From the NCBI GenBank assembly GCA_023264015.1, contig JALQTJ010000002.1:1-64000 (forward strand): DNA of 64,000 bases. The letters run 5' to 3'. The notes beneath the pieces were generated by a model. That model was not told where the DNA came from, did no database searches, and saw only the letters and a program-made list of their open reading frames with translations. The translations under genes were made by a program, and so were the position numbers. Every line of letters starts with the position of its first letter. Position 1 is the first letter of the stretch. The stretch is from Flavobacteriaceae bacterium. Its GTDB lineage: Bacteria > Bacteroidota > Bacteroidia > Flavobacteriales > Flavobacteriaceae. Below are positions 1 to 64,000 of the stretch, piece after piece.

Positions 1-206
1 GTACAGTGAAAATCATATTAACAACCCGTGTATAAGGAAATCAAATTTTTGATTTAGAAGCTTTTATAAACTCATACTACTGTGTATTAATTCTAATAAC
101 TGTTGAGTCTAAAGAAAAGGTAAAAAGTTATTCTACTTACGAACAAGCTATAATAATACCCATATCTTCGAATAGAAATAGAAAAAGAATATTCTATTAT
201 TAACAG
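1..206. other. AT-rich region upstream of rnr, no gene seen
   Basis: No convincing reading frame is visible. An 8-bp inverted repeat with a 2-nt spacer lies at 38-55 (AAATCAAA / TTTGATTT), too tight for a good hairpin. A near-consensus -7 element TATCTTCG at 163-170 (one mismatch to TAnnTTTG) would give rnr a leader of about 30 nt. The base composition is more AT-rich than the genes around it, as expected for an intergenic stretch. Confidence 0.5.
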
Positions 207-2396
207 ATGTCGAAAAAGAAAGGAAAGAAGAAAGGGCGAAGAGATCACGGTTTAACGAAAGCCCTCTTTACTTTACTTGAAAAGAACCCCGATAAAAAGT
301 ACAGCTTTAAAGAAATTGCTTCTACGCTCAACTTACGGGAAACTTCAGAACGTAATAAACTCATAGCACTCTTAGGTGAATTTAAAGCAAAAGGGAAGCT
401 CAAAGAACCTATCAGCGGTAGGTTTACGTTAGCGACTTCAAACCAGCCTATTTATACAGGAACGATCGACATGACACAATCTGGTAATGCCTATGTGGTA
501 TCAGATGAACTAGGTGACGATTTATTTGTACATAAGAGTAAGTTAAAAGGAGCGCTTCATAAAGATGAAGTGAGGTTTAGTCTACACACCCGGGGGTCAA
601 AGTCAAAACCTGAAGCAAAAGTAATTAGCGTTGAAAAACGCTTCAAGACACGTTTTGTAGGAGAGGTAGAAGAAAGCGAACGCTTTTATTTTATCAAGGT
701 ATCAGACAATCGTATGACCCAAGATATTTTTATTTCTAAACCTAGTGAGGTACCAATAAAAGAGGGTGATAAAGTAGTAGTAGAGATAATGGTGTGGGGA
801 ACAGAACACCAAGCACCTGAAGGAAAGGTTATTGAAAACCTAGGACAAGGAGGGTTACATCAGACTGAAATTCACGCCATACTTGCGGAATATGACCTGC
901 CTGCTCAATTTTCAAAAGAAGTAGAAGATTATGCGAATAGCATTGATACTTCAATTCAAGCTGATGAAATAAAAAAGAGAAGAGACTTCAGAGAGATGTT
1001 AACCTTCACCATTGACCCAAAGGATGCAAAAGATTTTGACGATGCCCTCTCCTTTAAAGTTTTAGAAAACGATGCTTATGAAATAGGTATTCATATAGCA
1101 GATGTATCTCATTATTTAGAAGAAAACAGTTTATTAGACGAAGAGGCATATGAGCGCGCTACCTCGGTTTATTTAGTAGATAGAGTTGTGCCGATGCTCC
1201 CAGAAATTTTATCAAACCAAGCGTGTTCGTTGCGACCTCATGAAGAGAAATACACCTTCTCAGCGGTTTTTGAAATAAACGGTAAAGGTCAAATTTTAAA
1301 TCAATGGTTTGGTAGAACAGTTATTTGTTCTCAAGAACGCTTCGCTTATGAAGAGGCAGAGCATATTCTGTCTACACACGAAGCCTTCATACCTGAAGAA
1401 GTTTCTATTCGAGGAGAAGCATATACCGTTTCAGAACAGGTAGTAGAAGCATTGTTAGCCATGAATAACCTGGCAAAACAATTCAGAGCTAAAAGAATGG
1501 CTTCAGGGGCTATTTCTTTTGATAAAGAAGAGGTGCGATTTAACCTGAACGCTAACAATGAACCCTTGGGCGTGTATTTTAAGCGTTCAGGGCAGTCGAA
1601 CAAATTGATAGAAGAATTCATGCTCTTAGCTAACCGTAAAGTGGCAGAATTTATAGGTAAACAGAAAAAAACTTTTGTTTATCGTATACACGATGAACCG
1701 GATCTGGAAAAATTAGAAGCATTGAACGGTGTAGTTCAGCGGTTTGGTCATCGTATTGATCTCAGTAGCACTAAAAAAATTGCCGCTTCTATCAATAAAC
1801 TTCTCGCGGATGTTTCAGGTAAAACAGAGCAGCAATTAGTAGATACGCTAACTATACGAAGCATGAGCAAAGCGGTGTACTCAACGGATAACATCGGACA
1901 TTACGGTTTAGCCTTTGATTATTATACGCATTTTACTTCTCCTATTCGCCGTTATCCTGATGTAATGGTTCATCGCTTACTTCAAGCGTATCTCGACCAA
2001 AAGCCTTCAGCAAAGCAAGAGGAGTATGAAGAGCGTTGCTCGCACTGTTCTTCAAGAGAAGTCTTGGCGGCAAACGCCGAAAGGGATTCTATCAAGTACA
2101 TGCAAGTCAAGTTCATGCAGCGCTATGTTGGCCAATCCTTTGCCGGAGTTGTCTCTGGCGTTACCGATTGGGGTGTCTTTGTAGAAATGGATGAAAATAA
2201 ATGTGAGGGAATGGTCCGTATTAGGGACTTTAAAGACGACACCTATTATTTCGATCAGTCAGAATATGCCCTAATAGGACACAGGACGGGCAATCAAATA
2301 CAATTAGGGGAAAAGGTAAAAGTGATGATAAAGTCTGCAGATTTAGAGAAACGACAAATAGATTTAGCTTATATCTCTAAAGTCTCGGAGGAATAA
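207..2396 (+). CDS. rnr: Ribonuclease R
   Basis: A 729-residue exoribonuclease of the RNase II/R family that degrades structured RNA 3' to 5'. The N-terminus is very basic (MSKKKGKKKGRRDHG) and is followed by a winged-helix-like and cold-shock region. The catalytic RNB domain carries the acidic signature IDPKDAKDFDDAL near residue 269, and a C-terminal S1 RNA-binding domain begins near GVVSGVTDWGVFVEM. Length and domain order fit RNase R better than RNase II. The gene seems monocistronic; tRNA-Cys follows on the opposite strand. Identification is firm; the start is the first ATG before the basic tail. Confidence 0.97.
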   Translation: MSKKKGKKKGRRDHGLTKALFTLLEKNPDKKYSFKEIASTLNLRETSERNKLIALLGEFKAKGKLKEPISGRFTLATSNQPIYTGTIDMTQSGNAYVVSDELGDDLFVHKSKLKGALHKDEVRFSLHTRGSKSKPEAKVISVEKRFKTRFVGEVEESERFYFIKVSDNRMTQDIFISKPSEVPIKEGDKVVVEIMVWGTEHQAPEGKVIENLGQGGLHQTEIHAILAEYDLPAQFSKEVEDYANSIDTSIQADEIKKRRDFREMLTFTIDPKDAKDFDDALSFKVLENDAYEIGIHIADVSHYLEENSLLDEEAYERATSVYLVDRVVPMLPEILSNQACSLRPHEEKYTFSAVFEINGKGQILNQWFGRTVICSQERFAYEEAEHILSTHEAFIPEEVSIRGEAYTVSEQVVEALLAMNNLAKQFRAKRMASGAISFDKEEVRFNLNANNEPLGVYFKRSGQSNKLIEEFMLLANRKVAEFIGKQKKTFVYRIHDEPDLEKLEALNGVVQRFGHRIDLSSTKKIAASINKLLADVSGKTEQQLVDTLTIRSMSKAVYSTDNIGHYGLAFDYYTHFTSPIRRYPDVMVHRLLQAYLDQKPSAKQEEYEERCSHCSSREVLAANAERDSIKYMQVKFMQRYVGQSFAGVVSGVTDWGVFVEMDENKCEGMVRIRDFKDDTYYFDQSEYALIGHRTGNQIQLGEKVKVMIKSADLEKRQIDLAYISKVSEE

Positions 2397-2401
2397 AAAA
2401 G

Positions 2402-2472
2402 AGGCATCGAGCGGATTCGAACCGCTGTACAAGCTTTTGCAGAGCTGTGCCTAGCCACTCGGCCACGATGCC
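2402..2472 (-). tRNA. tRNA-Cys (GCA)
   Basis: The complement folds as a cloverleaf: acceptor GGCATCG pairs with CGATGCC, the anticodon loop is CTGCAAA with anticodon GCA, and the T-arm contains GGTTCGAATCC. The discriminator base is U, as usual for tRNA-Cys. CCA is not encoded. A run of six T follows the 3' end on the minus strand and could end transcription. A near-consensus -7 box (TAACTTCG, complement of 2484-2491) lies about 11 nt before the 5' end. Confidence 0.93.
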
Positions 2473-2524
2473 TTTGTAAGCCGCGAAGTTAAGGCAAAAT
2501 TTCGGCTTCCTAAAGTTGCTAAAC

Positions 2525-2875
2525 TTACCTGCTTAAGGTTACAGAAACGCTTTCTACATGCGCTCCAATAGGTGGTGTTATTTTTTCAACGCAGACTTCT
2601 GCTTTTTCTAAACTTTTGAACACCTCATAAAGCCCATCCAAAATGCGTTGTGCTACGTGTTCAAGTAGTTTAGACCGCTGTTTCATCTCTCGGGTGACTA
2701 CCGCAGTTGCAGTGACATAATCAAGCGTATCTTCAAGAGCATCACTGTGACATGATTTGTCGAGAGAAGCCCAGAGACGTAGATTCACGACATAATCGCT
2801 ACCTATTATTGCCTCTTCATCGAGACAGCCATGATAGGCATAAACCTTAATATTATTGACCTTGATTTCTCCCAT
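2525..2875 (-). CDS. folB: Dihydroneopterin aldolase
   Basis: A 116-residue FolB-family protein, normal length for this single-domain enzyme. It cleaves 7,8-dihydroneopterin to 6-hydroxymethyl-dihydropterin and glycolaldehyde in folate synthesis. Family features seen are the N-terminal YAYHGCLDEE motif, the central LDYVTATAVV strand and helix, and the C-terminal VEKITPPIGAHVESVSV segment with the conserved Lys. It is divergent from glnS. A perfect -7 box TACTTTTG ends 4 nt before the ATG, so the mRNA probably starts at or next to the start codon. Confidence 0.93.
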   Translation of the reverse strand: MGEIKVNNIKVYAYHGCLDEEAIIGSDYVVNLRLWASLDKSCHSDALEDTLDYVTATAVVTREMKQRSKLLEHVAQRILDGLYEVFKSLEKAEVCVEKITPPIGAHVESVSVTLSR

Positions 2876-2879
2876 TTCA

Positions 2880-2887
2880 CAAAAGTA
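2880..2887 (-). promoter_or_regulatory. -7 element of folB
   Basis: Complement reads TACTTTTG, a perfect match to the Bacteroidota -7 consensus TAnnTTTG. It is followed by tgaa and then the folB ATG. With the usual start 4-5 nt beyond the box, transcription begins at the initiation codon. Confidence 0.7.
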
Positions 2888-2895
2888 AGAAACGC

Positions 2896-2903
2896 TAACT
2901 TTG
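2896..2903 (+). promoter_or_regulatory. -7 element of glnS
   Basis: TAACTTTG matches TAnnTTTG perfectly and lies 22 nt before the glnS ATG. It is only 8 nt from the back-to-back folB box, so the two promoters must overlap. Confidence 0.7.
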
Positions 2904-2925
2904 CCACCATCAGTAATCTAATTTC

Positions 2926-4611
2926 ATGGAGTCACAGAAGCGCTCGCTAAATTTTATTGAGCTAATCATAGAAGAGGACCTTAAAGCCAAAACCCACTCT
3001 ATAGAGGGGCTCCGCTTTCGCTTTCCTCCAGAACCTAACGGATATCTTCATATCGGTCACGCGAGCTCTATTTGCCTGAACTTTGGGCTGGGTCTGAAAT
3101 ATAAAGCCCCTGTGAATTTAAGATTTGATGATACTAACCCGAGCAAAGAGGAGCAAGAATACGTAGATGCTATTAAACGTGACGTAGAATGGCTAGGATT
3201 TAAATGGGATCGCGAATGTTATGCTTCGGATTATTTTGACCAACTGTACGATTGGGCGGTACTTCTGATTGATAAAGGATTGGCATACGTCGATTCACAG
3301 GGTCCTGAAGAAATTGCCGCTCAGAAAGGAACCCCTACAGAGCCGGGTAAACCGAGCCCCTTTCGCAACCGAAGCGTTGAAGTAAACAAGAAATTGTTTG
3401 CTGAGATGAAAAACGGCGATCACCCTGATGGAAGCCATGTCTTGAGAGCAAAAATAGACATGAGTTCATCAAATATGTTGATGCGTGATCCTATACTTTA
3501 TCGTATTATGCACCGCGCGCATCACCGCACTGGAGATAAGTGGTGTTTATACCCCATGTACGATTGGGCCCATGGTCAGAGTGATTTCATAGAAGGGATT
3601 TCTCATTCCCTGTGTACCCTTGAATTCGTCATGCACCGAGAGCTCTACGATTGGTGCCTAGATCATATTGTTACAGAAAATCAACAGCGACCAAAACAAC
3701 GCGAGTTTGCTCGTCGTAATTTCTCTCATACTGTTGTGAGCAAGAGAAAACTACTTCAACTTGTCGAAAACAAAGTGGTAGACGGATGGGACGACCCCCG
3801 GATGCCCACTATTTCTGGCATGAGAAGAAGGGGATATCCACCAAAAGCCATACAGAATTTCGCTGAGACTATCGGAATCGCGAAGAGAGAGAATCTCGTA
3901 GATCTTTCTTTACTTGAATTTCACGTGCGAGAAGAGCTGAACAAGACTGCAGACCGCGTAATGGCGGTTCTCGATCCGGTCAAACTCATCATCACTAATT
4001 ACCCAGAAGGCCAAGAGGAGTGGCTGGAGGCTGAAAACAACCCTGAAGATGACAGCAGAGGTTATAGAAAAGTTCCTTTTTCAAGGGAGCTCTATATTGA
4101 AAGAGAAGACTTCAGAGAAGAAGCGTCGCGTAAGTTTTTCAGACTTAAGTTAGGTGGTGAGGTGCGGCTTAAAAACGGATACATCATTCAGGCAACCGAC
4201 TGTGTTAAGGATGAAGAAGGAAATATTCTTGAAATACACGCCACCTATGACCCTAAAAGCAAAAGCGGCAGTGGCACCGAAGAAAGTCTCAGAAAAGTTA
4301 AAGGCACCTTACACTGGGTGTCAATATCGCACGCAGTAGAAGCGAAAGCAAGGTTATATGACCGTCTTTTTTCTCACGAATCTCCTGATACACAGAAAGA
4401 TAGAGATTTTTTAGAATTCCTTAACCCCAGCTCACTAACCGCGGTTACAGCTTATTGTGAGCCGGCATTGGCACAAGTAAAGCCAGGAGAAGTGTATCAG
4501 TTTCAGCGCCTAGGTTATTTTGCGGTAGACGAAAGTTCAAACCCTAACAGCCTGGTGTTTAACCGCACTACTCAACTTAGAGATACTTGGGCAAAACTAT
4601 CGGAAGCTTAA
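2926..4611 (+). CDS. glnS: Glutaminyl-tRNA synthetase
   Basis: A 561-residue class I synthetase that charges tRNA-Gln directly. The HIGH motif is intact (PEPNGYLHIGHASS, residues 42-45), the GlnRS-type KMSKS counterpart is VVSKRKL near residue 270, and the C-terminal anticodon-binding beta-barrels end with FQRLGYFAVDESS. PEPNGYLHIGHA is diagnostic for GlnRS against GluRS. The neighbour gltX, on the opposite strand, charges tRNA-Glu. The two genes are convergent with a 4-nt overlap of their stop codons. Presence of GlnRS suggests tRNA-Gln need not be made through the amidotransferase route. Confidence 0.97.
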   Translation: MESQKRSLNFIELIIEEDLKAKTHSIEGLRFRFPPEPNGYLHIGHASSICLNFGLGLKYKAPVNLRFDDTNPSKEEQEYVDAIKRDVEWLGFKWDRECYASDYFDQLYDWAVLLIDKGLAYVDSQGPEEIAAQKGTPTEPGKPSPFRNRSVEVNKKLFAEMKNGDHPDGSHVLRAKIDMSSSNMLMRDPILYRIMHRAHHRTGDKWCLYPMYDWAHGQSDFIEGISHSLCTLEFVMHRELYDWCLDHIVTENQQRPKQREFARRNFSHTVVSKRKLLQLVENKVVDGWDDPRMPTISGMRRRGYPPKAIQNFAETIGIAKRENLVDLSLLEFHVREELNKTADRVMAVLDPVKLIITNYPEGQEEWLEAENNPEDDSRGYRKVPFSRELYIEREDFREEASRKFFRLKLGGEVRLKNGYIIQATDCVKDEEGNILEIHATYDPKSKSGSGTEESLRKVKGTLHWVSISHAVEAKARLYDRLFSHESPDTQKDRDFLEFLNPSSLTAVTAYCEPALAQVKPGEVYQFQRLGYFAVDESSNPNSLVFNRTTQLRDTWAKLSEA

Positions 4612-4621
4612 GGCTTAAGCT
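4605..4621. repeat. Perfect inverted repeat over overlapping stop codons
   Basis: AGCTTAAG-G-CTTAAGCT spans the overlapping antiparallel TAA stops of glnS and gltX. In RNA of either strand it can form a six-pair stem with a 5-nt loop. No U-tract follows on either side, so it is not a canonical terminator. Confidence 0.5.
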
Positions 4622-6098
4622 GGGTTATTGCGCGCTTAATGCGCTTTGCGACTTCTTCCTTACCGAGAAACGTCATTAAACTATAAACAGAAGGTCCTTT
4701 TAACGACCCCACAAGGGCGATGCGAAGTGGCGCCATTACTTTACCTATACCGATCTCCTTTGCACTCACATATTCTTTAAGACAGTCCTCAAGTGCAGAC
4801 GCTTCAAAAGAGCTTGATTGTGCTAGCGCCATGAAATCTTCTAAAAGTTCAGCGGTCTCTTCTTTCCACTGTTTCGCAACGGCTTTTTCGTCATAGATCT
4901 CAGGAGCGCTGAAGAAGTATCCATGTTCTCTTTCAAGGTCTGCTGGAAAAACCAGGCGCTCTTTGACAAGCAAAAGAGCCTTCTTAAGCCGGTCATGCAG
5001 AACGTCTTTTAGTTGAGGCGATCTTACTAGACACTGCTCTAAAAGGGCATCGTCATCCATTTTTTGCAAGTGTTGTTGATTAAACCACCGCAACTTTTCT
5101 ACATCAAATCGGGCCCCTGCCTTTTGAATACCATCCATTGAAAAGGCGTCGATCATTTCTTGAAGGTCTAATACCTCTTCGTCGGTTTTGTTACTCCACC
5201 CTAGAAGCGCCAAGAAATTCAATAAGGGGGTAGGAAGGTATCCGTCTTCTTTAAACCCGCTAATGCCGTTCCATGCCAATGGATATACCGGAAACCCTCC
5301 GGCTTCTCCATCGCGCTTGCTCAACTTTCCTTTTCCGTTTGGCTTAAGAATCAGGGGTAAATGCGCGAACCTCGGTGGCTCCCACCCTAGGGCTTCATAG
5401 AGCAGAAAGTGAAGAGGCAAAGAAGGTAGCCATTCTTCTCCTCGTATGACATCGGTGATCTCCATAAGGTGATCGTCTACGACGTTTGCGAGATGATAAG
5501 TGGGCATCCCGTCGCTTTTGAATAGCACTTTGTCGTCAAGTGTATTGGTGTTTACGGTAATGCTTTGACGGACTTCATCGTTAATGGTGATGATGCGATC
5601 GGCATCCATTTTAAACCGGACCACGTAAGGCACCCCTTCTGCGATTAACTTTGCGACAGTTTCTTTATCGAGGGTTAGGCTATTACGCATGCTCATACGC
5701 GTGTGACAATCGTAACTAAAGTGTCCTTTGTGTTCGGATGCTTTTTGGCGTTCCTTTTCAAGATCTTCGGCACTGTCAAATGCATAATAGGCCTTTTCCT
5801 CTTTTAAGAGCTGACCAACATATTCGCTATAGATAGAAAGTCTTTCGCTTTGACGGTAAGGTCCAAAACTTCCAGGGTTTATGGGGCTTTCGTCTGGGGG
5901 AATCCCAGCCCAAGCTAACGCATTCTGTATATACTCTTCTGCACCTTCTACGTAGCGATTTTGATCGGTGTCTTCTATGCGTAGAATAAAGGCGCCGCCC
6001 TTTTGTTTGGCCAGAAGGTAATTGTATAAAGCAGTTCTTAACCCTCCTATATGTAAGGGTCCAGTTGGGCTAGGGGCAAATCGTACGCGTACCGACAT
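4608..6098 (-). CDS. gltX: Glutamyl-tRNA synthetase
   Basis: A 496-residue class I synthetase of the discriminating GluRS type. The N-terminus VRVRFAPSPTGPLHIGGLRTAL contains the HIGH-like HIGG motif (about residues 16-19) and KLSKRDG is the KMSKS counterpart near residue 260. The C-terminal half is the helical anticodon-binding domain. I chose the ATG giving MSVRVRF; a TTG two codons upstream is possible but less likely. A perfect -7 box TACCTTTG lies 14 nt upstream. The gene is divergent from ybeY and convergent with glnS. Confidence 0.97.
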   Translation of the reverse strand: MSVRVRFAPSPTGPLHIGGLRTALYNYLLAKQKGGAFILRIEDTDQNRYVEGAEEYIQNALAWAGIPPDESPINPGSFGPYRQSERLSIYSEYVGQLLKEEKAYYAFDSAEDLEKERQKASEHKGHFSYDCHTRMSMRNSLTLDKETVAKLIAEGVPYVVRFKMDADRIITINDEVRQSITVNTNTLDDKVLFKSDGMPTYHLANVVDDHLMEITDVIRGEEWLPSLPLHFLLYEALGWEPPRFAHLPLILKPNGKGKLSKRDGEAGGFPVYPLAWNGISGFKEDGYLPTPLLNFLALLGWSNKTDEEVLDLQEMIDAFSMDGIQKAGARFDVEKLRWFNQQHLQKMDDDALLEQCLVRSPQLKDVLHDRLKKALLLVKERLVFPADLEREHGYFFSAPEIYDEKAVAKQWKEETAELLEDFMALAQSSSFEASALEDCLKEYVSAKEIGIGKVMAPLRIALVGSLKGPSVYSLMTFLGKEEVAKRIKRAITQLKP

Positions 6099-6112
6099 AG
6101 GCAATCTTTTTT

Positions 6113-6120
6113 CAAAGGTA
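6113..6120 (-). promoter_or_regulatory. -7 element of gltX
   Basis: Complement reads TACCTTTG (perfect TAnnTTTG), 14 nt before the chosen ATG. Its place upstream of that ATG supports the start, since a start further out would leave little room for a leader. Confidence 0.65.
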
Positions 6121-6131
6121 ATACTATCGAC

Positions 6132-6578
6132 ATGATCAATTGGTATCTTTGTGCCGTGGAAAGCCCAGTGTTTTTTGAAGGTCTGCCCCCTACCTCTGTC
6201 TCTACAACTAATTGGAAAGAACGGATTGGACGGGTTTTGCTTTTTCTTGGGCTTGAGCTAGAGGTTTTCTACAAGTTCATAACAGACGAAGAAATGCTTG
6301 TCGAAAACAACCGCTTTCTAAATCACGACACCTATACCGACATCATTACGTTTGATTTGCGCAATGACGGACTCAATGAGGCAAATATCCTTATCAGCTA
6401 TGAGCGGGTTAAAGAGAACGCCGAAGCGTTCAAGAGCTCCTTTGAGACAGAGCTTTTTAGAACGATGGTACACGGCCTCCTTCACCTTACAGGGCAAGGA
6501 GACAAGACCGCAGAAGACGAGGCTTTGATGCGGACCAAAGAAGACGAATTAATCCAAATGTTTCACGTGGAACATTGA
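6132..6578 (+). CDS. ybeY: YbeY endoribonuclease / rRNA maturation factor
   Basis: A 148-residue member of the YbeY (UPF0054) metalloprotein family, needed for 16S rRNA 3' processing and ribosome quality control. The metal motif is HGLLHLTGQGD at about residues 114-124. The first two His are kept, but the third ligand position, His in E. coli YbeY, is Asp here; I recall the same change in other Bacteroidota. It precedes mnmG by 4 nt. Its last five sense codons (FHVEH) lie inside a perfect parS-type palindrome, so the C-terminus is constrained by a DNA signal. Confidence 0.93.
   Translation: MINWYLCAVESPVFFEGLPPTSVSTTNWKERIGRVLLFLGLELEVFYKFITDEEMLVENNRFLNHDTYTDIITFDLRNDGLNEANILISYERVKENAEAFKSSFETELFRTMVHGLLHLTGQGDKTAEDEALMRTKEDELIQMFHVEH
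6559..6574. promoter_or_regulatory. parS: parS-type centromere site 1 (perfect)
   Basis: TGTTTCACGTGGAACA matches the ParB/Spo0J parS consensus TGTTNCACGTGNAACA at every fixed position. It lies inside the 3' end of ybeY, directly before mnmG. A second, near-perfect site lies at the other end of mnmG. parS sites are normally bound by ParB near the replication origin for chromosome segregation. parA and parB are not in this window. Confidence 0.85.
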
Positions 6579-6582
6579 CACT

Positions 6583-8451
6583 ATGTTTGAAAATCTTTAT
6601 GACGTTATAGTAGTTGGCGCAGGCCATGCGGGCGCAGAGGCAGCCGCTGCCTCTGCGAACATGGGTATGAAGACGCTTTTGATCACTATGAATTTGCAGA
6701 CCATAGGCCAGATGTCTTGTAATCCTGCCATGGGAGGAATAGCCAAAGGACAAATCGTTCGAGAAATTGATGCCCTTGGCGGGTATAGTGGCCTGGTTAG
6801 CGACGAAAGTGCCATACAGTTTAAAATGCTGAATCGTTCTAAAGGCCCTGCAATGTGGAGTCCTAGAACACAAAACGACCGCATGCTTTTTGCGGAGTCT
6901 TGGCGTCTTCGACTAGAGCGTACCCCTAATTTGGACTTCTATCAAGAAATGGTCACCAGTCTTTTGGTTGAAGGAGAAGCCGTTGTAGGGGTTGCAACGA
7001 CGCTCGGCATTCATATTCGGTCGAAAAAGGTAGTGCTCACGAACGGCACCTTTCTCAACGGGCTAATTCATATTGGAGAGAAGAACTTTGGCGGCGGACG
7101 AGCTGGCGAAAAGGCCTCCTTCGGAATTACAGAACAGCTTGTGGACCTCGGTTTCGACGCTGGCCGGATGAAGACAGGAACTCCCCCTCGCGTTGACAGT
7201 CGATCTTTGGATTATTCGTTGATGATTCCTCAACCCGGAGACGAGCGCCCAGGCCACTTTAGTTATTTGAAGGAATTTACGTTGGACCGTCAAATCGACT
7301 GTCATTTAACGCACACCTCAGAAGAGGTTCATGATCTTTTGCGATCGGGTTTTGATCGCTCTCCGATGTTTAATGGGAGCATACAGTCGATAGGACCGCG
7401 CTATTGCCCCTCAATCGAAGATAAGATTAACCGCTTTGCGGAAAAAGATAGCCACCAAATCTTTGTCGAACCTGAGGGATGGAAGACGGTAGAGGTTTAT
7501 GTGAACGGATTTAGCACATCCCTCCCTGAAGACGTGCAATACACCGCCCTAAGAAAGGTTAAGGGCTTTGAAAACGTTAAATTCTTCAGACCTGGATACG
7601 CTATTGAGTACGACTACTTCCCCCCTACCCAACTAAAGAACACTCTTGAAACTAAATTAATTAAAGGACTTTATTTTGCGGGTCAAATCAATGGCACAAC
7701 GGGCTATGAAGAGGCCGCTAGCCAGGGTATTATGGCAGGCATAAATGCCGCCCTTAGCATTCAAGAAAATGAACCCTTTGTATTAAGGCGAGACGAGGCA
7801 TACATAGGAGTGCTCATAGACGACCTTATCACTAAGGGAACAGAAGAGCCTTACCGCATGTTTACCTCAAGGGCAGAATATAGAACGCTGCTACGTCAAG
7901 ACAATGCTGACTTAAGGCTTACCGAGCGTTCTTATGAAATGGGGCTTGCCAAATCAGACCGAATGAAGGCGATGGAAGCTAAGCTTCAAGAGACTGAAGC
8001 ACTCATGAAATTTTTTACAAACACCTCGTATCCGCACCAAGAAGCCAACGCGCTTTTAGCTTCAGTTGATTCGGCCTTAGTGAAGCAAGACGACAAGCTG
8101 TACAAGCTTTTGTCAAGGCCAAATTTGACGCTTGAACACATGAAAGCTCTTAGCCCGGTGGCCGACTATTTTGCAGCACACAACCCTAGTGCGGACGCGG
8201 TGGAACAGGTAGAAGTCGGCATTAAGTATGCCGGCTACATTGACAAAGAAAAGGCGAATGCCGACAAACTTACACGACTAGAACACGTTAAAATTCCCGA
8301 AGGATTTGACTACGCCCAACTTAAGTCGTTGTCGTTTGAGGCGCGAGAAAAACTGGGAGCAGTGAAGCCTTCAACGGTCTCTCAAGCCTCTAGAATTAGT
8401 GGCGTTTCGCCATCGGATATAAGTATATTGTTGGTTCACTTAGGGCGATAG
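6583..8451 (+). CDS. mnmG: tRNA uridine-5-carboxymethylaminomethyl modification enzyme MnmG (GidA)
   Basis: A 622-residue FAD protein which, together with MnmE, installs the cmnm group at U34 of several tRNAs. The N-terminal dinucleotide fold shows VVGAGHAGAEAA (about residues 10-21). The GidA signatures CNPAMGGIAKGQ and GLYFAGQINGTTGYEEAASQG are present, and the C-terminal helical domain closes with the SRISGVSPSDISILLVHL region. Length is normal. It follows ybeY by 4 nt and is probably co-transcribed. Its stop codon overlaps the second parS-type site. mnmE is not in the window. Confidence 0.97.
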   Translation: MFENLYDVIVVGAGHAGAEAAAASANMGMKTLLITMNLQTIGQMSCNPAMGGIAKGQIVREIDALGGYSGLVSDESAIQFKMLNRSKGPAMWSPRTQNDRMLFAESWRLRLERTPNLDFYQEMVTSLLVEGEAVVGVATTLGIHIRSKKVVLTNGTFLNGLIHIGEKNFGGGRAGEKASFGITEQLVDLGFDAGRMKTGTPPRVDSRSLDYSLMIPQPGDERPGHFSYLKEFTLDRQIDCHLTHTSEEVHDLLRSGFDRSPMFNGSIQSIGPRYCPSIEDKINRFAEKDSHQIFVEPEGWKTVEVYVNGFSTSLPEDVQYTALRKVKGFENVKFFRPGYAIEYDYFPPTQLKNTLETKLIKGLYFAGQINGTTGYEEAASQGIMAGINAALSIQENEPFVLRRDEAYIGVLIDDLITKGTEEPYRMFTSRAEYRTLLRQDNADLRLTERSYEMGLAKSDRMKAMEAKLQETEALMKFFTNTSYPHQEANALLASVDSALVKQDDKLYKLLSRPNLTLEHMKALSPVADYFAAHNPSADAVEQVEVGIKYAGYIDKEKANADKLTRLEHVKIPEGFDYAQLKSLSFEAREKLGAVKPSTVSQASRISGVSPSDISILLVHLGR

Positions 8452-8466
8452 GTTCCACGTGAAACA
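8451..8466. promoter_or_regulatory. parS: parS-type centromere site 2 (15/16)
   Basis: GGTTCCACGTGAAACA differs from TGTTNCACGTGNAACA only at the first base. Its first base is the last base of the mnmG stop codon, and the methyltransferase ATG starts 5 nt after the site. Two such sites 1.9 kb apart are most unlikely by chance. Confidence 0.8.
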
Positions 8467-8471
8467 TTTCT

Positions 8472-9278
8472 ATGGAGGTTACAGATCATTTTTTGTCAAA
8501 GGAGCGCTTCGAACTCGTCTATGATCAAGAGTTAAAGGCGTACAAGACAACGCCAGCCCCCGTCAATCTTACAGCCTATTACAACGCCTCAAATTATTAT
8601 TCTCACAACAACAAAGGCTTGTCGCTGATCGAAAGACTGTACGGCGTTGCCAAGCGTTTTCGGAATCGCCAGAAATGGAAGCTTGTGACGCGAGCAATCA
8701 ACGTCTCAGACCGCCCAATAAATGCCTTAGACTTTGGAAGTGGAGACGGCTCCTTCGTGGCTGCGGCTCCCGCCAGAGTGGACGCTTTTGGTGTTGACCC
8801 CCTCTCCCCTAAGAACGCAACCTTTAAGACACTAGAAGCGGCCAAAACCCAGACTCGTCGCTACGACATTATCACGGCATGGCACAGCCTAGAACACACC
8901 CATAACCCGAAGGAGATTTTGAGCGCAATGGTTGAGCTGCTCAAAGAGGGCGGACGTATTCACATCGCCGTTCCCAACTATAAGTCTTGGGATGCACAAC
9001 ACTATGGCCACTTTTGGGCAGGATACGATGTGCCAAGACATCTGTGGCATTTTTCTAAAGAAAGCCTTGAGTCACTTGCGGTTCAACTCGACCTAGAGGT
9101 TGTCAAAATAAGACCTCATTGGTTTGATGCTTTTTATGTGAGTTATCTATCAGAAACGTATAAGGGTCGCCCTAACCCTCTTTTAAAGAGCGCCTACGTG
9201 ACCGCTAAGGCGCTGTTCACCCTAAAGGCCCTTAAGCAGCCCTCTGCGCTCTATTTTCAACTGAAAAAAGCAAAATAA
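8472..9278 (+). CDS. Class I SAM-dependent methyltransferase
   Basis: A 268-residue methyltransferase of the Methyltransf_23 type. The SAM-binding glycine motif is ALDFGSGDGSF near residues 85-95. The post-I and later strands (VDAFGVDPLS, YDIITAWHSLEHTHNPKEIL, GGRIHIAVPNYKSWD) follow in the expected order. The HSLEH and NYKSWD patterns occur in small-molecule, lipid or cell-surface glycan methyltransferases. The substrate cannot be told from sequence. It lies 20 nt after mnmG, behind parS site 2, and is closed by an intrinsic terminator. Confidence 0.85.
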   Translation: MEVTDHFLSKERFELVYDQELKAYKTTPAPVNLTAYYNASNYYSHNNKGLSLIERLYGVAKRFRNRQKWKLVTRAINVSDRPINALDFGSGDGSFVAAAPARVDAFGVDPLSPKNATFKTLEAAKTQTRRYDIITAWHSLEHTHNPKEILSAMVELLKEGGRIHIAVPNYKSWDAQHYGHFWAGYDVPRHLWHFSKESLESLAVQLDLEVVKIRPHWFDAFYVSYLSETYKGRPNPLLKSAYVTAKALFTLKALKQPSALYFQLKKAK

Positions 9279-9298
9279 AGCCATTTGTCGGCTTTTTT
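9278..9298 (+). terminator. Intrinsic terminator after the methyltransferase gene
   Basis: AAGCC - 7-nt loop - GGCTT followed by four further T. The stem begins in the stop codon of the methyltransferase gene. It probably ends the ybeY-mnmG-methyltransferase transcript. Confidence 0.7.
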
Positions 9299-9401
9299 GA
9301 GAACGCCCTTTACAAGGAGACCAAAAATTTCTGAAACGCTCTTAAAACAAAGCGCAGCGCCCCGTTATTGTATAAGAAAATCTTATTGTAATCTTAAATA
9401 A

Positions 9402-9418
9402 AATAAGGTTGGCTTATT
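9402..9418 (-). terminator. Possible terminator of the holB-doxX transcript
   Basis: AATAAG and CTTATT can pair around a 5-nt loop. On the minus strand the stem is followed by TTATTTAAG, which is T-rich but not a clean tract. Another small hairpin (ATAAGA/TCTTAT) is at 9372-9386. Both lie in the 138-nt convergent gap, which holds no gene. Confidence 0.4.
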
Positions 9419-9803
9419 ATTGAAAGCGCTCAAGAATAATCCAAAAAAGAAGGGTGGGGATCAGGTAAACCACTATGGTCATGGCGCCTGCATAATCTTT
9501 TGCAATTCGCTGCCCTAAAAGAAGGCATAATAGAGAAGAGGCAGCCAAAAGACCTGCAATTTTTGCAAACCCAAAATGATGGACGCGGTAAATTTCAGTG
9601 ATGGCGATAAGTGAGATTAGAGCTGTCGCGATCTCGAGCAACATAATTAGAACGAGCATTAGAGGAACCAGGTTACGCAGTATGGTTTTTTCAAAGTGTG
9701 AAGTTAGAAAGGCTAACTCACCTTTGAAGTTAACAGCCTTGTCAAGGCCGCTTTGTCCGAATACGATACAAAAGAAAACGAGAATAATGTAAATCGATGT
9801 CAT
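9417..9803 (-). CDS. DoxX-like small membrane protein
   Basis: A 128-residue protein with four predicted membrane helices (about residues 2-18, 43-66, 75-96 and 104-124). The first-helix pattern IVFGQSGLDKAVNFKGE and the overall shape resemble the DoxX/DoxD-like family of flavobacterial inner-membrane proteins, whose exact role is mostly unknown. The start ATG overlaps the end of holB by 4 nt (ATGA), so the two genes are probably translationally coupled. Family assignment is moderate; function is not assigned. Confidence 0.65.
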   Translation of the reverse strand: MTSIYIILVFFCIVFGQSGLDKAVNFKGELAFLTSHFEKTILRNLVPLMLVLIMLLEIATALISLIAITEIYRVHHFGFAKIAGLLAASSLLCLLLGQRIAKDYAGAMTIVVYLIPTLLFWIILERFQ

Positions 9804-10927
9804 GGTGAAGTAGAGGCGCGCTTTGGTTTGTGAATGAGTTTGGTCATTTGCAGCGCCATGTCGCTGAAAAGCAACTTTGTGTTGGCATTGCGTGAGTGAT
9901 TGTATAGAGCTTCTTCTAAAAAGGCGTTAAGGTCTAAGGTGTTTTCTTCATGAACAAAGGGCGCAAAACGCTCTAGCAAGAATCCGTCTGCGAGCTCTTT
10001 TTTCGCAACTAGACGGTCAGCCCCGTATTGGAGTAGCATGGCGGAACGAATCTGCCGTTGCGCAAAGCGCAAAAAGCGGCGTTGACGTTCTTTAGATAGT
10101 GAAGCCAAACGTTCAGCCCAATCGAGCAAGACCCCGACTGCAGCGGGGTCTTTTTTAACCTTAAAGGCAGAGCGAACCCATTCGACAAAAAACCGCTCAA
10201 AAACCTCTTCACTATCGTCTTCTGCGAGCATAGAAAGGGCAACACTTAAGCTTCCTTCTGCGCGTAATGCAATTTCTTTAGCACGTTCATTTGACACTCC
10301 TCGTTTTGCGATATGACCAACAAGGACGTCAAAGGGCTCAGGGTGTACAACCAACCTCTGGCAACGAGAGCTTATGGTTTGAAGCATACGCTCTTCGCGC
10401 TGAACAAGAAGTAAGAAGAGGGTGTTTTTGGGCGGCTCTTCGATCACCTTAAGCAATTTATTTGCCGCCTCAGTATTCATTTGCTCAGCCCCCCATATAA
10501 TTACAATCCTAGAATGGTGCTGCACAGGCTTCAGAGCGGTGTGTTTTAAAATTTCACGGGCCATATCTACCTTAATGAGCGCCCCCTTGTCTTCAATGCT
10601 GGCAGCGGCATACCATTGGTCTAGTGATAGATGAGGGTTGTCGAGCACAGCTGTACGAAACAACTCCATAAAATCAGAACAGAGCGGATCCTTTTTAACC
10701 AAAGGAGAATTGTTGATCGGAAAAACAAAATGCACGTCAGGATGAAGTAAGCGCTCAAACGAAGGAGCGCGATCAAGAAGCTCGTTTACATACCAAAGGG
10801 CTAACGGAAGCGCCGACTGATTGTTTTGAGCTACTAATAGCTGCGCATGTGGAACCCGACGGCTTTTAATGACAGACTTGAGGTATGCTTTGCCATTCTC
10901 ATATCCGTCAATCGTCGAAAAATCCAT
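9800..10927 (-). CDS. holB: DNA polymerase III subunit delta'
   Basis: A 375-residue AAA+ clamp-loader subunit that helps load the sliding clamp. The N-terminus FSTIDGYENGKAYLKSVIKSRRVPHAQLL is typical of delta'. NTEAANKLLKVIEEPPKNTLFLLL is the conserved Walker B/sensor 1 region, and SSRCQR near residue 185 is the SRC arginine-finger motif. The Walker A loop is degenerate (VAQNNQSALPLA), as expected for delta', which does not bind ATP productively. It is divergent from pgk. A perfect -7 box TATCTTTG ends exactly 4 nt before the ATG, pointing to a leaderless mRNA. Confidence 0.93.
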   Translation of the reverse strand: MDFSTIDGYENGKAYLKSVIKSRRVPHAQLLVAQNNQSALPLALWYVNELLDRAPSFERLLHPDVHFVFPINNSPLVKKDPLCSDFMELFRTAVLDNPHLSLDQWYAAASIEDKGALIKVDMAREILKHTALKPVQHHSRIVIIWGAEQMNTEAANKLLKVIEEPPKNTLFLLLVQREERMLQTISSRCQRLVVHPEPFDVLVGHIAKRGVSNERAKEIALRAEGSLSVALSMLAEDDSEEVFERFFVEWVRSAFKVKKDPAAVGVLLDWAERLASLSKERQRRFLRFAQRQIRSAMLLQYGADRLVAKKELADGFLLERFAPFVHEENTLDLNAFLEEALYNHSRNANTKLLFSDMALQMTKLIHKPKRASTSP

Positions 10928-10931
10928 GTCT

Positions 10932-10939
10932 CAAAGATA
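10932..10939 (-). promoter_or_regulatory. -7 element of holB
   Basis: Complement reads TATCTTTG, then agac, then the holB ATG. It is a perfect TAnnTTTG match at the leaderless spacing. Confidence 0.7.
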
Positions 10940-10948
10940 GTATTTCGT

Positions 10949-10956
10949 TACTTTTG
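10949..10956 (+). promoter_or_regulatory. -7 element of pgk
   Basis: TACTTTTG, a perfect match, lies 22 nt before the pgk ATG. It is 9 nt from the back-to-back holB box, so the upstream contacts of each polymerase would fall over the other promoter. Confidence 0.7.
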
Positions 10957-10978
10957 AAAGAATCAAAAAACACCAAGC

Positions 10979-12169
10979 ATGAAGACGGTATCTTCTTTCA
11001 ATTTTAATCAAAAACGTGCGCTTATTCGAGTGGACTTTAATGTTCCTCTCGACACTGAAAAGCAGATTACTGACACAAGCCGAATCGAGGCGGCCAAGCC
11101 AACTATAGTTCACATTTTAGAGCAAGGCGGAAGCGTTGTTTTAATGAGCCATTTGGGGCGACCTGGAGGGAAACCATCAAGTGATTTTTCACTGCGCCAT
11201 ATTGTTGATCGTGTCTCAGAAATCATTGGAGTAAGCGTTCAATTCAGCGAAACCACTATAGGCGAAGAGGCTCAGAAAGCCGCTGCAGCTTTAGCCCCAG
11301 GGCAAGTGTTGCTCCTTGAAAACCTCAGATTTTTTAATGAAGAGACTGATGGAGACGAAGCCTTCGCAGAAGCGCTGTCTAAGCTTGGAGACATTTATGT
11401 TAATGACGCTTTCGGAACGGCACATCGTGCCCACGCCTCTACCGCCATTATTGCCAAGTATTTTGGTGAAAATAAATGTTTTGGGTTGTTGATGGAAAAA
11501 GAAATCAGAGCCATTGAGCAGGTTTTAAAAACAGGCGAAAAACCAATAACCGCTATCATGGGAGGCTCTAAGGTGTCGTCTAAAATCACAATAATAGAGA
11601 ACGTTCTTCCGGCTATTGACCATCTCATTGTGGGAGGAGGAATGACCTATACCTTTGTCAAGGCATTGGGCGGATCTGTGGGCGATTCAATCTGCGAAAA
11701 TGACAAATTAGACCTCGCGCTAAGCATCTTAGAGAAGGCTAAAGAACACAACGTTACGGTGCACATACCAGTAGACGTAATTGCTGCGGACGACTTTTCT
11801 GAAAACGCCAACACCAAAATTGTCGATTCAAACGCCATTGAAGCCGGATGGCAAGGCTTAGACGCGGGTCCGAAAACGCTTGAACAATTTGAGAAGGTCA
11901 TTTTGGCGTCTAAAACATTGTTGTGGAACGGCCCTGTAGGGGTTTTTGAAATGGACGCTTTTTCAGGCGGAACTAAGGCTATTGGACGATTTGTTCAGGC
12001 AGCAACTGAAAATGGTGCTTTCTCTTTGGTAGGAGGAGGAGACTCGGTTGCCGCAGTAAAGCAATTCGGATTTAGCGACAAGGTAAGCTATGTCTCAACT
12101 GGAGGCGGCGCGATGCTAGAGAGCTTAGAAGGAAGAACGCTTCCGGGTGTTGCCGCGATTTTAGAATAA
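10979..12169 (+). CDS. pgk: Phosphoglycerate kinase
   Basis: A 396-residue two-domain glycolytic/gluconeogenic kinase interconverting 1,3-bisphosphoglycerate and 3-phosphoglycerate. It shows the family signature [13 protein letters not shown] (residues 14-26), the substrate loop [26 protein letters not shown], the hinge and nucleotide domain with [11 protein letters not shown], and the C-terminal [14 protein letters not shown] and STGGGAMLE motifs. Length is normal. The lytic transglycosylase gene starts 5 nt after it, so the two plus the DUF4837 gene likely form one transcript. Confidence 0.97.
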
Positions 12170-12174
12170 GCATC

Positions 12175-13500
12175 ATGGTTAAAAAGGGGACAGCATTACT
12201 TTTAGGGATTATCGGCCTCGCCTTTCAGGCAGAAGCTCAAGGCGGGCCCAAAGGCGCTGTCCGCGCTGATGAACTAAAGGGTTTTGCTAAAGCCGCACTA
12301 TATGCGGACGAAAAAAACCTTTCTTATGAACTCCCCGATCTTTACCAGGCTTATCGATACGATTCATTGTGGTTAGAAGAGCTCGTTAAAGCACGCAGTC
12401 TTTTCGTGAATATGCCGACGTCTAAGAGCGATCCAACAAAGAGCAGTTTGAGCACAGACGATCTTAAATCGCGACTTGCTCTGCTCAACGAGAAGACACC
12501 TTTTGACTTGGTATACAGCCCTATTCTTGAGCGTGAAATCGCACGCTACCTGAGAGGAGAAGCGACACTCATCAGAAAGATGATGGACTTAAGCGTCTTC
12601 TATTTTCCGCTTTTTGAAGAAGAGCTTGACAAAGAGAATATGCCGCTTGAAATGAAGTATTTGGCGATTGTTGAGTCAGCCTTAGACCCCAAGGCTCAAT
12701 CGTATGTTGGCGCAAAAGGGCTTTGGCAATTCATGTATCCGACCGCCAAGATGTTTGACCTTGAGATCAACAACTATGTCGATGAAAGGATGAGCCCTTC
12801 AAAGTCTACCCAAGCAGCTGTCGCATACCTCAAGCAGTTATACGGCATCTTCGAAAACTGGGACTTGGCTTTGGCGGCGTACAATTCTGGACCCGGAAAT
12901 GTGTCTAAGGCCATACGTCGATCAGGGGGTTATACCAACTACTGGAACATCCGCCCGTATTTACCAAAAGAAACGGCAGACTATGTTCCTAGATTTTATG
13001 CAGTGATGTATCTCTTCGAAAACGCCAGAGTCCACCAGTTGGCCCCGTCGCACAAGGGGAGGACGTATTTTGAAACAGATACGATACACCTCAAACACAG
13101 TGTAGACTTTGAGCAACTCTCAAAGCAACTGCCCATAACAGTCGATCAGTTATCAGCTCTTAACCCTGAATACAAGCTCAACCTCATTCCGTATTCGAGC
13201 GACAGCAAAAGACCGTTAAGGCTTCCTAAAGCCTTAGTGGGCGCGTTTCTTGCGCAAGAACAAGAGGTGTATGCGGCCGCGAAAGAGGCTGAGAATGCCA
13301 GAGAAAAACCGCTTCCTGAGCTTATCAACGCGCCCGAGCGCCTGCGCTACCGCGTAAGGCCCGGCGACGCATTAAGCATCATTGCTGAGCGCTATGGGGT
13401 GCGCGTATCTCAGATCAAAACTTGGAACAACCTGAAGGGCAACACCATTCGCGTGGGCCAACGTTTAACCGTATATCCGAGAAGACAGCCTAAATCTTAG
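12175..13500 (+). CDS. LysM-containing membrane-bound lytic transglycosylase (MltD-like)
   Basis: A 441-residue exported peptidoglycan-cleaving enzyme. A signal peptide (about residues 1-21, ending FQAEAQ) is followed by the SLT domain with the catalytic Glu in KYLAIVESALDP (about residue 166), GAKGLWQFMYPTA, and the AYNSGPGNV and YVPRFYAVMYLF motifs. A single LysM domain occupies about residues 390-436 (YRVRPGDALSIIAERYGV). E. coli MltD has two LysM repeats, so this is a shorter form. It acts in the periplasm on the glycan strands. Confidence 0.92.
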   Translation: MVKKGTALLLGIIGLAFQAEAQGGPKGAVRADELKGFAKAALYADEKNLSYELPDLYQAYRYDSLWLEELVKARSLFVNMPTSKSDPTKSSLSTDDLKSRLALLNEKTPFDLVYSPILEREIARYLRGEATLIRKMMDLSVFYFPLFEEELDKENMPLEMKYLAIVESALDPKAQSYVGAKGLWQFMYPTAKMFDLEINNYVDERMSPSKSTQAAVAYLKQLYGIFENWDLALAAYNSGPGNVSKAIRRSGGYTNYWNIRPYLPKETADYVPRFYAVMYLFENARVHQLAPSHKGRTYFETDTIHLKHSVDFEQLSKQLPITVDQLSALNPEYKLNLIPYSSDSKRPLRLPKALVGAFLAQEQEVYAAAKEAENAREKPLPELINAPERLRYRVRPGDALSIIAERYGVRVSQIKTWNNLKGNTIRVGQRLTVYPRRQPKS

Positions 13501-13502
13501 CC

Positions 13503-14507
13503 ATGATGAAGAAACACACGCTACCATTTTTCGCTATCATCTTAATGGGGTTAAGCATTGCGGCTTGCGAACAAAAAGAGATTAAAAACTATCTTCCTGA
13601 ATCGAATGGCCCTTTGAACGAGGTCATTGTAGTAGCTGACACCGACATTTTGGACGGGACGGCCGGAGACGCATTGAAATCGTACTTGTCACAACGGCAG
13701 TTAGGGCTCGGTGTTGATGAAGCGAAATATACTATTCGACATTTGACCCCTGATCTCTTTAAGGGGGCGATCATGCGTTCGAGATCTGTGGTGTACATGC
13801 AGCTCGACACCCTCTCTCGCGCTCACGTGAAAAGAGACATGTATGCGACGCCGCAACACTTAGTGGTGATCAAGGGAAGAAATGAATTAGAGCTCGCGCA
13901 AAACGTAGATCAAATTATGCTTCAGGCGGTCGATAGTTTTCGTCAAAGCGACCTGCGCGTTGCTCAAAGCCGCTTCAAGCGTTCGTTATATACTGAGCCC
14001 AGGCTTAATACCACCTTCGGAATCGACCTGACCATACCCTCGATTTATCGACCCGCAAAATTCACAGAAGACTTCGCGTGGATAGACCGCCCTATTGAAA
14101 ATGGCACCATGAACCTTTTGGTTTATGCCGTAAATGCGGGGCAATTTTCAGACGAAAACACCTTCTTAGAAGATTTAATCCGTATGCGAGATTCGGTCGG
14201 TAGAGCCCAAATTCCTGGTCCAGACGTTGAAGGCACTCAAACCTATATGCAAACCGAACCCATCTTTAGACCCTACGTTTTTGGTGCCGAGGTAAACGGC
14301 TTTAAGGCCGCAGAAATGAGGGGAATGTGGGACATTAATGGCTACCCCATGGCCGGGCCCTTTATCACCTATGTGATTAACGACACCATTAACAACCGAA
14401 ACCTTGTACTTGAAGGGTTTGTGTTTGCGCCAAACAAAGAAAAAAGAGATTACCTCTTTGAGTTAGAGGCAATTATCAAAACACTTAAAATTGAAAAAAT
14501 AGACTAG
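13503..14507 (+). CDS. DUF4837 family lipoprotein
   Basis: A 334-residue predicted lipoprotein with signal MKKHTLPFFAIILMGLSIAAC and lipobox Cys about residue 22. I recognise it as a DUF4837-type Bacteroidota protein from the LNEVIVVAD opening, the long AQNVDQIMLQAVDSFRQSD helix and the GMWDINGYPMAGPFITYV segment. Function is unknown. It starts 2 nt after the transglycosylase gene and may work in the envelope with it. The start could be either of two adjacent ATG codons. Confidence 0.8.
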   Translation: MMKKHTLPFFAIILMGLSIAACEQKEIKNYLPESNGPLNEVIVVADTDILDGTAGDALKSYLSQRQLGLGVDEAKYTIRHLTPDLFKGAIMRSRSVVYMQLDTLSRAHVKRDMYATPQHLVVIKGRNELELAQNVDQIMLQAVDSFRQSDLRVAQSRFKRSLYTEPRLNTTFGIDLTIPSIYRPAKFTEDFAWIDRPIENGTMNLLVYAVNAGQFSDENTFLEDLIRMRDSVGRAQIPGPDVEGTQTYMQTEPIFRPYVFGAEVNGFKAAEMRGMWDINGYPMAGPFITYVINDTINNRNLVLEGFVFAPNKEKRDYLFELEAIIKTLKIEKID

Positions 14508-14525
14508 AAGCGTTGAAGCCTAGCT

Positions 14526-14717
14526 TTATTTAGACTCTAGATTCTTGTCTTCTTTGCTTTTGTCTTCGGCAGAAGCGTCTTTGAATTCTTTAATTCCACT
14601 TCCTAGACCTCTCATGAGTTCTGGAATTTTCTTTCCTCCGAAAAGAAGAAGAACGATTACCACAACGAGGACTATTTGCCAAGGACCTACAAGGCCTAAT
14701 GAAATTGCGAATGACAT
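14526..14717 (-). CDS. tatA: Twin-arginine translocase subunit TatA/TatE
   Basis: A 63-residue protein with the TatA plan: short periplasmic N-terminus, one membrane helix (about residues 12-27), the FGGKKIPELMRGLGSGIKEFKDA hinge and amphipathic helix, and a charged Lys/Asp/Glu-rich tail. It forms the pore-like part of the Tat pathway, which exports folded proteins. TatB-like and TatC proteins are not in the window. It is convergent with the DUF4837 gene and divergent from the M23 peptidase gene. Confidence 0.93.
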   Translation of the reverse strand: MSFAISLGLVGPWQIVLVVVIVLLLFGGKKIPELMRGLGSGIKEFKDASAEDKSKEDKNLESK

Positions 14718-14778
14718 ACTAACGGTGTTTATAGAAATGTAAATGTAGTAAAATTAAAGTGTTTCGGGGGCCATCGCG

Positions 14779-14786
14779 TATATTTG
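14779..14786 (+). promoter_or_regulatory. -7 element of the M23 peptidase gene
   Basis: TATATTTG (perfect TAnnTTTG) ends 5 nt before the ATG at 14792. This supports choosing that ATG over the GTG at 14759, which lies upstream of the promoter box. Confidence 0.65.
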
Positions 14787-14791
14787 TCTTC

Positions 14792-15664
14792 ATGGCAAAA
14801 GACGCTTCAGATCAGCCCAAAGAACGGTCAAAGCTGTTCGACAAGTTCAAGCTTGTGGTCGTAAATGACAGCACCTTTGAAGAAGTGTATTCACAAAGCC
14901 TTAGCCGGTTAAATGCCTATTCTATAATTGTCTTTTTTGTCGCTCTCATCGCGCTGTTCACTTTTGTACTGACCGCAACTACTCCGCTGAGGTATTTGAT
15001 TCCGGGTATTGAGTCTTCTGAGGTTCAGCGAGAGGTGTTAAGACTCGCACAACGAACAGACTCTATTTATCAAGTAATGGAGCGCGACAAGCGCTATATC
15101 AGTCAACTCGGCAGCGTGGTTCGCGGCGAAGTAAGCTATGATGACCTGCCCAAAGACAGTCTCATCCTTGATCAAACACTGGTGTTGTCAGACGCGGCCC
15201 TCGAGGCACAAAAAAACGTGGCGATGTTAGCCTTAGAGCGAGAGGTCAGAAGAGAAGACCAATACAACCCGTTGATTTCTGAAGACAGCTTTGAAAACCT
15301 CATGTTTTTCGTCCCCGTTGAAGGGGTTGTCTCCCAGAATTACGATCCGCGTTCAGGGCATTTGGCCACAGATATTGCCGCCAGAACAGGAGCGGCAGTA
15401 AAAGCGGTCGCCGACGCTACTGTAATTCATGCAGAATGGTCAAGTGACACCGGATACAACCTTATTTTGATTCACCCAAACAACATGTTGTCGGTGTACA
15501 AGCACAACGGCGAACTATTTAAAAAGCAAGGAGACGCTGTACGAGCAGGTGAAGTGGTGGCCTTAGTGGGTGACACCGGAGAACTTTCGACTGGAGCACA
15601 CCTACACTTTGAACTTTGGAGAAACGGAAAGCCGGTTGACCCTCAAAACTATATCGACTTCTGA
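14792..15664 (+). CDS. M23 family metallopeptidase (LytM domain)
   Basis: A 290-residue peptidoglycan endopeptidase-type protein: cytoplasmic basic N-terminus, one membrane helix (about residues 44-64), a short coiled linker, and a C-terminal LytM domain in the periplasm. The metal and catalytic residues are kept: GHLATDIAA (His and Asp ligands) and HLHFELW (HxH). I chose the ATG at 14792 because a perfect -7 box ends 5 nt before it. The GH3 gene follows with a 1-nt overlap (TGATG), so they are coupled. Confidence 0.9.
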   Translation: MAKDASDQPKERSKLFDKFKLVVVNDSTFEEVYSQSLSRLNAYSIIVFFVALIALFTFVLTATTPLRYLIPGIESSEVQREVLRLAQRTDSIYQVMERDKRYISQLGSVVRGEVSYDDLPKDSLILDQTLVLSDAALEAQKNVAMLALEREVRREDQYNPLISEDSFENLMFFVPVEGVVSQNYDPRSGHLATDIAARTGAAVKAVADATVIHAEWSSDTGYNLILIHPNNMLSVYKHNGELFKKQGDAVRAGEVVALVGDTGELSTGAHLHFELWRNGKPVDPQNYIDF

Positions 15665-17172
15665 TGGGCCTAAAATCACTTTTGGCAAAGCCATATGCGA
15701 GATGGCAGGTGAGAAAAGAGCGACAATGGGCATTGCAACCTGAAGCCACTCAAGAAAAAGTATTTGCTCAGCTAGTACATGCTGCGGGGGCCACTGCTTT
15801 CGGAAAAGATCACGGATTTGATCAGATCAAAACTCATTCAGATTTTGTTGAGCGCGTTCCGGTTAGAGATTACGAAGACCTTAAGCCGTATGTTGAACGC
15901 ATCATAAGCGGAGAGAAAAGCGTGCTGTGGCCAGGACAACCAGAGTATCTTGCCAAAACCTCAGGAACGACCTCAGGCGCTAAATATATCCCTATTACAA
16001 AGGCCTCAATGAAAGAGCAGGTCAAGTCTTCGAAGCTTGCGCTCCTGAACTATATCGTTGAAAGCGGTAACGCCAGCTATGTAAACGGAAAAATGATTTT
16101 CCTACAAGGCAGCCCCGTGTTGGGTAAAAAGGGAGCCATTAAATCCGGAAGACTCTCGGGTATTTCAGCCCACTATTTGCCGAATTATTTGCTAAAAAAC
16201 AGACTCCCAAGTTGGGAGACCAATTGTATTGAAGACTGGGAAACCAAGGTTGAGGCTGTGGTAGACGAAACAATCACCCAAGACATGACGCTTATTGCAG
16301 GCATTCCTTCATGGGTGCAAATGTACTTTGAGCGCCTCATTGCCCGAACCGGAAAGTCTGTGGGAAGCCTGTTTCCTAACTTTTCGCTATTTGTTTACGG
16401 AGGGGTAAATTTTGAACCCTATCGCCAAAAATTTGAATCCCTCATCGGAAGAAAGGTTGACAGTGTCGAGCTTTTTCCTGCTAGCGAAGGGTTCTTTGCC
16501 TACCAAGACCGACTTCATAAGAAAGGACTCCTGCTACAATTGAATTCTTCTATTTTCTACGAGTTTATTCGGGCAGATGAATTTTACAGTGAAAACCCAA
16601 AACGTCTTACTATTGCTGAGGTTGAGTTAGAGGTAGATTATGCCTTGATCATAAGTTCTAACGCAGGGCTCTGGGCCTATAATATAGGAGACACTGTAAG
16701 GTTTGTTTCATTGAAGCCCCATCGTGTGGTGGTTTCAGGACGCCTAAAGCACTTTATTTCTGCTTTTGGAGAGCACGTGATTGCCAAGGAGGTTGAAGAA
16801 GCACTAGCTACGGCCGTTAAGGAAATGGACGAAAAAATTGAAGTGATTGAGTTTTCGGTGGCGCCTCAGGTAGACCCCAAAGACCCCCACGAGCTTCCGT
16901 ATCACGAGTGGTTTATTGAGTTTGATACGCCTCCATCTGATGAAGAGGTTTTTATGCAAAAAATTGACGCTTCTATGCAAGCCCAGAATGTTTACTACAA
17001 AGACCTTATTGAAGGCAAGGTGTTGAAGCCGGCGGTTTTAACTAAGATCCAGCGCGGTGGCTTTGAGGCATTCATGAAGTCTCAGGGAAAGCTGGGCGGG
17101 CAAAACAAGATAAAACGATTGTCTAACGACCGCTCTGTCGCAGACGGACTCACCTCTTTTGTCCTCCTATGA
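15664..17172 (+). CDS. GH3 family acyl-acid-amido synthetase-like protein
   Basis: A 502-residue protein of the GH3 auxin-responsive promoter family. In plants GH3 enzymes adenylate carboxylic acids and join them to amino acids; bacterial members are mostly uncharacterised. It shows the adenylate-forming phosphate loop [15 protein letters not shown] (about residues 97-111), the [16 protein letters not shown] block, and the [31 protein letters not shown] hinge. It overlaps the M23 gene by 1 nt and the epimerase gene by 4 nt. The substrate cannot be inferred. Confidence 0.88.
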
Positions 17173-18143
17173 AGACGATCGTAATTACAGGAGCAGCAGG
17201 GTTTTTAGGTTCACACTTAGTCGACCGAATGTTGGCGGAAGGATACAGGGTGATTGGCATAGACAACCTTATCACGGGCGACCTTAAGAACCTTGAACAC
17301 CTTAAAGGAGAAGAGCGTTTTGAGTTTATGGAACACGACGTGACCACCTTCACCTCTGTGGCCGGAAGCGTCTCTTGCATCCTTCACTTTGCATCACCCG
17401 CTAGCCCAATTGATTACTTGAAAATTCCGATTCAAACGCTTAAAGTGGGCTCGCTCGGAACCCATAACTTGTTAGGTCTTGCAAAGGCTAAAAACGCAAA
17501 ATTTATGATTGCCTCGACCTCTGAGGTATACGGAGATCCGCTTGAACATCCGCAGTCAGAGAGCTATTACGGAAACGTAAATTCTATAGGTCCTCGCGGT
17601 GTTTACGACGAGGCAAAGCGCTTTCAAGAATCGATGACGATGGCCTACCACAGGGTTCATAAACTTGACACTAGGATCGCCAGAATTTTTAATACTTACG
17701 GACCGCGAATGCGCCTCAACGACGGAAGGGTGATACCCGCTTTTATTGGTCAAATCTTAAGAGAAGAGCCGTTGACCGTATTTGGCTCAGGAGCTCAAAC
17801 ACGCTCGTTCTGTTTTGTTGACGATTTAGTAGAGGGCATTTTTAGGTTATTGGCTTTTGATTACCACCTTCCGGTTAACCTCGGAAATCCTGACGAAACC
17901 ACCATTCTCGAATTTGCACAAGAACTCATTGGCCTCACCGAAAGTAAGAGCGAAATCATATTTAAGCCGCTCCCAGAAGACGATCCAATGCAGCGTCAGC
18001 CCGACATTAAGCTGGCAAAGGAGCTGCTGGGCTGGGAGCCACAAACCACCAGAAGAGAAGGTTTGGCGAAAACGATAGCCTACTTTAAAGGGCTAAGTCC
18101 TGAAGAGCTCAGACACAAAGAACACAGAACATTTAACCAATAG
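17169..18143 (+). CDS. NAD-dependent epimerase/decarboxylase (UDP-glucuronate decarboxylase-like)
   Basis: A 324-residue extended short-chain dehydrogenase. It has the NAD-binding [10 protein letters not shown] (residues 8-17), STSEVYGDP, and the YxxxK catalytic pair in GVYDEAKR (about residue 146). [27 protein letters not shown] and [22 protein letters not shown] are the signature segments of UDP-xylose synthase type enzymes. It probably makes UDP-xylose for a surface glycan. The ATG overlaps the stop of the GH3 gene (ATGA). Substrate assignment is by similarity only. Confidence 0.87.
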
Positions 18144-18149
18144 ACTCAC

Positions 18150-19433
18150 ATGAGAGAAAGAATATTAATCATCGGATCAGGCGGACGAGAACATGCTATA
18201 GCCTTTAGCTTGTCACAGAGCCCGAACTGCGAAGCGCTTTTTGTTGCCCCCGGAAACGCCGGAACCTCTGAAATCGCAATGAATTTAGACCTCAGCGTGA
18301 GTGATTTTTCTGCCATCGGAATGGCGTGCGAGCAACACAACATCAGCATGGTGATTGTAGGCCCTGAAGTGCCCTTAGTAGAAGGAATAGTCGATTTTTT
18401 TAAGAAGACTCCAAGCCTCTCATCTACAAAGATTATTGGCCCCGACCAATTGGCAGCAACTCTTGAAGGGTCAAAAGACTTTGCCAAGGCCTTCATGGCC
18501 AAACACAACGTGAGAACCGCGGCCTATGCCACATTTACGAAAGAAACACTTCAAGAAGGCCTGTCGTTCTTAGACAAGCTCAACGCCCCTTATGTTTTAA
18601 AAGCAGACGGCCTTGCGGCGGGTAAGGGAGTCCTCATTCTAGAAGACCTTGAAGAAGCGAAACAGAAACTTAACGCCTTTCTGAGTGAAGACCTGTTCGG
18701 AGAAGCGGGATCAAAGGTGGTTATAGAGGAGTTTCTAGACGGCATTGAATGCAGCTGTTTTGTAGCGATTGACGCCAACTACAACTACAAAGTGTTGCCT
18801 CTTGCCAAAGACTACAAGCGTATAGGCGAACACGATACAGGATTAAACACAGGAGGAATGGGAGCTGTTTCTCCTGTTGATTTTGTTGACGGTAGTTTGT
18901 ACCATCGAATTGAAAATGAAATTGTTGTGCCGACAGTTGAAGGGATCAAACGCGAAGGATACGGGTATGTGGGCTTTGTGTTCATCGGCCTTATGATTGT
19001 AAATGGGACGCCTTATGTGATAGAGTACAACGTACGTATGGGAGACCCTGAAACAGAGGTTGTTTTTCCGCTTATCACCAGTGACACTGTTGCCCTTTTC
19101 GACGCCATGAGTAAGGGAACGCTAGACTCCTATACCCTCACCATAAAGCCAGGATATGCCGCAACCGTTATTGCCGTGTCAAAGGGATACCCTGAGGCCT
19201 ATGAAAAAGGCAAGCGCATTGACGGCTTAGGGGGCGCCTATGAAAGCACAGTTTACCATGCGGGCACAACGATCAAAAATGATAACATAGTCTCTAACGG
19301 CGGAAGGGTACTTGCGGTGACTTCATTCGGAGAAACGCTTCAGCAATCGTTAGATAAAAGCTATGACACCCTAAAAGAGGTGGGTTTCGAAGAGATGTAT
19401 TTCAGAAGAGATATCGGAAAAGACTTGATGTAG
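18150..19433 (+). CDS. purD: Phosphoribosylamine-glycine ligase
   Basis: A 427-residue ATP-grasp enzyme catalysing step two of purine synthesis, joining glycine to phosphoribosylamine. Family motifs are ILIIGSGGREHAIAFSL at the N-terminus, ATP-grasp segments YVLKADGLAAGKGVLI and VVIEEFLDGIE, and the purD signature NVRMGDPETEVVFP. Length is normal. It follows the epimerase gene by 6 nt, so it may be the last gene of the M23-GH3-UXS-purD run. It is convergent with the small membrane-protein gene, 5 nt apart. Confidence 0.96.
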   Translation: MRERILIIGSGGREHAIAFSLSQSPNCEALFVAPGNAGTSEIAMNLDLSVSDFSAIGMACEQHNISMVIVGPEVPLVEGIVDFFKKTPSLSSTKIIGPDQLAATLEGSKDFAKAFMAKHNVRTAAYATFTKETLQEGLSFLDKLNAPYVLKADGLAAGKGVLILEDLEEAKQKLNAFLSEDLFGEAGSKVVIEEFLDGIECSCFVAIDANYNYKVLPLAKDYKRIGEHDTGLNTGGMGAVSPVDFVDGSLYHRIENEIVVPTVEGIKREGYGYVGFVFIGLMIVNGTPYVIEYNVRMGDPETEVVFPLITSDTVALFDAMSKGTLDSYTLTIKPGYAATVIAVSKGYPEAYEKGKRIDGLGGAYESTVYHAGTTIKNDNIVSNGGRVLAVTSFGETLQQSLDKSYDTLKEVGFEEMYFRRDIGKDLM

Positions 19434-19438
19434 GCTGC

Positions 19439-19663
19439 TTATAAGAACGAGTGTGCCGTGTTTGAGGTATCGTCGTCTTGAGCGTCGTTGTACTTCTTGA
19501 GCTCGTTCATCCAATAAGCCCCGGCTGCTAATCCAACAAGCACAAATAACCAGTTAATGGCGTTTGAAAGCCACCAGCTTTCAGTGAAACGAAAGAGGTT
19601 GTAAGGGATAAATAACACATTTTCAAACAGAGAGGCAATTCCGTAAAATAATGAGGTCATCAT
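19439..19663 (-). CDS. Small flavobacterial membrane protein (DUF6341-like)
   Basis: A 74-residue protein with an N-terminal amphipathic part (YGIASLFENVLFIPYNLFRF), one membrane helix (about residues 33-51) and a polar tail ending NTAHSFL. The shape and the SLFENVLFIPY, YWMNELKKYND and TAHSFL segments match a conserved Flavobacteriia family, often mis-labelled uracil phosphoribosyltransferase in databases and, to my recollection, called DUF6341. It has no such enzyme domain. Two adjacent ATG codons (19663 and 19660) are possible starts. Confidence 0.7.
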   Translation of the reverse strand: MMTSLFYGIASLFENVLFIPYNLFRFTESWWLSNAINWLFVLVGLAAGAYWMNELKKYNDAQDDDTSNTAHSFL

Positions 19664-19733
19664 GGCGCGTTGTTTTAGCGCTGTAAAAATAGCGCATCTA
19701 TTTGTGCTTTCAAAGAGGCGTTAGTGGCAGAAA

Positions 19734-20444
19734 TTAAATCTTGTCGCGACGCTTCAGTAATTTCTCTAGGTAGTACTTCAAAGGGTTGCTATATTTCAAC
19801 AACTTCCAAGGCCTACTAGAATGCGGCTTGTGTATTACAGGTGTGTCAAACACAACGCGGTTAGAAAAGTTGAGTTCTAAGGCTTTTTTAGAAATGAAGG
19901 TGTCGTACCAATCCTTAGTGTCATTGAGTTCTTCAAACGAAAAAGCAGACAAAAAAGAAGGCGTCATTAACGTGCAGCAAAAACTTAAACTTCTCTTGGT
20001 GTCGCAATAGGCGCCCTTGAAAGATTTGAATTTTTCATACGGATAATTGATCTGCCCATTGGCGTCTGTAGTGACTGCCCCTATGAGGCCCAAACCTTCT
20101 TCTTTAACACAGTGTTCTAAAAGGTTTTCAAGCGTGGTTGATCCGACGGTCACATCAGATTCTACAACAACAAAAGGGAGACCCCTTTCTAGCGCGCGCT
20201 TTTGGGCTAATTGCAGCACCAACTTATAGTTTGGAGAGGGGTGAGTGGTTAGGTCTTCGAGATGAACAAGTTCAAATCCGTAGGCTTGTTTGGCCTCTTC
20301 AAGCCCCAATTTAGTAGCGTCGTCACTAAAGTCGTTGTATACAATATGCATGACCTCTAGAGAAGAAGAGGCGATGGCCTTGCAGGTCTCGAGGGTGTTA
20401 GCAAGCGCGTTTTTAACAGGGGTGATGATTAATAGTTCGGGCAT
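19734..20444 (-). CDS. Family 2-like glycosyltransferase
   Basis: A 236-residue protein with a GT-A start, MPELLIITPVKNALANTLETC, and a VVVESDV segment (about residues 95-101) where the metal-binding acidic motif is expected. There is no membrane helix. The gene starts 6 nt after arsS ends, so it is most likely in the same operon. Glycosyltransferases often accompany arsS in arsenosugar loci, but this one does not obviously belong to the usual arsenosugar-type families. Donor and acceptor are unknown. Confidence 0.72.
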   Translation of the reverse strand: MPELLIITPVKNALANTLETCKAIASSSLEVMHIVYNDFSDDATKLGLEEAKQAYGFELVHLEDLTTHPSPNYKLVLQLAQKRALERGLPFVVVESDVTVGSTTLENLLEHCVKEEGLGLIGAVTTDANGQINYPYEKFKSFKGAYCDTKRSLSFCCTLMTPSFLSAFSFEELNDTKDWYDTFISKKALELNFSNRVVFDTPVIHKPHSSRPWKLLKYSNPLKYYLEKLLKRRDKI

Positions 20445-20450
20445 ATTTGG

Positions 20451-21500
20451 CTAGGTTAGGCTGCCTTGGCAAGAGCTCCCGGCGCCCGCCGTACACCCGT
20501 AACAGTGCTGGTTGACCCGAATATTTCTCGCTAACAAGTGGTCTAGGTTAAAATGGTCTATATGGTTTGAGGGGCTGTCAACGGTCAGCTCGAGCATTTG
20601 ATTGAAATCACAATCATAGAGCGTGCCGTCCCATCCCACCGAGAGCGTGTTGGTGCACATCACCCCTGACAATGTAGCGGGATTAAAGCTTTCTACTAGA
20701 GTTTCCATATAGGCCTCGTAATTCTCAGAGGCAATGAGATACTCTAGAAACCTAGAAATGGGCAAGTTGTTAATGCAAAACAACTGATTGAAAGAAATGC
20801 CGAATTGGGTATCGAGCTTTGTTTTAAAGTCTTTTTCTAGCCCTGCTTGGTCTGCTGAAAGAAATGCTCCAGACGGATTATACACAAGGTCAAGTATGAG
20901 CGCGGGATCAGTTCCATACCCCAAGGCATTCAGCTTTTGCAAAGCAGTAATAGACTTCGAAAACACCCCCTCACCCCGTTGCTTGTCGGTGCGCTTTACG
21001 CTGTAATGAGGCAACGAAGAAACTACTCTTAATTTGTGCTTTTTAAAGAATTCCGGAAGCGTTTTGTAGCTCGCATTTGCTTCGAGTATGGTCAGGTTCG
21101 ATCGGACAATTATTTCTTCGATTCCTTCTGCCCTGGCTGTTTCAATCAACCATCGAAAATGGGGATTCATTTCAGGCGCACCACCGGTCAAGTCAAGTGT
21201 AGGGACCCCAGTTTTTTTGGCGACGGCGAGCACCTTTTTTATCGTATCGATGCCCATGATTTCTTTGCGATCTGGGCCTGCGTCGACATGGCAATGGGCA
21301 CAGGTTTGGTTGCACATATAGCCCAGGTTTACCTGAAGAATGTCTAAGGCGCGTGGTTTCAAAGGCCAGGCCCCTTGAAGCTTTAGGGTTTGGTCAAAGG
21401 TTTTTAAGGTATTGCTTTGAAAGTCGCCTCCCTCGAGCGTCTCAATTTGATGTGCGCTTGAGGCTAGAGGAACCGCTCTAGAACGAAGAGATTTGAGCAT
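20451..21500 (-). CDS. arsS: Arsenosugar biosynthesis radical SAM protein ArsS
   Basis: A 349-residue radical SAM enzyme. The [4Fe-4S] Cys triad is CNQTCAHCH (Cys 63, 67, 70). The C-terminal DUF3641-type region carries more cysteines (SGVMCTNTLSVGWDGTLYDCDFNQML, then CYGCTAGAGSSCQG at the end), which probably bind an auxiliary cluster. In other bacteria ArsS works after ArsM, attaching the 5'-deoxyadenosyl group to dimethylarsenite. It stands between an AhpD-like gene (2-nt gap) and a glycosyltransferase gene (6-nt gap). arsM is not in the window. Confidence 0.88.
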   Translation of the reverse strand: MLKSLRSRAVPLASSAHQIETLEGGDFQSNTLKTFDQTLKLQGAWPLKPRALDILQVNLGYMCNQTCAHCHVDAGPDRKEIMGIDTIKKVLAVAKKTGVPTLDLTGGAPEMNPHFRWLIETARAEGIEEIIVRSNLTILEANASYKTLPEFFKKHKLRVVSSLPHYSVKRTDKQRGEGVFSKSITALQKLNALGYGTDPALILDLVYNPSGAFLSADQAGLEKDFKTKLDTQFGISFNQLFCINNLPISRFLEYLIASENYEAYMETLVESFNPATLSGVMCTNTLSVGWDGTLYDCDFNQMLELTVDSPSNHIDHFNLDHLLARNIRVNQHCYGCTAGAGSSCQGSLT

Positions 21501-21502
21501 GC

Positions 21503-21838
21503 CTACAAACTGAGTTTATCGTGTTTGTTCATCATTTGCACGGCGTGAACCAGTGTGGCTCCCGCCTCGATAGCGGCGCCTGCATGAACAGCCTCCATCA
21601 TTTCTTCTTCATCAATACCCCGTTTTAAGGCGTCTTGGGTATATGCGTCAATGCAATAAGGACATTTTACTACATGAGAAACCGCCAGCGCTATCAGTGA
21701 TTTTTCTCGCGCCGAAAGTGCTCCTTCTTCGAACACTTTTTGGTAGTATGAAAAAAACGCCTCACCAAGAGGGGCGCTCCACTCTGAGATGTTCTTAAAG
21801 TTCTTTAGGTCTTTGGGGTTGTAATAGGTGTCGCTCAT
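21503..21838 (-). CDS. Arsenosugar-locus carboxymuconolactone decarboxylase / AhpD-like protein
   Basis: A 111-residue alkylhydroperoxidase-type protein with the redox CxxC motif VVKCPYCIDAYT (Cys 59 and 62), followed by the usual helix GIDEEEMMEAVHAGAAIEAGATLVHAV. Small proteins of this family commonly precede arsS in Bacteroidota and are annotated as arsenosugar-associated peroxidase-like. I chose the ATG giving MSDTYYNPKDL; the longer frame begins in the promoter region. A near-consensus -7 box TACTTTTA lies 18 nt upstream. Confidence 0.85.
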   Translation of the reverse strand: MSDTYYNPKDLKNFKNISEWSAPLGEAFFSYYQKVFEEGALSAREKSLIALAVSHVVKCPYCIDAYTQDALKRGIDEEEMMEAVHAGAAIEAGATLVHAVQMMNKHDKLSL

Positions 21839-21856
21839 AGCTGTTTTTTTGGCTTT

Positions 21857-21864
21857 TAAAAGTA
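21857..21864 (-). promoter_or_regulatory. Probable -7 element of the arsenosugar mini-operon
   Basis: Complement reads TACTTTTA, one mismatch from TAnnTTTG, 18 nt before the ATG of the AhpD-like gene. It is the only promoter-like box upstream of this three-gene run. Confidence 0.45.
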
Positions 21865-21894
21865 CAATCAAAATCTGAAGGCTGCTTTATTTTC

Positions 21895-21902
21895 TACCTT
21901 TG
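21895..21902 (+). promoter_or_regulatory. -7 element of the patatin gene
   Basis: TACCTTTG, a perfect match, is followed by tact and then the GTG start codon. The conserved N-terminus of the protein forbids a later start, so the mRNA is leaderless or nearly so. Confidence 0.7.
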
Positions 21903-21906
21903 TACT

Positions 21907-22701
21907 GTGAATCAACAAGGTACACAAACGGCTTTAATATTGTCGGGTGGAGGCATTCGCGGAATGGCCCATATCGGTTTTATCAAGGCGCTTCAAGAGC
22001 ACGGCATTAGCATCGATCGCGTTTCGGGGGCCAGCGCAGGCGCTTTAGTAGGGGCCTTGTTTTGCAACGGCAATAGCACCGAAGACATGCTTGCCTTTTT
22101 CAAAGAAACCCCGCTTTTTCGTTATAATTACTTTAGCATCAATAAGCCAGGGCTGATAGATACCGATCGGTATTACTCTGTGTTGAAGGGGTATCTAATG
22201 CACGATTCTTTTGAAGAGCTTGAGCTTCCTCTTCACGTCGCTGCGACCAACTTGCAAGAGGGATATTTGCGTGAGTTTCATTCGGGACCACTTATTAAAC
22301 CCTTATTGGCTTCTGCTTCATTAAGCCCAGTGTTTAGCCCGGTTGAAATTGAAGGTCAACTGTATGCTGACGGAGGCATATTGAGCAATTTTCCGTTAGA
22401 ATTTGTAACAGATAAGGCGCAACGATTTATAGGCTCAAATACGACAGAGCTCAGTTCGCTGTCTGCTAAGCACCTGAAAAACGCGCTTCAACTCACCGCA
22501 CGCGTGAGTAGCTTGATGATTTATTCGCGAACTAAAGAAAAACTTCAGCGCTGCGATTTTTATATTCAACCCAGCGGTTTGAAGAAAATAGGGTTCCTCG
22601 ATAAATCAGGAATTGAAAAGGCCTACTCTATTGGCTACGACGAAGGAAGCCGCGCCATTGTCAATTTCTTAGAGAAAGAGCGCCAACAGTCTGCAGGCTA
22701 A
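21907..22701 (+). CDS. Patatin-like phospholipase family protein
   Basis: A 264-residue single-domain patatin. It has the oxyanion loop SGGGIRGMAHIG (residues 13-24), the nucleophile elbow GASAG with Ser43, and the catalytic Asp in YADGGILSN (about residue 155), so the Ser-Asp dyad is complete. No signal peptide is seen, which suggests a cytoplasmic lipid acyl hydrolase of the RssA-like size class. The start is GTG; the first ATG falls inside the conserved loop. The 3' end overlaps the convergent reductase gene by 4 nt. Confidence 0.9.
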   Translation: MNQQGTQTALILSGGGIRGMAHIGFIKALQEHGISIDRVSGASAGALVGALFCNGNSTEDMLAFFKETPLFRYNYFSINKPGLIDTDRYYSVLKGYLMHDSFEELELPLHVAATNLQEGYLREFHSGPLIKPLLASASLSPVFSPVEIEGQLYADGGILSNFPLEFVTDKAQRFIGSNTTELSSLSAKHLKNALQLTARVSSLMIYSRTKEKLQRCDFYIQPSGLKKIGFLDKSGIEKAYSIGYDEGSRAIVNFLEKERQQSAG

Positions 22702-23738
22702 ACGTTGTCGTAATCTATCGTCAAACTTGGTGTGGTGGCCTTAGCTTGGCAACTCAACACAAACCCGTTCGCGATTTCTTTATCGGTGAGTACTTGATTG
22801 CGCTCCATCTCAGCGGAACCCTCTTGAATTTTGCATATACAGCTGCTACAGGTGCCTCCTTGGCAAGAATAAGGAGCATCGATGCCTTCTTCTAAAAGCA
22901 GATCAAGAACAAATTCGTCGGCACTACCTTTAACCGTGTACGTTTTCTCGTCAAGAATTACCTTGATTTCAACCGTACCTTCTGTTGCCACATCGTGTTT
23001 TGTCTCTGAAGCAGTAAAGAGTTCAAAATAAATAGACTCCTCGTCCATGCCAGCCGCTGAAAGCACCGCCCTGCACTCGTGAATCAGAGGTTCTGGACCA
23101 CACAGATAAGCCAGGTCAAACGAGCCTACTCCGCCTTCAGCTTTTAGGCTGTGATTGATGATTGCTTTGTCAATACGCCCGAAATAGTCCCCCTCGTTAG
23201 ATCGTGAAAATGCGTGCTTCAATGCAAGTCGATCCCCATATTTTTGTTGCAGGCCCTCTAGGGCTGAGCGATACATAATGCTAGCTGCATCAGTGTTTCC
23301 TAAAACGAGCATAAGACGGCTGCTTTGATGTGATTCTAAGACCGACCGTGCAATACTGAGAATGGGAGTAATCCCACTTCCTGCTGCAAAAGCCACAACC
23401 CTTGATCCGTCATTAGCATCGAACACAAAGCGTCCTTCGGGCTCAGAAACCTCTAGAACATCACCCGCTTTGAGCTCTCGATTCGCGATCGCAGAAAAAA
23501 CAGCTCCTTTTTCAAGTTCCTTTACACCTATCTGTAGCACCCCTTCTTTCGGAAGGTTAGAGATAGAATACGACCTTCTCAAGGTCTCTCCCTCTTTTGT
23601 GGTATAATTCAAGGTGACATATTGCCCAGGTAAAAAGTCAAATAAAGAGCTTAAGTGTTCTGGAATTTCAAATTGAATAGAGACGGCTTTCGGGCTTAAC
23701 CGATCTACCGAATGAATCTTTAGAGGATGAAAGTTCAT
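22698..23738 (-). CDS. Ferredoxin-NADP reductase with C-terminal 2Fe-2S domain (PaaE/HCP-reductase-like)
   Basis: A 346-residue electron-transfer flavoprotein. The FAD domain shows LRRSYSISN, the NAD(P) domain VVAFAAGSGITPILSIARSVL and the YLCGPEPLIH motif, and the last 90 residues are a plant-type ferredoxin with CQGGTCSSC plus a distal Cys (LSCQA). The order FAD-NAD-ferredoxin is that of PaaE-type phenylacetyl-CoA oxygenase reductases, but no paa genes are nearby, so the partner is unknown. I chose the ATG giving MNFHPLKIHSV over an upstream TTG. A perfect -7 box lies 18 nt upstream. Confidence 0.88.
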   Translation of the reverse strand: MNFHPLKIHSVDRLSPKAVSIQFEIPEHLSSLFDFLPGQYVTLNYTTKEGETLRRSYSISNLPKEGVLQIGVKELEKGAVFSAIANRELKAGDVLEVSEPEGRFVFDANDGSRVVAFAAGSGITPILSIARSVLESHQSSRLMLVLGNTDAASIMYRSALEGLQQKYGDRLALKHAFSRSNEGDYFGRIDKAIINHSLKAEGGVGSFDLAYLCGPEPLIHECRAVLSAAGMDEESIYFELFTASETKHDVATEGTVEIKVILDEKTYTVKGSADEFVLDLLLEEGIDAPYSCQGGTCSSCICKIQEGSAEMERNQVLTDKEIANGFVLSCQAKATTPSLTIDYDNV

Positions 23739-23756
23739 GTGATGCAATTTTGATTA

Positions 23757-23764
23757 CAAAAGTA
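23757..23764 (-). promoter_or_regulatory. -7 element of the reductase gene
   Basis: Complement reads TACTTTTG, a perfect TAnnTTTG match, 18 nt before the ATG at 23738. Confidence 0.65.
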
Positions 23765-23801
23765 CAAACTGTTGCTTTTGTGAAGTTCCTGAAACTCCGA
23801 C

Positions 23802-23809
23802 TACCTTTG
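23802..23809 (+). promoter_or_regulatory. -7 element of the PorW-like gene
   Basis: TACCTTTG then aatt then ATG. A TTTG at 23777-23780, about 21 nt upstream, fits the -33 element, making this one of the best complete promoters in the window. Confidence 0.75.
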
Positions 23810-23813
23810 AATT

Positions 23814-25940
23814 ATGAGGCGTATCGTTTTACGACTATTGTTTGGGTTAGGAGCTGTCCTAAGCATCTCTTCTTGCGCAAGTTCACGAGGGGTCAAGACT
23901 ACCGCGTTTAAAGAGCTGAGCGCTAACTATAACGTTTTGTTTTATGGTGAGGAAGCACTTGCCGAAGCACGAGAACGCTTAGACGGTTCATTATTTGACC
24001 TACGCACTTCACCCTCTCTTATGCCCGCATCTCTTAGAGAAGGGCCTCGAGACAGTAGTGTTTTCGCGCTTCTAGAGCGTGCCGAAGAAAAGGCGACAAA
24101 GGCCATTCAAAAGTTTAGCGTCTCTATTGGCGGAACAGAATACAATAAGCACATCCCAAGGGCGTACCATCTTCTAGGTATGGCACGTTTGCTTTCAGGA
24201 AGACCTTATCCAGCACTAGAAGCCTTCGAGAAAGAAAAGGAGTTAACCGAAGGTCTGAAATCTAACGATCAAGCGCTATTTGGCATTGCACTAACACGTT
24301 ACCACCTTGGCGCCTACAGAGAGGCTTTGGCGCAACTCGCTAGATTGAGCGCAAAAAATGGTTCAGAGCAATCTACAATGCTCGAACTGGAATTGTTGAG
24401 GTTAACACAGTCCGACACATTGCTTCGCGCTCTCGATCGCACCACTTCAAAAAGTAGGATAAAAAAGCAATCTAATCGGGCAATTTTTGCGCTAGCAAAG
24501 CAATACGATCGAATAAACGCTGACGCTCAATCCAAAAAATTATTTGAAAAACTCTCAAAGTTAAAAGGCTACAAAAACGCCTCGTTGCGCACAGCAGCAG
24601 CAGTAGAATTGGCCCGCGCCTATGCACAAGATTCAGGACTCTACCTTAAAGCGCTGCAACGCATAGAGAGAAAGTGGAGCAACTACGATGCGCGTTATAT
24701 CGTATTTCAGTCTCGAGGAAACTGGCTGTTGAACACAGCGCGCCAACACCCTCAACGAAAAGAGCATTTCGAGGGCAAAGCCATTAAAGCGTTTGAGGCG
24801 TCTAATTTGACCGCAGATGAAGAATCAAAGAGCGCTAACATCAAGGCTTTAGGCGACTATTTTCTAGAAACCAGAAATTATCAGGCCTCTTACGCCTATT
24901 ACGACACCTTAGTCGCTTCTTATGCGCTTCAGAGTGGAGAGGTACAAGCCAGACAACTGCATCAAAAACTCACTCGCTATTTAGATCGCAGCGAACAGCT
25001 AAGGATCAAAGACAGCCTGCTTTTAACACAAAACGCCGGCGAAGAAGACGAACTCTTAAAACTGAACGTGGCTGCTCTAGCCCCGGGCGCGGTTGTAAAA
25101 GCAGAGCGGAAACACCAAGAGCTACTCGAATCAATTTCTGATCTGCGGTTTGAATTGAGCGGCCTTCTCGCCTATGATTTTGGTGACTATTCGAGCGCTA
25201 CTAGTCACCTTCAAAAAATTACGGTCGCCCCCTACAGTCAGGCCATTCAAGAAGCAGCCCTATTCCGCCTATTTCAATTAAGTAGAGACTTAGGGTATGA
25301 AGGCCAAGCCGAAGGCTATAGAAATAAACTACGAAGTACGAATAGCATATACGCATCCTATGTGAACTTTGAAGAAAATACCGCTTCTGAATTCGAACAT
25401 CGTTTGGCTATGGCCTATCAAAAAAACGATTTACAGGCCGCCTACTACACCGCTCAAGAAGCCCTTGAAAGCGGACAACCATTGAGCGCCGAAAGTTTGC
25501 TATTGGTCGCTATAATAGAAGCGCAGATCGAGGGCATGCAATCTTACAGCAAACGTTTAAATGAGATTCAGCAAATCTTCAGAAATAGCTGGGCCTCTCG
25601 AGAAGCAGCCAACCGCCTCGCAGCCATTGAACAACAACCTGCAACGGCAATTGCTAGTCAGGGGCGTTATGCAGTGGTGATCGACACCGATCAAAAGGAC
25701 GCAGCCCAGCTGAGGGATCAGATGACTGAGTTGCTAAAAAAACAGAATTATGAGGCTACGGCAACACTTGATCCGTTTGACAAGGTAAAGAGCCTTTTGG
25801 TGGTAGGTTGGTTTTCAGGAGCCGATTATGCCGAGCGATTTGTGTCTCAGAACCCTAAAGCGTTTCTAAACAAGAAAATCACAATTATTTCACAAGCAGA
25901 CTACCTGAGAGCGCAGCTCTACAAATCGAACTTGTTTTGA
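23814..25940 (+). CDS. Tetratricopeptide-repeat lipoprotein, PorW/SprE-like (type IX secretion)
   Basis: A 708-residue lipoprotein with lipobox LSISSC (Cys21), then ELSANYNVLFYGEEALAEARERL, the characteristic PorW/SprE opening, and a long helical array of TPR-like repeats. PorW/SprE is an outer-membrane-associated part of the type IX secretion system and is needed for gliding in Flavobacterium. It is shorter than the F. johnsoniae protein as I recall it. The mRNA seems leaderless. atpZ starts inside its stop codon, so this lipoprotein heads an ATP-synthase accessory transcript. Confidence 0.78.
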   Translation: MRRIVLRLLFGLGAVLSISSCASSRGVKTTAFKELSANYNVLFYGEEALAEARERLDGSLFDLRTSPSLMPASLREGPRDSSVFALLERAEEKATKAIQKFSVSIGGTEYNKHIPRAYHLLGMARLLSGRPYPALEAFEKEKELTEGLKSNDQALFGIALTRYHLGAYREALAQLARLSAKNGSEQSTMLELELLRLTQSDTLLRALDRTTSKSRIKKQSNRAIFALAKQYDRINADAQSKKLFEKLSKLKGYKNASLRTAAAVELARAYAQDSGLYLKALQRIERKWSNYDARYIVFQSRGNWLLNTARQHPQRKEHFEGKAIKAFEASNLTADEESKSANIKALGDYFLETRNYQASYAYYDTLVASYALQSGEVQARQLHQKLTRYLDRSEQLRIKDSLLLTQNAGEEDELLKLNVAALAPGAVVKAERKHQELLESISDLRFELSGLLAYDFGDYSSATSHLQKITVAPYSQAIQEAALFRLFQLSRDLGYEGQAEGYRNKLRSTNSIYASYVNFEENTASEFEHRLAMAYQKNDLQAAYYTAQEALESGQPLSAESLLLVAIIEAQIEGMQSYSKRLNEIQQIFRNSWASREAANRLAAIEQQPATAIASQGRYAVVIDTDQKDAAQLRDQMTELLKKQNYEATATLDPFDKVKSLLVVGWFSGADYAERFVSQNPKAFLNKKITIISQADYLRAQLYKSNLF

Positions 25941-26152
25941 AGAAAAACACTTACAACCAATCCATAAAGTATATCGGCGTCGCCATTCAAATGGGCGCCA
26001 CTATCGCTTTGTGCAATTATCTAGGATCTTGGGCTGACGGTTATTTTCAAACGGATTGGATAGAAAGCGCAGCGACCTTTTTTGGCGTTGTAGCCGCTAT
26101 GGCCCTGGTGATTACCCAAGTGATTCGGGACAGCAAATCGCAACAAAACTAA
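25937..26152 (+). CDS. AtpZ/AtpI-family ATP synthase accessory protein
   Basis: A 71-residue protein with two membrane helices (IGVAIQMGATIALCNYLGSWAD and AATFFGVVAAMALVITQVI). The pattern matches AtpZ/AtpI proteins, which precede F0F1 operons and are thought to help c-ring assembly or cation uptake. The start is a TTG overlapping the PorW-like stop codon (TTGA), implying translational coupling; no in-frame ATG precedes the first helix. It lies about 400 nt before atpB. Confidence 0.8.
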   Translation: MKKNTYNQSIKYIGVAIQMGATIALCNYLGSWADGYFQTDWIESAATFFGVVAAMALVITQVIRDSKSQQN

Positions 26153-26157
26153 ATGCT

Positions 26158-26439
26158 ATGATCGTTTCATTTAGCCTCTATTTCGCAGCTTCTTCAGCGG
26201 TGGTGATAGGCGCCCTTTACACCCTTAAACGCAAGGGCAAAACGGAACAGCTTGGTTATATATACCTTGGTTTTATTCTTCTCAAACTTCTGGTTTTTGC
26301 GCTTTTGTTCAACGACTTTTTGGCTGCAATAGACTCCTTAGAGACCCGTCAAAGAGCTCAGCCATTAGCACCCTTATTCATAAGCTTACTCATAGAGGCC
26401 TGGGCGGTTTCTAAACTCTTAAAAGACAGCGTCAAATAG
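26158..26439 (+). CDS. Small membrane protein of the ATP synthase locus (DUF6168-like)
   Basis: A 93-residue protein with three likely membrane helices: MIVSFSLYFAASSAVVIGALY, LGYIYLGFILLKLLVFALLF, and a C-terminal APLFISLLIEAWAVSKLL. I recall flavobacterial F0F1 loci with a protein of this size between atpZ and atpB, labelled DUF6168; it occupies the place of AtpI in other operons. I chose the ATG at 26158, 5 nt after atpZ; the longer frame would be out-of-frame sequence of atpZ. Function unproven. Confidence 0.7.
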   Translation: MIVSFSLYFAASSAVVIGALYTLKRKGKTEQLGYIYLGFILLKLLVFALLFNDFLAAIDSLETRQRAQPLAPLFISLLIEAWAVSKLLKDSVK

Positions 26440-26441
26440 AC

Positions 26442-26471
26442 GGCCTTAAAACTTTCTGCAGGGCCTTTTTT
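26442..26471 (+). terminator. Intrinsic terminator before atpB
   Basis: GGCCTT pairs with AGGGCC (one G-U pair) around a 12-nt loop, followed by six T. It separates the PorW-atpZ-DUF6168 transcript from the main atp operon, which has its own promoter 17 nt further on. Confidence 0.65.
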
Positions 26472-26487
26472 AGTTAATGATAATGCC

Positions 26488-26495
26488 TATCTTTG
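26488..26495 (+). promoter_or_regulatory. -7 element of the atp operon
   Basis: TATCTTTG, a perfect match. Transcription would start near 26500 and give atpB a leader of about 37 nt containing a purine-rich AAAGGAG (26525-26531) 5 nt before the ATG. This is one of few Shine-Dalgarno-like sequences in the window. Confidence 0.7.
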
Positions 26496-26536
26496 CCGAA
26501 ATTTTAACAAAAGGACCCCTTTTGAAAGGAGCACAA

Positions 26537-27760
26537 ATGAAGTCAAGAAACCTGTTTTTGAAGTCACTCTTTTTCTCTCTTGCACTTGCCTTTTCTTCGG
26601 CAAACCTATGGGCTACTGACCCCGTCAAATCTGATGAGCCAACTCATGAAGAATCTGCCGATCAGTCGGTTAGCACAGAAGAACAGATCAGCGAATACAT
26701 CGCACACCACATCAAAGACGCTCATGACTTTCATTTGTTTTCGTACAATGATTCTTCAGGTCACAGAAAGCACATTGGGTTTCCTTTACCGGTAATCGTT
26801 TACACCTCTCAAGGTCTTAGATTCTTTATGTCGTCTGAATTTCATCATGACGATTCAGGTCATCACGTTGTAGAAACTGACGGTGTTTCATTGGTGAAGT
26901 ATCACGAGAAGATTTATGAATTAAATACAGGTGAACACGCTATTTCTTTTGGTGAGGAAGGGCATCATGACGGAGAACATGAAGTAGGTTTAGGTGACGA
27001 GCTTTCTGATATTGCAGAAATTGAAGAGTTTGATGCTTCGCATCATCCAACAAACGCACACGAGGTACTAGACCTTTCTATTACCAAAAGCGTTTTCGGA
27101 TTTCTTTTAGTTTCACTCTTAATGCTTATCGCCTTTCGATCGCTTGCCAATCAGTACAAGAAAAGAGCTGTCCCTACTGGGTTTGGACGCGTGTTAGAGC
27201 CTTTGGTTTTGTATGTGCGCGATGAAATCGCTCGTCCGAACATTGGAGAAAAACACTACAAGAGGTTCACAGGATTTTTGTTGACCGTTTTCTTTTTTAT
27301 CTGGACGTCTAACTTGTTGGGTCTTACCCCACTAGGTTTCAATATCACAGGTCAGTTGGCAGTGACATTTAGCTTAGCGCTATTTACCTATTTAATCACC
27401 CAATTCAGCGGAAACAAAGAGTATTGGAAGCACATCTTTTGGATGCCTGGCGTGCCTGCTCCGATGAAGGTGATTCTGGCTCCGATCGAATTACTCGGAA
27501 CCTTGACCAAGCCCTTTTCACTTATGATTCGTCTGTTTGCCAACATTTCGGCAGGACACATTGTGGTGATGAGCTTGATATCAATTGCAATTATCATGAA
27601 GAGCAGCATGGGAGCTGTAGGCGCTACCGCCCTTTCATTCGCCCTGTCGTTTTTCTTGACGTTAATAGAATTATTAGTGGCGTTTTTGCAGGCCTATATT
27701 TTTACAATGCTTTCAGCCTTGTTTATCGGTATGGCGGTGCAAGAGCACGACCACCATTAA
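26537..27760 (+). CDS. atpB: F0F1 ATP synthase subunit a
   Basis: A 407-residue membrane subunit that forms the proton half-channels against the c-ring. A cleavable signal peptide (about residues 1-26, ending NLWA) precedes a His- and acid-rich periplasmic region of about 130 residues (HHIKDAHDFHLF, FHHDDSGHH, EEGHHDGEHE) that is absent in E. coli AtpB. The core follows with LGLTPLGFNITG and the essential Arg in SLMIRLFANISAGHIV. I chose the ATG at 26537, after the promoter box and a purine-rich site, which gives a clean signal peptide. Confidence 0.94.
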   Translation: MKSRNLFLKSLFFSLALAFSSANLWATDPVKSDEPTHEESADQSVSTEEQISEYIAHHIKDAHDFHLFSYNDSSGHRKHIGFPLPVIVYTSQGLRFFMSSEFHHDDSGHHVVETDGVSLVKYHEKIYELNTGEHAISFGEEGHHDGEHEVGLGDELSDIAEIEEFDASHHPTNAHEVLDLSITKSVFGFLLVSLLMLIAFRSLANQYKKRAVPTGFGRVLEPLVLYVRDEIARPNIGEKHYKRFTGFLLTVFFFIWTSNLLGLTPLGFNITGQLAVTFSLALFTYLITQFSGNKEYWKHIFWMPGVPAPMKVILAPIELLGTLTKPFSLMIRLFANISAGHIVVMSLISIAIIMKSSMGAVGATALSFALSFFLTLIELLVAFLQAYIFTMLSALFIGMAVQEHDHH

Positions 27761-27991
<231 letters not shown>

Positions 27992-28001
27992 ACCTAAATC
28001 T

Positions 28002-28043
28002 AAAAGGGGCCGTGCGCAGCGGTTGGCTGCGCACTACCTTTTT
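28002..28043 (+). terminator. Strong stem-loop between atpE and atpF (attenuator or mRNA 3' stabiliser)
   Basis: GTGCGCAGC (28012-28020) pairs perfectly with GCTGCGCAC (28026-28034) around GGTTG. An outer AAAAGG / CCTTTT pairing extends it, and the 3' side is T-rich (CCTTTTT). It lies inside the operon, right after the gene whose product is needed in many copies. Confidence 0.7.
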
Positions 28044-28060
28044 ATCGAAAACAAAAAGTA

Positions 28061-28564
28061 ATGGAACAGTTATTAAACGATTTTTCTCCCGGACTTTTCA
28101 TCATGCAAAGCATCTTGATGCTTGCGGTTATTTTCTTGATGGTCAAGTTTGCCTGGAAACCTATTGTTTCTTCACTTGAAGAGCGCGAAGAGGGGATCAA
28201 GAAAGCCTTAGAGTCTGCAGAAGAAGCCAAAGCCGAGATGGAGAATATCTCTTCGGCAAATGAGCAGTTACTCAAAGAAGCTCGTGAGGAGCGCGAAAAA
28301 TTGATGAAGGAGGCCAGAGAGACCAAAGCCAAAATGATTGCCGATGCTGAAGAGGCCGCTCAAGAAGAAAGCGCAAAGATCATTGCCAAGGCTAAAGTTT
28401 CAATCGAATTAGAGAAGAAGGAGGCGCTAGAGCAAATCAAGAAAGAAGCAGCTAAGCTTTCAGTAGCCTTAGCAGAAAAGATTTTACAAGAAGAACTTTC
28501 TTCGGCCTCAAAAAGCGCCGAACACGTCGACAAACTTCTCAAAGAAGTGACGTTGAAGTCATAA
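28061..28564 (+). CDS. atpF: F0F1 ATP synthase subunit b
   Basis: A 167-residue peripheral-stalk subunit: one N-terminal membrane helix (about residues 10-30, LFIMQSILMLAVIFLMVKFAW) followed by WKPIVSSLEEREEGIKKALESAEEAKAEM and a long charged coiled coil to the C-terminus. It links the membrane part to F1 through subunit delta, encoded 4 nt downstream. Length is normal. Confidence 0.95.
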   Translation: MEQLLNDFSPGLFIMQSILMLAVIFLMVKFAWKPIVSSLEEREEGIKKALESAEEAKAEMENISSANEQLLKEAREEREKLMKEARETKAKMIADAEEAAQEESAKIIAKAKVSIELEKKEALEQIKKEAAKLSVALAEKILQEELSSASKSAEHVDKLLKEVTLKS

Positions 28565-28568
28565 TACT

Positions 28569-29111
28569 ATGAAGCAATCAAGAGCATCCATTCGCTACGC
28601 CAAAGCCTTTTTGCAGGTTGCAGATAAGCAGAACAGCTTAGACAGTGCAGCAGCCGACATGCAAAAGGTAGTCAGCATTACTGCCGAGTCAAAAGATCTC
28701 GTTAGGGCCCTTGAAAATCCCATGGCAAGTACATCGGTGAAGAAGGCCATTGTAGACGAAGTATTCGCAGGCGCTAGTGACGTTACCAAAGATTTGTTGC
28801 GTGTTCTTTCAGAGAACGACCGACTAGATCTGCTTGACGATGTTGCTCGCCGATTTGCTCAACTCTTGGCCGCGCACAGAGGCCAATTACAGGCGACGCT
28901 TATGGTGGCGTCTTCTGAAAACCAAAAAGATCAAGAAGCGGCCGTGTTAAAGCTATTAGCAGAGCAGGGCTACAGCAATGTGTTGTTAGAAGTTCAAATC
29001 GACCCCGAACTCATCGGCGGATTTGTCTTAAAACTAGACGACTTGCGTTACGACGCTAGCATTGCAGGAAAGATTAAACGCGTTAAAAAAGAATTTTCAA
29101 ACAGTCTATAA
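28569..29111 (+). CDS. atpH: F0F1 ATP synthase subunit delta
   Basis: A 180-residue subunit joining the b stalk to the top of the alpha-beta hexamer. The N-terminal helical domain ([22 protein letters not shown]) and the C-terminal sheet with [32 protein letters not shown] are typical of the OSCP/delta family. It lies between atpF (4-nt gap) and atpA (1-nt gap) in the standard order. Confidence 0.95.
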
Positions 29112-29112
29112 G

Positions 29113-30693
29113 ATGTCAGACCTTAAAGCAGCTGAGGTTTCAGCAATTCTAAAAAAACAAATCGAAGGCTTTGATTCAAGCGCCTCTCTAGATGAGGTAG
29201 GAACAGTATTGTCTGTAGGAGACGGTATTGCTCGCGTATACGGTTTGTCGAACGCTCAATACGGTGAGCTTGTTGAGTTCGATGGCGGACTCGAAGGTAT
29301 CGTATTGAACCTTGAAGAAGACAATGTCGGTGTCGTTCTCTTAGGCCCTTCAAAAGAGGTGGTAGAGGGAGCAACGGTAAAACGCACGCAGCGCATTGCC
29401 TCGCTTAAGGTTGGTGAAGGTGTTGTCGGACGTGTTCTAGACACGCTTGGTAATCCTATAGACGGAAAAGGAGCGATCGAAGGAACACTATACGATATGC
29501 CACTAGAGCGTAAGGCTCCTGGTGTAATTTATCGACAGCCTGTAAATGAGCCGCTTCAAACGGGTATCAAATCAATTGATGCGATGATTCCGGTTGGAAG
29601 AGGACAGCGCGAGCTCGTCATTGGTGACCGTCAAACCGGAAAAACAACGGTATGTATCGACACCATTTTGAACCAGAAAGAATTCTACGACGCAGGAAAC
29701 CCTGTTTACTGTATCTACGTTGCTGTAGGTCAGAAAGCATCAACCGTTGCGGCCATCGCCAAGACACTTGAAGACAAGGGAGCCCTTGCTTATACAACTA
29801 TAGTCGCTGCAAATGCATCTGATCCTGCTCCAATGCAGGTTTATGCGCCTTTTGCCGGAGCAGCTATTGGAGAGTATTTTAGAGATACTGGACGCCCAGC
29901 CCTTATCGTTTATGATGATTTGTCTAAGCAAGCGGTTGCTTACCGCGAGGTGTCGCTTCTTTTAAGACGTCCACCAGGACGCGAAGCTTACCCAGGTGAC
30001 GTATTCTACTTGCACTCAAGACTTTTAGAGCGTTCGGCTAAGGTTATTGCCGATGACGCTATTGCACAATCGATGAACGATCTTCCGGAGTCTATCAAGC
30101 ATTTGGTAAAAGGAGGCGGATCGCTTACCGCGCTTCCGATCATTGAGACACAAGCAGGAGACGTTTCGGCATATATTCCAACAAACGTAATCTCGATTAC
30201 TGACGGTCAGATCTTCTTAGAGCAAGACTTGTTCAACCAAGGGGTTCGTCCGGCGATCAACGTAGGTATTTCGGTATCGCGTGTTGGAGGATCGGCTCAG
30301 ATCAAATCGATGAAAAAGGTTGCGGGTACGTTGAAACTAGACCAAGCCCAGTTTAGAGAGCTTGAAGCATTTGCTAAGTTTGGTTCAGACCTTGATGCGG
30401 CTACCTTAAATGTAATCGAAAAAGGAAGGCGTAATGTTGAGATCTTGAAACAAGCCCAGAACGACCCTTATACGGTAGAGGCTCAGATTGCGATCATCTT
30501 CGCAGGATCTAAGAATTTGCTAAGAGAAGTTCCTGTGACGAATGTAAAGGCTTTTGAAGCAGACTACATTGAGACCCTTCGCCTAAATCACGCAGAGACG
30601 TTAGCCACCCTTAAAAGCGGAGCGCTTACTGACGAAGTGATCGAAACCTTGACTCAGGTCGCAGCTGAAGTTGTAAAACGTCATAAGAACTAA
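29113..30693 (+). CDS. atpA: F0F1 ATP synthase subunit alpha
   Basis: A 526-residue F1 subunit with the regulatory nucleotide site. Walker A is GDRQTGKT, Walker [35 protein letters not shown] is the alpha signature region, and [19 protein letters not shown] closes the nucleotide domain. I start at the ATG giving [16 protein letters not shown]; the longer frame overlaps atpH. atpG follows by 13 nt. The catalytic beta subunit (atpD) is not in this operon. Confidence 0.97.
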
Positions 30694-30706
30694 AACCTAA
30701 ACCCTG

Positions 30707-31567
30707 ATGGCTAACCTCAAAGAAATACGTAACCGCATCTCTTCGGTTTCTTCAACCATGCAGATTACAAGCGCCATGAAGATGGTGTCTGCTGCAAAAT
30801 TGAAGAAGGCCCAAGACGCTATTTTAGCTATGCGCCCGTATTCTGAGAAACTTTCAGGCCTGCTTGGGCGTTTGAGCTCAAGTATTGGCGAGGAGGTTGA
30901 AAACCTTTATGCCGAGAAGCGCCCTGTTAAGAAGGTCCTTTTTGTTGTGATAAGCTCGAACAGAGGTCTTTGTGGAGCGTTTAACTCTAATGTGATTAAG
31001 ACAGCACATCAGGCGATTTCTGAGGCGAATTCATCGGCACAAGTAGAGGTGATTTCTATCGGTAAAAAGGCGAAAGAGGCGCTGAAAAATAAGACGAAGC
31101 TTATTGCTGACCACAGCGATATCTTTGACAACCTCAATTATGAGAGCGCTACTGAAATATCAGAGCAGATCATAACTTCATTTATTGCTAAGCAGTACGA
31201 TGAGGTAAGAGTCATCTATAATTCGTTCAAAAACGCAGCAACGCAAATCGTTAAAAACGAGCAACTTCTTCCTATCGTTCAAGAACAATCTTCTGAGACT
31301 TCTACTGAAGACTACATCTATGAGCCAAGCGCTGAAGAAATGGTCAATCAGTTGATTCCAAAAGCCTTAAAAGTGCAGTTTTTCAAGGCTATTCGAGATT
31401 CTTTTGCAAGTGAGCACGGCGCGCGAATGACTGCTATGCATAAGGCTACAGATAACGCGAAAGAATTGAGAGATCAGTTGAAGTTGACGTACAATAAAGC
31501 GCGTCAAGCTGCTATTACCAATGAGATTCTTGAGATCGTTGGTGGAGCTGAGGCATTGAACGACTAG
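30707..31567 (+). CDS. atpG: F0F1 ATP synthase subunit gamma
   Basis: A 286-residue central rotor shaft. The N-terminal helix MANLKEIRNRISSVSSTMQITSAMKMVSAAKLKKAQ and the C-terminal helix ARMTAMHKATDNAKELRDQLKLTYNKARQAAITNEILEIVGGAEAL form the coiled coil that turns inside alpha3beta3; the middle has SSNRGLCGAFN. It is the last gene of the operon here. atpD and atpC do not follow, which is the usual split arrangement in Bacteroidota. Confidence 0.96.
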   Translation: MANLKEIRNRISSVSSTMQITSAMKMVSAAKLKKAQDAILAMRPYSEKLSGLLGRLSSSIGEEVENLYAEKRPVKKVLFVVISSNRGLCGAFNSNVIKTAHQAISEANSSAQVEVISIGKKAKEALKNKTKLIADHSDIFDNLNYESATEISEQIITSFIAKQYDEVRVIYNSFKNAATQIVKNEQLLPIVQEQSSETSTEDYIYEPSAEEMVNQLIPKALKVQFFKAIRDSFASEHGARMTAMHKATDNAKELRDQLKLTYNKARQAAITNEILEIVGGAEALND

Positions 31568-31620
31568 CCTATTGTGCTTGCTGCTCATCTATGCCTATCT
31601 TTAGGCCAGATGTTGTTCGA

Positions 31621-31998
31621 ATGCCCTTACTTTTAATGCACTTTAGCACCTTGTCGATCGTACTTGCCACTGTGTTTGCGCTAAGTCTCAATCAGTGCGA
31701 TTCGCCTCCAAAGCTTAAAAATTACCGCCTTCAACGCGTGTTGCCGGGTCGTGCACAAACAACCACCCTATACAAACTAGAGGTCGAATTGGAGAGGGGT
31801 CTTTATCTACAACCCCTCTTGGTAAAACTTTCTTCAGGCGAAGCCTCTCCAATGAAACAAGAGAGAGAAAACAGGTTTGCCGTAAGAATCGCCGAACACA
31901 TCAACTTAAAAGAAGGGATTAAACTCTACTTTGAAGGAACAACAGATACGTTATTCATCAGCCCTCCATTGAGGCTAATCACTGAAATTCGAAACTAA
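31621..31998 (+). CDS. Putative lipoprotein of unknown function
   Basis: A 125-residue protein that I do not recognise. Starting at the ATG at 31621 gives a signal (MPLLLMHFSTLSIVLATVFALSLNQC) with a plausible lipobox ending at Cys26, followed by a small beta-rich domain (TTTLYKLEVELERGLYLQPLLVKLSSGEA). A longer frame starting at 31591 would spoil the signal and begin inside a promoter-like TATCTTTA (31596-31603). It starts a run of envelope genes, 3 nt before the flippase gene. Confidence 0.65.
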   Translation: MPLLLMHFSTLSIVLATVFALSLNQCDSPPKLKNYRLQRVLPGRAQTTTLYKLEVELERGLYLQPLLVKLSSGEASPMKQERENRFAVRIAEHINLKEGIKLYFEGTTDTLFISPPLRLITEIRN

Positions 31999-32001
31999 GG
32001 C

Positions 32002-33417
32002 ATGAGCGCGGTAAAACGATTAGGATCACAAATCATCGTCTATGGGCTCGCCACGGTGCTCCCAAGAGCGCTATCGTTTTTATTACTCCCTCTGTATACC
32101 ACGGTGTTTAAAGAGGCAACAGGATATGGTGAATACATCTTTATTTACTCGTGGATTGCGCTCTTCAATGTGCTCTTAACCTATGGGATGGAAACTTCCT
32201 TTTTCAGGTTTTTTCACGATAAAGAGTGTGATCAAGACAGCGTAGTTTCTACTGCTTTATGGTCTCTTGTGATGAGTTCTTTGGGGTTTCTCGCGCTCGC
32301 CAGTTTATTTACAGAACAATTTTCTGCTCTGATCGGAATCCGCCCAGAATTCATACAAAAGACGGTTTACATATTGGTACTAGATGCTCTTGTGGTGGTT
32401 CCTTTTGCGCTACTTCGCGCTCAAGAAAAGGCGATGCGTTATGCCTTAATTAAGGCGCTAAACGTGGGAGTAAACGTAGCCTTTAATGTGTATTTTTTAC
32501 TGTTCTCTTACGATCAGTTCTTAGGCCGTGAAATCGATGCTATTTTCTTGGCTAACATTATAGCCAGCGGGCTGACCTTAATTTGGTTCTTTCCGGCCTA
32601 TGTGAAGCGCCGCCCGGGTTTTGATAAAGACTTATGGAAGAAAATGCTGAAGTACGGTCTGCCAATCATGCTTGCGGGTTTTGCCTTTATCATCAACGAG
32701 GTCTTCGATAAAATTTTACTTACAAGATTAGACTCAGCACATGCCGCAGGAATCTACGGAGCCTGCTATAAGCTAAGTGTTTTTATGACCCTGTTTGCCA
32801 CAGCTTTTAGAATGGGGGTTGAACCCTTCTTTTTTAGGCAAGCCACAGCAGAGAACCGTGAGCTGCAATACGCACAGGTGGCCTATTATTTTGTTGTTTT
32901 CGGCTCGCTATTGTTTTTAGCGGTGATTGTTTTTTTGGATCCGTTGGCCAATCTTTTTATTCGCGAGGCGGTGTATAGAGAAGGACTTTACATTGTGCCA
33001 TGGGTGCTTATGGGCGCGTTGTTCTTAGGGGTTTATCACAATTTGTCCGTTTGGTATAAGCTTAAAGATAAAACGCATATTGGCGCCTTGATTTCGGGAG
33101 CGGGAGCATTGGTTACGCTAACGATCAACATCGTATTCATTCCCAAATGGGGCTATTTTGCCTCGGCAGTAGCTACCTTTTCTGCTTATCTCCTTATGAT
33201 GTGCGTTTCGTTTCTATGGGGACGAAAGGTATACCGAATTCCCTATAGAGTGGGGGCTATGCTAGTCTATTTACTTCTGGCCTTTGGGTTTGGGTGGGCA
33301 GCCTACGACCTCTTTGCCGATCAGCCCTGGTTGAAGTATGGCCTACTTCTTGTATTTGCTAGCTTTGTAGCACTAAAAGAATCCAAAGATTTCAAACGAA
33401 TATTTTCCGAGCTATGA
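32002..33417 (+). CDS. Lipid-linked oligosaccharide flippase (Wzx/MATE-like polysaccharide export protein)
   Basis: A 471-residue integral membrane protein with about 12-14 helices and the polysaccharide-biosynthesis-protein N-terminus [32 protein letters not shown]. It belongs to the MOP superfamily, probably moving a lipid-linked glycan across the inner membrane. It overlaps dut by 4 nt (ATGA). The arrangement flippase-dut-nucleotidyltransferase-DUF4292-EnvC is one I recall as recurring in Bacteroidota. The substrate is unknown; other MOP proteins such as MurJ are more distant. Confidence 0.85.
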
Positions 33418-33851
33418 TTGATATTAAAATCATTAACACCTCATCCCACGACCTGCCACATTATCAAACAGCATTGTCTGCAGGTATGGATCTTAGAGCA
33501 AACAATCCCGAGCCTATTGAGCTCGGCCCTTTAGAACGCGCTATTATACCAACTGGTATATTTATTGAGCTTCCTGCGGGTTATGAAGCTCAGATACGCC
33601 CAAGAAGCGGCCTTGCAGCGAAGAAAGGTGTTTCTCTTGTGAACAGTCCGGGTACTATAGATGCCGATTACAGAGGAGAGATAGGGGTGATTTTGGTCAA
33701 CCTTTCAAACGATCCTTTTACGGTAGAGCGCGGAGAGCGTATTGCCCAAATGGTGATTGCCAAACACGAGCAGGCGCGATGGATTGAGGTCGATCAACTC
33801 GAAGAGAGTGAACGTGGAGAGAAGGGTTTCGGAAGCACTGGAGTTCGCTAA
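33414..33851 (+). CDS. dut: dUTP diphosphatase
   Basis: A 145-residue trimeric dUTPase, which hydrolyses dUTP to dUMP and keeps uracil out of DNA. All five motifs are present: [57 protein letters not shown], and the P-loop-like C-terminal [10 protein letters not shown]. The start overlaps the flippase stop by 4 nt, and the nucleotidyltransferase gene follows 3 nt later. Confidence 0.96.
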
Positions 33852-33854
33852 GCC

Positions 33855-34874
33855 ATGAAAATAATTGTCCCAATGGCGGGTAGAGGCTCGCGCCTTCGCC
33901 CTCACACATTAACCGTACCAAAACCGCTTTTGCCTGTAGCCGGGATGCCTATCGTGCATCGCTTGGTAAAAGACATCGCCAGGGTCTTAAATCAGCCTAT
34001 CGATGAGGTGGCTTTCGTTATCGGTGATCCTGCATTTTTTGGAGAAGAGGTTGTTCAGTCGCTTACAGCGCTGGCCGCCTCACTAAATGCCAAAGCGTCA
34101 ATATACCGGCAAGATCAACCTTTAGGAACGGGTCACGCCATCATGTGTGCGGAGCCCTCGTTGCAGGGTCCGGCGGTCATTGCTTATGCAGACACACTGA
34201 TTCGGGCGAATTTTAAATTAGATCCGGATGCAGACAGTGTGATATGGGTAAAGCAAGTCGAGCAGCCTGAAGCCTATGGAGTCGTTGAGCTCAATGACCG
34301 GCAAGAGATCGTTTCTTTGGTGGAGAAGCCTGCAGCATTCGTATCAGACTTGGCGGTTATTGGAATTTATTATTTCAAAGAAATTGAGCGCCTAAAAGAG
34401 GCCCTTGCTAAGGTGATTGAGCAGAAAATTGAACACTCAGGAGAATACCAGATTAATGACGGTATAAAAATGATGATGGCAGACGGTAAACGCTTTGTTC
34501 CAGGAGAGGTTAGTGACTGGATGGACTGCGGAAATAAACAAGTTACCGTTGAAACCAACGCCAAAATGTTAGACTACCTAAGCCAAGAAGGAGAAGAGTT
34601 GATGGCCACCGACGTTCGTGTTGAGAACTCTAAAATCATCCCCCCTTGTTTTATTGCTTCAGGAGTAGATTTGATCAACGCCACTGTAGGGCCGCACGTC
34701 TCGATTGGTGCAGGCACTCGAATTGAGAATGCGACTATCGCCAATAGCATCATTCAATCTAATTCTGTTGTACAGCATTGCAGCATTGTAGATTCGATGA
34801 TTGGCAACCACGTTCACTACGACGGTAAATCCACTAAACTGAGCATAGGAGATTACACGGTGATAGAAAACTAA
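33855..34874 (+). CDS. Sugar-phosphate nucleotidyltransferase with left-handed beta-helix tail
   Basis: A 339-residue protein: a nucleotidyltransferase domain opening MAGRGSRLRPHTLTVPKPLLPVAG, with the GTGHAIMCAEPSL loop and GVVELNDRQEIVSLVEKP, and a C-terminal hexapeptide-repeat region (VDLINATVGPHVSIGAGTRIENATIANSIIQSN). It is of the RfbA/GlmU-like class that makes NDP-sugars. The exact sugar cannot be set. The DUF4292 lipoprotein gene begins at the next base. Confidence 0.85.
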   Translation: MKIIVPMAGRGSRLRPHTLTVPKPLLPVAGMPIVHRLVKDIARVLNQPIDEVAFVIGDPAFFGEEVVQSLTALAASLNAKASIYRQDQPLGTGHAIMCAEPSLQGPAVIAYADTLIRANFKLDPDADSVIWVKQVEQPEAYGVVELNDRQEIVSLVEKPAAFVSDLAVIGIYYFKEIERLKEALAKVIEQKIEHSGEYQINDGIKMMMADGKRFVPGEVSDWMDCGNKQVTVETNAKMLDYLSQEGEELMATDVRVENSKIIPPCFIASGVDLINATVGPHVSIGAGTRIENATIANSIIQSNSVVQHCSIVDSMIGNHVHYDGKSTKLSIGDYTVIEN

Positions 34875-35648
34875 ATGATGCGCAAGTCAAAGATTTTAGG
34901 AGTAGGTTTAGGGCTATTGTTGATGGCCGCATGTAAGACAGGCCTCGTCAAGGAATCCAACTCCACTGAACGCCTCATGTCACGTGATGCAGAGATCGAA
35001 CGCCTTGCTAACGGAATGAATGAGGCCCCAGGATACAGAGGAAGAATCCGCGCAACACTCATTCAGAATTCCTCAAAAAAAGAAGTGACGCTCAGCGTTA
35101 GAGCCATCACCGACGAAGGCTTACTGTTTAGCGCTCCTCTTGGGATGGCGAAATTACTGGTGACACCCGAGCAAGTGGCCTTCTACAACAAGCTTGACCG
35201 CACCTATTTTGAAGGTGCAATGTCTCAGTTAGACAGCCTCTTACCCGTCTCGTTTAACTTTGAGCAACTACAGCGCCTGCTTTATGGCGGGATGGTGTTT
35301 TCTGAAGACCTTAAAGACCTCAAACAGAACTTAAGACGAAGACCGGCAAAGAACACAGCCCATTATTCCTCTACCTTTTCTTCTGATCAATTTGGAGAGG
35401 TTTCTTATGCGGTAACCGCTCAATTGAACCCCTTGCGTATTTTGCGACAAGAACTGGTTTCAGAGCGCTATAACGACACCGTAGTGGTGTTGTATGCCTA
35501 CGAAAAAGACGAGGCCGTACCGAGCACTATCGAGCTTACAGGCGCGGGCAAGAAATTGCTTCTCGCATTGAGTGATTTTGAGGCACAAAAGGCCGTGAAC
35601 CTTCCTTTTCAAATACCAAGCGGGTACCGCCTATTGCGCAAAAAATGA
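34875..35648 (+). CDS. DUF4292 domain lipoprotein
   Basis: A 257-residue predicted outer-membrane-facing lipoprotein with a signal ending LLLMAAC (Cys20). The body GYRGRIRATLIQNSSKKEVTLSVRAI and the YNKLDRTYFEGAMSQLDSLL stretch look like the LolA/LolB-like beta fold of DUF4292 proteins. It lies between a nucleotidyltransferase gene and the EnvC-like gene (4-nt overlap). A role in lipoprotein or cell-wall handling is possible but unproven. Confidence 0.78.
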   Translation: MMRKSKILGVGLGLLLMAACKTGLVKESNSTERLMSRDAEIERLANGMNEAPGYRGRIRATLIQNSSKKEVTLSVRAITDEGLLFSAPLGMAKLLVTPEQVAFYNKLDRTYFEGAMSQLDSLLPVSFNFEQLQRLLYGGMVFSEDLKDLKQNLRRRPAKNTAHYSSTFSSDQFGEVSYAVTAQLNPLRILRQELVSERYNDTVVVLYAYEKDEAVPSTIELTGAGKKLLLALSDFEAQKAVNLPFQIPSGYRLLRKK

Positions 35649-36865
35649 AAAAGAGACTCTTGCTTTTTTTACTTGTGCTAGGCGCCGCGGGTTACGGCCA
35701 ACAAAAGTCTGCCGCCCAAAAAGAACTTGAAGAGCGCAAAGCGGCCTTAACGCAAGAGATTGCTCAAATCACTGAATGGGTGAAAGAGCAACAGCAAGTT
35801 CGAGGCTCTGTGGTAGACCGCATCCGCATTCTCGATAGAAAACAAAGTGCGCTCGAAAACCTCATCGCCCTTTCAGCGCGTGAGGTTCAGTTTCTGCAGC
35901 GCCAAATAGATCAGAGCAGCAATGAGATTACTTCTTTAGAAGTAGAGTTAAGGCGCTTAAAAGAAGATTACGCCCGTGTAATTCAATCGGCTTACCAAAA
36001 GAAGCTTGAAAAGAACAAGCTGCTTTTCTTGCTCTCGGCCAGCTCGTTTAATGAGGCTCGAAGACGGATGAATTATCTACTGCAATATGCCGAATACCGA
36101 ACTATACAGGCGAAGCGCATAGAGGAAAAGCAGTTAGAGCTTCAAGAAAAAGAAAAGGCACTACAAGCCCAGTTGGCGGCACAGCAAGAAAAGATTGCTG
36201 AGAACCAAAGACAGCGGGATGAATTAGAAGGCGACAAAAGGGTTCAAGAACAATTGGTCGCCGAAACGCGCAAACAAGAACGCAAGTATCGGGCCGAGCT
36301 TGCCTCACGTGAAAAGGAGCGTAAACGCATAGATCAAGAGATCGACAAGCTCATTCGAGAAGCCATCGCTCGTGCCAATCGCGAGAAAGCCAAAGCCAAG
36401 TCAAATGCTAAGGACGCCTTTGTGCTCACCCCAGAGGCCAAGCGAATTGCAGCAAGCTTTGAAGCGAATAAAGGAAGACATCTTTGGCCTGTTGAAAAGG
36501 GCATCAAAAGCATTGGCTACGGCACCTATGCAGATAAATTGTATCCAAGCCTAAAGCATTTTAATAACGGGGTCACTATTGCGACTGCTTCAGGCGCAAA
36601 GGCAAGGGCGATTTTTGAAGGAGAAGTGATGCAAATCATGTCGAATCGCCAAGGCATTAAAGGGGTTTATGTACGCCACGGAGACTATATAACGATGTAC
36701 TACAACCTCGCGGAGGTTTTTGTTTCTGAGGGACAACAATTAGAGGCGAAACAAGAAATAGGAAGGATACATACCGACCAGGTAGACAAGCAAACGACCC
36801 TAAAGTTCTACCTCTACCAAAACACTACCCGACTGAACCCAGAATTGTGGGTGTATCAACTCTAA
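35645..36865 (+). CDS. EnvC-like murein hydrolase activator with degenerate LytM domain
   Basis: A 406-residue exported protein: signal peptide (MKKRLLLFLLVLGAAGYG), a long coiled coil (about residues 20-255) and a C-terminal M23/LytM domain from about residue 275. The LytM metal site is degraded: the HxGxD-like motif reads HFNNGVTIA with no Asp, and the HxH position reads KFYLYQ. This is the EnvC/NlpD pattern, where the domain switches on amidases rather than cutting itself. It overlaps the DUF4292 gene by 4 nt. It probably acts in cell separation. Confidence 0.88.
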   Translation: MKKRLLLFLLVLGAAGYGQQKSAAQKELEERKAALTQEIAQITEWVKEQQQVRGSVVDRIRILDRKQSALENLIALSAREVQFLQRQIDQSSNEITSLEVELRRLKEDYARVIQSAYQKKLEKNKLLFLLSASSFNEARRRMNYLLQYAEYRTIQAKRIEEKQLELQEKEKALQAQLAAQQEKIAENQRQRDELEGDKRVQEQLVAETRKQERKYRAELASREKERKRIDQEIDKLIREAIARANREKAKAKSNAKDAFVLTPEAKRIAASFEANKGRHLWPVEKGIKSIGYGTYADKLYPSLKHFNNGVTIATASGAKARAIFEGEVMQIMSNRQGIKGVYVRHGDYITMYYNLAEVFVSEGQQLEAKQEIGRIHTDQVDKQTTLKFYLYQNTTRLNPELWVYQL

Positions 36866-36872
36866 GCAAGAG

Positions 36873-37382
36873 CTACTCGAATAAGGCCTTTAGTTCATGG
36901 GCCTCTGAAGGCTTCATTTTTCCGGCAAGCACCAGGCTGAGTTGACGTCTTCTTAGCGCCGCATCGTAGCGCTGTTTTTCAATTTCGGTTTCAGGAGCAA
37001 TGGGCGCCACCTCAACGGGCTTCATGGTGTCGTCAACCGCCACAAAAGTGTAGATGGCTTCATTTGCTTTAGTACGCACTCCGCTGATGCGGTCTTCGAG
37101 AAAAACGTCGATAAAGACCTCCATTGAAGTTTTAAAGGTTCTTGAAACGTGAGCCTCAATAGTCACCACACTTCCTACAGGAATTGCGGTATTAAAGGCC
37201 ACGTGGTTCACCGAAGCAGTAACGGCAATGCGGCGACTGTGTCTTCTTGCGGTGATATAAGCCGCTCTGTCCATTCGCGCGAGTAACTCTCCACCGAACA
37301 TGTGGTTCAAGTGATTGGTCTCTGAAGGAAGTACCATGTCTGTTGTAATGGTCCTTGACTCATTCGTGCTTTTGGGTTTCAT
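36873..37382 (-). CDS. Acyl-CoA thioesterase (hotdog fold, YciA/BACH-like)
   Basis: A 169-residue single hotdog-domain protein. The N-terminal motif MVLPSETNHLNHMFGGELLARMDRAAYITARRHS includes the N and D/E positions typical of this acyl-CoA hydrolase group, followed by VASVNHVAFNTAIPVGSVVTIEAHV, normal for the family. It would release free acids from acyl-CoAs in the cytoplasm. It is transcribed with the HU-CCDC81 gene 9 nt upstream, and is convergent with the EnvC-like gene. Confidence 0.88.
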   Translation of the reverse strand: MKPKSTNESRTITTDMVLPSETNHLNHMFGGELLARMDRAAYITARRHSRRIAVTASVNHVAFNTAIPVGSVVTIEAHVSRTFKTSMEVFIDVFLEDRISGVRTKANEAIYTFVAVDDTMKPVEVAPIAPETEIEKQRYDAALRRRQLSLVLAGKMKPSEAHELKALFE

Positions 37383-37391
37383 GAAGAGGGA

Positions 37392-38012
37392 TTATAAATT
37401 CAAAAAAAGATAAGCGACACTAGCGCTCGCTAAAACAAATGCAATCATCGCAGCCGCAAACCATGGATCTGAAGAAGAAACCGTTGTCTTTTCAACGCCC
37501 TTGGCAGGCTTGGGTTTGATTGTTTTTTCTTTTGGCTTAGACGATAACTTTGGCTCTTTTTCAGTCGACACTACTTCTTCTACGACAGGGGCATCAACCT
37601 CAACTGCTGGTCGCTCAACAACAGGTAAACCAAAACTTTCGCGATCTACCCTTAACCCGTCTAAAGGAATAAGACGAACCAGCGTATTTTCTTTGACAAA
37701 GGATCCTAGACCTTCAACTTCAACAGACGCCCCCTTGTTGAGACGCGTCTTCCAGTCAAAAACCACTTGCTGTAGCTCAGCCAATACTTCTTGCGAATCA
37801 CGTTGTTCGCGCTCTGCTATAAATTGAGCCAGCACCGTATCTTGGTTGTTGAGAAGCGCATTGAAAGCCACCCCTCTTTTTGGCGGAAGCAGCTCGTTGT
37901 TCTCGGTTAACTGCACAGGGAGTAACTCTCCTGGCTGAAAGGCACCGAAACCTGGCAAGATTACAAAGTTTCTATGCGCTAAAAGTTCTTGTATGTAAGG
38001 AGCGAGAACCAT
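37392..38012 (-). CDS. HU-CCDC81-type domain protein with C-terminal membrane helix
   Basis: A 206-residue protein. Residues 1-115 resemble the paired HU-like domains of the prokaryotic CCDC81 family (APYIQELLAHRNFVILPGFGAF, then LNKGASVEVEGLGSFVKEN). A Pro/Lys/Val-rich linker follows, then one membrane helix near the end (WFAAAMIAFVLASASVAYLFL). Homologues in Bacteroidota often carry a C-terminal SPOR domain, which is missing here. The role, possibly linking DNA or septal peptidoglycan to the membrane, is unclear. A near-consensus -7 box ends 4 nt before the ATG. Confidence 0.75.
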   Translation of the reverse strand: MVLAPYIQELLAHRNFVILPGFGAFQPGELLPVQLTENNELLPPKRGVAFNALLNNQDTVLAQFIAEREQRDSQEVLAELQQVVFDWKTRLNKGASVEVEGLGSFVKENTLVRLIPLDGLRVDRESFGLPVVERPAVEVDAPVVEEVVSTEKEPKLSSKPKEKTIKPKPAKGVEKTTVSSSDPWFAAAMIAFVLASASVAYLFLNL

Positions 38013-38016
38013 AAAA

Positions 38017-38024
38017 CAAATATC
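38017..38024 (-). promoter_or_regulatory. Near-consensus -7 element of the HU-CCDC81 gene
   Basis: Complement reads GATATTTG (one mismatch to TAnnTTTG), then tttt, then the ATG at 38012. The spacing equals that of the perfect leaderless promoters. Confidence 0.5.
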
Positions 38025-38081
38025 CTAAAAAATAGCGTACCACTTTTGCTTGCACTGCACGAACAATGCATTCGGCCACTG

Positions 38082-38089
38082 TAGGTTTG
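38082..38089 (+). promoter_or_regulatory. -7 element of dprA
   Basis: TAGGTTTG (perfect TAnnTTTG) ends 5 nt before the ATG at 38095. It supports that ATG over longer non-ATG frames. Confidence 0.6.
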
Positions 38090-38094
38090 TTCGC

Positions 38095-39189
38095 ATGACT
38101 GTCACCGATCAAGACACCTATTATTTATTGTCAAGAACCTATGGTATCGGCCCCAAGACTGCACAGGCTTTGTTGGAATATTTCGGAAGCTCAGAGGAGC
38201 TGCTTAGCGCTTCACAAGATGCGCTTAAAGCTATTGGCCAAGGTGCACAAATGAAGCTTTTAGAGTTCTCTAATCTAGAATGGAGAAAGAAGCGAATAGA
38301 AGAGAGAGAAGGCCTCAAAGCAAAAGGGATACGGCTGCTCTACAAAGGACAACCTGATTATCCTAAGCACCTGAATGCGATCTGTGATGCCCCTATGGTA
38401 CTTTATACCACGGGTAAACCAATGAATGCGAGAAAGAAGGTATTGAGCATTGTAGGGACGCGCGCCATGACTTTTTACGGAAAAAAAGTCATTGAAGAGC
38501 TTCTTCATGCGCTTCCCCCTGACCAGGTGATCATTGCGAGTGGGCTGGCCATGGGTGTTGACGGCTTCGCACAAGAACTAGCCGCTCAGTTGGGTTTTGA
38601 AGTGGTAGCCCTAGTCGCTCATGGCTTAGATACCACCTATCCGCGCAAGCATGGTGCACTTCGCAGCCTTATAGAACGTAGTGGCTGTACCTTTTCTGAG
38701 TTTTTCACAGGGGTCCCACCCTTAGCGGGTAACTTTATTTCAAGAAATCGTCTTATCGCAGGCATCGCAGACGCCACCCTGGTAGTTGAATCGGCTCAAT
38801 CGGGCGGTAGCCTTACTACTGCCGACTTTGCCCACGGATACAACAAAGAATTACTCTGTGTACCTGGCCGACTAACCGATCGGTACAGTGCGGGCTGCAA
38901 CAGGCTCTTAGGTACTTTAAAAGCGCAGTGCTATACAGGCCCAGAATCGATTACAGAGGCCTTAGGAATAGCTAAGGTAAAAGACAAGACGAAGAAGAGG
39001 CATGTGGCAGCTTTAGTCACTGCAGACGAGAAAAGACTTTATGCCTTTTTGGTGAAGAACGGCCGATCGTTTCCGAGTAGTATGCTAAAGTTTTCTGGAG
39101 TAGATCGGGCGAAACTCTTTGGTGTATTGGCAAGGCTTACTCTTTCTGGAGCCATCACTCATCACAATGACAATTCTTATGAGGTTTAG
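38095..39189 (+). CDS. dprA: DNA-processing protein DprA
   Basis: A 364-residue DprA/Smf protein that protects incoming single-stranded DNA and loads RecA during natural transformation. A helix-hairpin-helix region (RTYGIGPKTAQALLEYFG) precedes the Rossmann-like core with SIVGTRAMTFYGKKV, ASGLAMGVDGFAQE, AHGLDTTYPRKH, SQSGGSLTTADFAHGYNKELLCVPG and GCNRLL, and a winged-helix C-terminal part. The ATG at 38095 lies 5 nt after a -7 box. recA is only 1.8 kb away. The 3' end overlaps trpS by 4 nt. Confidence 0.95.
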   Translation: MTVTDQDTYYLLSRTYGIGPKTAQALLEYFGSSEELLSASQDALKAIGQGAQMKLLEFSNLEWRKKRIEEREGLKAKGIRLLYKGQPDYPKHLNAICDAPMVLYTTGKPMNARKKVLSIVGTRAMTFYGKKVIEELLHALPPDQVIIASGLAMGVDGFAQELAAQLGFEVVALVAHGLDTTYPRKHGALRSLIERSGCTFSEFFTGVPPLAGNFISRNRLIAGIADATLVVESAQSGGSLTTADFAHGYNKELLCVPGRLTDRYSAGCNRLLGTLKAQCYTGPESITEALGIAKVKDKTKKRHVAALVTADEKRLYAFLVKNGRSFPSSMLKFSGVDRAKLFGVLARLTLSGAITHHNDNSYEV

Positions 39190-40160
39190 GCACGAAGCCC
39201 CACTTGAGTGCGCACCCTCGAAAGTACTTTTTGCGCTTTTTCTCTAGCCTTTTCGGCTCCTTTGAGCAAGTGTGCTTCTAGCTCATCGGTATGCTGCATG
39301 AGGTAATTGAATTCTTCACGGGCTTCGCGATAGGTTTCGAGAATGAGTTCGAGCAGCGCCTTTTTGGCATGACCGTATCCGTAGTTTCCGGCGAGGTAAT
39401 GCGCGCTCATCTCTTCAATTTGTTCTTGAGAGGCCATAAGCTTATACAGAGCAAACGTAGCATCTGTCGAAGGGTCTTTCGGCTCTTCTAGGCTTTTGCT
39501 GTCGCTTAAGATTCCCATGATTTGTTTTTTGAGCACCTTTTCGTCAGCAAAAATATTGATGGTATTGTTCTTGCTCTTACTCATTTTATGACCATCAGTT
39601 CCGGTGACATACATAGTGGCCTCATTGACCTGAGCTTCTGGCAACACAAAGGTTTCTCCGTAAACATTGTGAAAACGCTGAGCTACATCGCGTGTCATTT
39701 CTAGGTGCTGTAACTGGTCTTTACCTACAGGAACGATTTCGGCATCGTAAAGTAAGATATCTGCCGCCATGAGCATTGGGTAGGTAAACAAGCCTGCATT
39801 CACATCCTCGAGGCGGTCTGCTTTGTCTTTGAATGAATGCGCTAGCGTTAGTCTTTGATAAGGAAAAAGGCAATTTAAATACCAAGTAAGCTCAGTGACC
39901 TCTGGCACATCACTTTGACGGTAAAAAACCGATTTCTCTATGTCCAAGCCAAAGGCAAGCCATGCGGCCGCTGTAGCTTGTGTGTTTTCTTTAAGCTGCT
40001 GGGCCTCTTTGATTTGGGTCAACGAATGTAGATCTGCAATAAACAAGTACGAAGCCTCTTCTTGTTGGTTGGCCATTTTGATGGCCGGAATAATTGCGCC
40101 TAGAATATTTCCTAGGTGAGGAACCCCTGTACTTTGTATGCCCGTGAGTATTCGTGCCAT
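39186..40160 (-). CDS. trpS: Tryptophanyl-tRNA synthetase
   Basis: A 324-residue class I synthetase. The HIGH region is TGIQSTGVPHLGNILGAI near the N-terminus, KMSKSKNN is the KMSKS motif, and ADILLYDAEIVPVGKDQLQHLEMTRDVAQRFH is the tryptophan and dimer-interface segment. Length is typical. It is convergent with dprA. On the minus strand, TATCTATG before the gene is a one-mismatch -7 candidate. I see no T-box or leader peptide upstream. Confidence 0.96.
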   Translation of the reverse strand: MARILTGIQSTGVPHLGNILGAIIPAIKMANQQEEASYLFIADLHSLTQIKEAQQLKENTQATAAAWLAFGLDIEKSVFYRQSDVPEVTELTWYLNCLFPYQRLTLAHSFKDKADRLEDVNAGLFTYPMLMAADILLYDAEIVPVGKDQLQHLEMTRDVAQRFHNVYGETFVLPEAQVNEATMYVTGTDGHKMSKSKNNTINIFADEKVLKKQIMGILSDSKSLEEPKDPSTDATFALYKLMASQEQIEEMSAHYLAGNYGYGHAKKALLELILETYREAREEFNYLMQHTDELEAHLLKGAEKAREKAQKVLSRVRTQVGLRA

Positions 40161-40217
40161 AGCCCTTTATTTGCGTACATAGATACAAAAAATTAAAAAG
40201 TTATACTTTCGGTTCCC

Positions 40218-40967
40218 GTGTTAAGATGGATTCAAAATTTAGGGCACTTACTCTACAAAGGGTGGTTTTATCTTGTAACAGCCATTCCGGTATTTGTCTT
40301 TTCTCCCTTATTGTTGATTGGCGTGCTGTCTGAACGCACCTATCCTGTGCTCTATTGGGTGGCGCGATCGATCTGGGCGCCCTTTATTTTGTTCATGATG
40401 GGAACCCCCGTGCGAAAAGTAGACGGGTCGAAAGAGTTGCCAGCATCACCTTTTATCGTGGTGGCCAATCACACCAGTATGCTTGACATTATGCTGCTCT
40501 TGCGGATTTGCAAACGGCCAATTGTCTTTGTGGGCAAAGAAGAACTTGCTCGGATATGGTTTTTTGGATTTTTCTACAAAAGGGCAGCTGTACTGGTAAA
40601 TCGTTCGGACAAAAACAGTCGAAAGCGGGTTTATGAACGCGTGAGAGAAAAGCTCAAATACAACCGCTCAATAGCCATTTATCCAGAGGGGGGCGTGCCT
40701 CACGTTTCGGTAGATATGGATCGTTTTAAAGACGGAGCCTTCTCAATGGCCATTGAACACGAGTTGCCACTGGTTCCAATTGTAAATTTCGACTGCAAGA
40801 AACGCTTGAATTGGGAGCTTTTTGAAGGAGGTCCTGGGATATTGCGCTATACGATTCTAGAAACCATTCCGGCCAAAACGTACAGCCTAGAAGAGCTAGA
40901 AGACTTCAAGCATCATGTTCGAAACACAATGCTTGAAGTGTTAAGAGAAGACGAGACTAGTTGTTGA
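40218..40967 (+). CDS. 1-acyl-sn-glycerol-3-phosphate acyltransferase
   Basis: A 249-residue membrane-bound PlsC-family enzyme that adds the second acyl chain of phosphatidic acid. It has N-terminal hydrophobic helices, the catalytic HX4D motif [15 protein letters not shown], and the substrate motif IYPEGGVPH. The start is a GTG 6 nt after a weak -7-like TACTTTCG; no in-frame ATG lies before the first helix. The 3' end overlaps recA on the other strand by 11 nt. Confidence 0.92.
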
Positions 40968-41964
40968 TCAGCTTTAAAGCCTCGTAAATTTTTTGCTCGA
41001 TTTCTTCTGCGAGTTCTGGGTTGTCTTGCAGGAGCGCTTTTACTGCATCACGCCCTTGCCCCAATTTAGTGTCGTCGTAGCTAAACCAAGACCCGCTCTT
41101 TTTGACAATTTCGTAGTCTACCCCAAGGTCGATGATCTCACCTAGCCTTGAAACACCTTCACCGTACATGATGTCGAACTCTGCAGTTCTAAACGGAGGC
41201 GCCACTTTGTTCTTTACCACTTTTACCTTGGTACGGTTTCCTTGAACATTACCATCTCCGTCTTTGATTTGTGTTGAGCGACGAATATCGAGGCGAACTG
41301 AAGCGTAAAATTTGAGTGCGTTTCCGCCTGTTGTGGTCTCTGGGTTCCCGAACATCACACCTATCTTTTCACGAAGCTGGTTGATGAAAATGACCGTGCA
41401 GTTGGTCTTGCTGATGGTTGAAGTCAATTTGCGAAGGGCTTGTGACATCAATCGCGCGTGAAGTCCCATTTTAGAGTCACCCATTTCACCTTCGATTTCG
41501 CTTTTTGGTGTAAGCGCTGCCACAGAATCGACAACCACGATATCAATGGCCCCAGAACGAATTAAATTGTCTGCAATCTCTAGTGCTTGTTCTCCGTGAT
41601 CCGGCTGTGAAATAATAAGATTGTCAATGTCCACGCCCAGCTTTGCCGCATAGAAGCGATCGAAAGCGTGCTCTGCGTCTATAAAAGCTGCAATGCCTCC
41701 CGCGCGTTGTGCTTCGGCGATGGCGTGAAGTGTCAGGGTGGTTTTACCCGATGATTCTGGACCGTAGATTTCTATGACCCGTCCTTTAGGGTACCCCTGT
41801 ACGCCGAGTGCTGCATTGAGGCCAATAGATCCTGACGAAATGACTTCGACATCTTCAACGACGCTATCGCCCATTTTCATTACAGAACCCTTCCCGTAGG
41901 TTTTATCTAATTTGTCTAATGTTAGTTGTAGCGCCTTTAATTTGGCCTCTTGTTCTTTACTCAT
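40957..41964 (-). CDS. recA: Recombinase RecA
   Basis: A 335-residue recombinase. Walker A is GPESSGKTT, the MAW-like region [22 protein letters not shown] and the DNA-binding loops [56 protein letters not shown] are near-invariant. I chose the ATG giving [12 protein letters not shown], not the TTG three codons upstream. A perfect -7 box TAATTTTG lies 23 nt upstream. I see no obvious LexA box between recA and trhO, so SOS control is not evident here. Confidence 0.97.
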
Positions 41965-41987
41965 CGCCTTCAATTTTTGGTAGAAAT

Positions 41988-41995
41988 CAAAATTA
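41988..41995 (-). promoter_or_regulatory. -7 element of recA
   Basis: Complement reads TAATTTTG, a perfect TAnnTTTG match, 23 nt before the ATG at 41964. Confidence 0.65.
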
Positions 41996-42046
41996 ACGGT
42001 TTATGGTGCATGAATGTTGCAGGCCAGCTAAATTGTTGAAAAAATG

Positions 42047-42054
42047 TACTTTTG
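42047..42054 (+). promoter_or_regulatory. -7 element of trhO
   Basis: TACTTTTG, a perfect match, 42 nt before the trhO ATG. The recA and trhO promoters share a 132-nt divergent gap. Confidence 0.65.
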
Positions 42055-42096
42055 ACCCTGATTTTGATTCTTTTAACTTAAAACGATTGGTATAGC

Positions 42097-43140
42097 ATGC
42101 AACTGTACAATACGCTAAGTGCAAAAGAACGAGCTGAACTCATCGAGAGTGCCGGAGTTGATCGGTTGACCATCTCGTTCTATACCTATGCACACCTGAA
42201 AAACCCAGAACTGGTTAGAAACCACCTGTTCATCGCCTGGAACGAATTAGACGTTTTAGGCCGAATCTATATTGCCACTGAAGGGGTTAATGCCCAGCTA
42301 TCAGTTCCGGCGCCTAATTTTGAGCGCTTCAAAGCACATTTAGACAGTATTACTTTTTTAAACGGTATTCGCCTTAACATTGCAATTGAACAAGACAACA
42401 TGTCGTTCTTGAAGCTAAAAGTCAAGGTGCGCAAGAAGATTGTTGCTGACGGGTTAGACGATAACGCTTTCGACGTGACCAACAAAGGGGTTCACGTAGA
42501 TGCCGAGCAGTTCAATGCGCTGATTGAAGATCCTGAGACGGTATTGGTTGACATGCGCAATCACTACGAGAGCGAGATTGGACATTTCAAAAATGCGGTC
42601 TGCCCCGACGTTGATACCTTCAGAGACTCTTTAGATCTTATCGAAGAGCAGCTCAAAGAACACAAAGAAGACAAAAAACTAGTGATGTATTGTACGGGAG
42701 GCATCCGCTGCGAAAAAGCGAGCGCCTACTACAAACACAAAGGCTTTAAGCAGGTGTATCAGCTCGAAGGAGGCATCATTGAATACACGCGCCAGGTGCG
42801 GGCTAAAGGGCTTGAAAATAAATTCTTGGGCAAAAACTTCGTTTTTGACGAGAGACGTGCCGAACGCATATCAGATGACATTATTTCTAAATGCCATCAG
42901 TGTGGAGCACCCTGCGACACACACACCAATTGTGCGAACGAAGGGTGTCACCTGCTCTTCATTCAATGCGACAGTTGTGCAGAGGCCATGGAGCATTGCT
43001 GCAGCGAAGAATGCCAAGAGATTATTGCGTTGCCGTACGAAGAACAAAAACGCCTTCGCAGCGGCAAAACAGTGAGCAATAAGATCTTTAAAAAGGGTAG
43101 GTCTGAGAAGCTGAAGTACAAATCAGGTTGTGTGCACTAG
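42097..43140 (+). CDS. trhO: tRNA uridine 34 hydroxylase TrhO (rhodanese-related, YceA family)
   Basis: A 347-residue protein: N-terminal acylphosphatase-like domain (about residues 15-110), central rhodanese domain with the active-site loop YCTGGIRCEKAS (about residue 198), and a C-terminal Cys-rich region (CHQCGAPCDTHTNC, CHLLFIQC, CCSEEC) that looks like a metal site. TrhO hydroxylates U34 of tRNA on the way to cmo5U/mo5U. It stands alone, divergent from recA. Confidence 0.92.
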   Translation: MQLYNTLSAKERAELIESAGVDRLTISFYTYAHLKNPELVRNHLFIAWNELDVLGRIYIATEGVNAQLSVPAPNFERFKAHLDSITFLNGIRLNIAIEQDNMSFLKLKVKVRKKIVADGLDDNAFDVTNKGVHVDAEQFNALIEDPETVLVDMRNHYESEIGHFKNAVCPDVDTFRDSLDLIEEQLKEHKEDKKLVMYCTGGIRCEKASAYYKHKGFKQVYQLEGGIIEYTRQVRAKGLENKFLGKNFVFDERRAERISDDIISKCHQCGAPCDTHTNCANEGCHLLFIQCDSCAEAMEHCCSEECQEIIALPYEEQKRLRSGKTVSNKIFKKGRSEKLKYKSGCVH

Positions 43141-43177
43141 GCCTTTGTTGTAATTTTACCCTATACCCCTATTAATT

Positions 43178-44377
43178 ATGTCGTGTGCTACGTGTGCTTC
43201 TGGGAAAGACGGTAAGGTTAGAGGCTGCAAGAATAACGGCACATGCGGATCTGACGGCTGTAATAAGCTAACGGTTTTCGACTGGCTCGAAAACATGGCT
43301 TTGCCTTCAGGGGCAGAACCCTTCTATTTTGTTGAGGTCCGTTTTAAAAATAGCCGCAAGGAGTTTTTTCACAACGCCGACCAACTCCCCATACTGATGG
43401 GAGACGTAGTTGCGGTTCAAGCTGCCTCAGGTCACGACGTGGGGATTGTGACGCTTACAGGAGAACTGGTTAAGGTTCAAATGAAGCGAAAAGGCGTTAC
43501 TACAGAAGAGGCACAGCAGCTCAAGATTTACAGAAAAGCTACGCAGAAAGACATCGATATTTGGCAAGAGGCTCGGTCGAGAGAGGCCGAGATACAAAAG
43601 CGTGCCCGAGAAATTGCGATTTCACTCAACCTTGAAATGAAAATCAGTGATGTGGAGTTACAGGGTGACGCCTCGAAGGCCACTTTTTACTATACCGCAG
43701 AATCTAGGGTTGACTTCAGACAACTCATCAAAGACATGGCGCGTGCCTTTAATTTGCGCATTGAAATGCGTCAAATTGGATACCGTCAAGAGGCGCAGCG
43801 TCTTGGTGGAATTGGATCTTGTGGACGCGAATTGTGTTGTTCTACCTGGCTTTCAGACTTTAGAGCAGTGAGCACGGCTTCGGCGCGCTATCAGCAATTG
43901 GCATTGAACCCTCAAAAGCTCGCAGGTCAATGCGGAAAGCTAAAGTGTTGTTTGAATTTTGAGCTTGACACCTACCTCGATGCCCTCAAAGATTTTCCGC
44001 CGACCGATTGCAGATTGCAAACCGAGAAAGGAACGGCCTTTTGTCAAAAGGTTGATATTTTCAAAGGAATGCTGTGGTTCACCTATAAAAATGACGCCAC
44101 GAATTGGTTTGCCCTGCATAAGGATCAAGTGAGCGAGATTTTAGCACTGAATAAGAAAGGAACGAAAGTTGAAGGCCTTGAGGGATATGCGATCGCTAAC
44201 CCTGACCAATCTGATGCTTCAAAGGCTGTTGAAACAGCCCCGGTAGAGGATAGCTTGACTCGTTTCGATGCGCCAAAAAAATCAAAGCCTCGTCGCAAAA
44301 AAGGCCCTAGACGACCTAGAGGAGAAGCCAAAGATCAGAAAGGCCAACGCCCTTCTTCCAAACCAAAAAGAAACTAA
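43178..44377 (+). CDS. PSP1 domain protein (RicT/YaaT family)
   Basis: A 399-residue PSP1/RicT protein. A Cys-rich head (MSCATCASGKDGKVRGCKNNGTCGSDGCNKL) comes before the PSP1 core, which has the invariant GGIGSCGRELCC, FLxxF-like and GQCGKLKCCLNFE segments. The tail is Lys/Arg-rich (SKPRRKKGPRRPRGEAKDQK). In Bacillus, RicT is part of an Fe-S complex that acts on RNA processing; here the cysteine set suggests Fe-S binding too. The class A PBP gene follows 6 nt later; gldH, which I recall between the two genes in other flavobacteria, is absent. Confidence 0.88.
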   Translation: MSCATCASGKDGKVRGCKNNGTCGSDGCNKLTVFDWLENMALPSGAEPFYFVEVRFKNSRKEFFHNADQLPILMGDVVAVQAASGHDVGIVTLTGELVKVQMKRKGVTTEEAQQLKIYRKATQKDIDIWQEARSREAEIQKRAREIAISLNLEMKISDVELQGDASKATFYYTAESRVDFRQLIKDMARAFNLRIEMRQIGYRQEAQRLGGIGSCGRELCCSTWLSDFRAVSTASARYQQLALNPQKLAGQCGKLKCCLNFELDTYLDALKDFPPTDCRLQTEKGTAFCQKVDIFKGMLWFTYKNDATNWFALHKDQVSEILALNKKGTKVEGLEGYAIANPDQSDASKAVETAPVEDSLTRFDAPKKSKPRRKKGPRRPRGEAKDQKGQRPSSKPKRN

Positions 44378-44383
44378 GTTTAG

Positions 44384-46684
44384 ATGCCCATGTTCAAGCG
44401 CATAGTGATTGTGTTTTGGGTGCTTTTTGCCTCGGCTGTGGTTGGGGTGGCTCTCATTTTTAGAACAGCCGCAACAGGAGGATTTGGGCCGATGCCTACT
44501 TTTGAGCAACTAGAGAATCCGCAGACAAATTTCGCCACGCATCTGTACTCTTCAGACTCTATCATTTTAGGAAAATTCTACCTCGGAGACAACAGAACCC
44601 CCACTGATTTTAAGCAGTTTCCGAAATCACTTGTCGACGCCTTGATAGCCACCGAAGACGCGCGCTTCTACGATCATTCAGGAATAGATTTCAGAGGATT
44701 TTTTAGGGCACTAGCCTATTTGGGCAGCCGCGGAGGCGCTTCTACGATAACGCAACAGCTCTCTAGGCAATTGTTTGTTGGGGTGCGTTCGCGTAATTTG
44801 AAGGAGGCCCTTCAGCAAAAGATAAAAGAGTGGGTCATCGCCGTGCGACTTGAGCGCAATTACACCAAAGAAGAGATTCTCGAAATGTACCTCAACAATT
44901 ACGATTGGGGGTACCTAGCAGACGGTATTGAAAACGCCGCGAGAATCTATTTCAACAAACCGCCCCAAGAGCTCGAGGTGAAAGAAAGTGCTATGTTGGT
45001 GGGGATGCTCCAAAATTCTTCGTTATTCAATCCGATCAGGCGTCCTGAGATGGTGGTGCGCAGAAGAAATATCGTCCTCGACCAGATGGTGAAATACGAA
45101 TACCTTTTGCAGGCAGAGGCTGATTCGCTAAAGGCTACTCCCTTAGACTTAGATTTCAATCCTGAGAATTCGCACAACGAAGGCTTGGCCACCTATTTCA
45201 GAATGCATGTGCAGGCGTGGCTCAGAGACTGGGCGGCCAACAACCCTAGGCCTAATGGAGAAACCTACGACATCTATCGCGACGGACTAAAGGTCTACAC
45301 CACTATAGATTCGAAGCTACAGGCCAACGCAGAAGCGGCTAGTACGGCGCACTTGAAAAATCTACAGCGTGCCTTTTTTAGACAAAGCGCTCAAGACACA
45401 TCACCGACGGCACCCTTTGTGGATGTGGAAAAAGAGCAGGCAGAAAACATCATAGAGCAGGCCATGCGCCGAAGCGAGCGCTGGCGTGTGCTGCGTGCTG
45501 AAGGCAAGTCAGATACCGTCATTAAGGCGAGCTTCTACGTGCCCACTGAGATGCGAGTGTTTGATTGGGAGCATGAGAATTTAGAGCGCGATACGGTAAT
45601 GACTCCTATAGATTCGATTTTGTACTACAAGAAGCATCTGCGCATGGCCATGATGAGTATTGAGCCGAGTACTGGTCATATTAAAGCCTGGGTAGGAGGA
45701 GCCAATTACAAGCACTTTCAATACGACAACGTCATTCAAGGAGCACGGCAAGTCGGGTCTACTTTCAAGCCTTTTGTGTACGCCGCCGTAATCGATCAAC
45801 TAAGACTTTCACCTTGCGATCGTTTGCCAGATGTACCCTATTGTGTCGAGGCGATGCGCCACGGAAATACCGAGTCGTGGTGCCCTAAGAATTCAGGCGG
45901 ACGCTACAGTGGCGAAAACATCACGCTGAAATATGCCCTTGCCAACAGCATTAATACGGTAACAGCACAGCTTATCGACAAGGTAGGGCCGAGAGCCGTT
46001 TCGGCCTTAGTAAAGAAGCTCGGGGTGCGCAATGAGGTTCCAGCCGTGCCTTCGATTGCTTTGGGTACGCCAGACATTAAGGTTCACGATTTGGTAGCTG
46101 CATACAGCGCCTTTGCCAATCAAGGGGTATATGTCGAACCTACCTTTATAACGCATATAGAAGACCGAAGCGGAACGGTGCTTTATCGGGCGGTTCCAGA
46201 AACACAAGATGTCTTCAATAAAGAAATCGCCTATGCCATGGTGAGCCTGCTCAAGGGGGTCACAGAGGCCGGATCTGGGATACGCCTAAGACACAATTGG
46301 ATGCAAGACAAACCGGTGTATCAAGAAGCGGTGACGGGGTATCCGTACGAATTTAAGAACGAGATAGCCGGAAAGACCGGAACCACCCAAAATCAATCAG
46401 ACGGATGGTTCATGGGTATGGTACCCAACCTGGTTACTGGGGTTTGGGTCGGAGCTGAAGACCGTTCGGTGCATTTTGACAATATTGCCTACGGTCAAGG
46501 AGCTACGATGGCGCTACCTATCTGGGCAAATTACATGCGCAAAAACTATCAAGACTCTCTAGGCATAAGCCAAGCCGACTTTGAGCGGCCCGAGAATATG
46601 CCTTTCAACCTAGATTGTGCTCAGATCGAGCAAGATCCGAATACTCCTGATCTCGAGATCGACCTCGAGGAATTTGACTTCTAA
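44384..46684 (+). CDS. Class A penicillin-binding protein 1A (glycosyltransferase/transpeptidase)
   Basis: A 766-residue bifunctional peptidoglycan synthase anchored by one N-terminal helix. The GT51 domain shows ATEDARFYDHSGIDFRGFFRA and GGASTITQQLSRQLF. The transpeptidase domain has the catalytic SxxK in GSTFKPFVY (Ser about residue 458), the SxN counterpart ANSINTVTAQ, and KTG in AGKTGTTQNQSDGWFMG. The C-terminus is short and acidic. It is cotranscribed with the PSP1 gene and convergent with the peptidase gene, 3 nt apart. Confidence 0.94.
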   Translation: MPMFKRIVIVFWVLFASAVVGVALIFRTAATGGFGPMPTFEQLENPQTNFATHLYSSDSIILGKFYLGDNRTPTDFKQFPKSLVDALIATEDARFYDHSGIDFRGFFRALAYLGSRGGASTITQQLSRQLFVGVRSRNLKEALQQKIKEWVIAVRLERNYTKEEILEMYLNNYDWGYLADGIENAARIYFNKPPQELEVKESAMLVGMLQNSSLFNPIRRPEMVVRRRNIVLDQMVKYEYLLQAEADSLKATPLDLDFNPENSHNEGLATYFRMHVQAWLRDWAANNPRPNGETYDIYRDGLKVYTTIDSKLQANAEAASTAHLKNLQRAFFRQSAQDTSPTAPFVDVEKEQAENIIEQAMRRSERWRVLRAEGKSDTVIKASFYVPTEMRVFDWEHENLERDTVMTPIDSILYYKKHLRMAMMSIEPSTGHIKAWVGGANYKHFQYDNVIQGARQVGSTFKPFVYAAVIDQLRLSPCDRLPDVPYCVEAMRHGNTESWCPKNSGGRYSGENITLKYALANSINTVTAQLIDKVGPRAVSALVKKLGVRNEVPAVPSIALGTPDIKVHDLVAAYSAFANQGVYVEPTFITHIEDRSGTVLYRAVPETQDVFNKEIAYAMVSLLKGVTEAGSGIRLRHNWMQDKPVYQEAVTGYPYEFKNEIAGKTGTTQNQSDGWFMGMVPNLVTGVWVGAEDRSVHFDNIAYGQGATMALPIWANYMRKNYQDSLGISQADFERPENMPFNLDCAQIEQDPNTPDLEIDLEEFDF

Positions 46685-46687
46685 GAT

Positions 46688-48865
46688 TTATTTCATGGTG
46701 TTGTCACCAGGCGCCTCAATGCGCGGCGTAGGCAACGCGTCGAATCCCATCGCATTCAAGGTAAAGGCATAGATGTCGGCGTACTGTTCTATGGTTTTAC
46801 TCACAGGAGTTCCTGCCCCGTGACCGGCATCAGTTTCGATGCGGATGAGCACTGGGGTGTCTCCGGCATGTTTGTCTTGGAGCTCAGCTGCGAATTTGAA
46901 ACTGTGGGCTGGAACCACACGGTCGTCGTGATCACCTGTGGTAATGAGTGTAGCAGGGTACGACACTCCCTCTTTCACATTGTGTACAGGAGAATACCCT
47001 TTCAGGTAGGCGAACATCTCTGGCGAATCTTCAGAAGTTCCATAGTCGTAAGCCCATCCAGCACCGGCCGTGAAAGTGTGGTAACGCAACATATCAAGTA
47101 CACCTACTGCCGGCAGTGCTACTCGCGCTAAATCAGGACGCTGGGTCATGGTGGCCCCGACTAATAGCCCCCCATTGGATCCGCCTCTTAAAGCCAATAG
47201 ATCTGATGAGGTGTACTTCTCGGCAATGAGGTATTCACCTGCCGCGATGAAGTCGTCAAAGACGTTTTGTTTGTTCATTTGAGTACCGGCATCGTGCCAG
47301 GTCTTACCGTATTCGCCTCCACCTCTTAAGTTTGGAACGGCGTAAATGCCGCCCATCTCCATCCAAATGGCATTGGTTACGCTAAATGATGGGGTTAGGC
47401 TGATATTGAATCCGCCGTATCCGTAGAGGATGGCAGGGTTGTTTCCGTCTTTTTTCAGCCCCCTTTTGTAGGTAATCATCATCGGAACCTGAGTGCCGTC
47501 TTTCGAAGTATAGAACACTTGTTCAGAAACGTATTCGTCTGAATTGAATTCGATAGCGGGGGTCCAGTATACAGCAGATTCACCGGTTTCTGGGTTATAG
47601 GTATAGCTGCTTGAAGGCGTGTTGTAATTGGTAAAGGTGTAGTATAATACTTCGTCAGACGATTTTCCGCCAAAGCCTCCTACGCTCCCTAGCCCCGGGA
47701 GGTCTATTTCGCGCACGAGCTCACCTTTGTAGTCGTATTGATATACTTTTGAGAGGGCATCAATCATGTATTCGGCAAAGAAATATCCTGATCCTGTATT
47801 AAGGGTCAAAACGTTTTCTGTTTCTGGGATCACATCTACCCAATGTTCAGGAGTAGGCTGCTTTGCGTCAGCCTTAACCAGTCGCTTGTTTGGCGCGTCG
47901 CGATCGGTCACTAAGAATAAAGTGCTTCCTTCGTTTTCAGTGACATAGGTGTCAGAGGTTTCGTCGTCTACAATAGCAACGATAGGCGCATTTTCAACGC
48001 TTAAATCTTGCATGAACAGCTTGTTCCCTGAGGTGGTGTTCGAAGCGCTAATGAATAAAAAATGTGCGTCTTCACTAACAGATCCGCCGATGTAGCGGTG
48101 TTTTTCTTCAGGCGTCCCGCCATAGATCAACTGATCTTCTTCTTGCGAGGTACCCAGGCGGTGAAAATAAAGTTTGTGTTGATCGGTTTTTGCAGAGAGT
48201 TCGCTTCCGTCAGGCTTGTCGTAGCTCGAGTAGTAGAACCCTTCGTTTTTCTTCCAAGAGATGCCGCTGAATTTTACATCAATGATGGTGTCGCCAACCT
48301 GTTCTTTGGTTTCTGCGTTGAGTACGATGATTTTTCTCCAGTCGCTTCCGCCCTCTGAAATAGAATAGGCCAAGAGGCTTCCGTCTTCGGTGAAGCTGAG
48401 ACCGGCCAAAGAAACGGTGCCGTCTTCGCTGAAGCTATTCGGATCGAGAAACACTTCTGCCTCTTCGTTTTCTCCTTTTTGTCGGTAGACTACTGATTGG
48501 TTTTGCAGTCCGTCGTTTTTATAGAAATAGGTGTAGGCGCCTTCTTTGAATGGGCGTGAAATCTTTTCGTAATTCCAGAGTTTTTCGAGTCGAGCCTTGA
48601 GTTCTTCTTTGTACGATATGCCGTTAAGGTGCGAAAAAGTGGTTTCGTTTTGACGCTTCACCCAATCTTCGGTTGCAGCGCTTCGGTCGTCTTCTAGCCA
48701 GCGGTAGTTGTCGACAACTTCTTCTTCGAAGTACGTATCCACTACTGGAATTTTCTCTGTTTCTGGATAACTCACGGTTGTAGATTGAACATTAGACGTA
48801 CAAGAATTCAGCACCAAAGCGCCTACACAGGCGCTTAGAATGAAAGGAGCATATAGACGACGCAT
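46688..48865 (-). CDS. Prolyl oligopeptidase family serine peptidase (S9A), predicted lipoprotein
   Basis: A 725-residue two-domain peptidase: N-terminal seven-bladed beta-propeller and C-terminal alpha/beta-hydrolase. The catalytic Ser is in [14 protein letters not shown] (about residue 561), the Asp in [12 protein letters not shown] and the His in [23 protein letters not shown]-like sequence marks the S9A group. The signal ends LVLNSC (about Cys22), so it is probably a lipoprotein. It cuts short peptides after proline. It stands alone between PBP1A and asd. Confidence 0.94.
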
Positions 48866-48899
48866 ACGGTTTGATTTTAGTATGCTGAAAGTACAAAAT

Positions 48900-49889
48900 C
48901 TATACGATCGAATGCGCCACTAAGTACTCGGCAATTTGAACGGCATTTGTCGCAGCCCCTTTACGCAGGTTATCGGCCACTACCCAAAGGTTAAGGGTGT
49001 TTGGCATAGAAGGATCGCGTCTAAGCCTTCCGACAAAAACCTCGTCTTTCTGGTGGGCCGTATACGGCATAGGATAGTGGTTGTTGGCCACATCGTCTTG
49101 CACGATTACGCCATCGCTTTCTTCTAACAATTGGCGCACCTCAGCCAAATCAAAATCTCTTTTGAACGATACGTTTACCGACTCAGAATGTCCTCCGGCT
49201 GTGGGTATACGAACGGCAGTAGCACTAATTTTTAACGAATCGTCTCCCAAGATCTTCTTGGGTTCTTGCATCAGTTTTTGCTCTTCTTTGGTGAATCCGT
49301 CTTCTAAAAATACATCGCAATGCGGTAAAGCATTTCTGTAAATCGGATGCGGATAGGCGCGTTCTGATTCGATTCCTTTTTCTTCATTCTCGAGCTGTTG
49401 TACCGCCTTTACACCAGTTCCTGAAACCGATTGATACGTCGATACCACGATGCGGTCAATGCCATAAGTACGGTGCAGCGGAGCTAGAGCGAGCACCATT
49501 TGAATGGTCGAGCAGTTTGGGTTAGCGATAATATAGTCGTCTGCAGTCAAGGTGTTGGCGTTGATTTCTGGGACCACCAATTTGTGGTTGGGGTTCATGC
49601 GCCAAGCAGATGAATTGTCGATCACCCGACATCCTACCTCGGCGAATTTCGGAGCCCAGTCGAGCGAAGTTCCACCTCCGGCAGAAAAAAGTGCAATGTC
49701 AGGACGTCTTGATACGGCATCTTCTAAGGATATAATGATGTGGTCTTGCCCCTTGTAGTGTATGGTCTTTCCGACAGAGCGTTCAGACGCTACAAGTAAG
49801 AGTTCGTCGTAGTTAAAGTTTCGCTGCTCTAATACTTCGAGCATCACTTGGCCCACTAGTCCGGTGGCGCCGACTACCGCTAATTTCAT
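48900..49889 (-). CDS. asd: Aspartate-semialdehyde dehydrogenase
   Basis: A 329-residue NADP-dependent enzyme at the branch to lysine/diaminopimelate, methionine and threonine. It has the NADP loop [13 protein letters not shown] at the N-terminus, the catalytic Cys in ANPNCSTIQ (about residue 127), and [16 protein letters not shown] and [17 protein letters not shown] chose the ATG giving [10 protein letters not shown]; the longer frame adds seven unconserved residues. A perfect -7 box lies 21 nt upstream, and a perfect palindrome lies further up. Confidence 0.95.
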
Positions 49890-49910
49890 GATAGATTGAT
49901 TTAATGGCCG

Positions 49911-49918
49911 CAAAGGTA
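49911..49918 (-). promoter_or_regulatory. -7 element of asd
   Basis: Complement reads TACCTTTG, a perfect match, 21 nt before the ATG at 49889. Confidence 0.65.
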
Positions 49919-49941
49919 ACCTCTTAGCACCACTCTTTATA

Positions 49942-49956
49942 ATAACAAATTGTTAT
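49942..49956. promoter_or_regulatory. Perfect palindrome upstream of asd (operator-like)
   Basis: ATAACAA-A-TTGTTAT is a 7-bp perfect inverted repeat with a 1-nt centre. It lies 24 nt upstream of the asd -7 box, over the expected -33 region, and 21 nt after the alr stop. It could be a repressor or activator site, or a chance AT-rich repeat. Confidence 0.4.
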
Positions 49957-49976
49957 AAATAACACAGACTTGCGTC

Positions 49977-51071
49977 TTATACAAATACCCTTGGTACCCT
50001 TGGGCCAATTCCTGTTATAAGCTCATAAGCAATGGTCTCTGCTTTTGAAGAGAGGGTCTCTGCCGATTGGGCCGGTCCAAACACAAGAACGGTGTCGCCC
50101 ACTTCAGCCTTGAGATTGGTCACATCAATCATAAAAAGATCCATGCAAATCATTCCGACGGCCGAGGCTTCTTGATGGTTGACCAACACTTTAAAATTTG
50201 TGGTGCCCAATGAGCGGTGTATACCGTCGCCGTGTCCGATACCAACCGTGGCGATACGCATGGGCTTTTGGGCGATAAACTGTCGGTTGTAACTCACCGA
50301 TTCGCCCGCTTCGATACTTCTGATAGCGCTTATACTGCTGTATAGACTACTGATGGGAATAAGCTTTTTGTCGACGAGAGGGTCGTTGGCGTATCCGTGC
50401 AAACTGATGCCAGATCGCACACATTCAAAGGCGGCCTCAGGATAATTATGTACCCCTGAGCTATTTAATACGTGCCGTTTTATAGGCCTGCCTAAACGTT
50501 CAGAAACGAAGTGGTGTTGTGCGTTGAATTGTTCGATTTGCTCAAGAGTGAATGCCTTTAGGCCTACATCTTCGCTAGCGGCGAGATGTGTCATCATCCA
50601 ATCGCATTGAAGTTGAGGGTTACCGTCAATGAGCTGAAGCATTTCGTCTAGTTCACTGGATTTTATCCCGAGACGATTCAGCCCGGTATTCAGATTGATA
50701 TGCACCGCTGTCTTTCGTTTTTGGGCAAGCGCCGTCTTAGCCAAAGCCTTGGTGAAGGCTAGGCTGTACAGACTAAAATCAAGGCCCGCCTCGACTCCTG
50801 ATTCAAGGGTGTCGAGTTGTGCATGAAGGACTAGAATGGGCTTGGTGATTTTAGCTTTACGCAAGGCCAGGCCTTCTTCTACATATGCGACACAAAACGA
50901 ATCGGCCCCCAGTTCATCGAGACACTTGCTGAGTTTTACGATATCGGTACCGTAGGCATTCGCCTTCACTACGGCCATGAATTGCGTAGACGGATCGAGT
51001 TGTGAACGTAAATACTGATAATTGTGGGTCAGTGCCGCAGTGCTGACCTCTAGACGCGTGCTAGCGCTCAT
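49977..51071 (-). CDS. alr: Alanine racemase
   Basis: A 364-residue PLP enzyme that makes D-alanine for peptidoglycan. The PLP lysine is Lys36 in [13 protein letters not shown]; the second-site Tyr lies in [18 protein letters not shown] and [13 protein letters not shown] are family motifs. It is stand-alone; many Bacteroidota have alr fused to murF, so the unfused form is notable. It overlaps the tdk gene by 11 nt and is downstream of it in one transcript. Confidence 0.94.
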
Positions 51072-51663
51072 GCTTCTGCTTTTTGTCTTCTTCTATGGCC
51101 TTTCTAAAGGCAGCACGGCTGAGCGGTTCGTACTCTTGTGTTTCTCCTAGAAGAACGAGCGAGTCAGAATCGGCGATACGATGAGAATAGTGCGCAAGGT
51201 TTCCGGTGCGACTGCAAATGGCATGCACTTTGGTGACATACTCGGCCGTCGCCATAAGCGCGGGCATCGGACCAAAAGGGTTTCCCTTAAAATCCATATC
51301 TAAGCCTGCAACGATGACACGAATACCCTGATTCGCGAGGTCGTTACAGACGCTGACGATTTCTTCGTCAAAGAATTGCGCCTCGTCGATCCCTACTACA
51401 TCGCAGCGATCTGCCAGCAGGCGTATGTTTGCCGCCGCAGGAACAGGAGTCGATCTGATTTTGTTATCGTCATGCGAAATGACCATGTCTTGATCGTAAC
51501 GGGTGTCGATCAAAGGCTTAAAAATCTCAACGCGCTGTTTTGCAATCTTAGCGCGATTTAGGCGGCGGATGAGCTCTTCAGTTTTTCCAGAAAACATCGA
51601 GCCGCAGATCACTTCGATCCAACCATACGGTTCATTAGGCTTAACGGCGTTTTCTAAAAACAT
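51061..51663 (-). CDS. tdk: Thymidine kinase
   Basis: A 200-residue type II thymidine kinase. Walker A is GSMFSGKTE (residues 21-29), [11 protein letters not shown] the Walker B and catalytic Glu region, and [23 protein letters not shown] the lasso start. The zinc-ribbon cysteines are mostly lost: CSRTGN replaces CxxC and LSRAAF replaces the second pair. I recall the same loss in flavobacterial homologues, so this is probably not damage. It phosphorylates salvaged thymidine. alr follows with an 11-nt overlap. Confidence 0.93.
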
Positions 51664-51714
51664 AAAGGGCAGGGTAACTTTAAACAGCCTAAAAATAGGA
51701 AGATTTAACGCTTT

Positions 51715-51734
51715 AATAGCGTCCCTTCGCTATT
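51715..51734. repeat. Inverted repeat between tdk and the 58-residue protein gene
   Basis: AATAGCG - TCCCTT - CGCTATT is a perfect 7-bp stem with a 6-nt loop in the divergent 101-nt gap. It could be an operator or a small hairpin; no U-tract follows on either strand. Confidence 0.45.
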
Positions 51735-51764
51735 TAGTATCGTATCTTGGAGAAAAATTAAGCT

Positions 51765-51941
51765 ATGACTTTTGAACGTCTAAATCCATTTTTGTTTGGG
51801 CAGACGGCGAAGCGCTTCGAGCGCATTGCTGACAAGGTGCTTTCAAGAGGAAGAGCCATTCCAGAGCTCAATCCGCATGAAGAAGACCTTAAGGTGCCAG
51901 GCATTGACACGATCAAGAACATCGTGTCTGAGATTGAATAA
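51765..51941 (+). CDS. Small protein of 58 residues, unknown function
   Basis: The frame begins MTFERLNPFLFGQTAKRFER and ends GIDTIKNIVSEIE. It is mixed-charge, without a membrane helix or cysteine, and has codon use like its neighbours. A near-consensus -7-like TATCTTGG lies 16-23 nt upstream. rsmI starts 12 nt after its stop, so the two are probably in one transcript. I do not recognise the family. The good coding appearance, the promoter and the tight spacing support a real gene. Confidence 0.6.
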   Translation: MTFERLNPFLFGQTAKRFERIADKVLSRGRAIPELNPHEEDLKVPGIDTIKNIVSEIE

Positions 51942-51953
51942 ACTTCATAACAG

Positions 51954-52634
51954 ATGGCCGGTAAGCTCTTTGTGGTGCCTACACCAGTGGGCAATTTAAA
52001 AGACATGACCTTTAGGGCTGTTGAGGTGCTACAAGCAGTTGATTTGATTCTGGCTGAAGACACTCGCGTCTCTTCAAAACTGTTGCAGCATTTTGAAATA
52101 TCAACCCCGCTCATTTCACACCACCAACACAACGAACACCAAACCGTAAACGGATTGGTCAAGCGGATGCAATCAGGAGAAACCTTTGCGCTGATCAGCG
52201 ATGCCGGCACCCCTGCCATTTCTGATCCCGGTTACCTACTGGTTCGCGCCTGTGTACAAGAACAGATTGAGGTCGACTGTCTGCCAGGAGCCACAGCCGT
52301 GATTCCGGCTTTAGTGAATAGCGGACTGCCCTGTGATCGTTTTATTTTCGAGGGATTTTTACCCCTAAAAAAGGGACGTCAATCTCGGCTAGAAGCCTTG
52401 GCTCAAGAAGACCGCACCGTGGTGCTTTATGAATCTCCCCACAAGCTGCTCAAGACCTTAACGCAGTGCGTCGCAATTTTTGGAGGTGACCGACCTGCCT
52501 CAATATCGCGTGAATTGAGCAAAAAGTTTGAAGAAACGATCCGAGGAAGCCTATATGATTTGGTTGGGCATTTCACCGAGAATGAGCCAAAAGGAGAGTT
52601 TGTGCTCGTCATTGCCGCTGCAACAAAAAAGTAA
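51954..52634 (+). CDS. rsmI: 16S rRNA (cytidine-1402-2'-O)-methyltransferase
   Basis: A 226-residue tetrapyrrole-methylase-fold enzyme. It shows KLFVVPTPVGNLKDMTFRAVEVL at the start, LAEDTRVSSKLLQHF, the SAM-pocket ALISDAGTPAISDPGYLLVR, and ECLPGATAVIPALVNSGLPCDRFIFEGFLP-like sequence (DCLPGATAV here). RsmI adds the 2'-O-methyl group of m4Cm1402 in the ribosomal P-site. It is slightly shorter than E. coli RsmI at the C-terminus. It overlaps no neighbour and is preceded by the small protein gene. Confidence 0.94.
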   Translation: MAGKLFVVPTPVGNLKDMTFRAVEVLQAVDLILAEDTRVSSKLLQHFEISTPLISHHQHNEHQTVNGLVKRMQSGETFALISDAGTPAISDPGYLLVRACVQEQIEVDCLPGATAVIPALVNSGLPCDRFIFEGFLPLKKGRQSRLEALAQEDRTVVLYESPHKLLKTLTQCVAIFGGDRPASISRELSKKFEETIRGSLYDLVGHFTENEPKGEFVLVIAAATKK

Positions 52635-52645
52635 GCGGGCTGCGT

Positions 52646-52653
52646 TATCTTTG
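52646..52653 (+). promoter_or_regulatory. -7 element of the OsmC-family gene
   Basis: TATCTTTG, a perfect match, ends 18 nt before the ATG at 52672. It decides against the longer frame that begins within rsmI. Confidence 0.65.
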
Positions 52654-52671
52654 ACGTTAAGATCAAATATC

Positions 52672-53100
52672 ATGGCAACAGAGAATCTCATTACCACTAC
52701 ATGGAAGGGCGATATGCTCTTCGAAACCAATAGTCTCACCGGACAAACTTTTCACATTAACGACTCTACCCCTGACGAGGTGCACAAACCGGTCACCCCA
52801 AAGGCGCTCATGTTATCGTCTCTGGCAGGGTGTTCAGGCCTTGACGTGGTCTCACTTGCGAAGAAAATGAAGCTAGATCTCGACGGCTTTCGCATCGAGA
52901 CGAAGGCGAGCTTGACTGACGAGCATCCACGCATCTACAATCACGTCGTCGTTTCGTACCATTTTGAGGGTTCTAATTTGAACGAAGACAAGTTAAAGCG
53001 CTGTGTAGAATTATCGGTAGAGAAGTACTGTGGCGTGATGGAAATGTTCAGACAATTCGCCAAAGTAGAGGTAGAGACCCTCTTTCATCACAACGCTTAA
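52672..53100 (+). CDS. OsmC family protein
   Basis: A 142-residue OsmC/Ohr-fold protein. It has the first-Cys region SSLAGCSGLDVVSLAKKMKL and the second-Cys region VEKYCGVMEMF, so the redox pair expected for hydroperoxide reduction is present. The YhfA-like subgroup is the best fit by pattern. I chose the ATG at 52672, downstream of a perfect -7 box. recJ follows immediately (its ATG at 53104), so they probably share a transcript. Confidence 0.88.
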   Translation: MATENLITTTWKGDMLFETNSLTGQTFHINDSTPDEVHKPVTPKALMLSSLAGCSGLDVVSLAKKMKLDLDGFRIETKASLTDEHPRIYNHVVVSYHFEGSNLNEDKLKRCVELSVEKYCGVMEMFRQFAKVEVETLFHHNA

Positions 53101-53103
53101 TTG

Positions 53104-54792
53104 ATGCGCTGGATTGAGCGCCCACTGGGGCCATCACATCTTAGCGACGCTTTGCACCAAAGCCTCAATCAGCATCCCGATAAGCGGGTTCCCTATTGGC
53201 TCAGCCAGCTCTTGGTCGCACGCCATATCGAGCATTACGATCAGGCCAAGGCTTATTTTGTTCCAGAACTCGGCGCGCTTCACGATCCTTTCTTGATGAA
53301 AGACATGGCAAAGGCGGTAGAGCGGATTGAGTGGGCTATCACTCAAAACGAACACATCTTAGTTTATGGCGATTACGACGTAGACGGAACCACTGCCGTT
53401 TCGCTCCTTTACGCATACCTCAGTTCGCGCCAGGCGAACTGCAGCTATTATATTCCAGACCGCTATGCTGAAGGCTATGGGCTTTCGCTACAGGGTGTTT
53501 CATATGCCGAAGACAATGGTGTCGGATTGATCCTTACCCTCGACTGCGGCGTGAAGGCCTACGAGGCCATACGCTTGGCAGCAGAAAAAGACATAGACGT
53601 GATCGTATGTGATCACCACTTACCCGAGGCGGAGCTCCCGGCTGCCTATGCGGTGCTAGACCCTCTGCGCCTAGACTGCACCTATCCTTTTAAGGGCCTA
53701 TGCGGATGTGGCGTCGGCTTTAAATTGGTACAGGGGTTGGAGCAGCAACGCGGAAATTCAGTCGAAACCCTCACGCATTATCTAGACCTTGTAGCCGTAG
53801 CTATTGGAGCTGACGTAGTTTCTGTTGCCGGTGAAAATCGCATTCTTGCCTATCATGGAGTACGGCAGATCAAGTCAAACCCTCGCCCTGCTTTTCAGAC
53901 GCTTCTTCGTGACAAGGACCACCCCTATACGCACCTTACTGACTATAATTTTTCTATTGCGCCAAAGATCAATGCGGCTGGGCGCATCAAACACGGAGAA
54001 TACGCCGTCGCTTTGCTCACGACTTCTGACCTGCAGACAGCACAGCAGTTGACCACAGAGATTGAAGCCTTTAATCAAGAACGACGCGCCACAGAAAAAG
54101 AGGTCACCGAAGAAGCCCTGAGCCTTCTTTCAAAACAAGAAGCGTCAGCGGCCACCGTGGTTCGTGCACCTCATTGGCACAAGGGAGTGATCGGTATTGT
54201 GGCGTCTAGATTGCAGGCCACCTATTACCGCCCCACCATTGTTTTTACCAAGAGCGGCGACCACTGGGCAGCCTCTGCACGATCGGTTAGGGGGTATGAT
54301 ATTCATGCTGCAATCGAGGCTTGTGAGGAGCACCTCATTCAATTTGGAGGGCATGCTTATGCTGCGGGCATCACCCTTGAAGAGGCACAATACGACCGCT
54401 TTAAAGAAGCTTTTGAGACTCATGTTTCGAAAACTTTGGCGCCAGAGCAGCTAGAGGAGCGATTAGATTACGACCTTGAAATAGATCCGGTGGAGCTCAA
54501 CTTGAAAACCTTTCGATTGCTGCAACGTTTACAGCCTTTTGGCCCTGACAATCCAGAACCTGTGTTCTTGCTCAAGGGGGTACGGATTGAAAATGCTCAA
54601 TGTGTTGGCGCTGACAAGGCCCACCTGCGCGGTACAATTGGGGCTTTGCCGTTTATAGGGTTTCGATTGGGAGAACAAGAAGCTATGGTTCGTACTTCGC
54701 TGGTTGATGTGTTGGCCACGCTTAGCATGAATGTCTTTAATGGCAGAGAACAGCTTCAATTGCAGTTGAAAGACATCCGTCAGGGTTCTTAA
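53104..54792 (+). CDS. recJ: Single-stranded-DNA-specific exonuclease RecJ
   Basis: A 562-residue DHH-family nuclease that degrades ssDNA 5' to 3' in recombination and mismatch repair. The metal motifs are VYGDYDVDGTTAVSLLY (about residue 88), LTLDCGVKA, VIVCDHHLPE (the DHH motif, about residue 169), and the DHHA1 region with GGHAYAAGITLE. The start is the ATG after an adjacent TTG. The 3' end overlaps lpxH by 4 nt. Two other recombination genes, recA and dprA, are in the window but in separate transcripts. Confidence 0.96.
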   Translation: MRWIERPLGPSHLSDALHQSLNQHPDKRVPYWLSQLLVARHIEHYDQAKAYFVPELGALHDPFLMKDMAKAVERIEWAITQNEHILVYGDYDVDGTTAVSLLYAYLSSRQANCSYYIPDRYAEGYGLSLQGVSYAEDNGVGLILTLDCGVKAYEAIRLAAEKDIDVIVCDHHLPEAELPAAYAVLDPLRLDCTYPFKGLCGCGVGFKLVQGLEQQRGNSVETLTHYLDLVAVAIGADVVSVAGENRILAYHGVRQIKSNPRPAFQTLLRDKDHPYTHLTDYNFSIAPKINAAGRIKHGEYAVALLTTSDLQTAQQLTTEIEAFNQERRATEKEVTEEALSLLSKQEASAATVVRAPHWHKGVIGIVASRLQATYYRPTIVFTKSGDHWAASARSVRGYDIHAAIEACEEHLIQFGGHAYAAGITLEEAQYDRFKEAFETHVSKTLAPEQLEERLDYDLEIDPVELNLKTFRLLQRLQPFGPDNPEPVFLLKGVRIENAQCVGADKAHLRGTIGALPFIGFRLGEQEAMVRTSLVDVLATLSMNVFNGREQLQLQLKDIRQGS

Positions 54793-55568
54793 AACTCAGG
54801 AATCTCTATGCCTTTAAGGCTATCAAGACGAAAGCCTTCAGCGTCTAACACTCCAAAGGTGTCGTATTGAATCCAGTCGCCAGTATTGAAATAGAAAGAT
54901 TGGTTTGAGAGCTTCACTTTCATCGGAAAATGACGGTGCCCAAAGACAAAATAGTCGTAGGTATACTGTTCGAGCTTGCGTTCGCAGTAGGCGATCAACC
55001 ATTCGTTTTCACGGCCCTTGAAATTGTGGTCTTCTGTGCCCGATATTAAGCGATTGTTGAGCGACAATTTGCGCCCCAAGCGAACCGCATAGTTCGGATG
55101 CAATTTGCGAAACGCCCATTGGGCTAGCGGATTAGTAAACAGTTTCTTCATCCGCTTATAGCCTTTGTCGTTAGGGCCTAATCCATCGCCATGCCCGATG
55201 AATAGTTTTTTGCCATGAACGTGAAAGGCTTGTGGTTTGCGATAGACGGGGATGCCGAGTTCTTTTTCGAAATAATCGCCCATCCACAAATCGTGATTGC
55301 CGACGAAAAAATAAATCTGAATTCCTTGATCGCGCATTTTTGCAAGCGTCCCTAACACTCTCACAAAACCACGAGGAACCACCTCTTTGTATTCAAACCA
55401 AAAATCAAATAGATCTCCTAGCAGAAAAAGTACTTCTGTCTGTGGGGTGATGGCATCAAGCCAGGCGACGAAGCGGTCTTCACGACTTCTGCTCTCGCTG
55501 TGATTTGGAGCCCCGAGATGTTGGTCGCTGGCAAAATATACCGGCTTGTCGCTTTCTATGGTTACCAT
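54789..55568 (-). CDS. lpxH: UDP-2,3-diacylglucosamine diphosphatase (LpxH-type)
   Basis: A 259-residue calcineurin-like phosphoesterase. The metal motifs are FASDQHLGAP (Asp15, His17), FLLGDLFDFWFEY, FVGNHDLWMGDYF, and FVFGHRHFPMKVKL. The GDLFDFWFEY and GHRH patterns match LpxH-type enzymes of lipid A synthesis, which cleave UDP-2,3-diacylglucosamine to lipid X. It is slightly longer than E. coli LpxH. The enoyl-CoA hydratase gene is 2 nt upstream in the same direction. Subfamily (LpxH or LpxH2) is not certain. Confidence 0.88.
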   Translation of the reverse strand: MVTIESDKPVYFASDQHLGAPNHSESRSREDRFVAWLDAITPQTEVLFLLGDLFDFWFEYKEVVPRGFVRVLGTLAKMRDQGIQIYFFVGNHDLWMGDYFEKELGIPVYRKPQAFHVHGKKLFIGHGDGLGPNDKGYKRMKKLFTNPLAQWAFRKLHPNYAVRLGRKLSLNNRLISGTEDHNFKGRENEWLIAYCERKLEQYTYDYFVFGHRHFPMKVKLSNQSFYFNTGDWIQYDTFGVLDAEGFRLDSLKGIEIPEF

Positions 55569-55570
55569 GC

Positions 55571-56326
55571 TTATCCTTTGTTTTTAAAGGCCGAAATAAT
55601 CTCTTGGGCTTCTGCAGTTAAGGCGAGGCGTCCAGAGGCTTCGGCACGATCTGCGAGTAAAGATTCCCAATGCGAAGTGCCCTCCCAAAGTGAGGCCTTT
55701 AATGCCGCAAGTGCTTTCGGACTATAGGCCGAGAGTTCTTCACTCAGAGCATCAATGGCGTGATCGAGATGTGAAACGGTTTCAAATACCGACTGGTATA
55801 AGTTGTGATTAAGGGCCCATTCTGCTGTCTTCCACTCTTTCGGGTGTAAGGCAAAAGAGGCCATCGCACCAGCCCCTATTTTACGCGTCACGGCCGGCTC
55901 TATAACTAATGGAGCGATCCCTATTCCGATTTCTGATAACTTGATGCTTGCCTGATCTAATGCCAGGGCGTAATCGCAGGCTGCGATAATTCCGACGCCT
56001 CCTCCGACCGCTTTGGCTTGAATGCGTCCGAGCACGAGAGCAGTAGAATTACGAATCGCCAAGATCACCTTAGCAAATCCACTGAAAAAGGCGGTTGCCT
56101 GATCTTGGTTTTCAAGTGCAAGTAATTCGTCAAAATTGGCTCCCGCACAAAAAACACGTTCGCCTTCTGACTGCAATACAATTACTGAACTCGTACTGCT
56201 GAGGTCTTCTATGGCCTTTGCCAGCCGAGCTAAAAGCTCAGAAGACATGGCGTTACTCGCAGGGTGGCCAAAGGTGATTCGGGCCACAGACCCCTGCTGT
56301 TGCACATCAAGTGTATAGCTGCTCAT
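55571..56326 (-). CDS. Enoyl-CoA hydratase/isomerase family protein
   Basis: A 251-residue crotonase-fold protein. The CoA and oxyanion segments are VFCAGANFDELLAL and IQAKAVGGGVGIIAACDYALA; the usual catalytic Glu of hydratases lies in SEIGIGIAPLVIEP. Function could be fatty-acid or leucine/valine catabolism; context does not say. It heads a transcript with lpxH. A perfect -7 box TACCTTTG ends 4 nt before the ATG, so it is another leaderless candidate. Confidence 0.85.
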   Translation of the reverse strand: MSSYTLDVQQQGSVARITFGHPASNAMSSELLARLAKAIEDLSSTSSVIVLQSEGERVFCAGANFDELLALENQDQATAFFSGFAKVILAIRNSTALVLGRIQAKAVGGGVGIIAACDYALALDQASIKLSEIGIGIAPLVIEPAVTRKIGAGAMASFALHPKEWKTAEWALNHNLYQSVFETVSHLDHAIDALSEELSAYSPKALAALKASLWEGTSHWESLLADRAEASGRLALTAEAQEIISAFKNKG

Positions 56327-56330
56327 ACGT

Positions 56331-56338
56331 CAAAGGTA
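56331..56338 (-). promoter_or_regulatory. -7 element of the enoyl-CoA hydratase gene
   Basis: Complement reads TACCTTTG, then acgt, then ATG at 56326. It is a perfect match at the leaderless spacing. Confidence 0.7.
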
Positions 56339-56347
56339 CAGTTTGCT

Positions 56348-56848
56348 TTAGAATACTAGTTCGTAGCAATGAAAAGGATGCGGGCTTTTGAGTTCGAAAT
56401 AAACATCCCCTAGCCGCTCATAGCCGCGCGCTTCGTAGAGTCGCTGATTGCGGAGGTTTTTTGAAAAGGTGTCTAGTCTCACCGAAAGACAGCCTTCAGA
56501 GCGCAACTTCTCTTCTGCAAAATCAAGCACCTGCCTTGCATACCCCTGGCCTTGATGCCTTGGGTGAACGCAAAGGCGATGGAGGTATCCGTTTTTGGTC
56601 GAAGGGGTTAGCCATTCAATCTCTTCATAAAAGGCGTCCATATGCGTGGATATTACAATCCCTCCGATCACCTCACCTGACGCTTCAAGTACAAAAAGAC
56701 TGCCAGCGCTGACGTCTTTAGCAAAGGCCTCAGCTGAAGGATAGTTCTCATTCCACTGATAAATGCCTTGACTGATCATATGGCGTGCACAGGCTCTGGT
56801 GACATTCACAATAGAGGCTACATCTTCTTGTGTTGCTGGTCGGATCAT
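56348..56848 (-). CDS. GNAT family N-acetyltransferase
   Basis: A 166-residue GNAT protein. The acetyl-CoA loop is HPRHQGQGYARQVLDFAEE (about residues 92-110), with HRLCV before it and VRLDTFSKNLRNQRLYEARGYERLGDVYFE after. I start at the ATG giving MIRPATQEDVASIV; a near-consensus -7 box GATTTTTG ends 4 nt before it. The substrate is unknown. It is not the arginine-operon acetyltransferase, which lies 2 kb away. Confidence 0.85.
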   Translation of the reverse strand: MIRPATQEDVASIVNVTRACARHMISQGIYQWNENYPSAEAFAKDVSAGSLFVLEASGEVIGGIVISTHMDAFYEEIEWLTPSTKNGYLHRLCVHPRHQGQGYARQVLDFAEEKLRSEGCLSVRLDTFSKNLRNQRLYEARGYERLGDVYFELKSPHPFHCYELVF

Positions 56849-56852
56849 AGGA

Positions 56853-56860
56853 CAAAAATC
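56853..56860 (-). promoter_or_regulatory. Near-consensus -7 element of the GNAT gene
   Basis: Complement reads GATTTTTG (one mismatch), then tcct, then ATG at 56848. Same spacing as the perfect leaderless cases. Confidence 0.45.
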
Positions 56861-56998
56861 AACTGTAAAAATCACAAAAGTTTTTAATCTGTAATAATCC
56901 TTTTGAGAGAGCAATACTATCAATACGATCTTCTACGCCGCGGATTGTTTGATTAACTAGGACTCAAATCGCCTTTTTACTATCTTGCGCCCTCTTAA

Positions 56999-57072
56999 GG
57001 GGGATTAGCTCAGTTGGCTAGAGCGCTTGCCTGGCAGGCAAGAGGTCACCGGTTCGAATCCGGTATTCTCCA
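56999..57072 (+). tRNA. tRNA-Ala (GGC)
   Basis: A full cloverleaf: acceptor GGGGGAT pairs with ATTCTCC, D-stem GCTC/GAGC, anticodon stem CTTGC/GCAAG with loop CTGGCAG (anticodon GGC at 57033-57035), and T-arm CCGGTTCGAATCCGG. Position 3-70 is the G-U pair that marks tRNA-Ala for its synthetase. The discriminator is A; CCA is not encoded. A weak promoter-like TATCTTGC is at 56981-56988. A strong terminator follows. Confidence 0.95.
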
Positions 57073-57090
57073 CATTAAAGCACAAGCAAA

Positions 57091-57118
57091 CAGGGCCCCA
57101 ATCGGGGCCCTGTTTTTT
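57091..57118 (+). terminator. Strong intrinsic terminator after tRNA-Ala
   Basis: CAGGGCCCC (57091-57099), loop AATC, GGGGCCCTG (57104-57112), then six T. Nine perfect GC-rich pairs. Confidence 0.92.
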
Positions 57119-57120
57119 GT

Positions 57121-57289
57121 TTTAAACGTGTGGTAAGCTCGCTTATCTAAGCGTGAAAAAACAAAAAACAGGTACTGCGCGTTAGCGCAGGTGTTTGCGA
57201 AGTATTTTCAGGATTGGAGCGATCCGGATCAGCGCCACCGCATGGTGGTGCTAGTCCGGATCTGTTTTTCACCTAATTTTACCTCTGAA
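57121..57289. other. Structured intergenic stretch before the dioxygenase gene
   Basis: Not convincingly coding, although an in-frame extension of the dioxygenase runs through it. It contains a small hairpin CGCTT-ATCT-AAGCG (57140-57153), a perfect CTGCGC-GTTA-GCGCAG hairpin (57175-57190), the purine-rich string AGGATTGGAGCG (57210-57221), and a long terminator-like stem (57221-57262). Confidence 0.6.
57221..57269 (+). terminator. Long 19-pair stem-loop with U-tail (terminator-like)
   Basis: GATCCGGATCAGCGCCACC (57221-57239) pairs with 57244-57262 around GCAT, with one C-A mismatch and two G-U pairs, followed by TGTTTTTC. It lies 28 nt before the dioxygenase start, so it is a second terminator after tRNA-Ala, or a regulated element for the dioxygenase gene. 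Confidence 0.7.
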
Positions 57290-58114
57290 ATGAACCTCGA
57301 CAAGCTACATCAACTCTCGTTAAGCTTTCCCAAGACCGAGCAAATGCCTGCTTTGTTTTTAGGGCACGGCAGTCCGATGAATGCGGTTGAAGAAAATCAA
57401 TTTGTGCAAGGGTTTCGTGCTGCCGGAAGAGCACTTCAGAGGCCAGCTGCCATTTTGTGCATTTCTGCGCACTGGGAGACCAGGGGTACCTGGGTCACCG
57501 CCATGGAAACACCGAGAACAATCCATGATTTTGGAGGCTTTCCGCCCGTTTTATACGAGCAGCAATATCCTGCACCAGGTAGCCCTGAATTAGCTGATCT
57601 CATTTCGGAGACAGTTCAAATCACTGAGGTTCAACACGACCATTCATGGGGGCTCGATCATGGGGCATGGAGTGTGATCAAGCATATGTATCCTGAAGCT
57701 GACATCCCTGTAATTCAGATGAGTCTTGATGTGACCAAGTCTCCTCAAGAGCATTACGAACTGGCTAAAGAACTTCAAGCACTGCGCCACAGAGGCGTGC
57801 TTATTGTGGGTAGTGGAAATATGGTGCACAACCTCAGACGCGTGGATTGGAACCGTCTCAACGATACCTATGCCTACGATTGGGCTCAAGAAGCTAGTGA
57901 AAAAATGAAAGGTTTTATTGCTACAAGAGATCACAATGCCTTGATTCACTTTCAGAAACAAGGAAGCGCGTTTGACCTGGCGATCCCTACACCAGAGCAT
58001 TATTTACCCTTATTGTATGCCTTAGGCCTGCAAGGAGAAGAGGAAGACACGGCGCTATTCAACGACCAATACCTCGCAGGATCTTTAACCATGACCTCGG
58101 TGAAAATTGCTTAA
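57290..58114 (+). CDS. ygiD: DODA-type extradiol ring-opening dioxygenase (YgiD family)
   Basis: A 274-residue class III extradiol dioxygenase-like enzyme of the 4,5-DOPA dioxygenase/YgiD group. Metal ligands and motifs are MPALFLGHGSPMNAVEENQFV, CISAHWETRGTWVTAM, GLDHGAWSVIKHMYP, and VGSGNMVHNLRRVDW. I begin at the ATG giving MNLDKLHQLSLSF; the region before it is full of hairpins and unlikely to be protein. One-mismatch -7 boxes (TAATTTTA, 57274-57281) are nearby. The natural catechol substrate is unknown. Confidence 0.9.
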   Translation: MNLDKLHQLSLSFPKTEQMPALFLGHGSPMNAVEENQFVQGFRAAGRALQRPAAILCISAHWETRGTWVTAMETPRTIHDFGGFPPVLYEQQYPAPGSPELADLISETVQITEVQHDHSWGLDHGAWSVIKHMYPEADIPVIQMSLDVTKSPQEHYELAKELQALRHRGVLIVGSGNMVHNLRRVDWNRLNDTYAYDWAQEASEKMKGFIATRDHNALIHFQKQGSAFDLAIPTPEHYLPLLYALGLQGEEEDTALFNDQYLAGSLTMTSVKIA

Positions 58115-58210
58115 TCCGCTTAAGAGTCTTCGAGAATCAAAGGATGTTTTTTGTTAAATATGTAACAATCATTTGGTTGGCTCGCCTAAAAGAGTAGTTT
58201 TACACCCTCA

Positions 58211-58267
58211 ATGAACACACTACAGCATTTATCGCTTCCGATTCGACGCTTCCGTCGCCGCCCGTAA
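58211..58267 (+). CDS. Arginine leader peptide (candidate attenuator)
   Basis: An 18-residue reading frame, MNTLQHLSLPIRRFRRRP, ends 92 nt before the first gene of the arginine operon. Five of its last seven residues are Arg (CGA CGC, then CGT CGC CGC), in the run pattern of amino-acid attenuator leaders. The Arg codons themselves can form a perfect CGACG-CTTC-CGTCG hairpin (58244-58257), which a ribosome stalled for Arg-tRNA would keep open. It is too short for routine gene callers. Inferred role: ribosome stalling when arginine is low. Confidence 0.7.
   Translation: MNTLQHLSLPIRRFRRRP
58244..58257 (+). promoter_or_regulatory. Hairpin formed by the leader Arg codons
   Basis: CGACG - CTTC - CGTCG, five perfect pairs, lies entirely within the arginine codon block of the leader peptide. 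Confidence 0.5.
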
Positions 58268-58284
58268 GGGTGTGTGCTGTTATT

Positions 58285-58306
58285 GGAAATAGGTGAGTCC
58301 ATTTCC
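58285..58306 (+). promoter_or_regulatory. Stem-loop downstream of the leader peptide
   Basis: GGAAAT-(A)-GG, loop TGAGT, CC-ATTTCC: eight pairs with one bulged A. It lies 18 nt after the leader stop codon and could be the alternative-structure partner in attenuation. It is not followed by a U-tract. Confidence 0.5.
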
Positions 58307-58359
58307 GCCTTCTGTTAGAGTTCATTCAATCAAGTTTCAATTTTTCGAGTTTTACCTTT

Positions 58360-58908
58360 ATGGAAATCTGTTTTGCAGATGAGTCGCATCATCGTTATGC
58401 GCAAGAAATCTGCGATACCATTCAAGACGCCGCGCAGAAGCGCGGTACCGGAATCGCCCGACGTACCCCAGAGTATATCGCTACGCGTATGACCAACGGG
58501 AACGCCGTTATTGCCTTAGAAGGCGATCGATTTGCGGGCTTTTGCTACATTGAGCGTTGGGGAGACAAAGACTTTGTAGCGCACTCTGGACTCATTGTGC
58601 ACGAAGACTTCAGAGGACTTGGTTTGGCCAAGGCGATCAAGAAGAAAGTATTAGAGCTTTCGATTCAAAAATATCCCGAGGCTAAAATTTTCGGAATTAC
58701 AACGGGCTCGGCAGTAATGAAGATCAACTATCAGTTGGGCTATAAACCCGTGACGTTTAACGAACTCACTAACGATCCTAAGTTTTGGGACGGATGCCAA
58801 ACCTGTCTGAATTACGACGTACTAACTCGAACGGGCAGAAAGATGTGCCTTTGCACAGGGATGCTTTACGACAATCATTTAAAATCAACCGATCATGAAG
58901 AAGAATAA
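58360..58908 (+). CDS. Arginine-operon GNAT acetyltransferase (probable N-acylglutamate synthase role)
   Basis: A 182-residue GNAT protein with the acyl-CoA loop LIVHEDFRGLGLAKAIKKKV (about residues 76-95) and a C-terminal Cys cluster (CQTCLNY, CLCTG). It is the first gene of the arginine operon and overlaps argG by 14 nt. Because argB, argC, argD and an N-acyl-type argF' follow, it probably makes the N-acetyl- or N-succinyl-glutamate that starts the pathway, as no argA or argJ is visible. This is inferred from context only. Confidence 0.78.
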   Translation: MEICFADESHHRYAQEICDTIQDAAQKRGTGIARRTPEYIATRMTNGNAVIALEGDRFAGFCYIERWGDKDFVAHSGLIVHEDFRGLGLAKAIKKKVLELSIQKYPEAKIFGITTGSAVMKINYQLGYKPVTFNELTNDPKFWDGCQTCLNYDVLTRTGRKMCLCTGMLYDNHLKSTDHEEE

Positions 58909-60088
58909 AATTGTAATCGCTTACAGTGGAGGCCTCGACACCTCTTATTGTGCACACCTTATGGCTTCAAAGCCCGAAAACGAGGTGCATGCGGTGACGG
59001 TAAACACGGGCGGATTCTCAGCCGAAGAGGTTGCCGATATTGAAGAAAAAGCCCTGGCGTTTGGGGTAGACACTTACACCTGCCTGCAGGCTGAAGAAAT
59101 ACTATATAATGACGTCATTCGATACCTGATTTACGGAAATGTGCTTCGCAATAATACCTATCCGCTTTCGGTGAGTGCAGAGCGTGCAACACAGGCCATT
59201 GAGTTGGTCAAATTTGCACAATCGATAGGGGCTAACGCTATTGTGCACGGTTCGACAGGTGCCGGAAACGATCAGGTGAGGTTCGATCTTATGTTTCAGG
59301 TGCTGGCTCCTGAAATTGAGATCATCACTCCGATCAGAGACCAAAAGCTAGCCCGAGAAGAAGAGATCGAATACCTGAAGTCTCACGGTTATGCCTATTC
59401 ATGGGAGAAAGCCAAGTACTCTATCAACAAAGGATTGTGGGGCACCTCGGTAGGTGGTGCTGAGACGCTGACCTCATCAAAAGGACTCCCCGAAGAAGCG
59501 TTTGTTTCTCAGCTTAGTCGCACCGAAAGTCAAGACCTTAGCCTGACCTTCGAAAAGGGAGAGCTTGTAGCCTTGAATGGAAAAAAAGGTTCAGCCGTGG
59601 CATTGATTAAAGAGCTTGAAGCGATCGCATCGGCCTACGCTATCGGAAGAGACATTCACGTCGGAGACACTATTTTAGGCATCAAAGGACGTGTTGGATT
59701 TGAGGCGCCCTCGGCACTCATCATTCTAAAGGCCCACGAGTTATTAGAGAAGCATACGCTCACCAAGTGGCAGCAGTTTCACAAACAGCAACTCGCCCAA
59801 TGGTATGGAATGTTATTGCACGAGGGACAATTGCTCGATCCGTCAATGCGCAATATTGAGGCCTATTTACGTGACAGTCAAGAACAAGTGAGCGGAGAGG
59901 TGTATCTTAAGTTGCATCCGTACCGTTTTGAACTTCAGGGCATTGACTCTCCATACGACCTCATGCAATCGAAGGTGGCTATCTACGGAGAGACCAATGC
60001 CGCCTGGGATGCTAACGATGCAAAAGGATTCATCAAACTGTACGGTATGGGAATCAAGCTTGCACAAAATGTAAAAAGAGATGATTAA
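58895..60088 (+). CDS. argG: Argininosuccinate synthase
   Basis: A 397-residue ATP-dependent ligase joining citrulline and aspartate. The PP-loop IVIAYSGGLDTSYCAHL is at residues 6-22, with the family GSTGAGNDQVRFDLMFQVLAPEIEIITPIRDQ and KAKYSINKGLWGTSVGGAETLTS-like segments. It overlaps the GNAT gene by 14 nt and argC by 8 nt. The product would be cleaved by argH, which is not in the window. Confidence 0.96.
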   Translation: MKKNKIVIAYSGGLDTSYCAHLMASKPENEVHAVTVNTGGFSAEEVADIEEKALAFGVDTYTCLQAEEILYNDVIRYLIYGNVLRNNTYPLSVSAERATQAIELVKFAQSIGANAIVHGSTGAGNDQVRFDLMFQVLAPEIEIITPIRDQKLAREEEIEYLKSHGYAYSWEKAKYSINKGLWGTSVGGAETLTSSKGLPEEAFVSQLSRTESQDLSLTFEKGELVALNGKKGSAVALIKELEAIASAYAIGRDIHVGDTILGIKGRVGFEAPSALIILKAHELLEKHTLTKWQQFHKQQLAQWYGMLLHEGQLLDPSMRNIEAYLRDSQEQVSGEVYLKLHPYRFELQGIDSPYDLMQSKVAIYGETNAAWDANDAKGFIKLYGMGIKLAQNVKRDD

Positions 60089-61064
60089 AGTTGCCGTAAT
60101 TGGAGCCTCTGGATATACTGGAGCAGAACTGCTTCGCCTATTGATTCACCATCCTGAGGTCGAGATACAATCCGCCTATAGTCGCACGAACAGTGGCAAA
60201 AAAATAACAGCGGTTCACACCGATCTACTGGGGCATACTGATTTAGCTTTCAGTAATACGCTTCCATCAGATGCCGATTTGTGGTTTTTGTGTTTGCCGC
60301 ACGGTGAATCTGCCGACTTTCTTACCGCCAATAAGGCCAAGATTAAGAACACGCGTATTATTGACCTCAGCAATTCATTCAGACATATGAACAGCGCTTC
60401 TCATGAAGGGCGCAACTTTGTTTTTGGACTTCCAGAGCTGAACGCTGCTGCCATTCAAAAGGCAGACAACATTGCTAATCCGGGCTGTTTTGCAACAGCC
60501 ATTACCTTAGCTTTGGCACCTTTGTATCACCAGGGGGTCATTACTGCTGAAAATGAAGTGCATGTTAATGCAACCACCGGAAGCACTGGTGCCGGCACCT
60601 CGCTGTCACCCACTTCGCATTTCAGTTACAGAGCCAACAACCTTTCGTGGTACAAGCCCTTTGTTCATCAGCACTTGGCAGAGATAGCTGAACAGCTAAC
60701 AAAGACCCCAGCTGCGACACCTGAAATTCACTTTTTAGCTCAAAGAGGGGCCTTCACGCGCGGGATTTTTGCTACGGCTTACACTAAAACCCATCTCTCT
60801 TTAGAAGAGGCGAAGTCATTGTATAATGCCTTTTATAAAGACGCTGCCTTCACGCATGTCAGTGATCAAGAAATTCACCTTAAATCGGTTGTGGGCACCA
60901 ACAATTGCCAATTGCACCTTCACAAACACAACGATTTGCTTCTAGTGACCTCAATCATAGACAATCTGCTCAAGGGGGCTTCAGGACAAGCCGTCGAAAA
61001 CATGAACCTCATGTACGATTTTAAACAAACCACAGCCCTTGGGCTCAAAGCAACCTATTACTAA
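60081..61064 (+). CDS. argC: N-acetyl-gamma-glutamyl-phosphate reductase
   Basis: A 327-residue NADPH enzyme reducing N-acylglutamyl phosphate to the semialdehyde. It has the N-terminal VAVIGASGYTGAELLRLLIHHP, the catalytic Cys in ANPGCFATAITLAL, and the HTHFLAQRG-like region PEIHFLAQRGAFTRGIF. Start overlaps argG by 8 nt and the stop overlaps proC by 1 nt (TAATG), so the operon is tightly coupled. Confidence 0.95.
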   Translation: MIKVAVIGASGYTGAELLRLLIHHPEVEIQSAYSRTNSGKKITAVHTDLLGHTDLAFSNTLPSDADLWFLCLPHGESADFLTANKAKIKNTRIIDLSNSFRHMNSASHEGRNFVFGLPELNAAAIQKADNIANPGCFATAITLALAPLYHQGVITAENEVHVNATTGSTGAGTSLSPTSHFSYRANNLSWYKPFVHQHLAEIAEQLTKTPAATPEIHFLAQRGAFTRGIFATAYTKTHLSLEEAKSLYNAFYKDAAFTHVSDQEIHLKSVVGTNNCQLHLHKHNDLLLVTSIIDNLLKGASGQAVENMNLMYDFKQTTALGLKATYY

Positions 61065-61855
61065 TGCAATCCATTTCAATCATAGGAGCCGGAAATTTGG
61101 GGCAGAGTATTGCCACAGGACTCCTTCAAAACGGACACCAACTTACCTTGTCTAGGCGCAAAATTTCGGCGCTTTCGGCTTGGGAGACACGAGAAAACGT
61201 AAAGCTCACGACCTCAAATACCGAGGCCATTCAAGGAGCAGAAGTAATCATATTGGCCGTTCAACCGCGCCATCTTCAAGCGGTGCTTCAAGAAATAGCC
61301 CCTCAATTGAATGCGAATCAAGTGGTGGTTTCAACTGCTGCAGGATACGGTATAGAGCGTCTTGAAGAGCTGTTGCCAAAAGGCCAGCCACTGCTGCGTG
61401 CCATGCCGAACACTGCGGTTTCAGTGCAGGCTTCAATGACCACCTTGAGCGCCAACACCGCCGGACGCGATTACCTCGATGATGTCGGCGCCTTATTCGA
61501 CTGCGTAGGACAAACGCTGGTCATTGACGAAGAACAAATGCAGGCAGCCACGGTGCTTTGTGCTAGTGGTATTGCGTTTTGGTTGAGACTGATCCGAGCC
61601 AACACTCAAGGGGGCGTTGAGATGGGATTCGAGTCTGACACCGCCTTGAAAATGGCCACCCAGACGGCTTATGGTGCTGCGCAACTCTTGTTGAGTTCAG
61701 GCCATCACCCTGAGGCTGAAATTGACCGTGTAACTACTCCAAAGGGATGTACCATCACGGGGCTCAACGTCATGGAACACCAAGGGATGAGTTCAGCATT
61801 CATCCAAGGGCTTTCTGCCTCTTTTGAAAAGATTAATGAATTGAAAAAGCAATAA
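61064..61855 (+). CDS. proC: Pyrroline-5-carboxylate reductase
   Basis: A 263-residue NAD(P)H enzyme making proline from pyrroline-5-carboxylate. The Rossmann motif is ISIIGAGNLGQSIATGLL, and the family signature is in KMATQTAYGAAQLLLSSGHHPEAEIDRVTTPKGCTITGLNVME. It sits inside the arginine operon, overlapping argC by 1 nt and 1 nt before argD. Arginine and proline synthesis share glutamate semialdehyde chemistry, so co-regulation makes sense. Confidence 0.93.
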   Translation: MQSISIIGAGNLGQSIATGLLQNGHQLTLSRRKISALSAWETRENVKLTTSNTEAIQGAEVIILAVQPRHLQAVLQEIAPQLNANQVVVSTAAGYGIERLEELLPKGQPLLRAMPNTAVSVQASMTTLSANTAGRDYLDDVGALFDCVGQTLVIDEEQMQAATVLCASGIAFWLRLIRANTQGGVEMGFESDTALKMATQTAYGAAQLLLSSGHHPEAEIDRVTTPKGCTITGLNVMEHQGMSSAFIQGLSASFEKINELKKQ

Positions 61856-61856
61856 T

Positions 61857-62981
61857 ATGAGCTTGTATCCGGTATATGCACAGTACCCCATCAGTATCGT
61901 TGCTGCCAATGGAATAGAGCTGACCGACGACAAAGGTCAAAAATACCTAGACTATTATGGCGGTCACGCGGTGATATCAGTGGGCCATGGCCATCCGCAT
62001 TACAAGGCCGCTTTACACGAGCAGCTAGACAAAATTGGATTCTACTCTAATGTTATTCAAAGCCCTCTGCAAGAACAGTTAAGCGAGCGTATAAACGCGC
62101 ATCTAGAGGCTCCTTATCAGCTTTTTATGTGCAGTACGGGAGCTGAAGCCAATGAAAATGCACTGAAGGTGGCCTCGTTTAAAACGGGAAGAAAAAAGAT
62201 CCTTGCCTTCACACATAGTTTTCACGGGCGCACCTCTGCCGCTGTAGCGGCAACGGATAACCCTAAGATCTGGGCTCCAATCAACACTGGGCATGAGGTT
62301 GATTTTGTAGATTTTGAAGACTTCGAAGAAAGCGAGCGCCTGCTCGCCACCGCTGACTACGCCGCCGTGATCATTGAAACGGTGCAAGGTGTAGGCGGAT
62401 TAGATCAGCCAACGGTAGCATTCACGGCTCACCTTCAGACCTTATGCAAAAAGTACGGCACCATGCTCATTGCTGACGAGGTTCAATCGGGCTTTGGACG
62501 AACAGGGGCCTTTTTCTCCTACCAGCGTTTTGGACTGCGTCCTGACATCATCACTATGGCAAAGGGCATGGGTAACGGATTTCCGGTAGCGGGCATCATG
62601 GTGCATTCAGACATTGAGGCGGTGATGGGCGAGCTAGGCACCACCTTTGGAGGCAACTTCTTGGCCTGCCGTGCTGCACTCGCAGTGATCGATATTCTTG
62701 AAAACGAAAAGCTCATCGAGCACGCTCTTCATCTTGAACAGGTTTTTAGAGCCGCTGTCGAAGAGGCACAGCTCAAGGCGACCATCAAGGGAGCAGGATT
62801 AATGATTGGTCTAGACTATGGAGCGCCCACCGCAGAGCTCAGAAAAAAACTGCTCTTCGAAGAACACCTCTTCGTGGGTTCATCGAGCAATCCTAATGTG
62901 GTACGCATTCTTCCGGCCCTGAACATTGACGAGCAGGCGATTAAACATTTAGTAGCCTGTCTAAAAAAACACAGCATATGA
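61857..62981 (+). CDS. argD: Acetylornithine/succinylornithine aminotransferase
   Basis: A 374-residue class III PLP aminotransferase converting N-acylglutamate semialdehyde to N-acylornithine. The PLP Lys lies in IITMAKGMGNGFPVAGIMV; other motifs are FMCSTGAEANENALKVA, LAFTHSFHGRTSAAVAATD, and LIADEVQSGFGRTGAFF. Its stop overlaps argF' by 4 nt (ATGA). Slightly shorter than typical ArgD. Ornithine aminotransferase (rocD-type) is less likely given the operon. Confidence 0.94.
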   Translation: MSLYPVYAQYPISIVAANGIELTDDKGQKYLDYYGGHAVISVGHGHPHYKAALHEQLDKIGFYSNVIQSPLQEQLSERINAHLEAPYQLFMCSTGAEANENALKVASFKTGRKKILAFTHSFHGRTSAAVAATDNPKIWAPINTGHEVDFVDFEDFEESERLLATADYAAVIIETVQGVGGLDQPTVAFTAHLQTLCKKYGTMLIADEVQSGFGRTGAFFSYQRFGLRPDIITMAKGMGNGFPVAGIMVHSDIEAVMGELGTTFGGNFLACRAALAVIDILENEKLIEHALHLEQVFRAAVEEAQLKATIKGAGLMIGLDYGAPTAELRKKLLFEEHLFVGSSSNPNVVRILPALNIDEQAIKHLVACLKKHSI

Positions 62982-63922
62982 AGCACTTCATTTCGATCAA
63001 AGACTTAGCCGACCCCAAAAAGGCGGTGCAAACCGCACTTGCACTGAAAAAGCAAGGGAGTAATCTTGACCGCTCGATGACAGCAGACAAAGTATTGTGT
63101 TTGCTTTTTTTCAATAACAGTCTTAGAACACGTTTGAGTACTGAGCGCGCAGCCATGTACCTGGGCATGAAGGTCATGGTGATGCAGATTTCTGAAACCG
63201 GATGGGCTTTAGAGTTTGAAGACGGAGTGATCATGAATGCTGATAAGGCAGAGCATGTAAAAGAGGCTGCTGCAGTTGTTTCTCAATATGCCGACGTGAT
63301 CGGAATCAGAGCTTTTCCGACCCTTTCCGATAAAGAGGCCGACCTTGAAGAGCGGGTATTACGGGCATTTGCACGCTACGCCACGGTGCCTGTGTTGAGC
63401 CTTGAGGGGGCTACAGAACATCCGCTTCAGGCTTTGGCAGACGCCATGACCATTGAAGAACATCGCACGGTAAGCCGTCCAAAGGTTGTGTTGAGCTGGG
63501 CTCCGCATGTACGCACACTTCCGCATGCCGTGGCCAACTCATTCGTCCTCATGATGCAGCGTCAAGAGGTAGATTTAGTATTGACCTATCCCAAAGAATA
63601 TGCACTAGATCCTGAGGTGGTTGGCAACTCAAAGGTGACCCACCAGCAAGAAGAAGCATTCGAGGGCGCCGATTTCGTTTATGTCAAAAACTGGAGCAGC
63701 TTCGAGCCTTACGGTCAAACTCCCAAGGTCTCAGATGACTTTACGATTACGGCCGCCAAGTTGCAAGCGGCTAAGTTTATGCACTGTTTGCCAATCCGTC
63801 GCAATGTAGTGGCCGAAGATGCAGTGCTTGACGGCCCCAACTCGCTGGTCATTCAACAAGCCAACAATAGAACATATTCAGCACTATGGGCCATTCGTGA
63901 ACTCTTAACCGCTGCGAAGTAA
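62978..63922 (+). CDS. argF': N-acylornithine carbamoyltransferase (ArgF')
   Basis: A 314-residue transcarbamylase of the N-acetyl- or N-succinyl-ornithine type. Carbamoyl-phosphate residues are in FFNNSLRTRLSTERA (about residues 44-58), followed by GWALEFEDGVIMNADKAEHVKEAAAV, HPLQALADAMTIEEH, and the C-terminal HCLPIRRNVVAEDAVLDGPNSLV. The HPLQALAD and RRNVVAEDAVLD pattern separates it from ordinary ornithine carbamoyltransferase. I cannot decide acetyl against succinyl by eye. It overlaps argD by 4 nt and argB by 1 nt. Confidence 0.92.
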   Translation: MKHFISIKDLADPKKAVQTALALKKQGSNLDRSMTADKVLCLLFFNNSLRTRLSTERAAMYLGMKVMVMQISETGWALEFEDGVIMNADKAEHVKEAAAVVSQYADVIGIRAFPTLSDKEADLEERVLRAFARYATVPVLSLEGATEHPLQALADAMTIEEHRTVSRPKVVLSWAPHVRTLPHAVANSFVLMMQRQEVDLVLTYPKEYALDPEVVGNSKVTHQQEEAFEGADFVYVKNWSSFEPYGQTPKVSDDFTITAAKLQAAKFMHCLPIRRNVVAEDAVLDGPNSLVIQQANNRTYSALWAIRELLTAAK

Positions 63923-64000
63923 TGAAGAAGATTACAGTACTTAAAATCGGAGGAGAGGTGTTGCAAGACGCCGAAAAATTGAGCCAGACTTTGTCTGAGT
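63922..64000 (+). CDS. argB: Acetylglutamate kinase, 5' part (cut by window edge)
   Basis: Only the first 26 codons are present: MKKITVLKIGGEVLQDAEKL and a few more. The VLKIGGEVL opening is the amino-acid-kinase phosphate-binding start of ArgB, and the ATG overlaps the argF' stop (TAATG). The kinase would phosphorylate N-acylglutamate before argC. The start and operon context make this likely despite the short length. Confidence 0.8.
   Translation, partial: MKKITVLKIGGEVLQDAEKLSQTLSE

What the first reader, a model, noticed from the sequence alone, without database searches (positions are those of the whole stretch)
58211..58267. Unannotated arginine leader peptide in front of the arginine operon
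An 18-codon frame, MNTLQHLSLPIRRFRRRP, has five Arg codons among its last seven sense codons and stops 92 nt before a GNAT-argG-argC-proC-argD-argF'-argB operon. Arg codons in a run, position, and a possible near-leaderless promoter all match an attenuator leader. Arginine control in bacteria is usually by ArgR; a leader peptide is a plain alternative and would be new for this group as far as I know. The exact off-switch is not clear, since no U-tract terminator follows.
Basis: partly seen in the sequence, partly recalled or inferred. Interest (0 to 1): 0.8.

Follow-up and report, generated by a model that had tools for sequence, protein, structure and literature searches.

The report
Arginine-sensing leader replacing the arginine repressor
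In these marine bacteria, which lack the usual arginine repressor protein, the arginine-making genes are preceded by a tiny gene packed with arginine codons and two conserved RNA hairpins, so the cell probably gauges its arginine supply by how easily ribosomes read that tiny gene, through an off-switch that is not the textbook one.

Summary
The 18-codon ORF at 58211-58267 is exact, and its like stands before the homologous arg operon across Flavobacteriaceae (112 distinct leaders; codon -2 is Arg in 95%, written CGT or CGC; other frames show 0-12% Arg). Two conserved RNA hairpins go with it: HP1 (58259-58272), with the stop codon in its loop, and HP2 (58285-58306), with an invariant GGUGNGUCC tip and a strongly covarying stem. 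HP2 lies 16-18 nt after the stop in 103 of 108 sequences. The motif is not in Rfam. All 78 testable motif hits in a scan of about 85,000 species genomes precede an arg operon. ArgR is absent from all 148 relatives searched; in the class, genomes with argR beside this operon lack the leader, and most without argR carry an Arg-rich one. The his operon of the same genera has a textbook attenuator with a U-tract terminator. The arg leader has neither a terminator nor a detectable antiterminator. I read it as a ribosome-mediated arginine sensor that replaced ArgR and uses an unknown, terminator-free off-switch (Rho or RNA decay most likely). Many genera carry two Arg-rich leader ORFs in tandem. No expression data were available. 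Verdict: real, and a new variant of a known kind.

The parts
58172..58202 (+). Predicted promoter: TTTG (58172-58175), 19-nt spacer, -7 box TAGTTTTA (58195-58202); RNA expected to start just before or at the leader ATG (near-leaderless)
   Evidence: Sequence. A TAnnTTT[G/A] box a few nt before the start codon of the first leader ORF recurs in most named homologues. The TAnnTTTG consensus for flavobacteria is from PMC9723704. No TSS data for this genome.
58211..58267 (+). Leader ORF MNTLQHLSLPIRRFRRRP with Arg codons CGA CGC (TTC) CGT CGC CGC, then Pro, then stop TAA
   Evidence: conserved position, frame and Arg codons in 112 distinct leaders
58259..58272 (+). HP1: hairpin CGCCC-GUAA-GGGUG; 5' arm overlaps the last Arg codon and the Pro codon, the stop codon lies in the loop
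   Evidence: Replaced by other hairpins at the same place in L028 (GCGCAC-GUUU-GUGCGC), L034 (CGCCC-CUA-GGGCG) and L044 (ACGCCC-GUU-GGGCGU)
58285..58306 (+). HP2: hairpin GGAAAU-A-GG-UGAGU-CC-AUUUCC, 17 nt after the stop codon; tip GGUGNGUCC invariant in nearly all Flavobacteriaceae examined
   Evidence: 97.3% of cells paired, covariation 0.412 against 0.153 in shuffles, 0/500; not in Rfam; one strong hit per genome
58360..58908 (+). GNAT acyltransferase, first gene of the arg operon
   Evidence: Pfam PF00583
58895..60088 (+). argG, argininosuccinate synthase
   Evidence: TIGR00032 over cut-off
60081..61064 (+). argC
   Evidence: TIGR01850 over cut-off
61064..61855 (+). proC
   Evidence: TIGR00112 over cut-off
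61857..62981 (+). argD-type aminotransferase
   Evidence: TIGR00707 best match, below its cut-off
62978..63922 (+). argF', N-acyl-ornithine carbamoyltransferase
   Evidence: NF003384 over cut-off; ORFs read as argB, argE-type and argH follow beyond the window

Best explanation
This is a cis-acting, ribosome-mediated arginine sensor that controls the whole arg operon and takes the place of the missing ArgR repressor. SHOWN by comparison: the Arg-rich ORF, HP1 around its stop codon, and HP2 at fixed spacing are under selection and occur with the arg operon; there is no ArgR, no terminator with a U-tract and no general antiterminator pairing. INFERRED: the near-leaderless mRNA is translated at once. 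When the tRNA-Arg that reads CGU/CGC is poorly charged, the ribosome stalls in the Arg run and keeps HP1 open, so the transcript stays occupied and reaches the operon. When arginine is plentiful the ribosome finishes, leaves at the stop codon inside HP1, both hairpins fold, and the emptied leader is lost, most likely by Rho-dependent termination or RNA decay in the G-poor stretch after HP2. HP2 is then a recognition or stability element for that step. WEAKEST STEP: the nature of the off-switch.
For: Conserved in-frame Arg codons with synonymous CGT/CGC variation. Leader Arg codons are 95% CGT/CGC, against 21% in downstream ORFs of the same loci. Start codon a few nt behind a -7 box in most loci. 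HP2 covariation and spacing of 16-18 nt from the stop in 103 of 108. Motif scan: 77 of 80 loci have GNAT directly downstream; L154 has a different acyltransferase-like first gene but the same argG-argC-proC; two are cut by the locus end. ArgR in 0 of 148 relatives with controls positive. Class level: 42 of 64 genomes without argR have an Arg-rich leader against 11.4 expected; 1 of 5 with argR against 1.7 expected. No alternative pairing above shuffles. Rho present in this genome.
Against: No expression, TSS, ribosome-profiling or arginine-response data. No off-switch identified; the Rho step rests on the absence of a terminator and the presence of Rho. Some genomes lack both ArgR and a visible leader (family f5, L065/L067/L069; 22 of 64 in the class set). 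HP2 persists beside a duplicated GNAT-proC pair whose leader ORF has lost its Arg run (G006), so HP2 may have a role that does not need Arg codons. HP2's invariant tip is stricter than a plain stem would need.
Confidence: 0.6

Rival explanations
1. Classical transcription attenuator: HP2 is an intrinsic terminator and a stalled ribosome favours an antiterminator, as in trp or his.
For: HP1 has the layout of a 1:2 hairpin (control codons in the 5' arm, stop codon in the loop). A short pyrimidine-rich stretch follows HP2 in many genera, a U-run in a few such as L050.
Against: No U-tract in the window or in consensus; after a few pyrimidines the consensus turns A-rich. Terminator scan empty. No antiterminator pairing above shuffles. 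The his leaders of the same genera do have GC stem plus T-run, so this lineage builds normal terminators when it uses them.
Confidence: 0.1
2. Rho-dependent or RNA-decay switch like Salmonella speF/orf34: ribosome position at the Arg codons or at the stop codon decides whether the downstream-of-stop hairpin forms.
For: Same set of parts: Arg codons, stop codon, downstream-of-stop hairpin, no intrinsic terminator (PMC6386406). Fixed stop-to-HP2 spacing. Rho present. G-poor stretch after HP2.
Against: The spacing would let HP2 fold while a ribosome sits on the stop. No leader-operon long-range pairing detected. Not tested with Rho inhibition.
Confidence: 0.35
3. HP2 (with HP1) is a binding site for a trans-acting protein or a ligand, and the leader peptide only tunes its access.
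For: Tip GGUGNGUCC invariant while the stem covaries. Bulged A below a two-pair GG/CC and a 5-nt loop resembles known protein-binding hairpins such as the MS2 operator (own knowledge). HP2 is kept at the G006 copy without Arg codons.
Against: Outside the core genera HP2 becomes a plain hairpin with other pentaloops (L048, L063, L064). No protein or ligand is known.
Confidence: 0.3
4. Nascent-chain arrest: the peptide ...RRP-stop senses free arginine in the ribosome, as TnaC senses tryptophan.
For: C-terminal RRP-stop is almost fixed in Flavobacteriaceae.
Against: The Pro and stop codons lie in HP1, which explains their fixity. L028 (..RRTFVRA), L044 (..RRPLGVNCMKDR) and L054 (..RRRPGRM) have Arg codons and HP1/HP2 but other ends. 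Strong CGT/CGC preference points to tRNA reading, not to the peptide.
Confidence: 0.1
5. Chance ORF over an RNA element: the ORF is not translated and only the hairpins matter.
For: HP1 overlaps the last codons and could fix some of them.
Against: Arg codons upstream of HP1 are conserved in frame with third-base variation, other frames do not keep Arg, and a start codon sits just behind the promoter.
Confidence: 0.04

Closest known systems
Ribosome-mediated attenuators of his/trp/leu operons (here: the his leaders of the same genera)
   Same: Short leader ORF with a run of the cognate codons before the cognate operon; stop codon between the arms of the first hairpin
   Different: No terminator with U-tract, no antiterminator pairing; HP2 with an invariant tip instead
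speFL/orf34 of gamma-proteobacteria (PMC6386406)
   Same: Arg codons in a leader ORF, downstream-of-stop hairpin, no intrinsic terminator, arginine as signal
   Different: Controls ornithine decarboxylase, not arginine synthesis; different peptide (conserved HIRRT..HIM core); a leader of about 500 nt with its Arg codons early in the ORF
rbfL of Staphylococcus aureus (PMC13009471)
   Same: Leader peptide whose Arg codons sense arginine
   Different: Acts by covering the ribosome-binding site of a biofilm regulator; rare AGA/AGG codons rather than CGY
ArgR repressor control of arginine synthesis
   Same: Same operon and same signal
   Different: Protein repressor, absent here; in some Bacteroidia argR sits directly upstream of the same GNAT gene instead of a leader
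Leader-peptide candidates of Flavobacterium psychrophilum (PMC9723704)
   Same: Same family of bacteria; authors report clues for leader-peptide attenuation before amino-acid operons
   Different: Arginine leaders, HP1/HP2 and tandem leaders are not described in the main text; supplement not read

Membership tests
Classical ribosome-mediated transcription attenuator | Short translated ORF with a run of codons for the operon's end product | tested here: met
   (translation itself inferred from codon conservation)
Classical ribosome-mediated transcription attenuator | First hairpin overlaps control codons with the stop codon between its arms | tested here: met
   HP1
Classical ribosome-mediated transcription attenuator | Intrinsic terminator (GC stem plus U-tract) before the first gene | tested here: not met
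   the his leaders serve as positive control
Classical ribosome-mediated transcription attenuator | Mutually exclusive antiterminator pairing | tested here: not met
   Duplex test over 112 sequences, mean z between -0.26 and 0.34
Classical ribosome-mediated transcription attenuator | Derepression on starvation for the amino acid | not testable with these tools
   No expression data held
speFL/orf34-type arginine/ornithine leader | Conserved SpeFL peptide core (HIRRT..HIM) | tested here: not met
   By reading the leader peptides; no profile search was run
speFL/orf34-type arginine/ornithine leader | Rho-dependent termination when the ORF is not translated | not testable with these tools
   Rho gene present, nothing more
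Arrest peptide sensing free arginine | Conserved C-terminal residues at the arrest site, independent of RNA structure | tested here: not met
   RRP-stop replaced in L028, L044, L054 and outside the family
ArgR regulon | ArgR protein in the genome | tested here: not met
   PF01316 in 0 of 148 relatives, controls positive
Known Rfam RNA family | Match above gathering score | tested here: not met

The most novel reading that the evidence does not exclude
HP1-HP2 is a new class of cis-regulatory RNA: a terminator-free, ribosome-read switch in which an invariant hairpin tip (GGUGNGUCC) recruits a dedicated factor, forming the ancestral arginine regulator of Bacteroidia that was displaced by ArgR in some lineages (or the reverse).
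Probability: 0.35. Interest if true: 0.85.

Novelty: new variant of a known kind. Interest (0 to 1): 0.72.

Why it matters
It answers how a large, abundant group of bacteria without ArgR could control arginine synthesis, and links loss or gain of a protein repressor to presence or absence of an RNA/peptide sensor at the same gene. It offers a defined, testable case of leader-peptide control without a terminator, with a new conserved RNA motif, and with tandem leaders, in a phylum that does not use Shine-Dalgarno sequences.

Tried and rejected
HP2 as a general module: model R1 found one strong hit per genome, always at arg; the weaker hits I inspected lie in coding DNA or lack a leader. A third coding frame through HP2: start codons at HP2 exist in many genera, but its length varies by one to three bases between genera, so frames are not kept. 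Antiterminator pairings of leader, linker, HP1 arm and HP2 parts: none above shuffles. A long-range helix between early leader codons and the linker exists in the window's own genus and a few others but is not general. Complementarity of the HP2 tip to the 16S 3' end: imperfect (one bulged base) and judged as likely chance. Rfam: nothing. Literature: no arginine leader of Bacteroidota found in the papers held. Note on method: some rows of alignment A3, from which model R1 was built, had a bulge base removed by hand; R1 was used only as a search tool, and covariation was counted on unedited sequences (alignment A5).

Full report
OBSERVATION. The frame 58211-58267 reads MNTLQHLSLPIRRFRRRP and stops 92 nt before a GNAT gene that opens an arginine operon. 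Family searches confirm GNAT, argG, argC, proC, an argD-type aminotransferase and an N-acyl-ornithine carbamoyltransferase; the same contig goes on with ORFs I read by eye as argB, a deacylase of ArgE type and argH. A flavobacterial promoter lies directly before the ATG.

CONSERVATION OF THE ORF. I took the region before the GNAT homologue from 70 loci of the same genus, family and order, then scanned 84,980 species genomes for HP1 plus HP2. In 77, GNAT follows directly. L150 and L159 are cut by the locus end. In L154 another acyltransferase-like gene comes first, followed by argG, argC and proC, so the leader goes with the operon, not with GNAT. Over 112 distinct leaders the codon next to the Pro codon is CGC in all, the one before is Arg in 95% (CGT 76, CGC 30), the next in 62%; further Arg codons are spread over positions -4 to -9. 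The two other frames show 0-12% Arg. Third-base variation with a fixed amino acid marks coding selection. Leader Arg codons are CGT or CGC in 304 of 319 cases; in downstream ORFs of the same loci these two make up 300 of 1453, and AGA is the commonest. The last CGC is also fixed by HP1, but the others are not.

TWO HAIRPINS. HP1 (CGCCC-GUAA-GGGUG in the window) holds the stop codon in its loop. L028 has a different hairpin at the same place, with Arg codons in its 5' part, and L034 and L044 turn the G-U pair into G-C. HP2 (GGAAAU-A-GG-UGAGU-CC-AUUUCC) keeps its tip while its stem changes by compensation: on 37 distinct unedited sequences 97.3% of cells pair, 39 cells change on both sides against 13.7 in shuffles, and the covariation score is 0.412 against 0.153, 0 of 500 shuffles reaching it. 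The gap from the stop codon to HP2 is 16-18 nt in 103 of 108 sequences although the linker sequence is not kept; the search pattern allowed about 13-24. Outside the core genera HP2 is a plain hairpin with other pentaloops (L048, L063, L064). The element is not in Rfam. A covariance model finds one strong HP2 per genome, always at arg; the weaker hits I inspected are coding DNA or lack a leader.

TANDEM LEADERS. In many genera there are two Arg-rich ORFs. ORF1 (for example MKNLKNKIRCSTPGLPVRNRRRF) starts within a few nt of the -7 box. ORF2 starts some 40-50 nt after ORF1's stop with ATG, GTG or TTG at the same place (usually 85-88 nt before HP1) and ends in RRP-stop in HP1. The window's genus has the single form.

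NO ArgR. PF01316 matches none of 148 relatives, while the control set rings in Bacteroides and E. coli. In 198 genomes of the class, eight have a clear ArgR; in five of these it lies just upstream of the GNAT gene. Of 64 genomes with GNAT and without ArgR there, 42 have an Arg-rich leader ORF (at least 3 Arg in the last 14 codons) against 11.4 expected from shuffles; of the five with ArgR, one has such an ORF against 1.7 expected. The criterion was set after seeing examples, and I did not model relatedness, so the numbers show a trend, not a probability.

MECHANISM. The his operon leaders of the same genera are textbook attenuators: His run, then a GC-rich stem with a T-run. The arg leader has no such terminator, and no pairing of leader, linker, HP1 or HP2 parts exceeds shuffles. 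So the sensing part resembles a classical attenuator, but the output part does not. I commit to codon-based sensing (ribosome stalling at CGY codons) with a terminator-free off-switch, most likely Rho or RNA decay; Rho is present. This last step is inference. The nearest characterised relative in logic is Salmonella speF/orf34, where Arg codons, the stop codon and a downstream-of-stop hairpin decide between Rho termination, decay and expression (PMC6386406). Sensing by the nascent peptide is unlikely, because the RRP end is lost in L028, L044 and L054 while Arg codons and hairpins stay.

NOVELTY. Leader-peptide control is a known kind. A flavobacterial transcriptome paper reports clues for it before amino-acid operons in general (PMC9723704). 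I found no description of an arginine leader in Bacteroidota, of HP1/HP2, or of the exchange with ArgR in the papers held; subscription papers and supplements were not searched. Hence 'new variant of a known kind'.

LIMITS. No transcript, footprint or expression data; the window comes from a draft assembly of 148 contigs; the transcription start is predicted; some lineages (family f5; 22 of 64 class genomes) have neither ArgR nor a recognisable leader.

Noticed in passing
Loci such as L013, L026, L029, L045, L202 (upstream of ORF2): A second, upstream Arg-rich leader ORF (MKNLKNKIR...RNRRR) in tandem with the one that ends in HP1, with a U-rich stretch before ORF2's weak start codon.
   Followed up: partly
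L331 (G006 contig 49), HP2 at position 1369 of the reverse complement: A second GNAT gene with its own proC, ahead of methionine-type genes, is preceded by a copy of HP2 and a variant HP1, but its leader ORF (..LFCALPNPLGCVNL) has no Arg run.
   Followed up: partly
Loci L111-L140, upstream of hisG: Textbook histidine attenuators: His-run leader ORF, then a GC-rich stem with a T-run, in the same genera and beyond.
   Followed up: partly
L264-L266, L272, L274 (family f27): Leaders of the type MFLKTKHIANKLPSFTRSNRPSPRPHGGMC followed by a hairpin of similar layout to HP2 (AGCC-U-CC-pentaloop-GG-..-GGCU).
   Followed up: no
L059-L062 (family f15): A longer conserved leader ORF (MKQVNIYTPSERPVLTIGIGRFSPLDRFRREPNRQ) with a different downstream hairpin before the GNAT gene.
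   Followed up: no
L065, L067, L069 (family f5): arg operon GNAT gene with neither an Arg-rich leader nor ArgR in these genomes; arginine control there is unexplained.
   Followed up: no
L015: HP2 tip decayed (UAGAUGAGUUGAGUUC) although both leader ORFs are kept; a natural variant for testing the tip's role.
   Followed up: no
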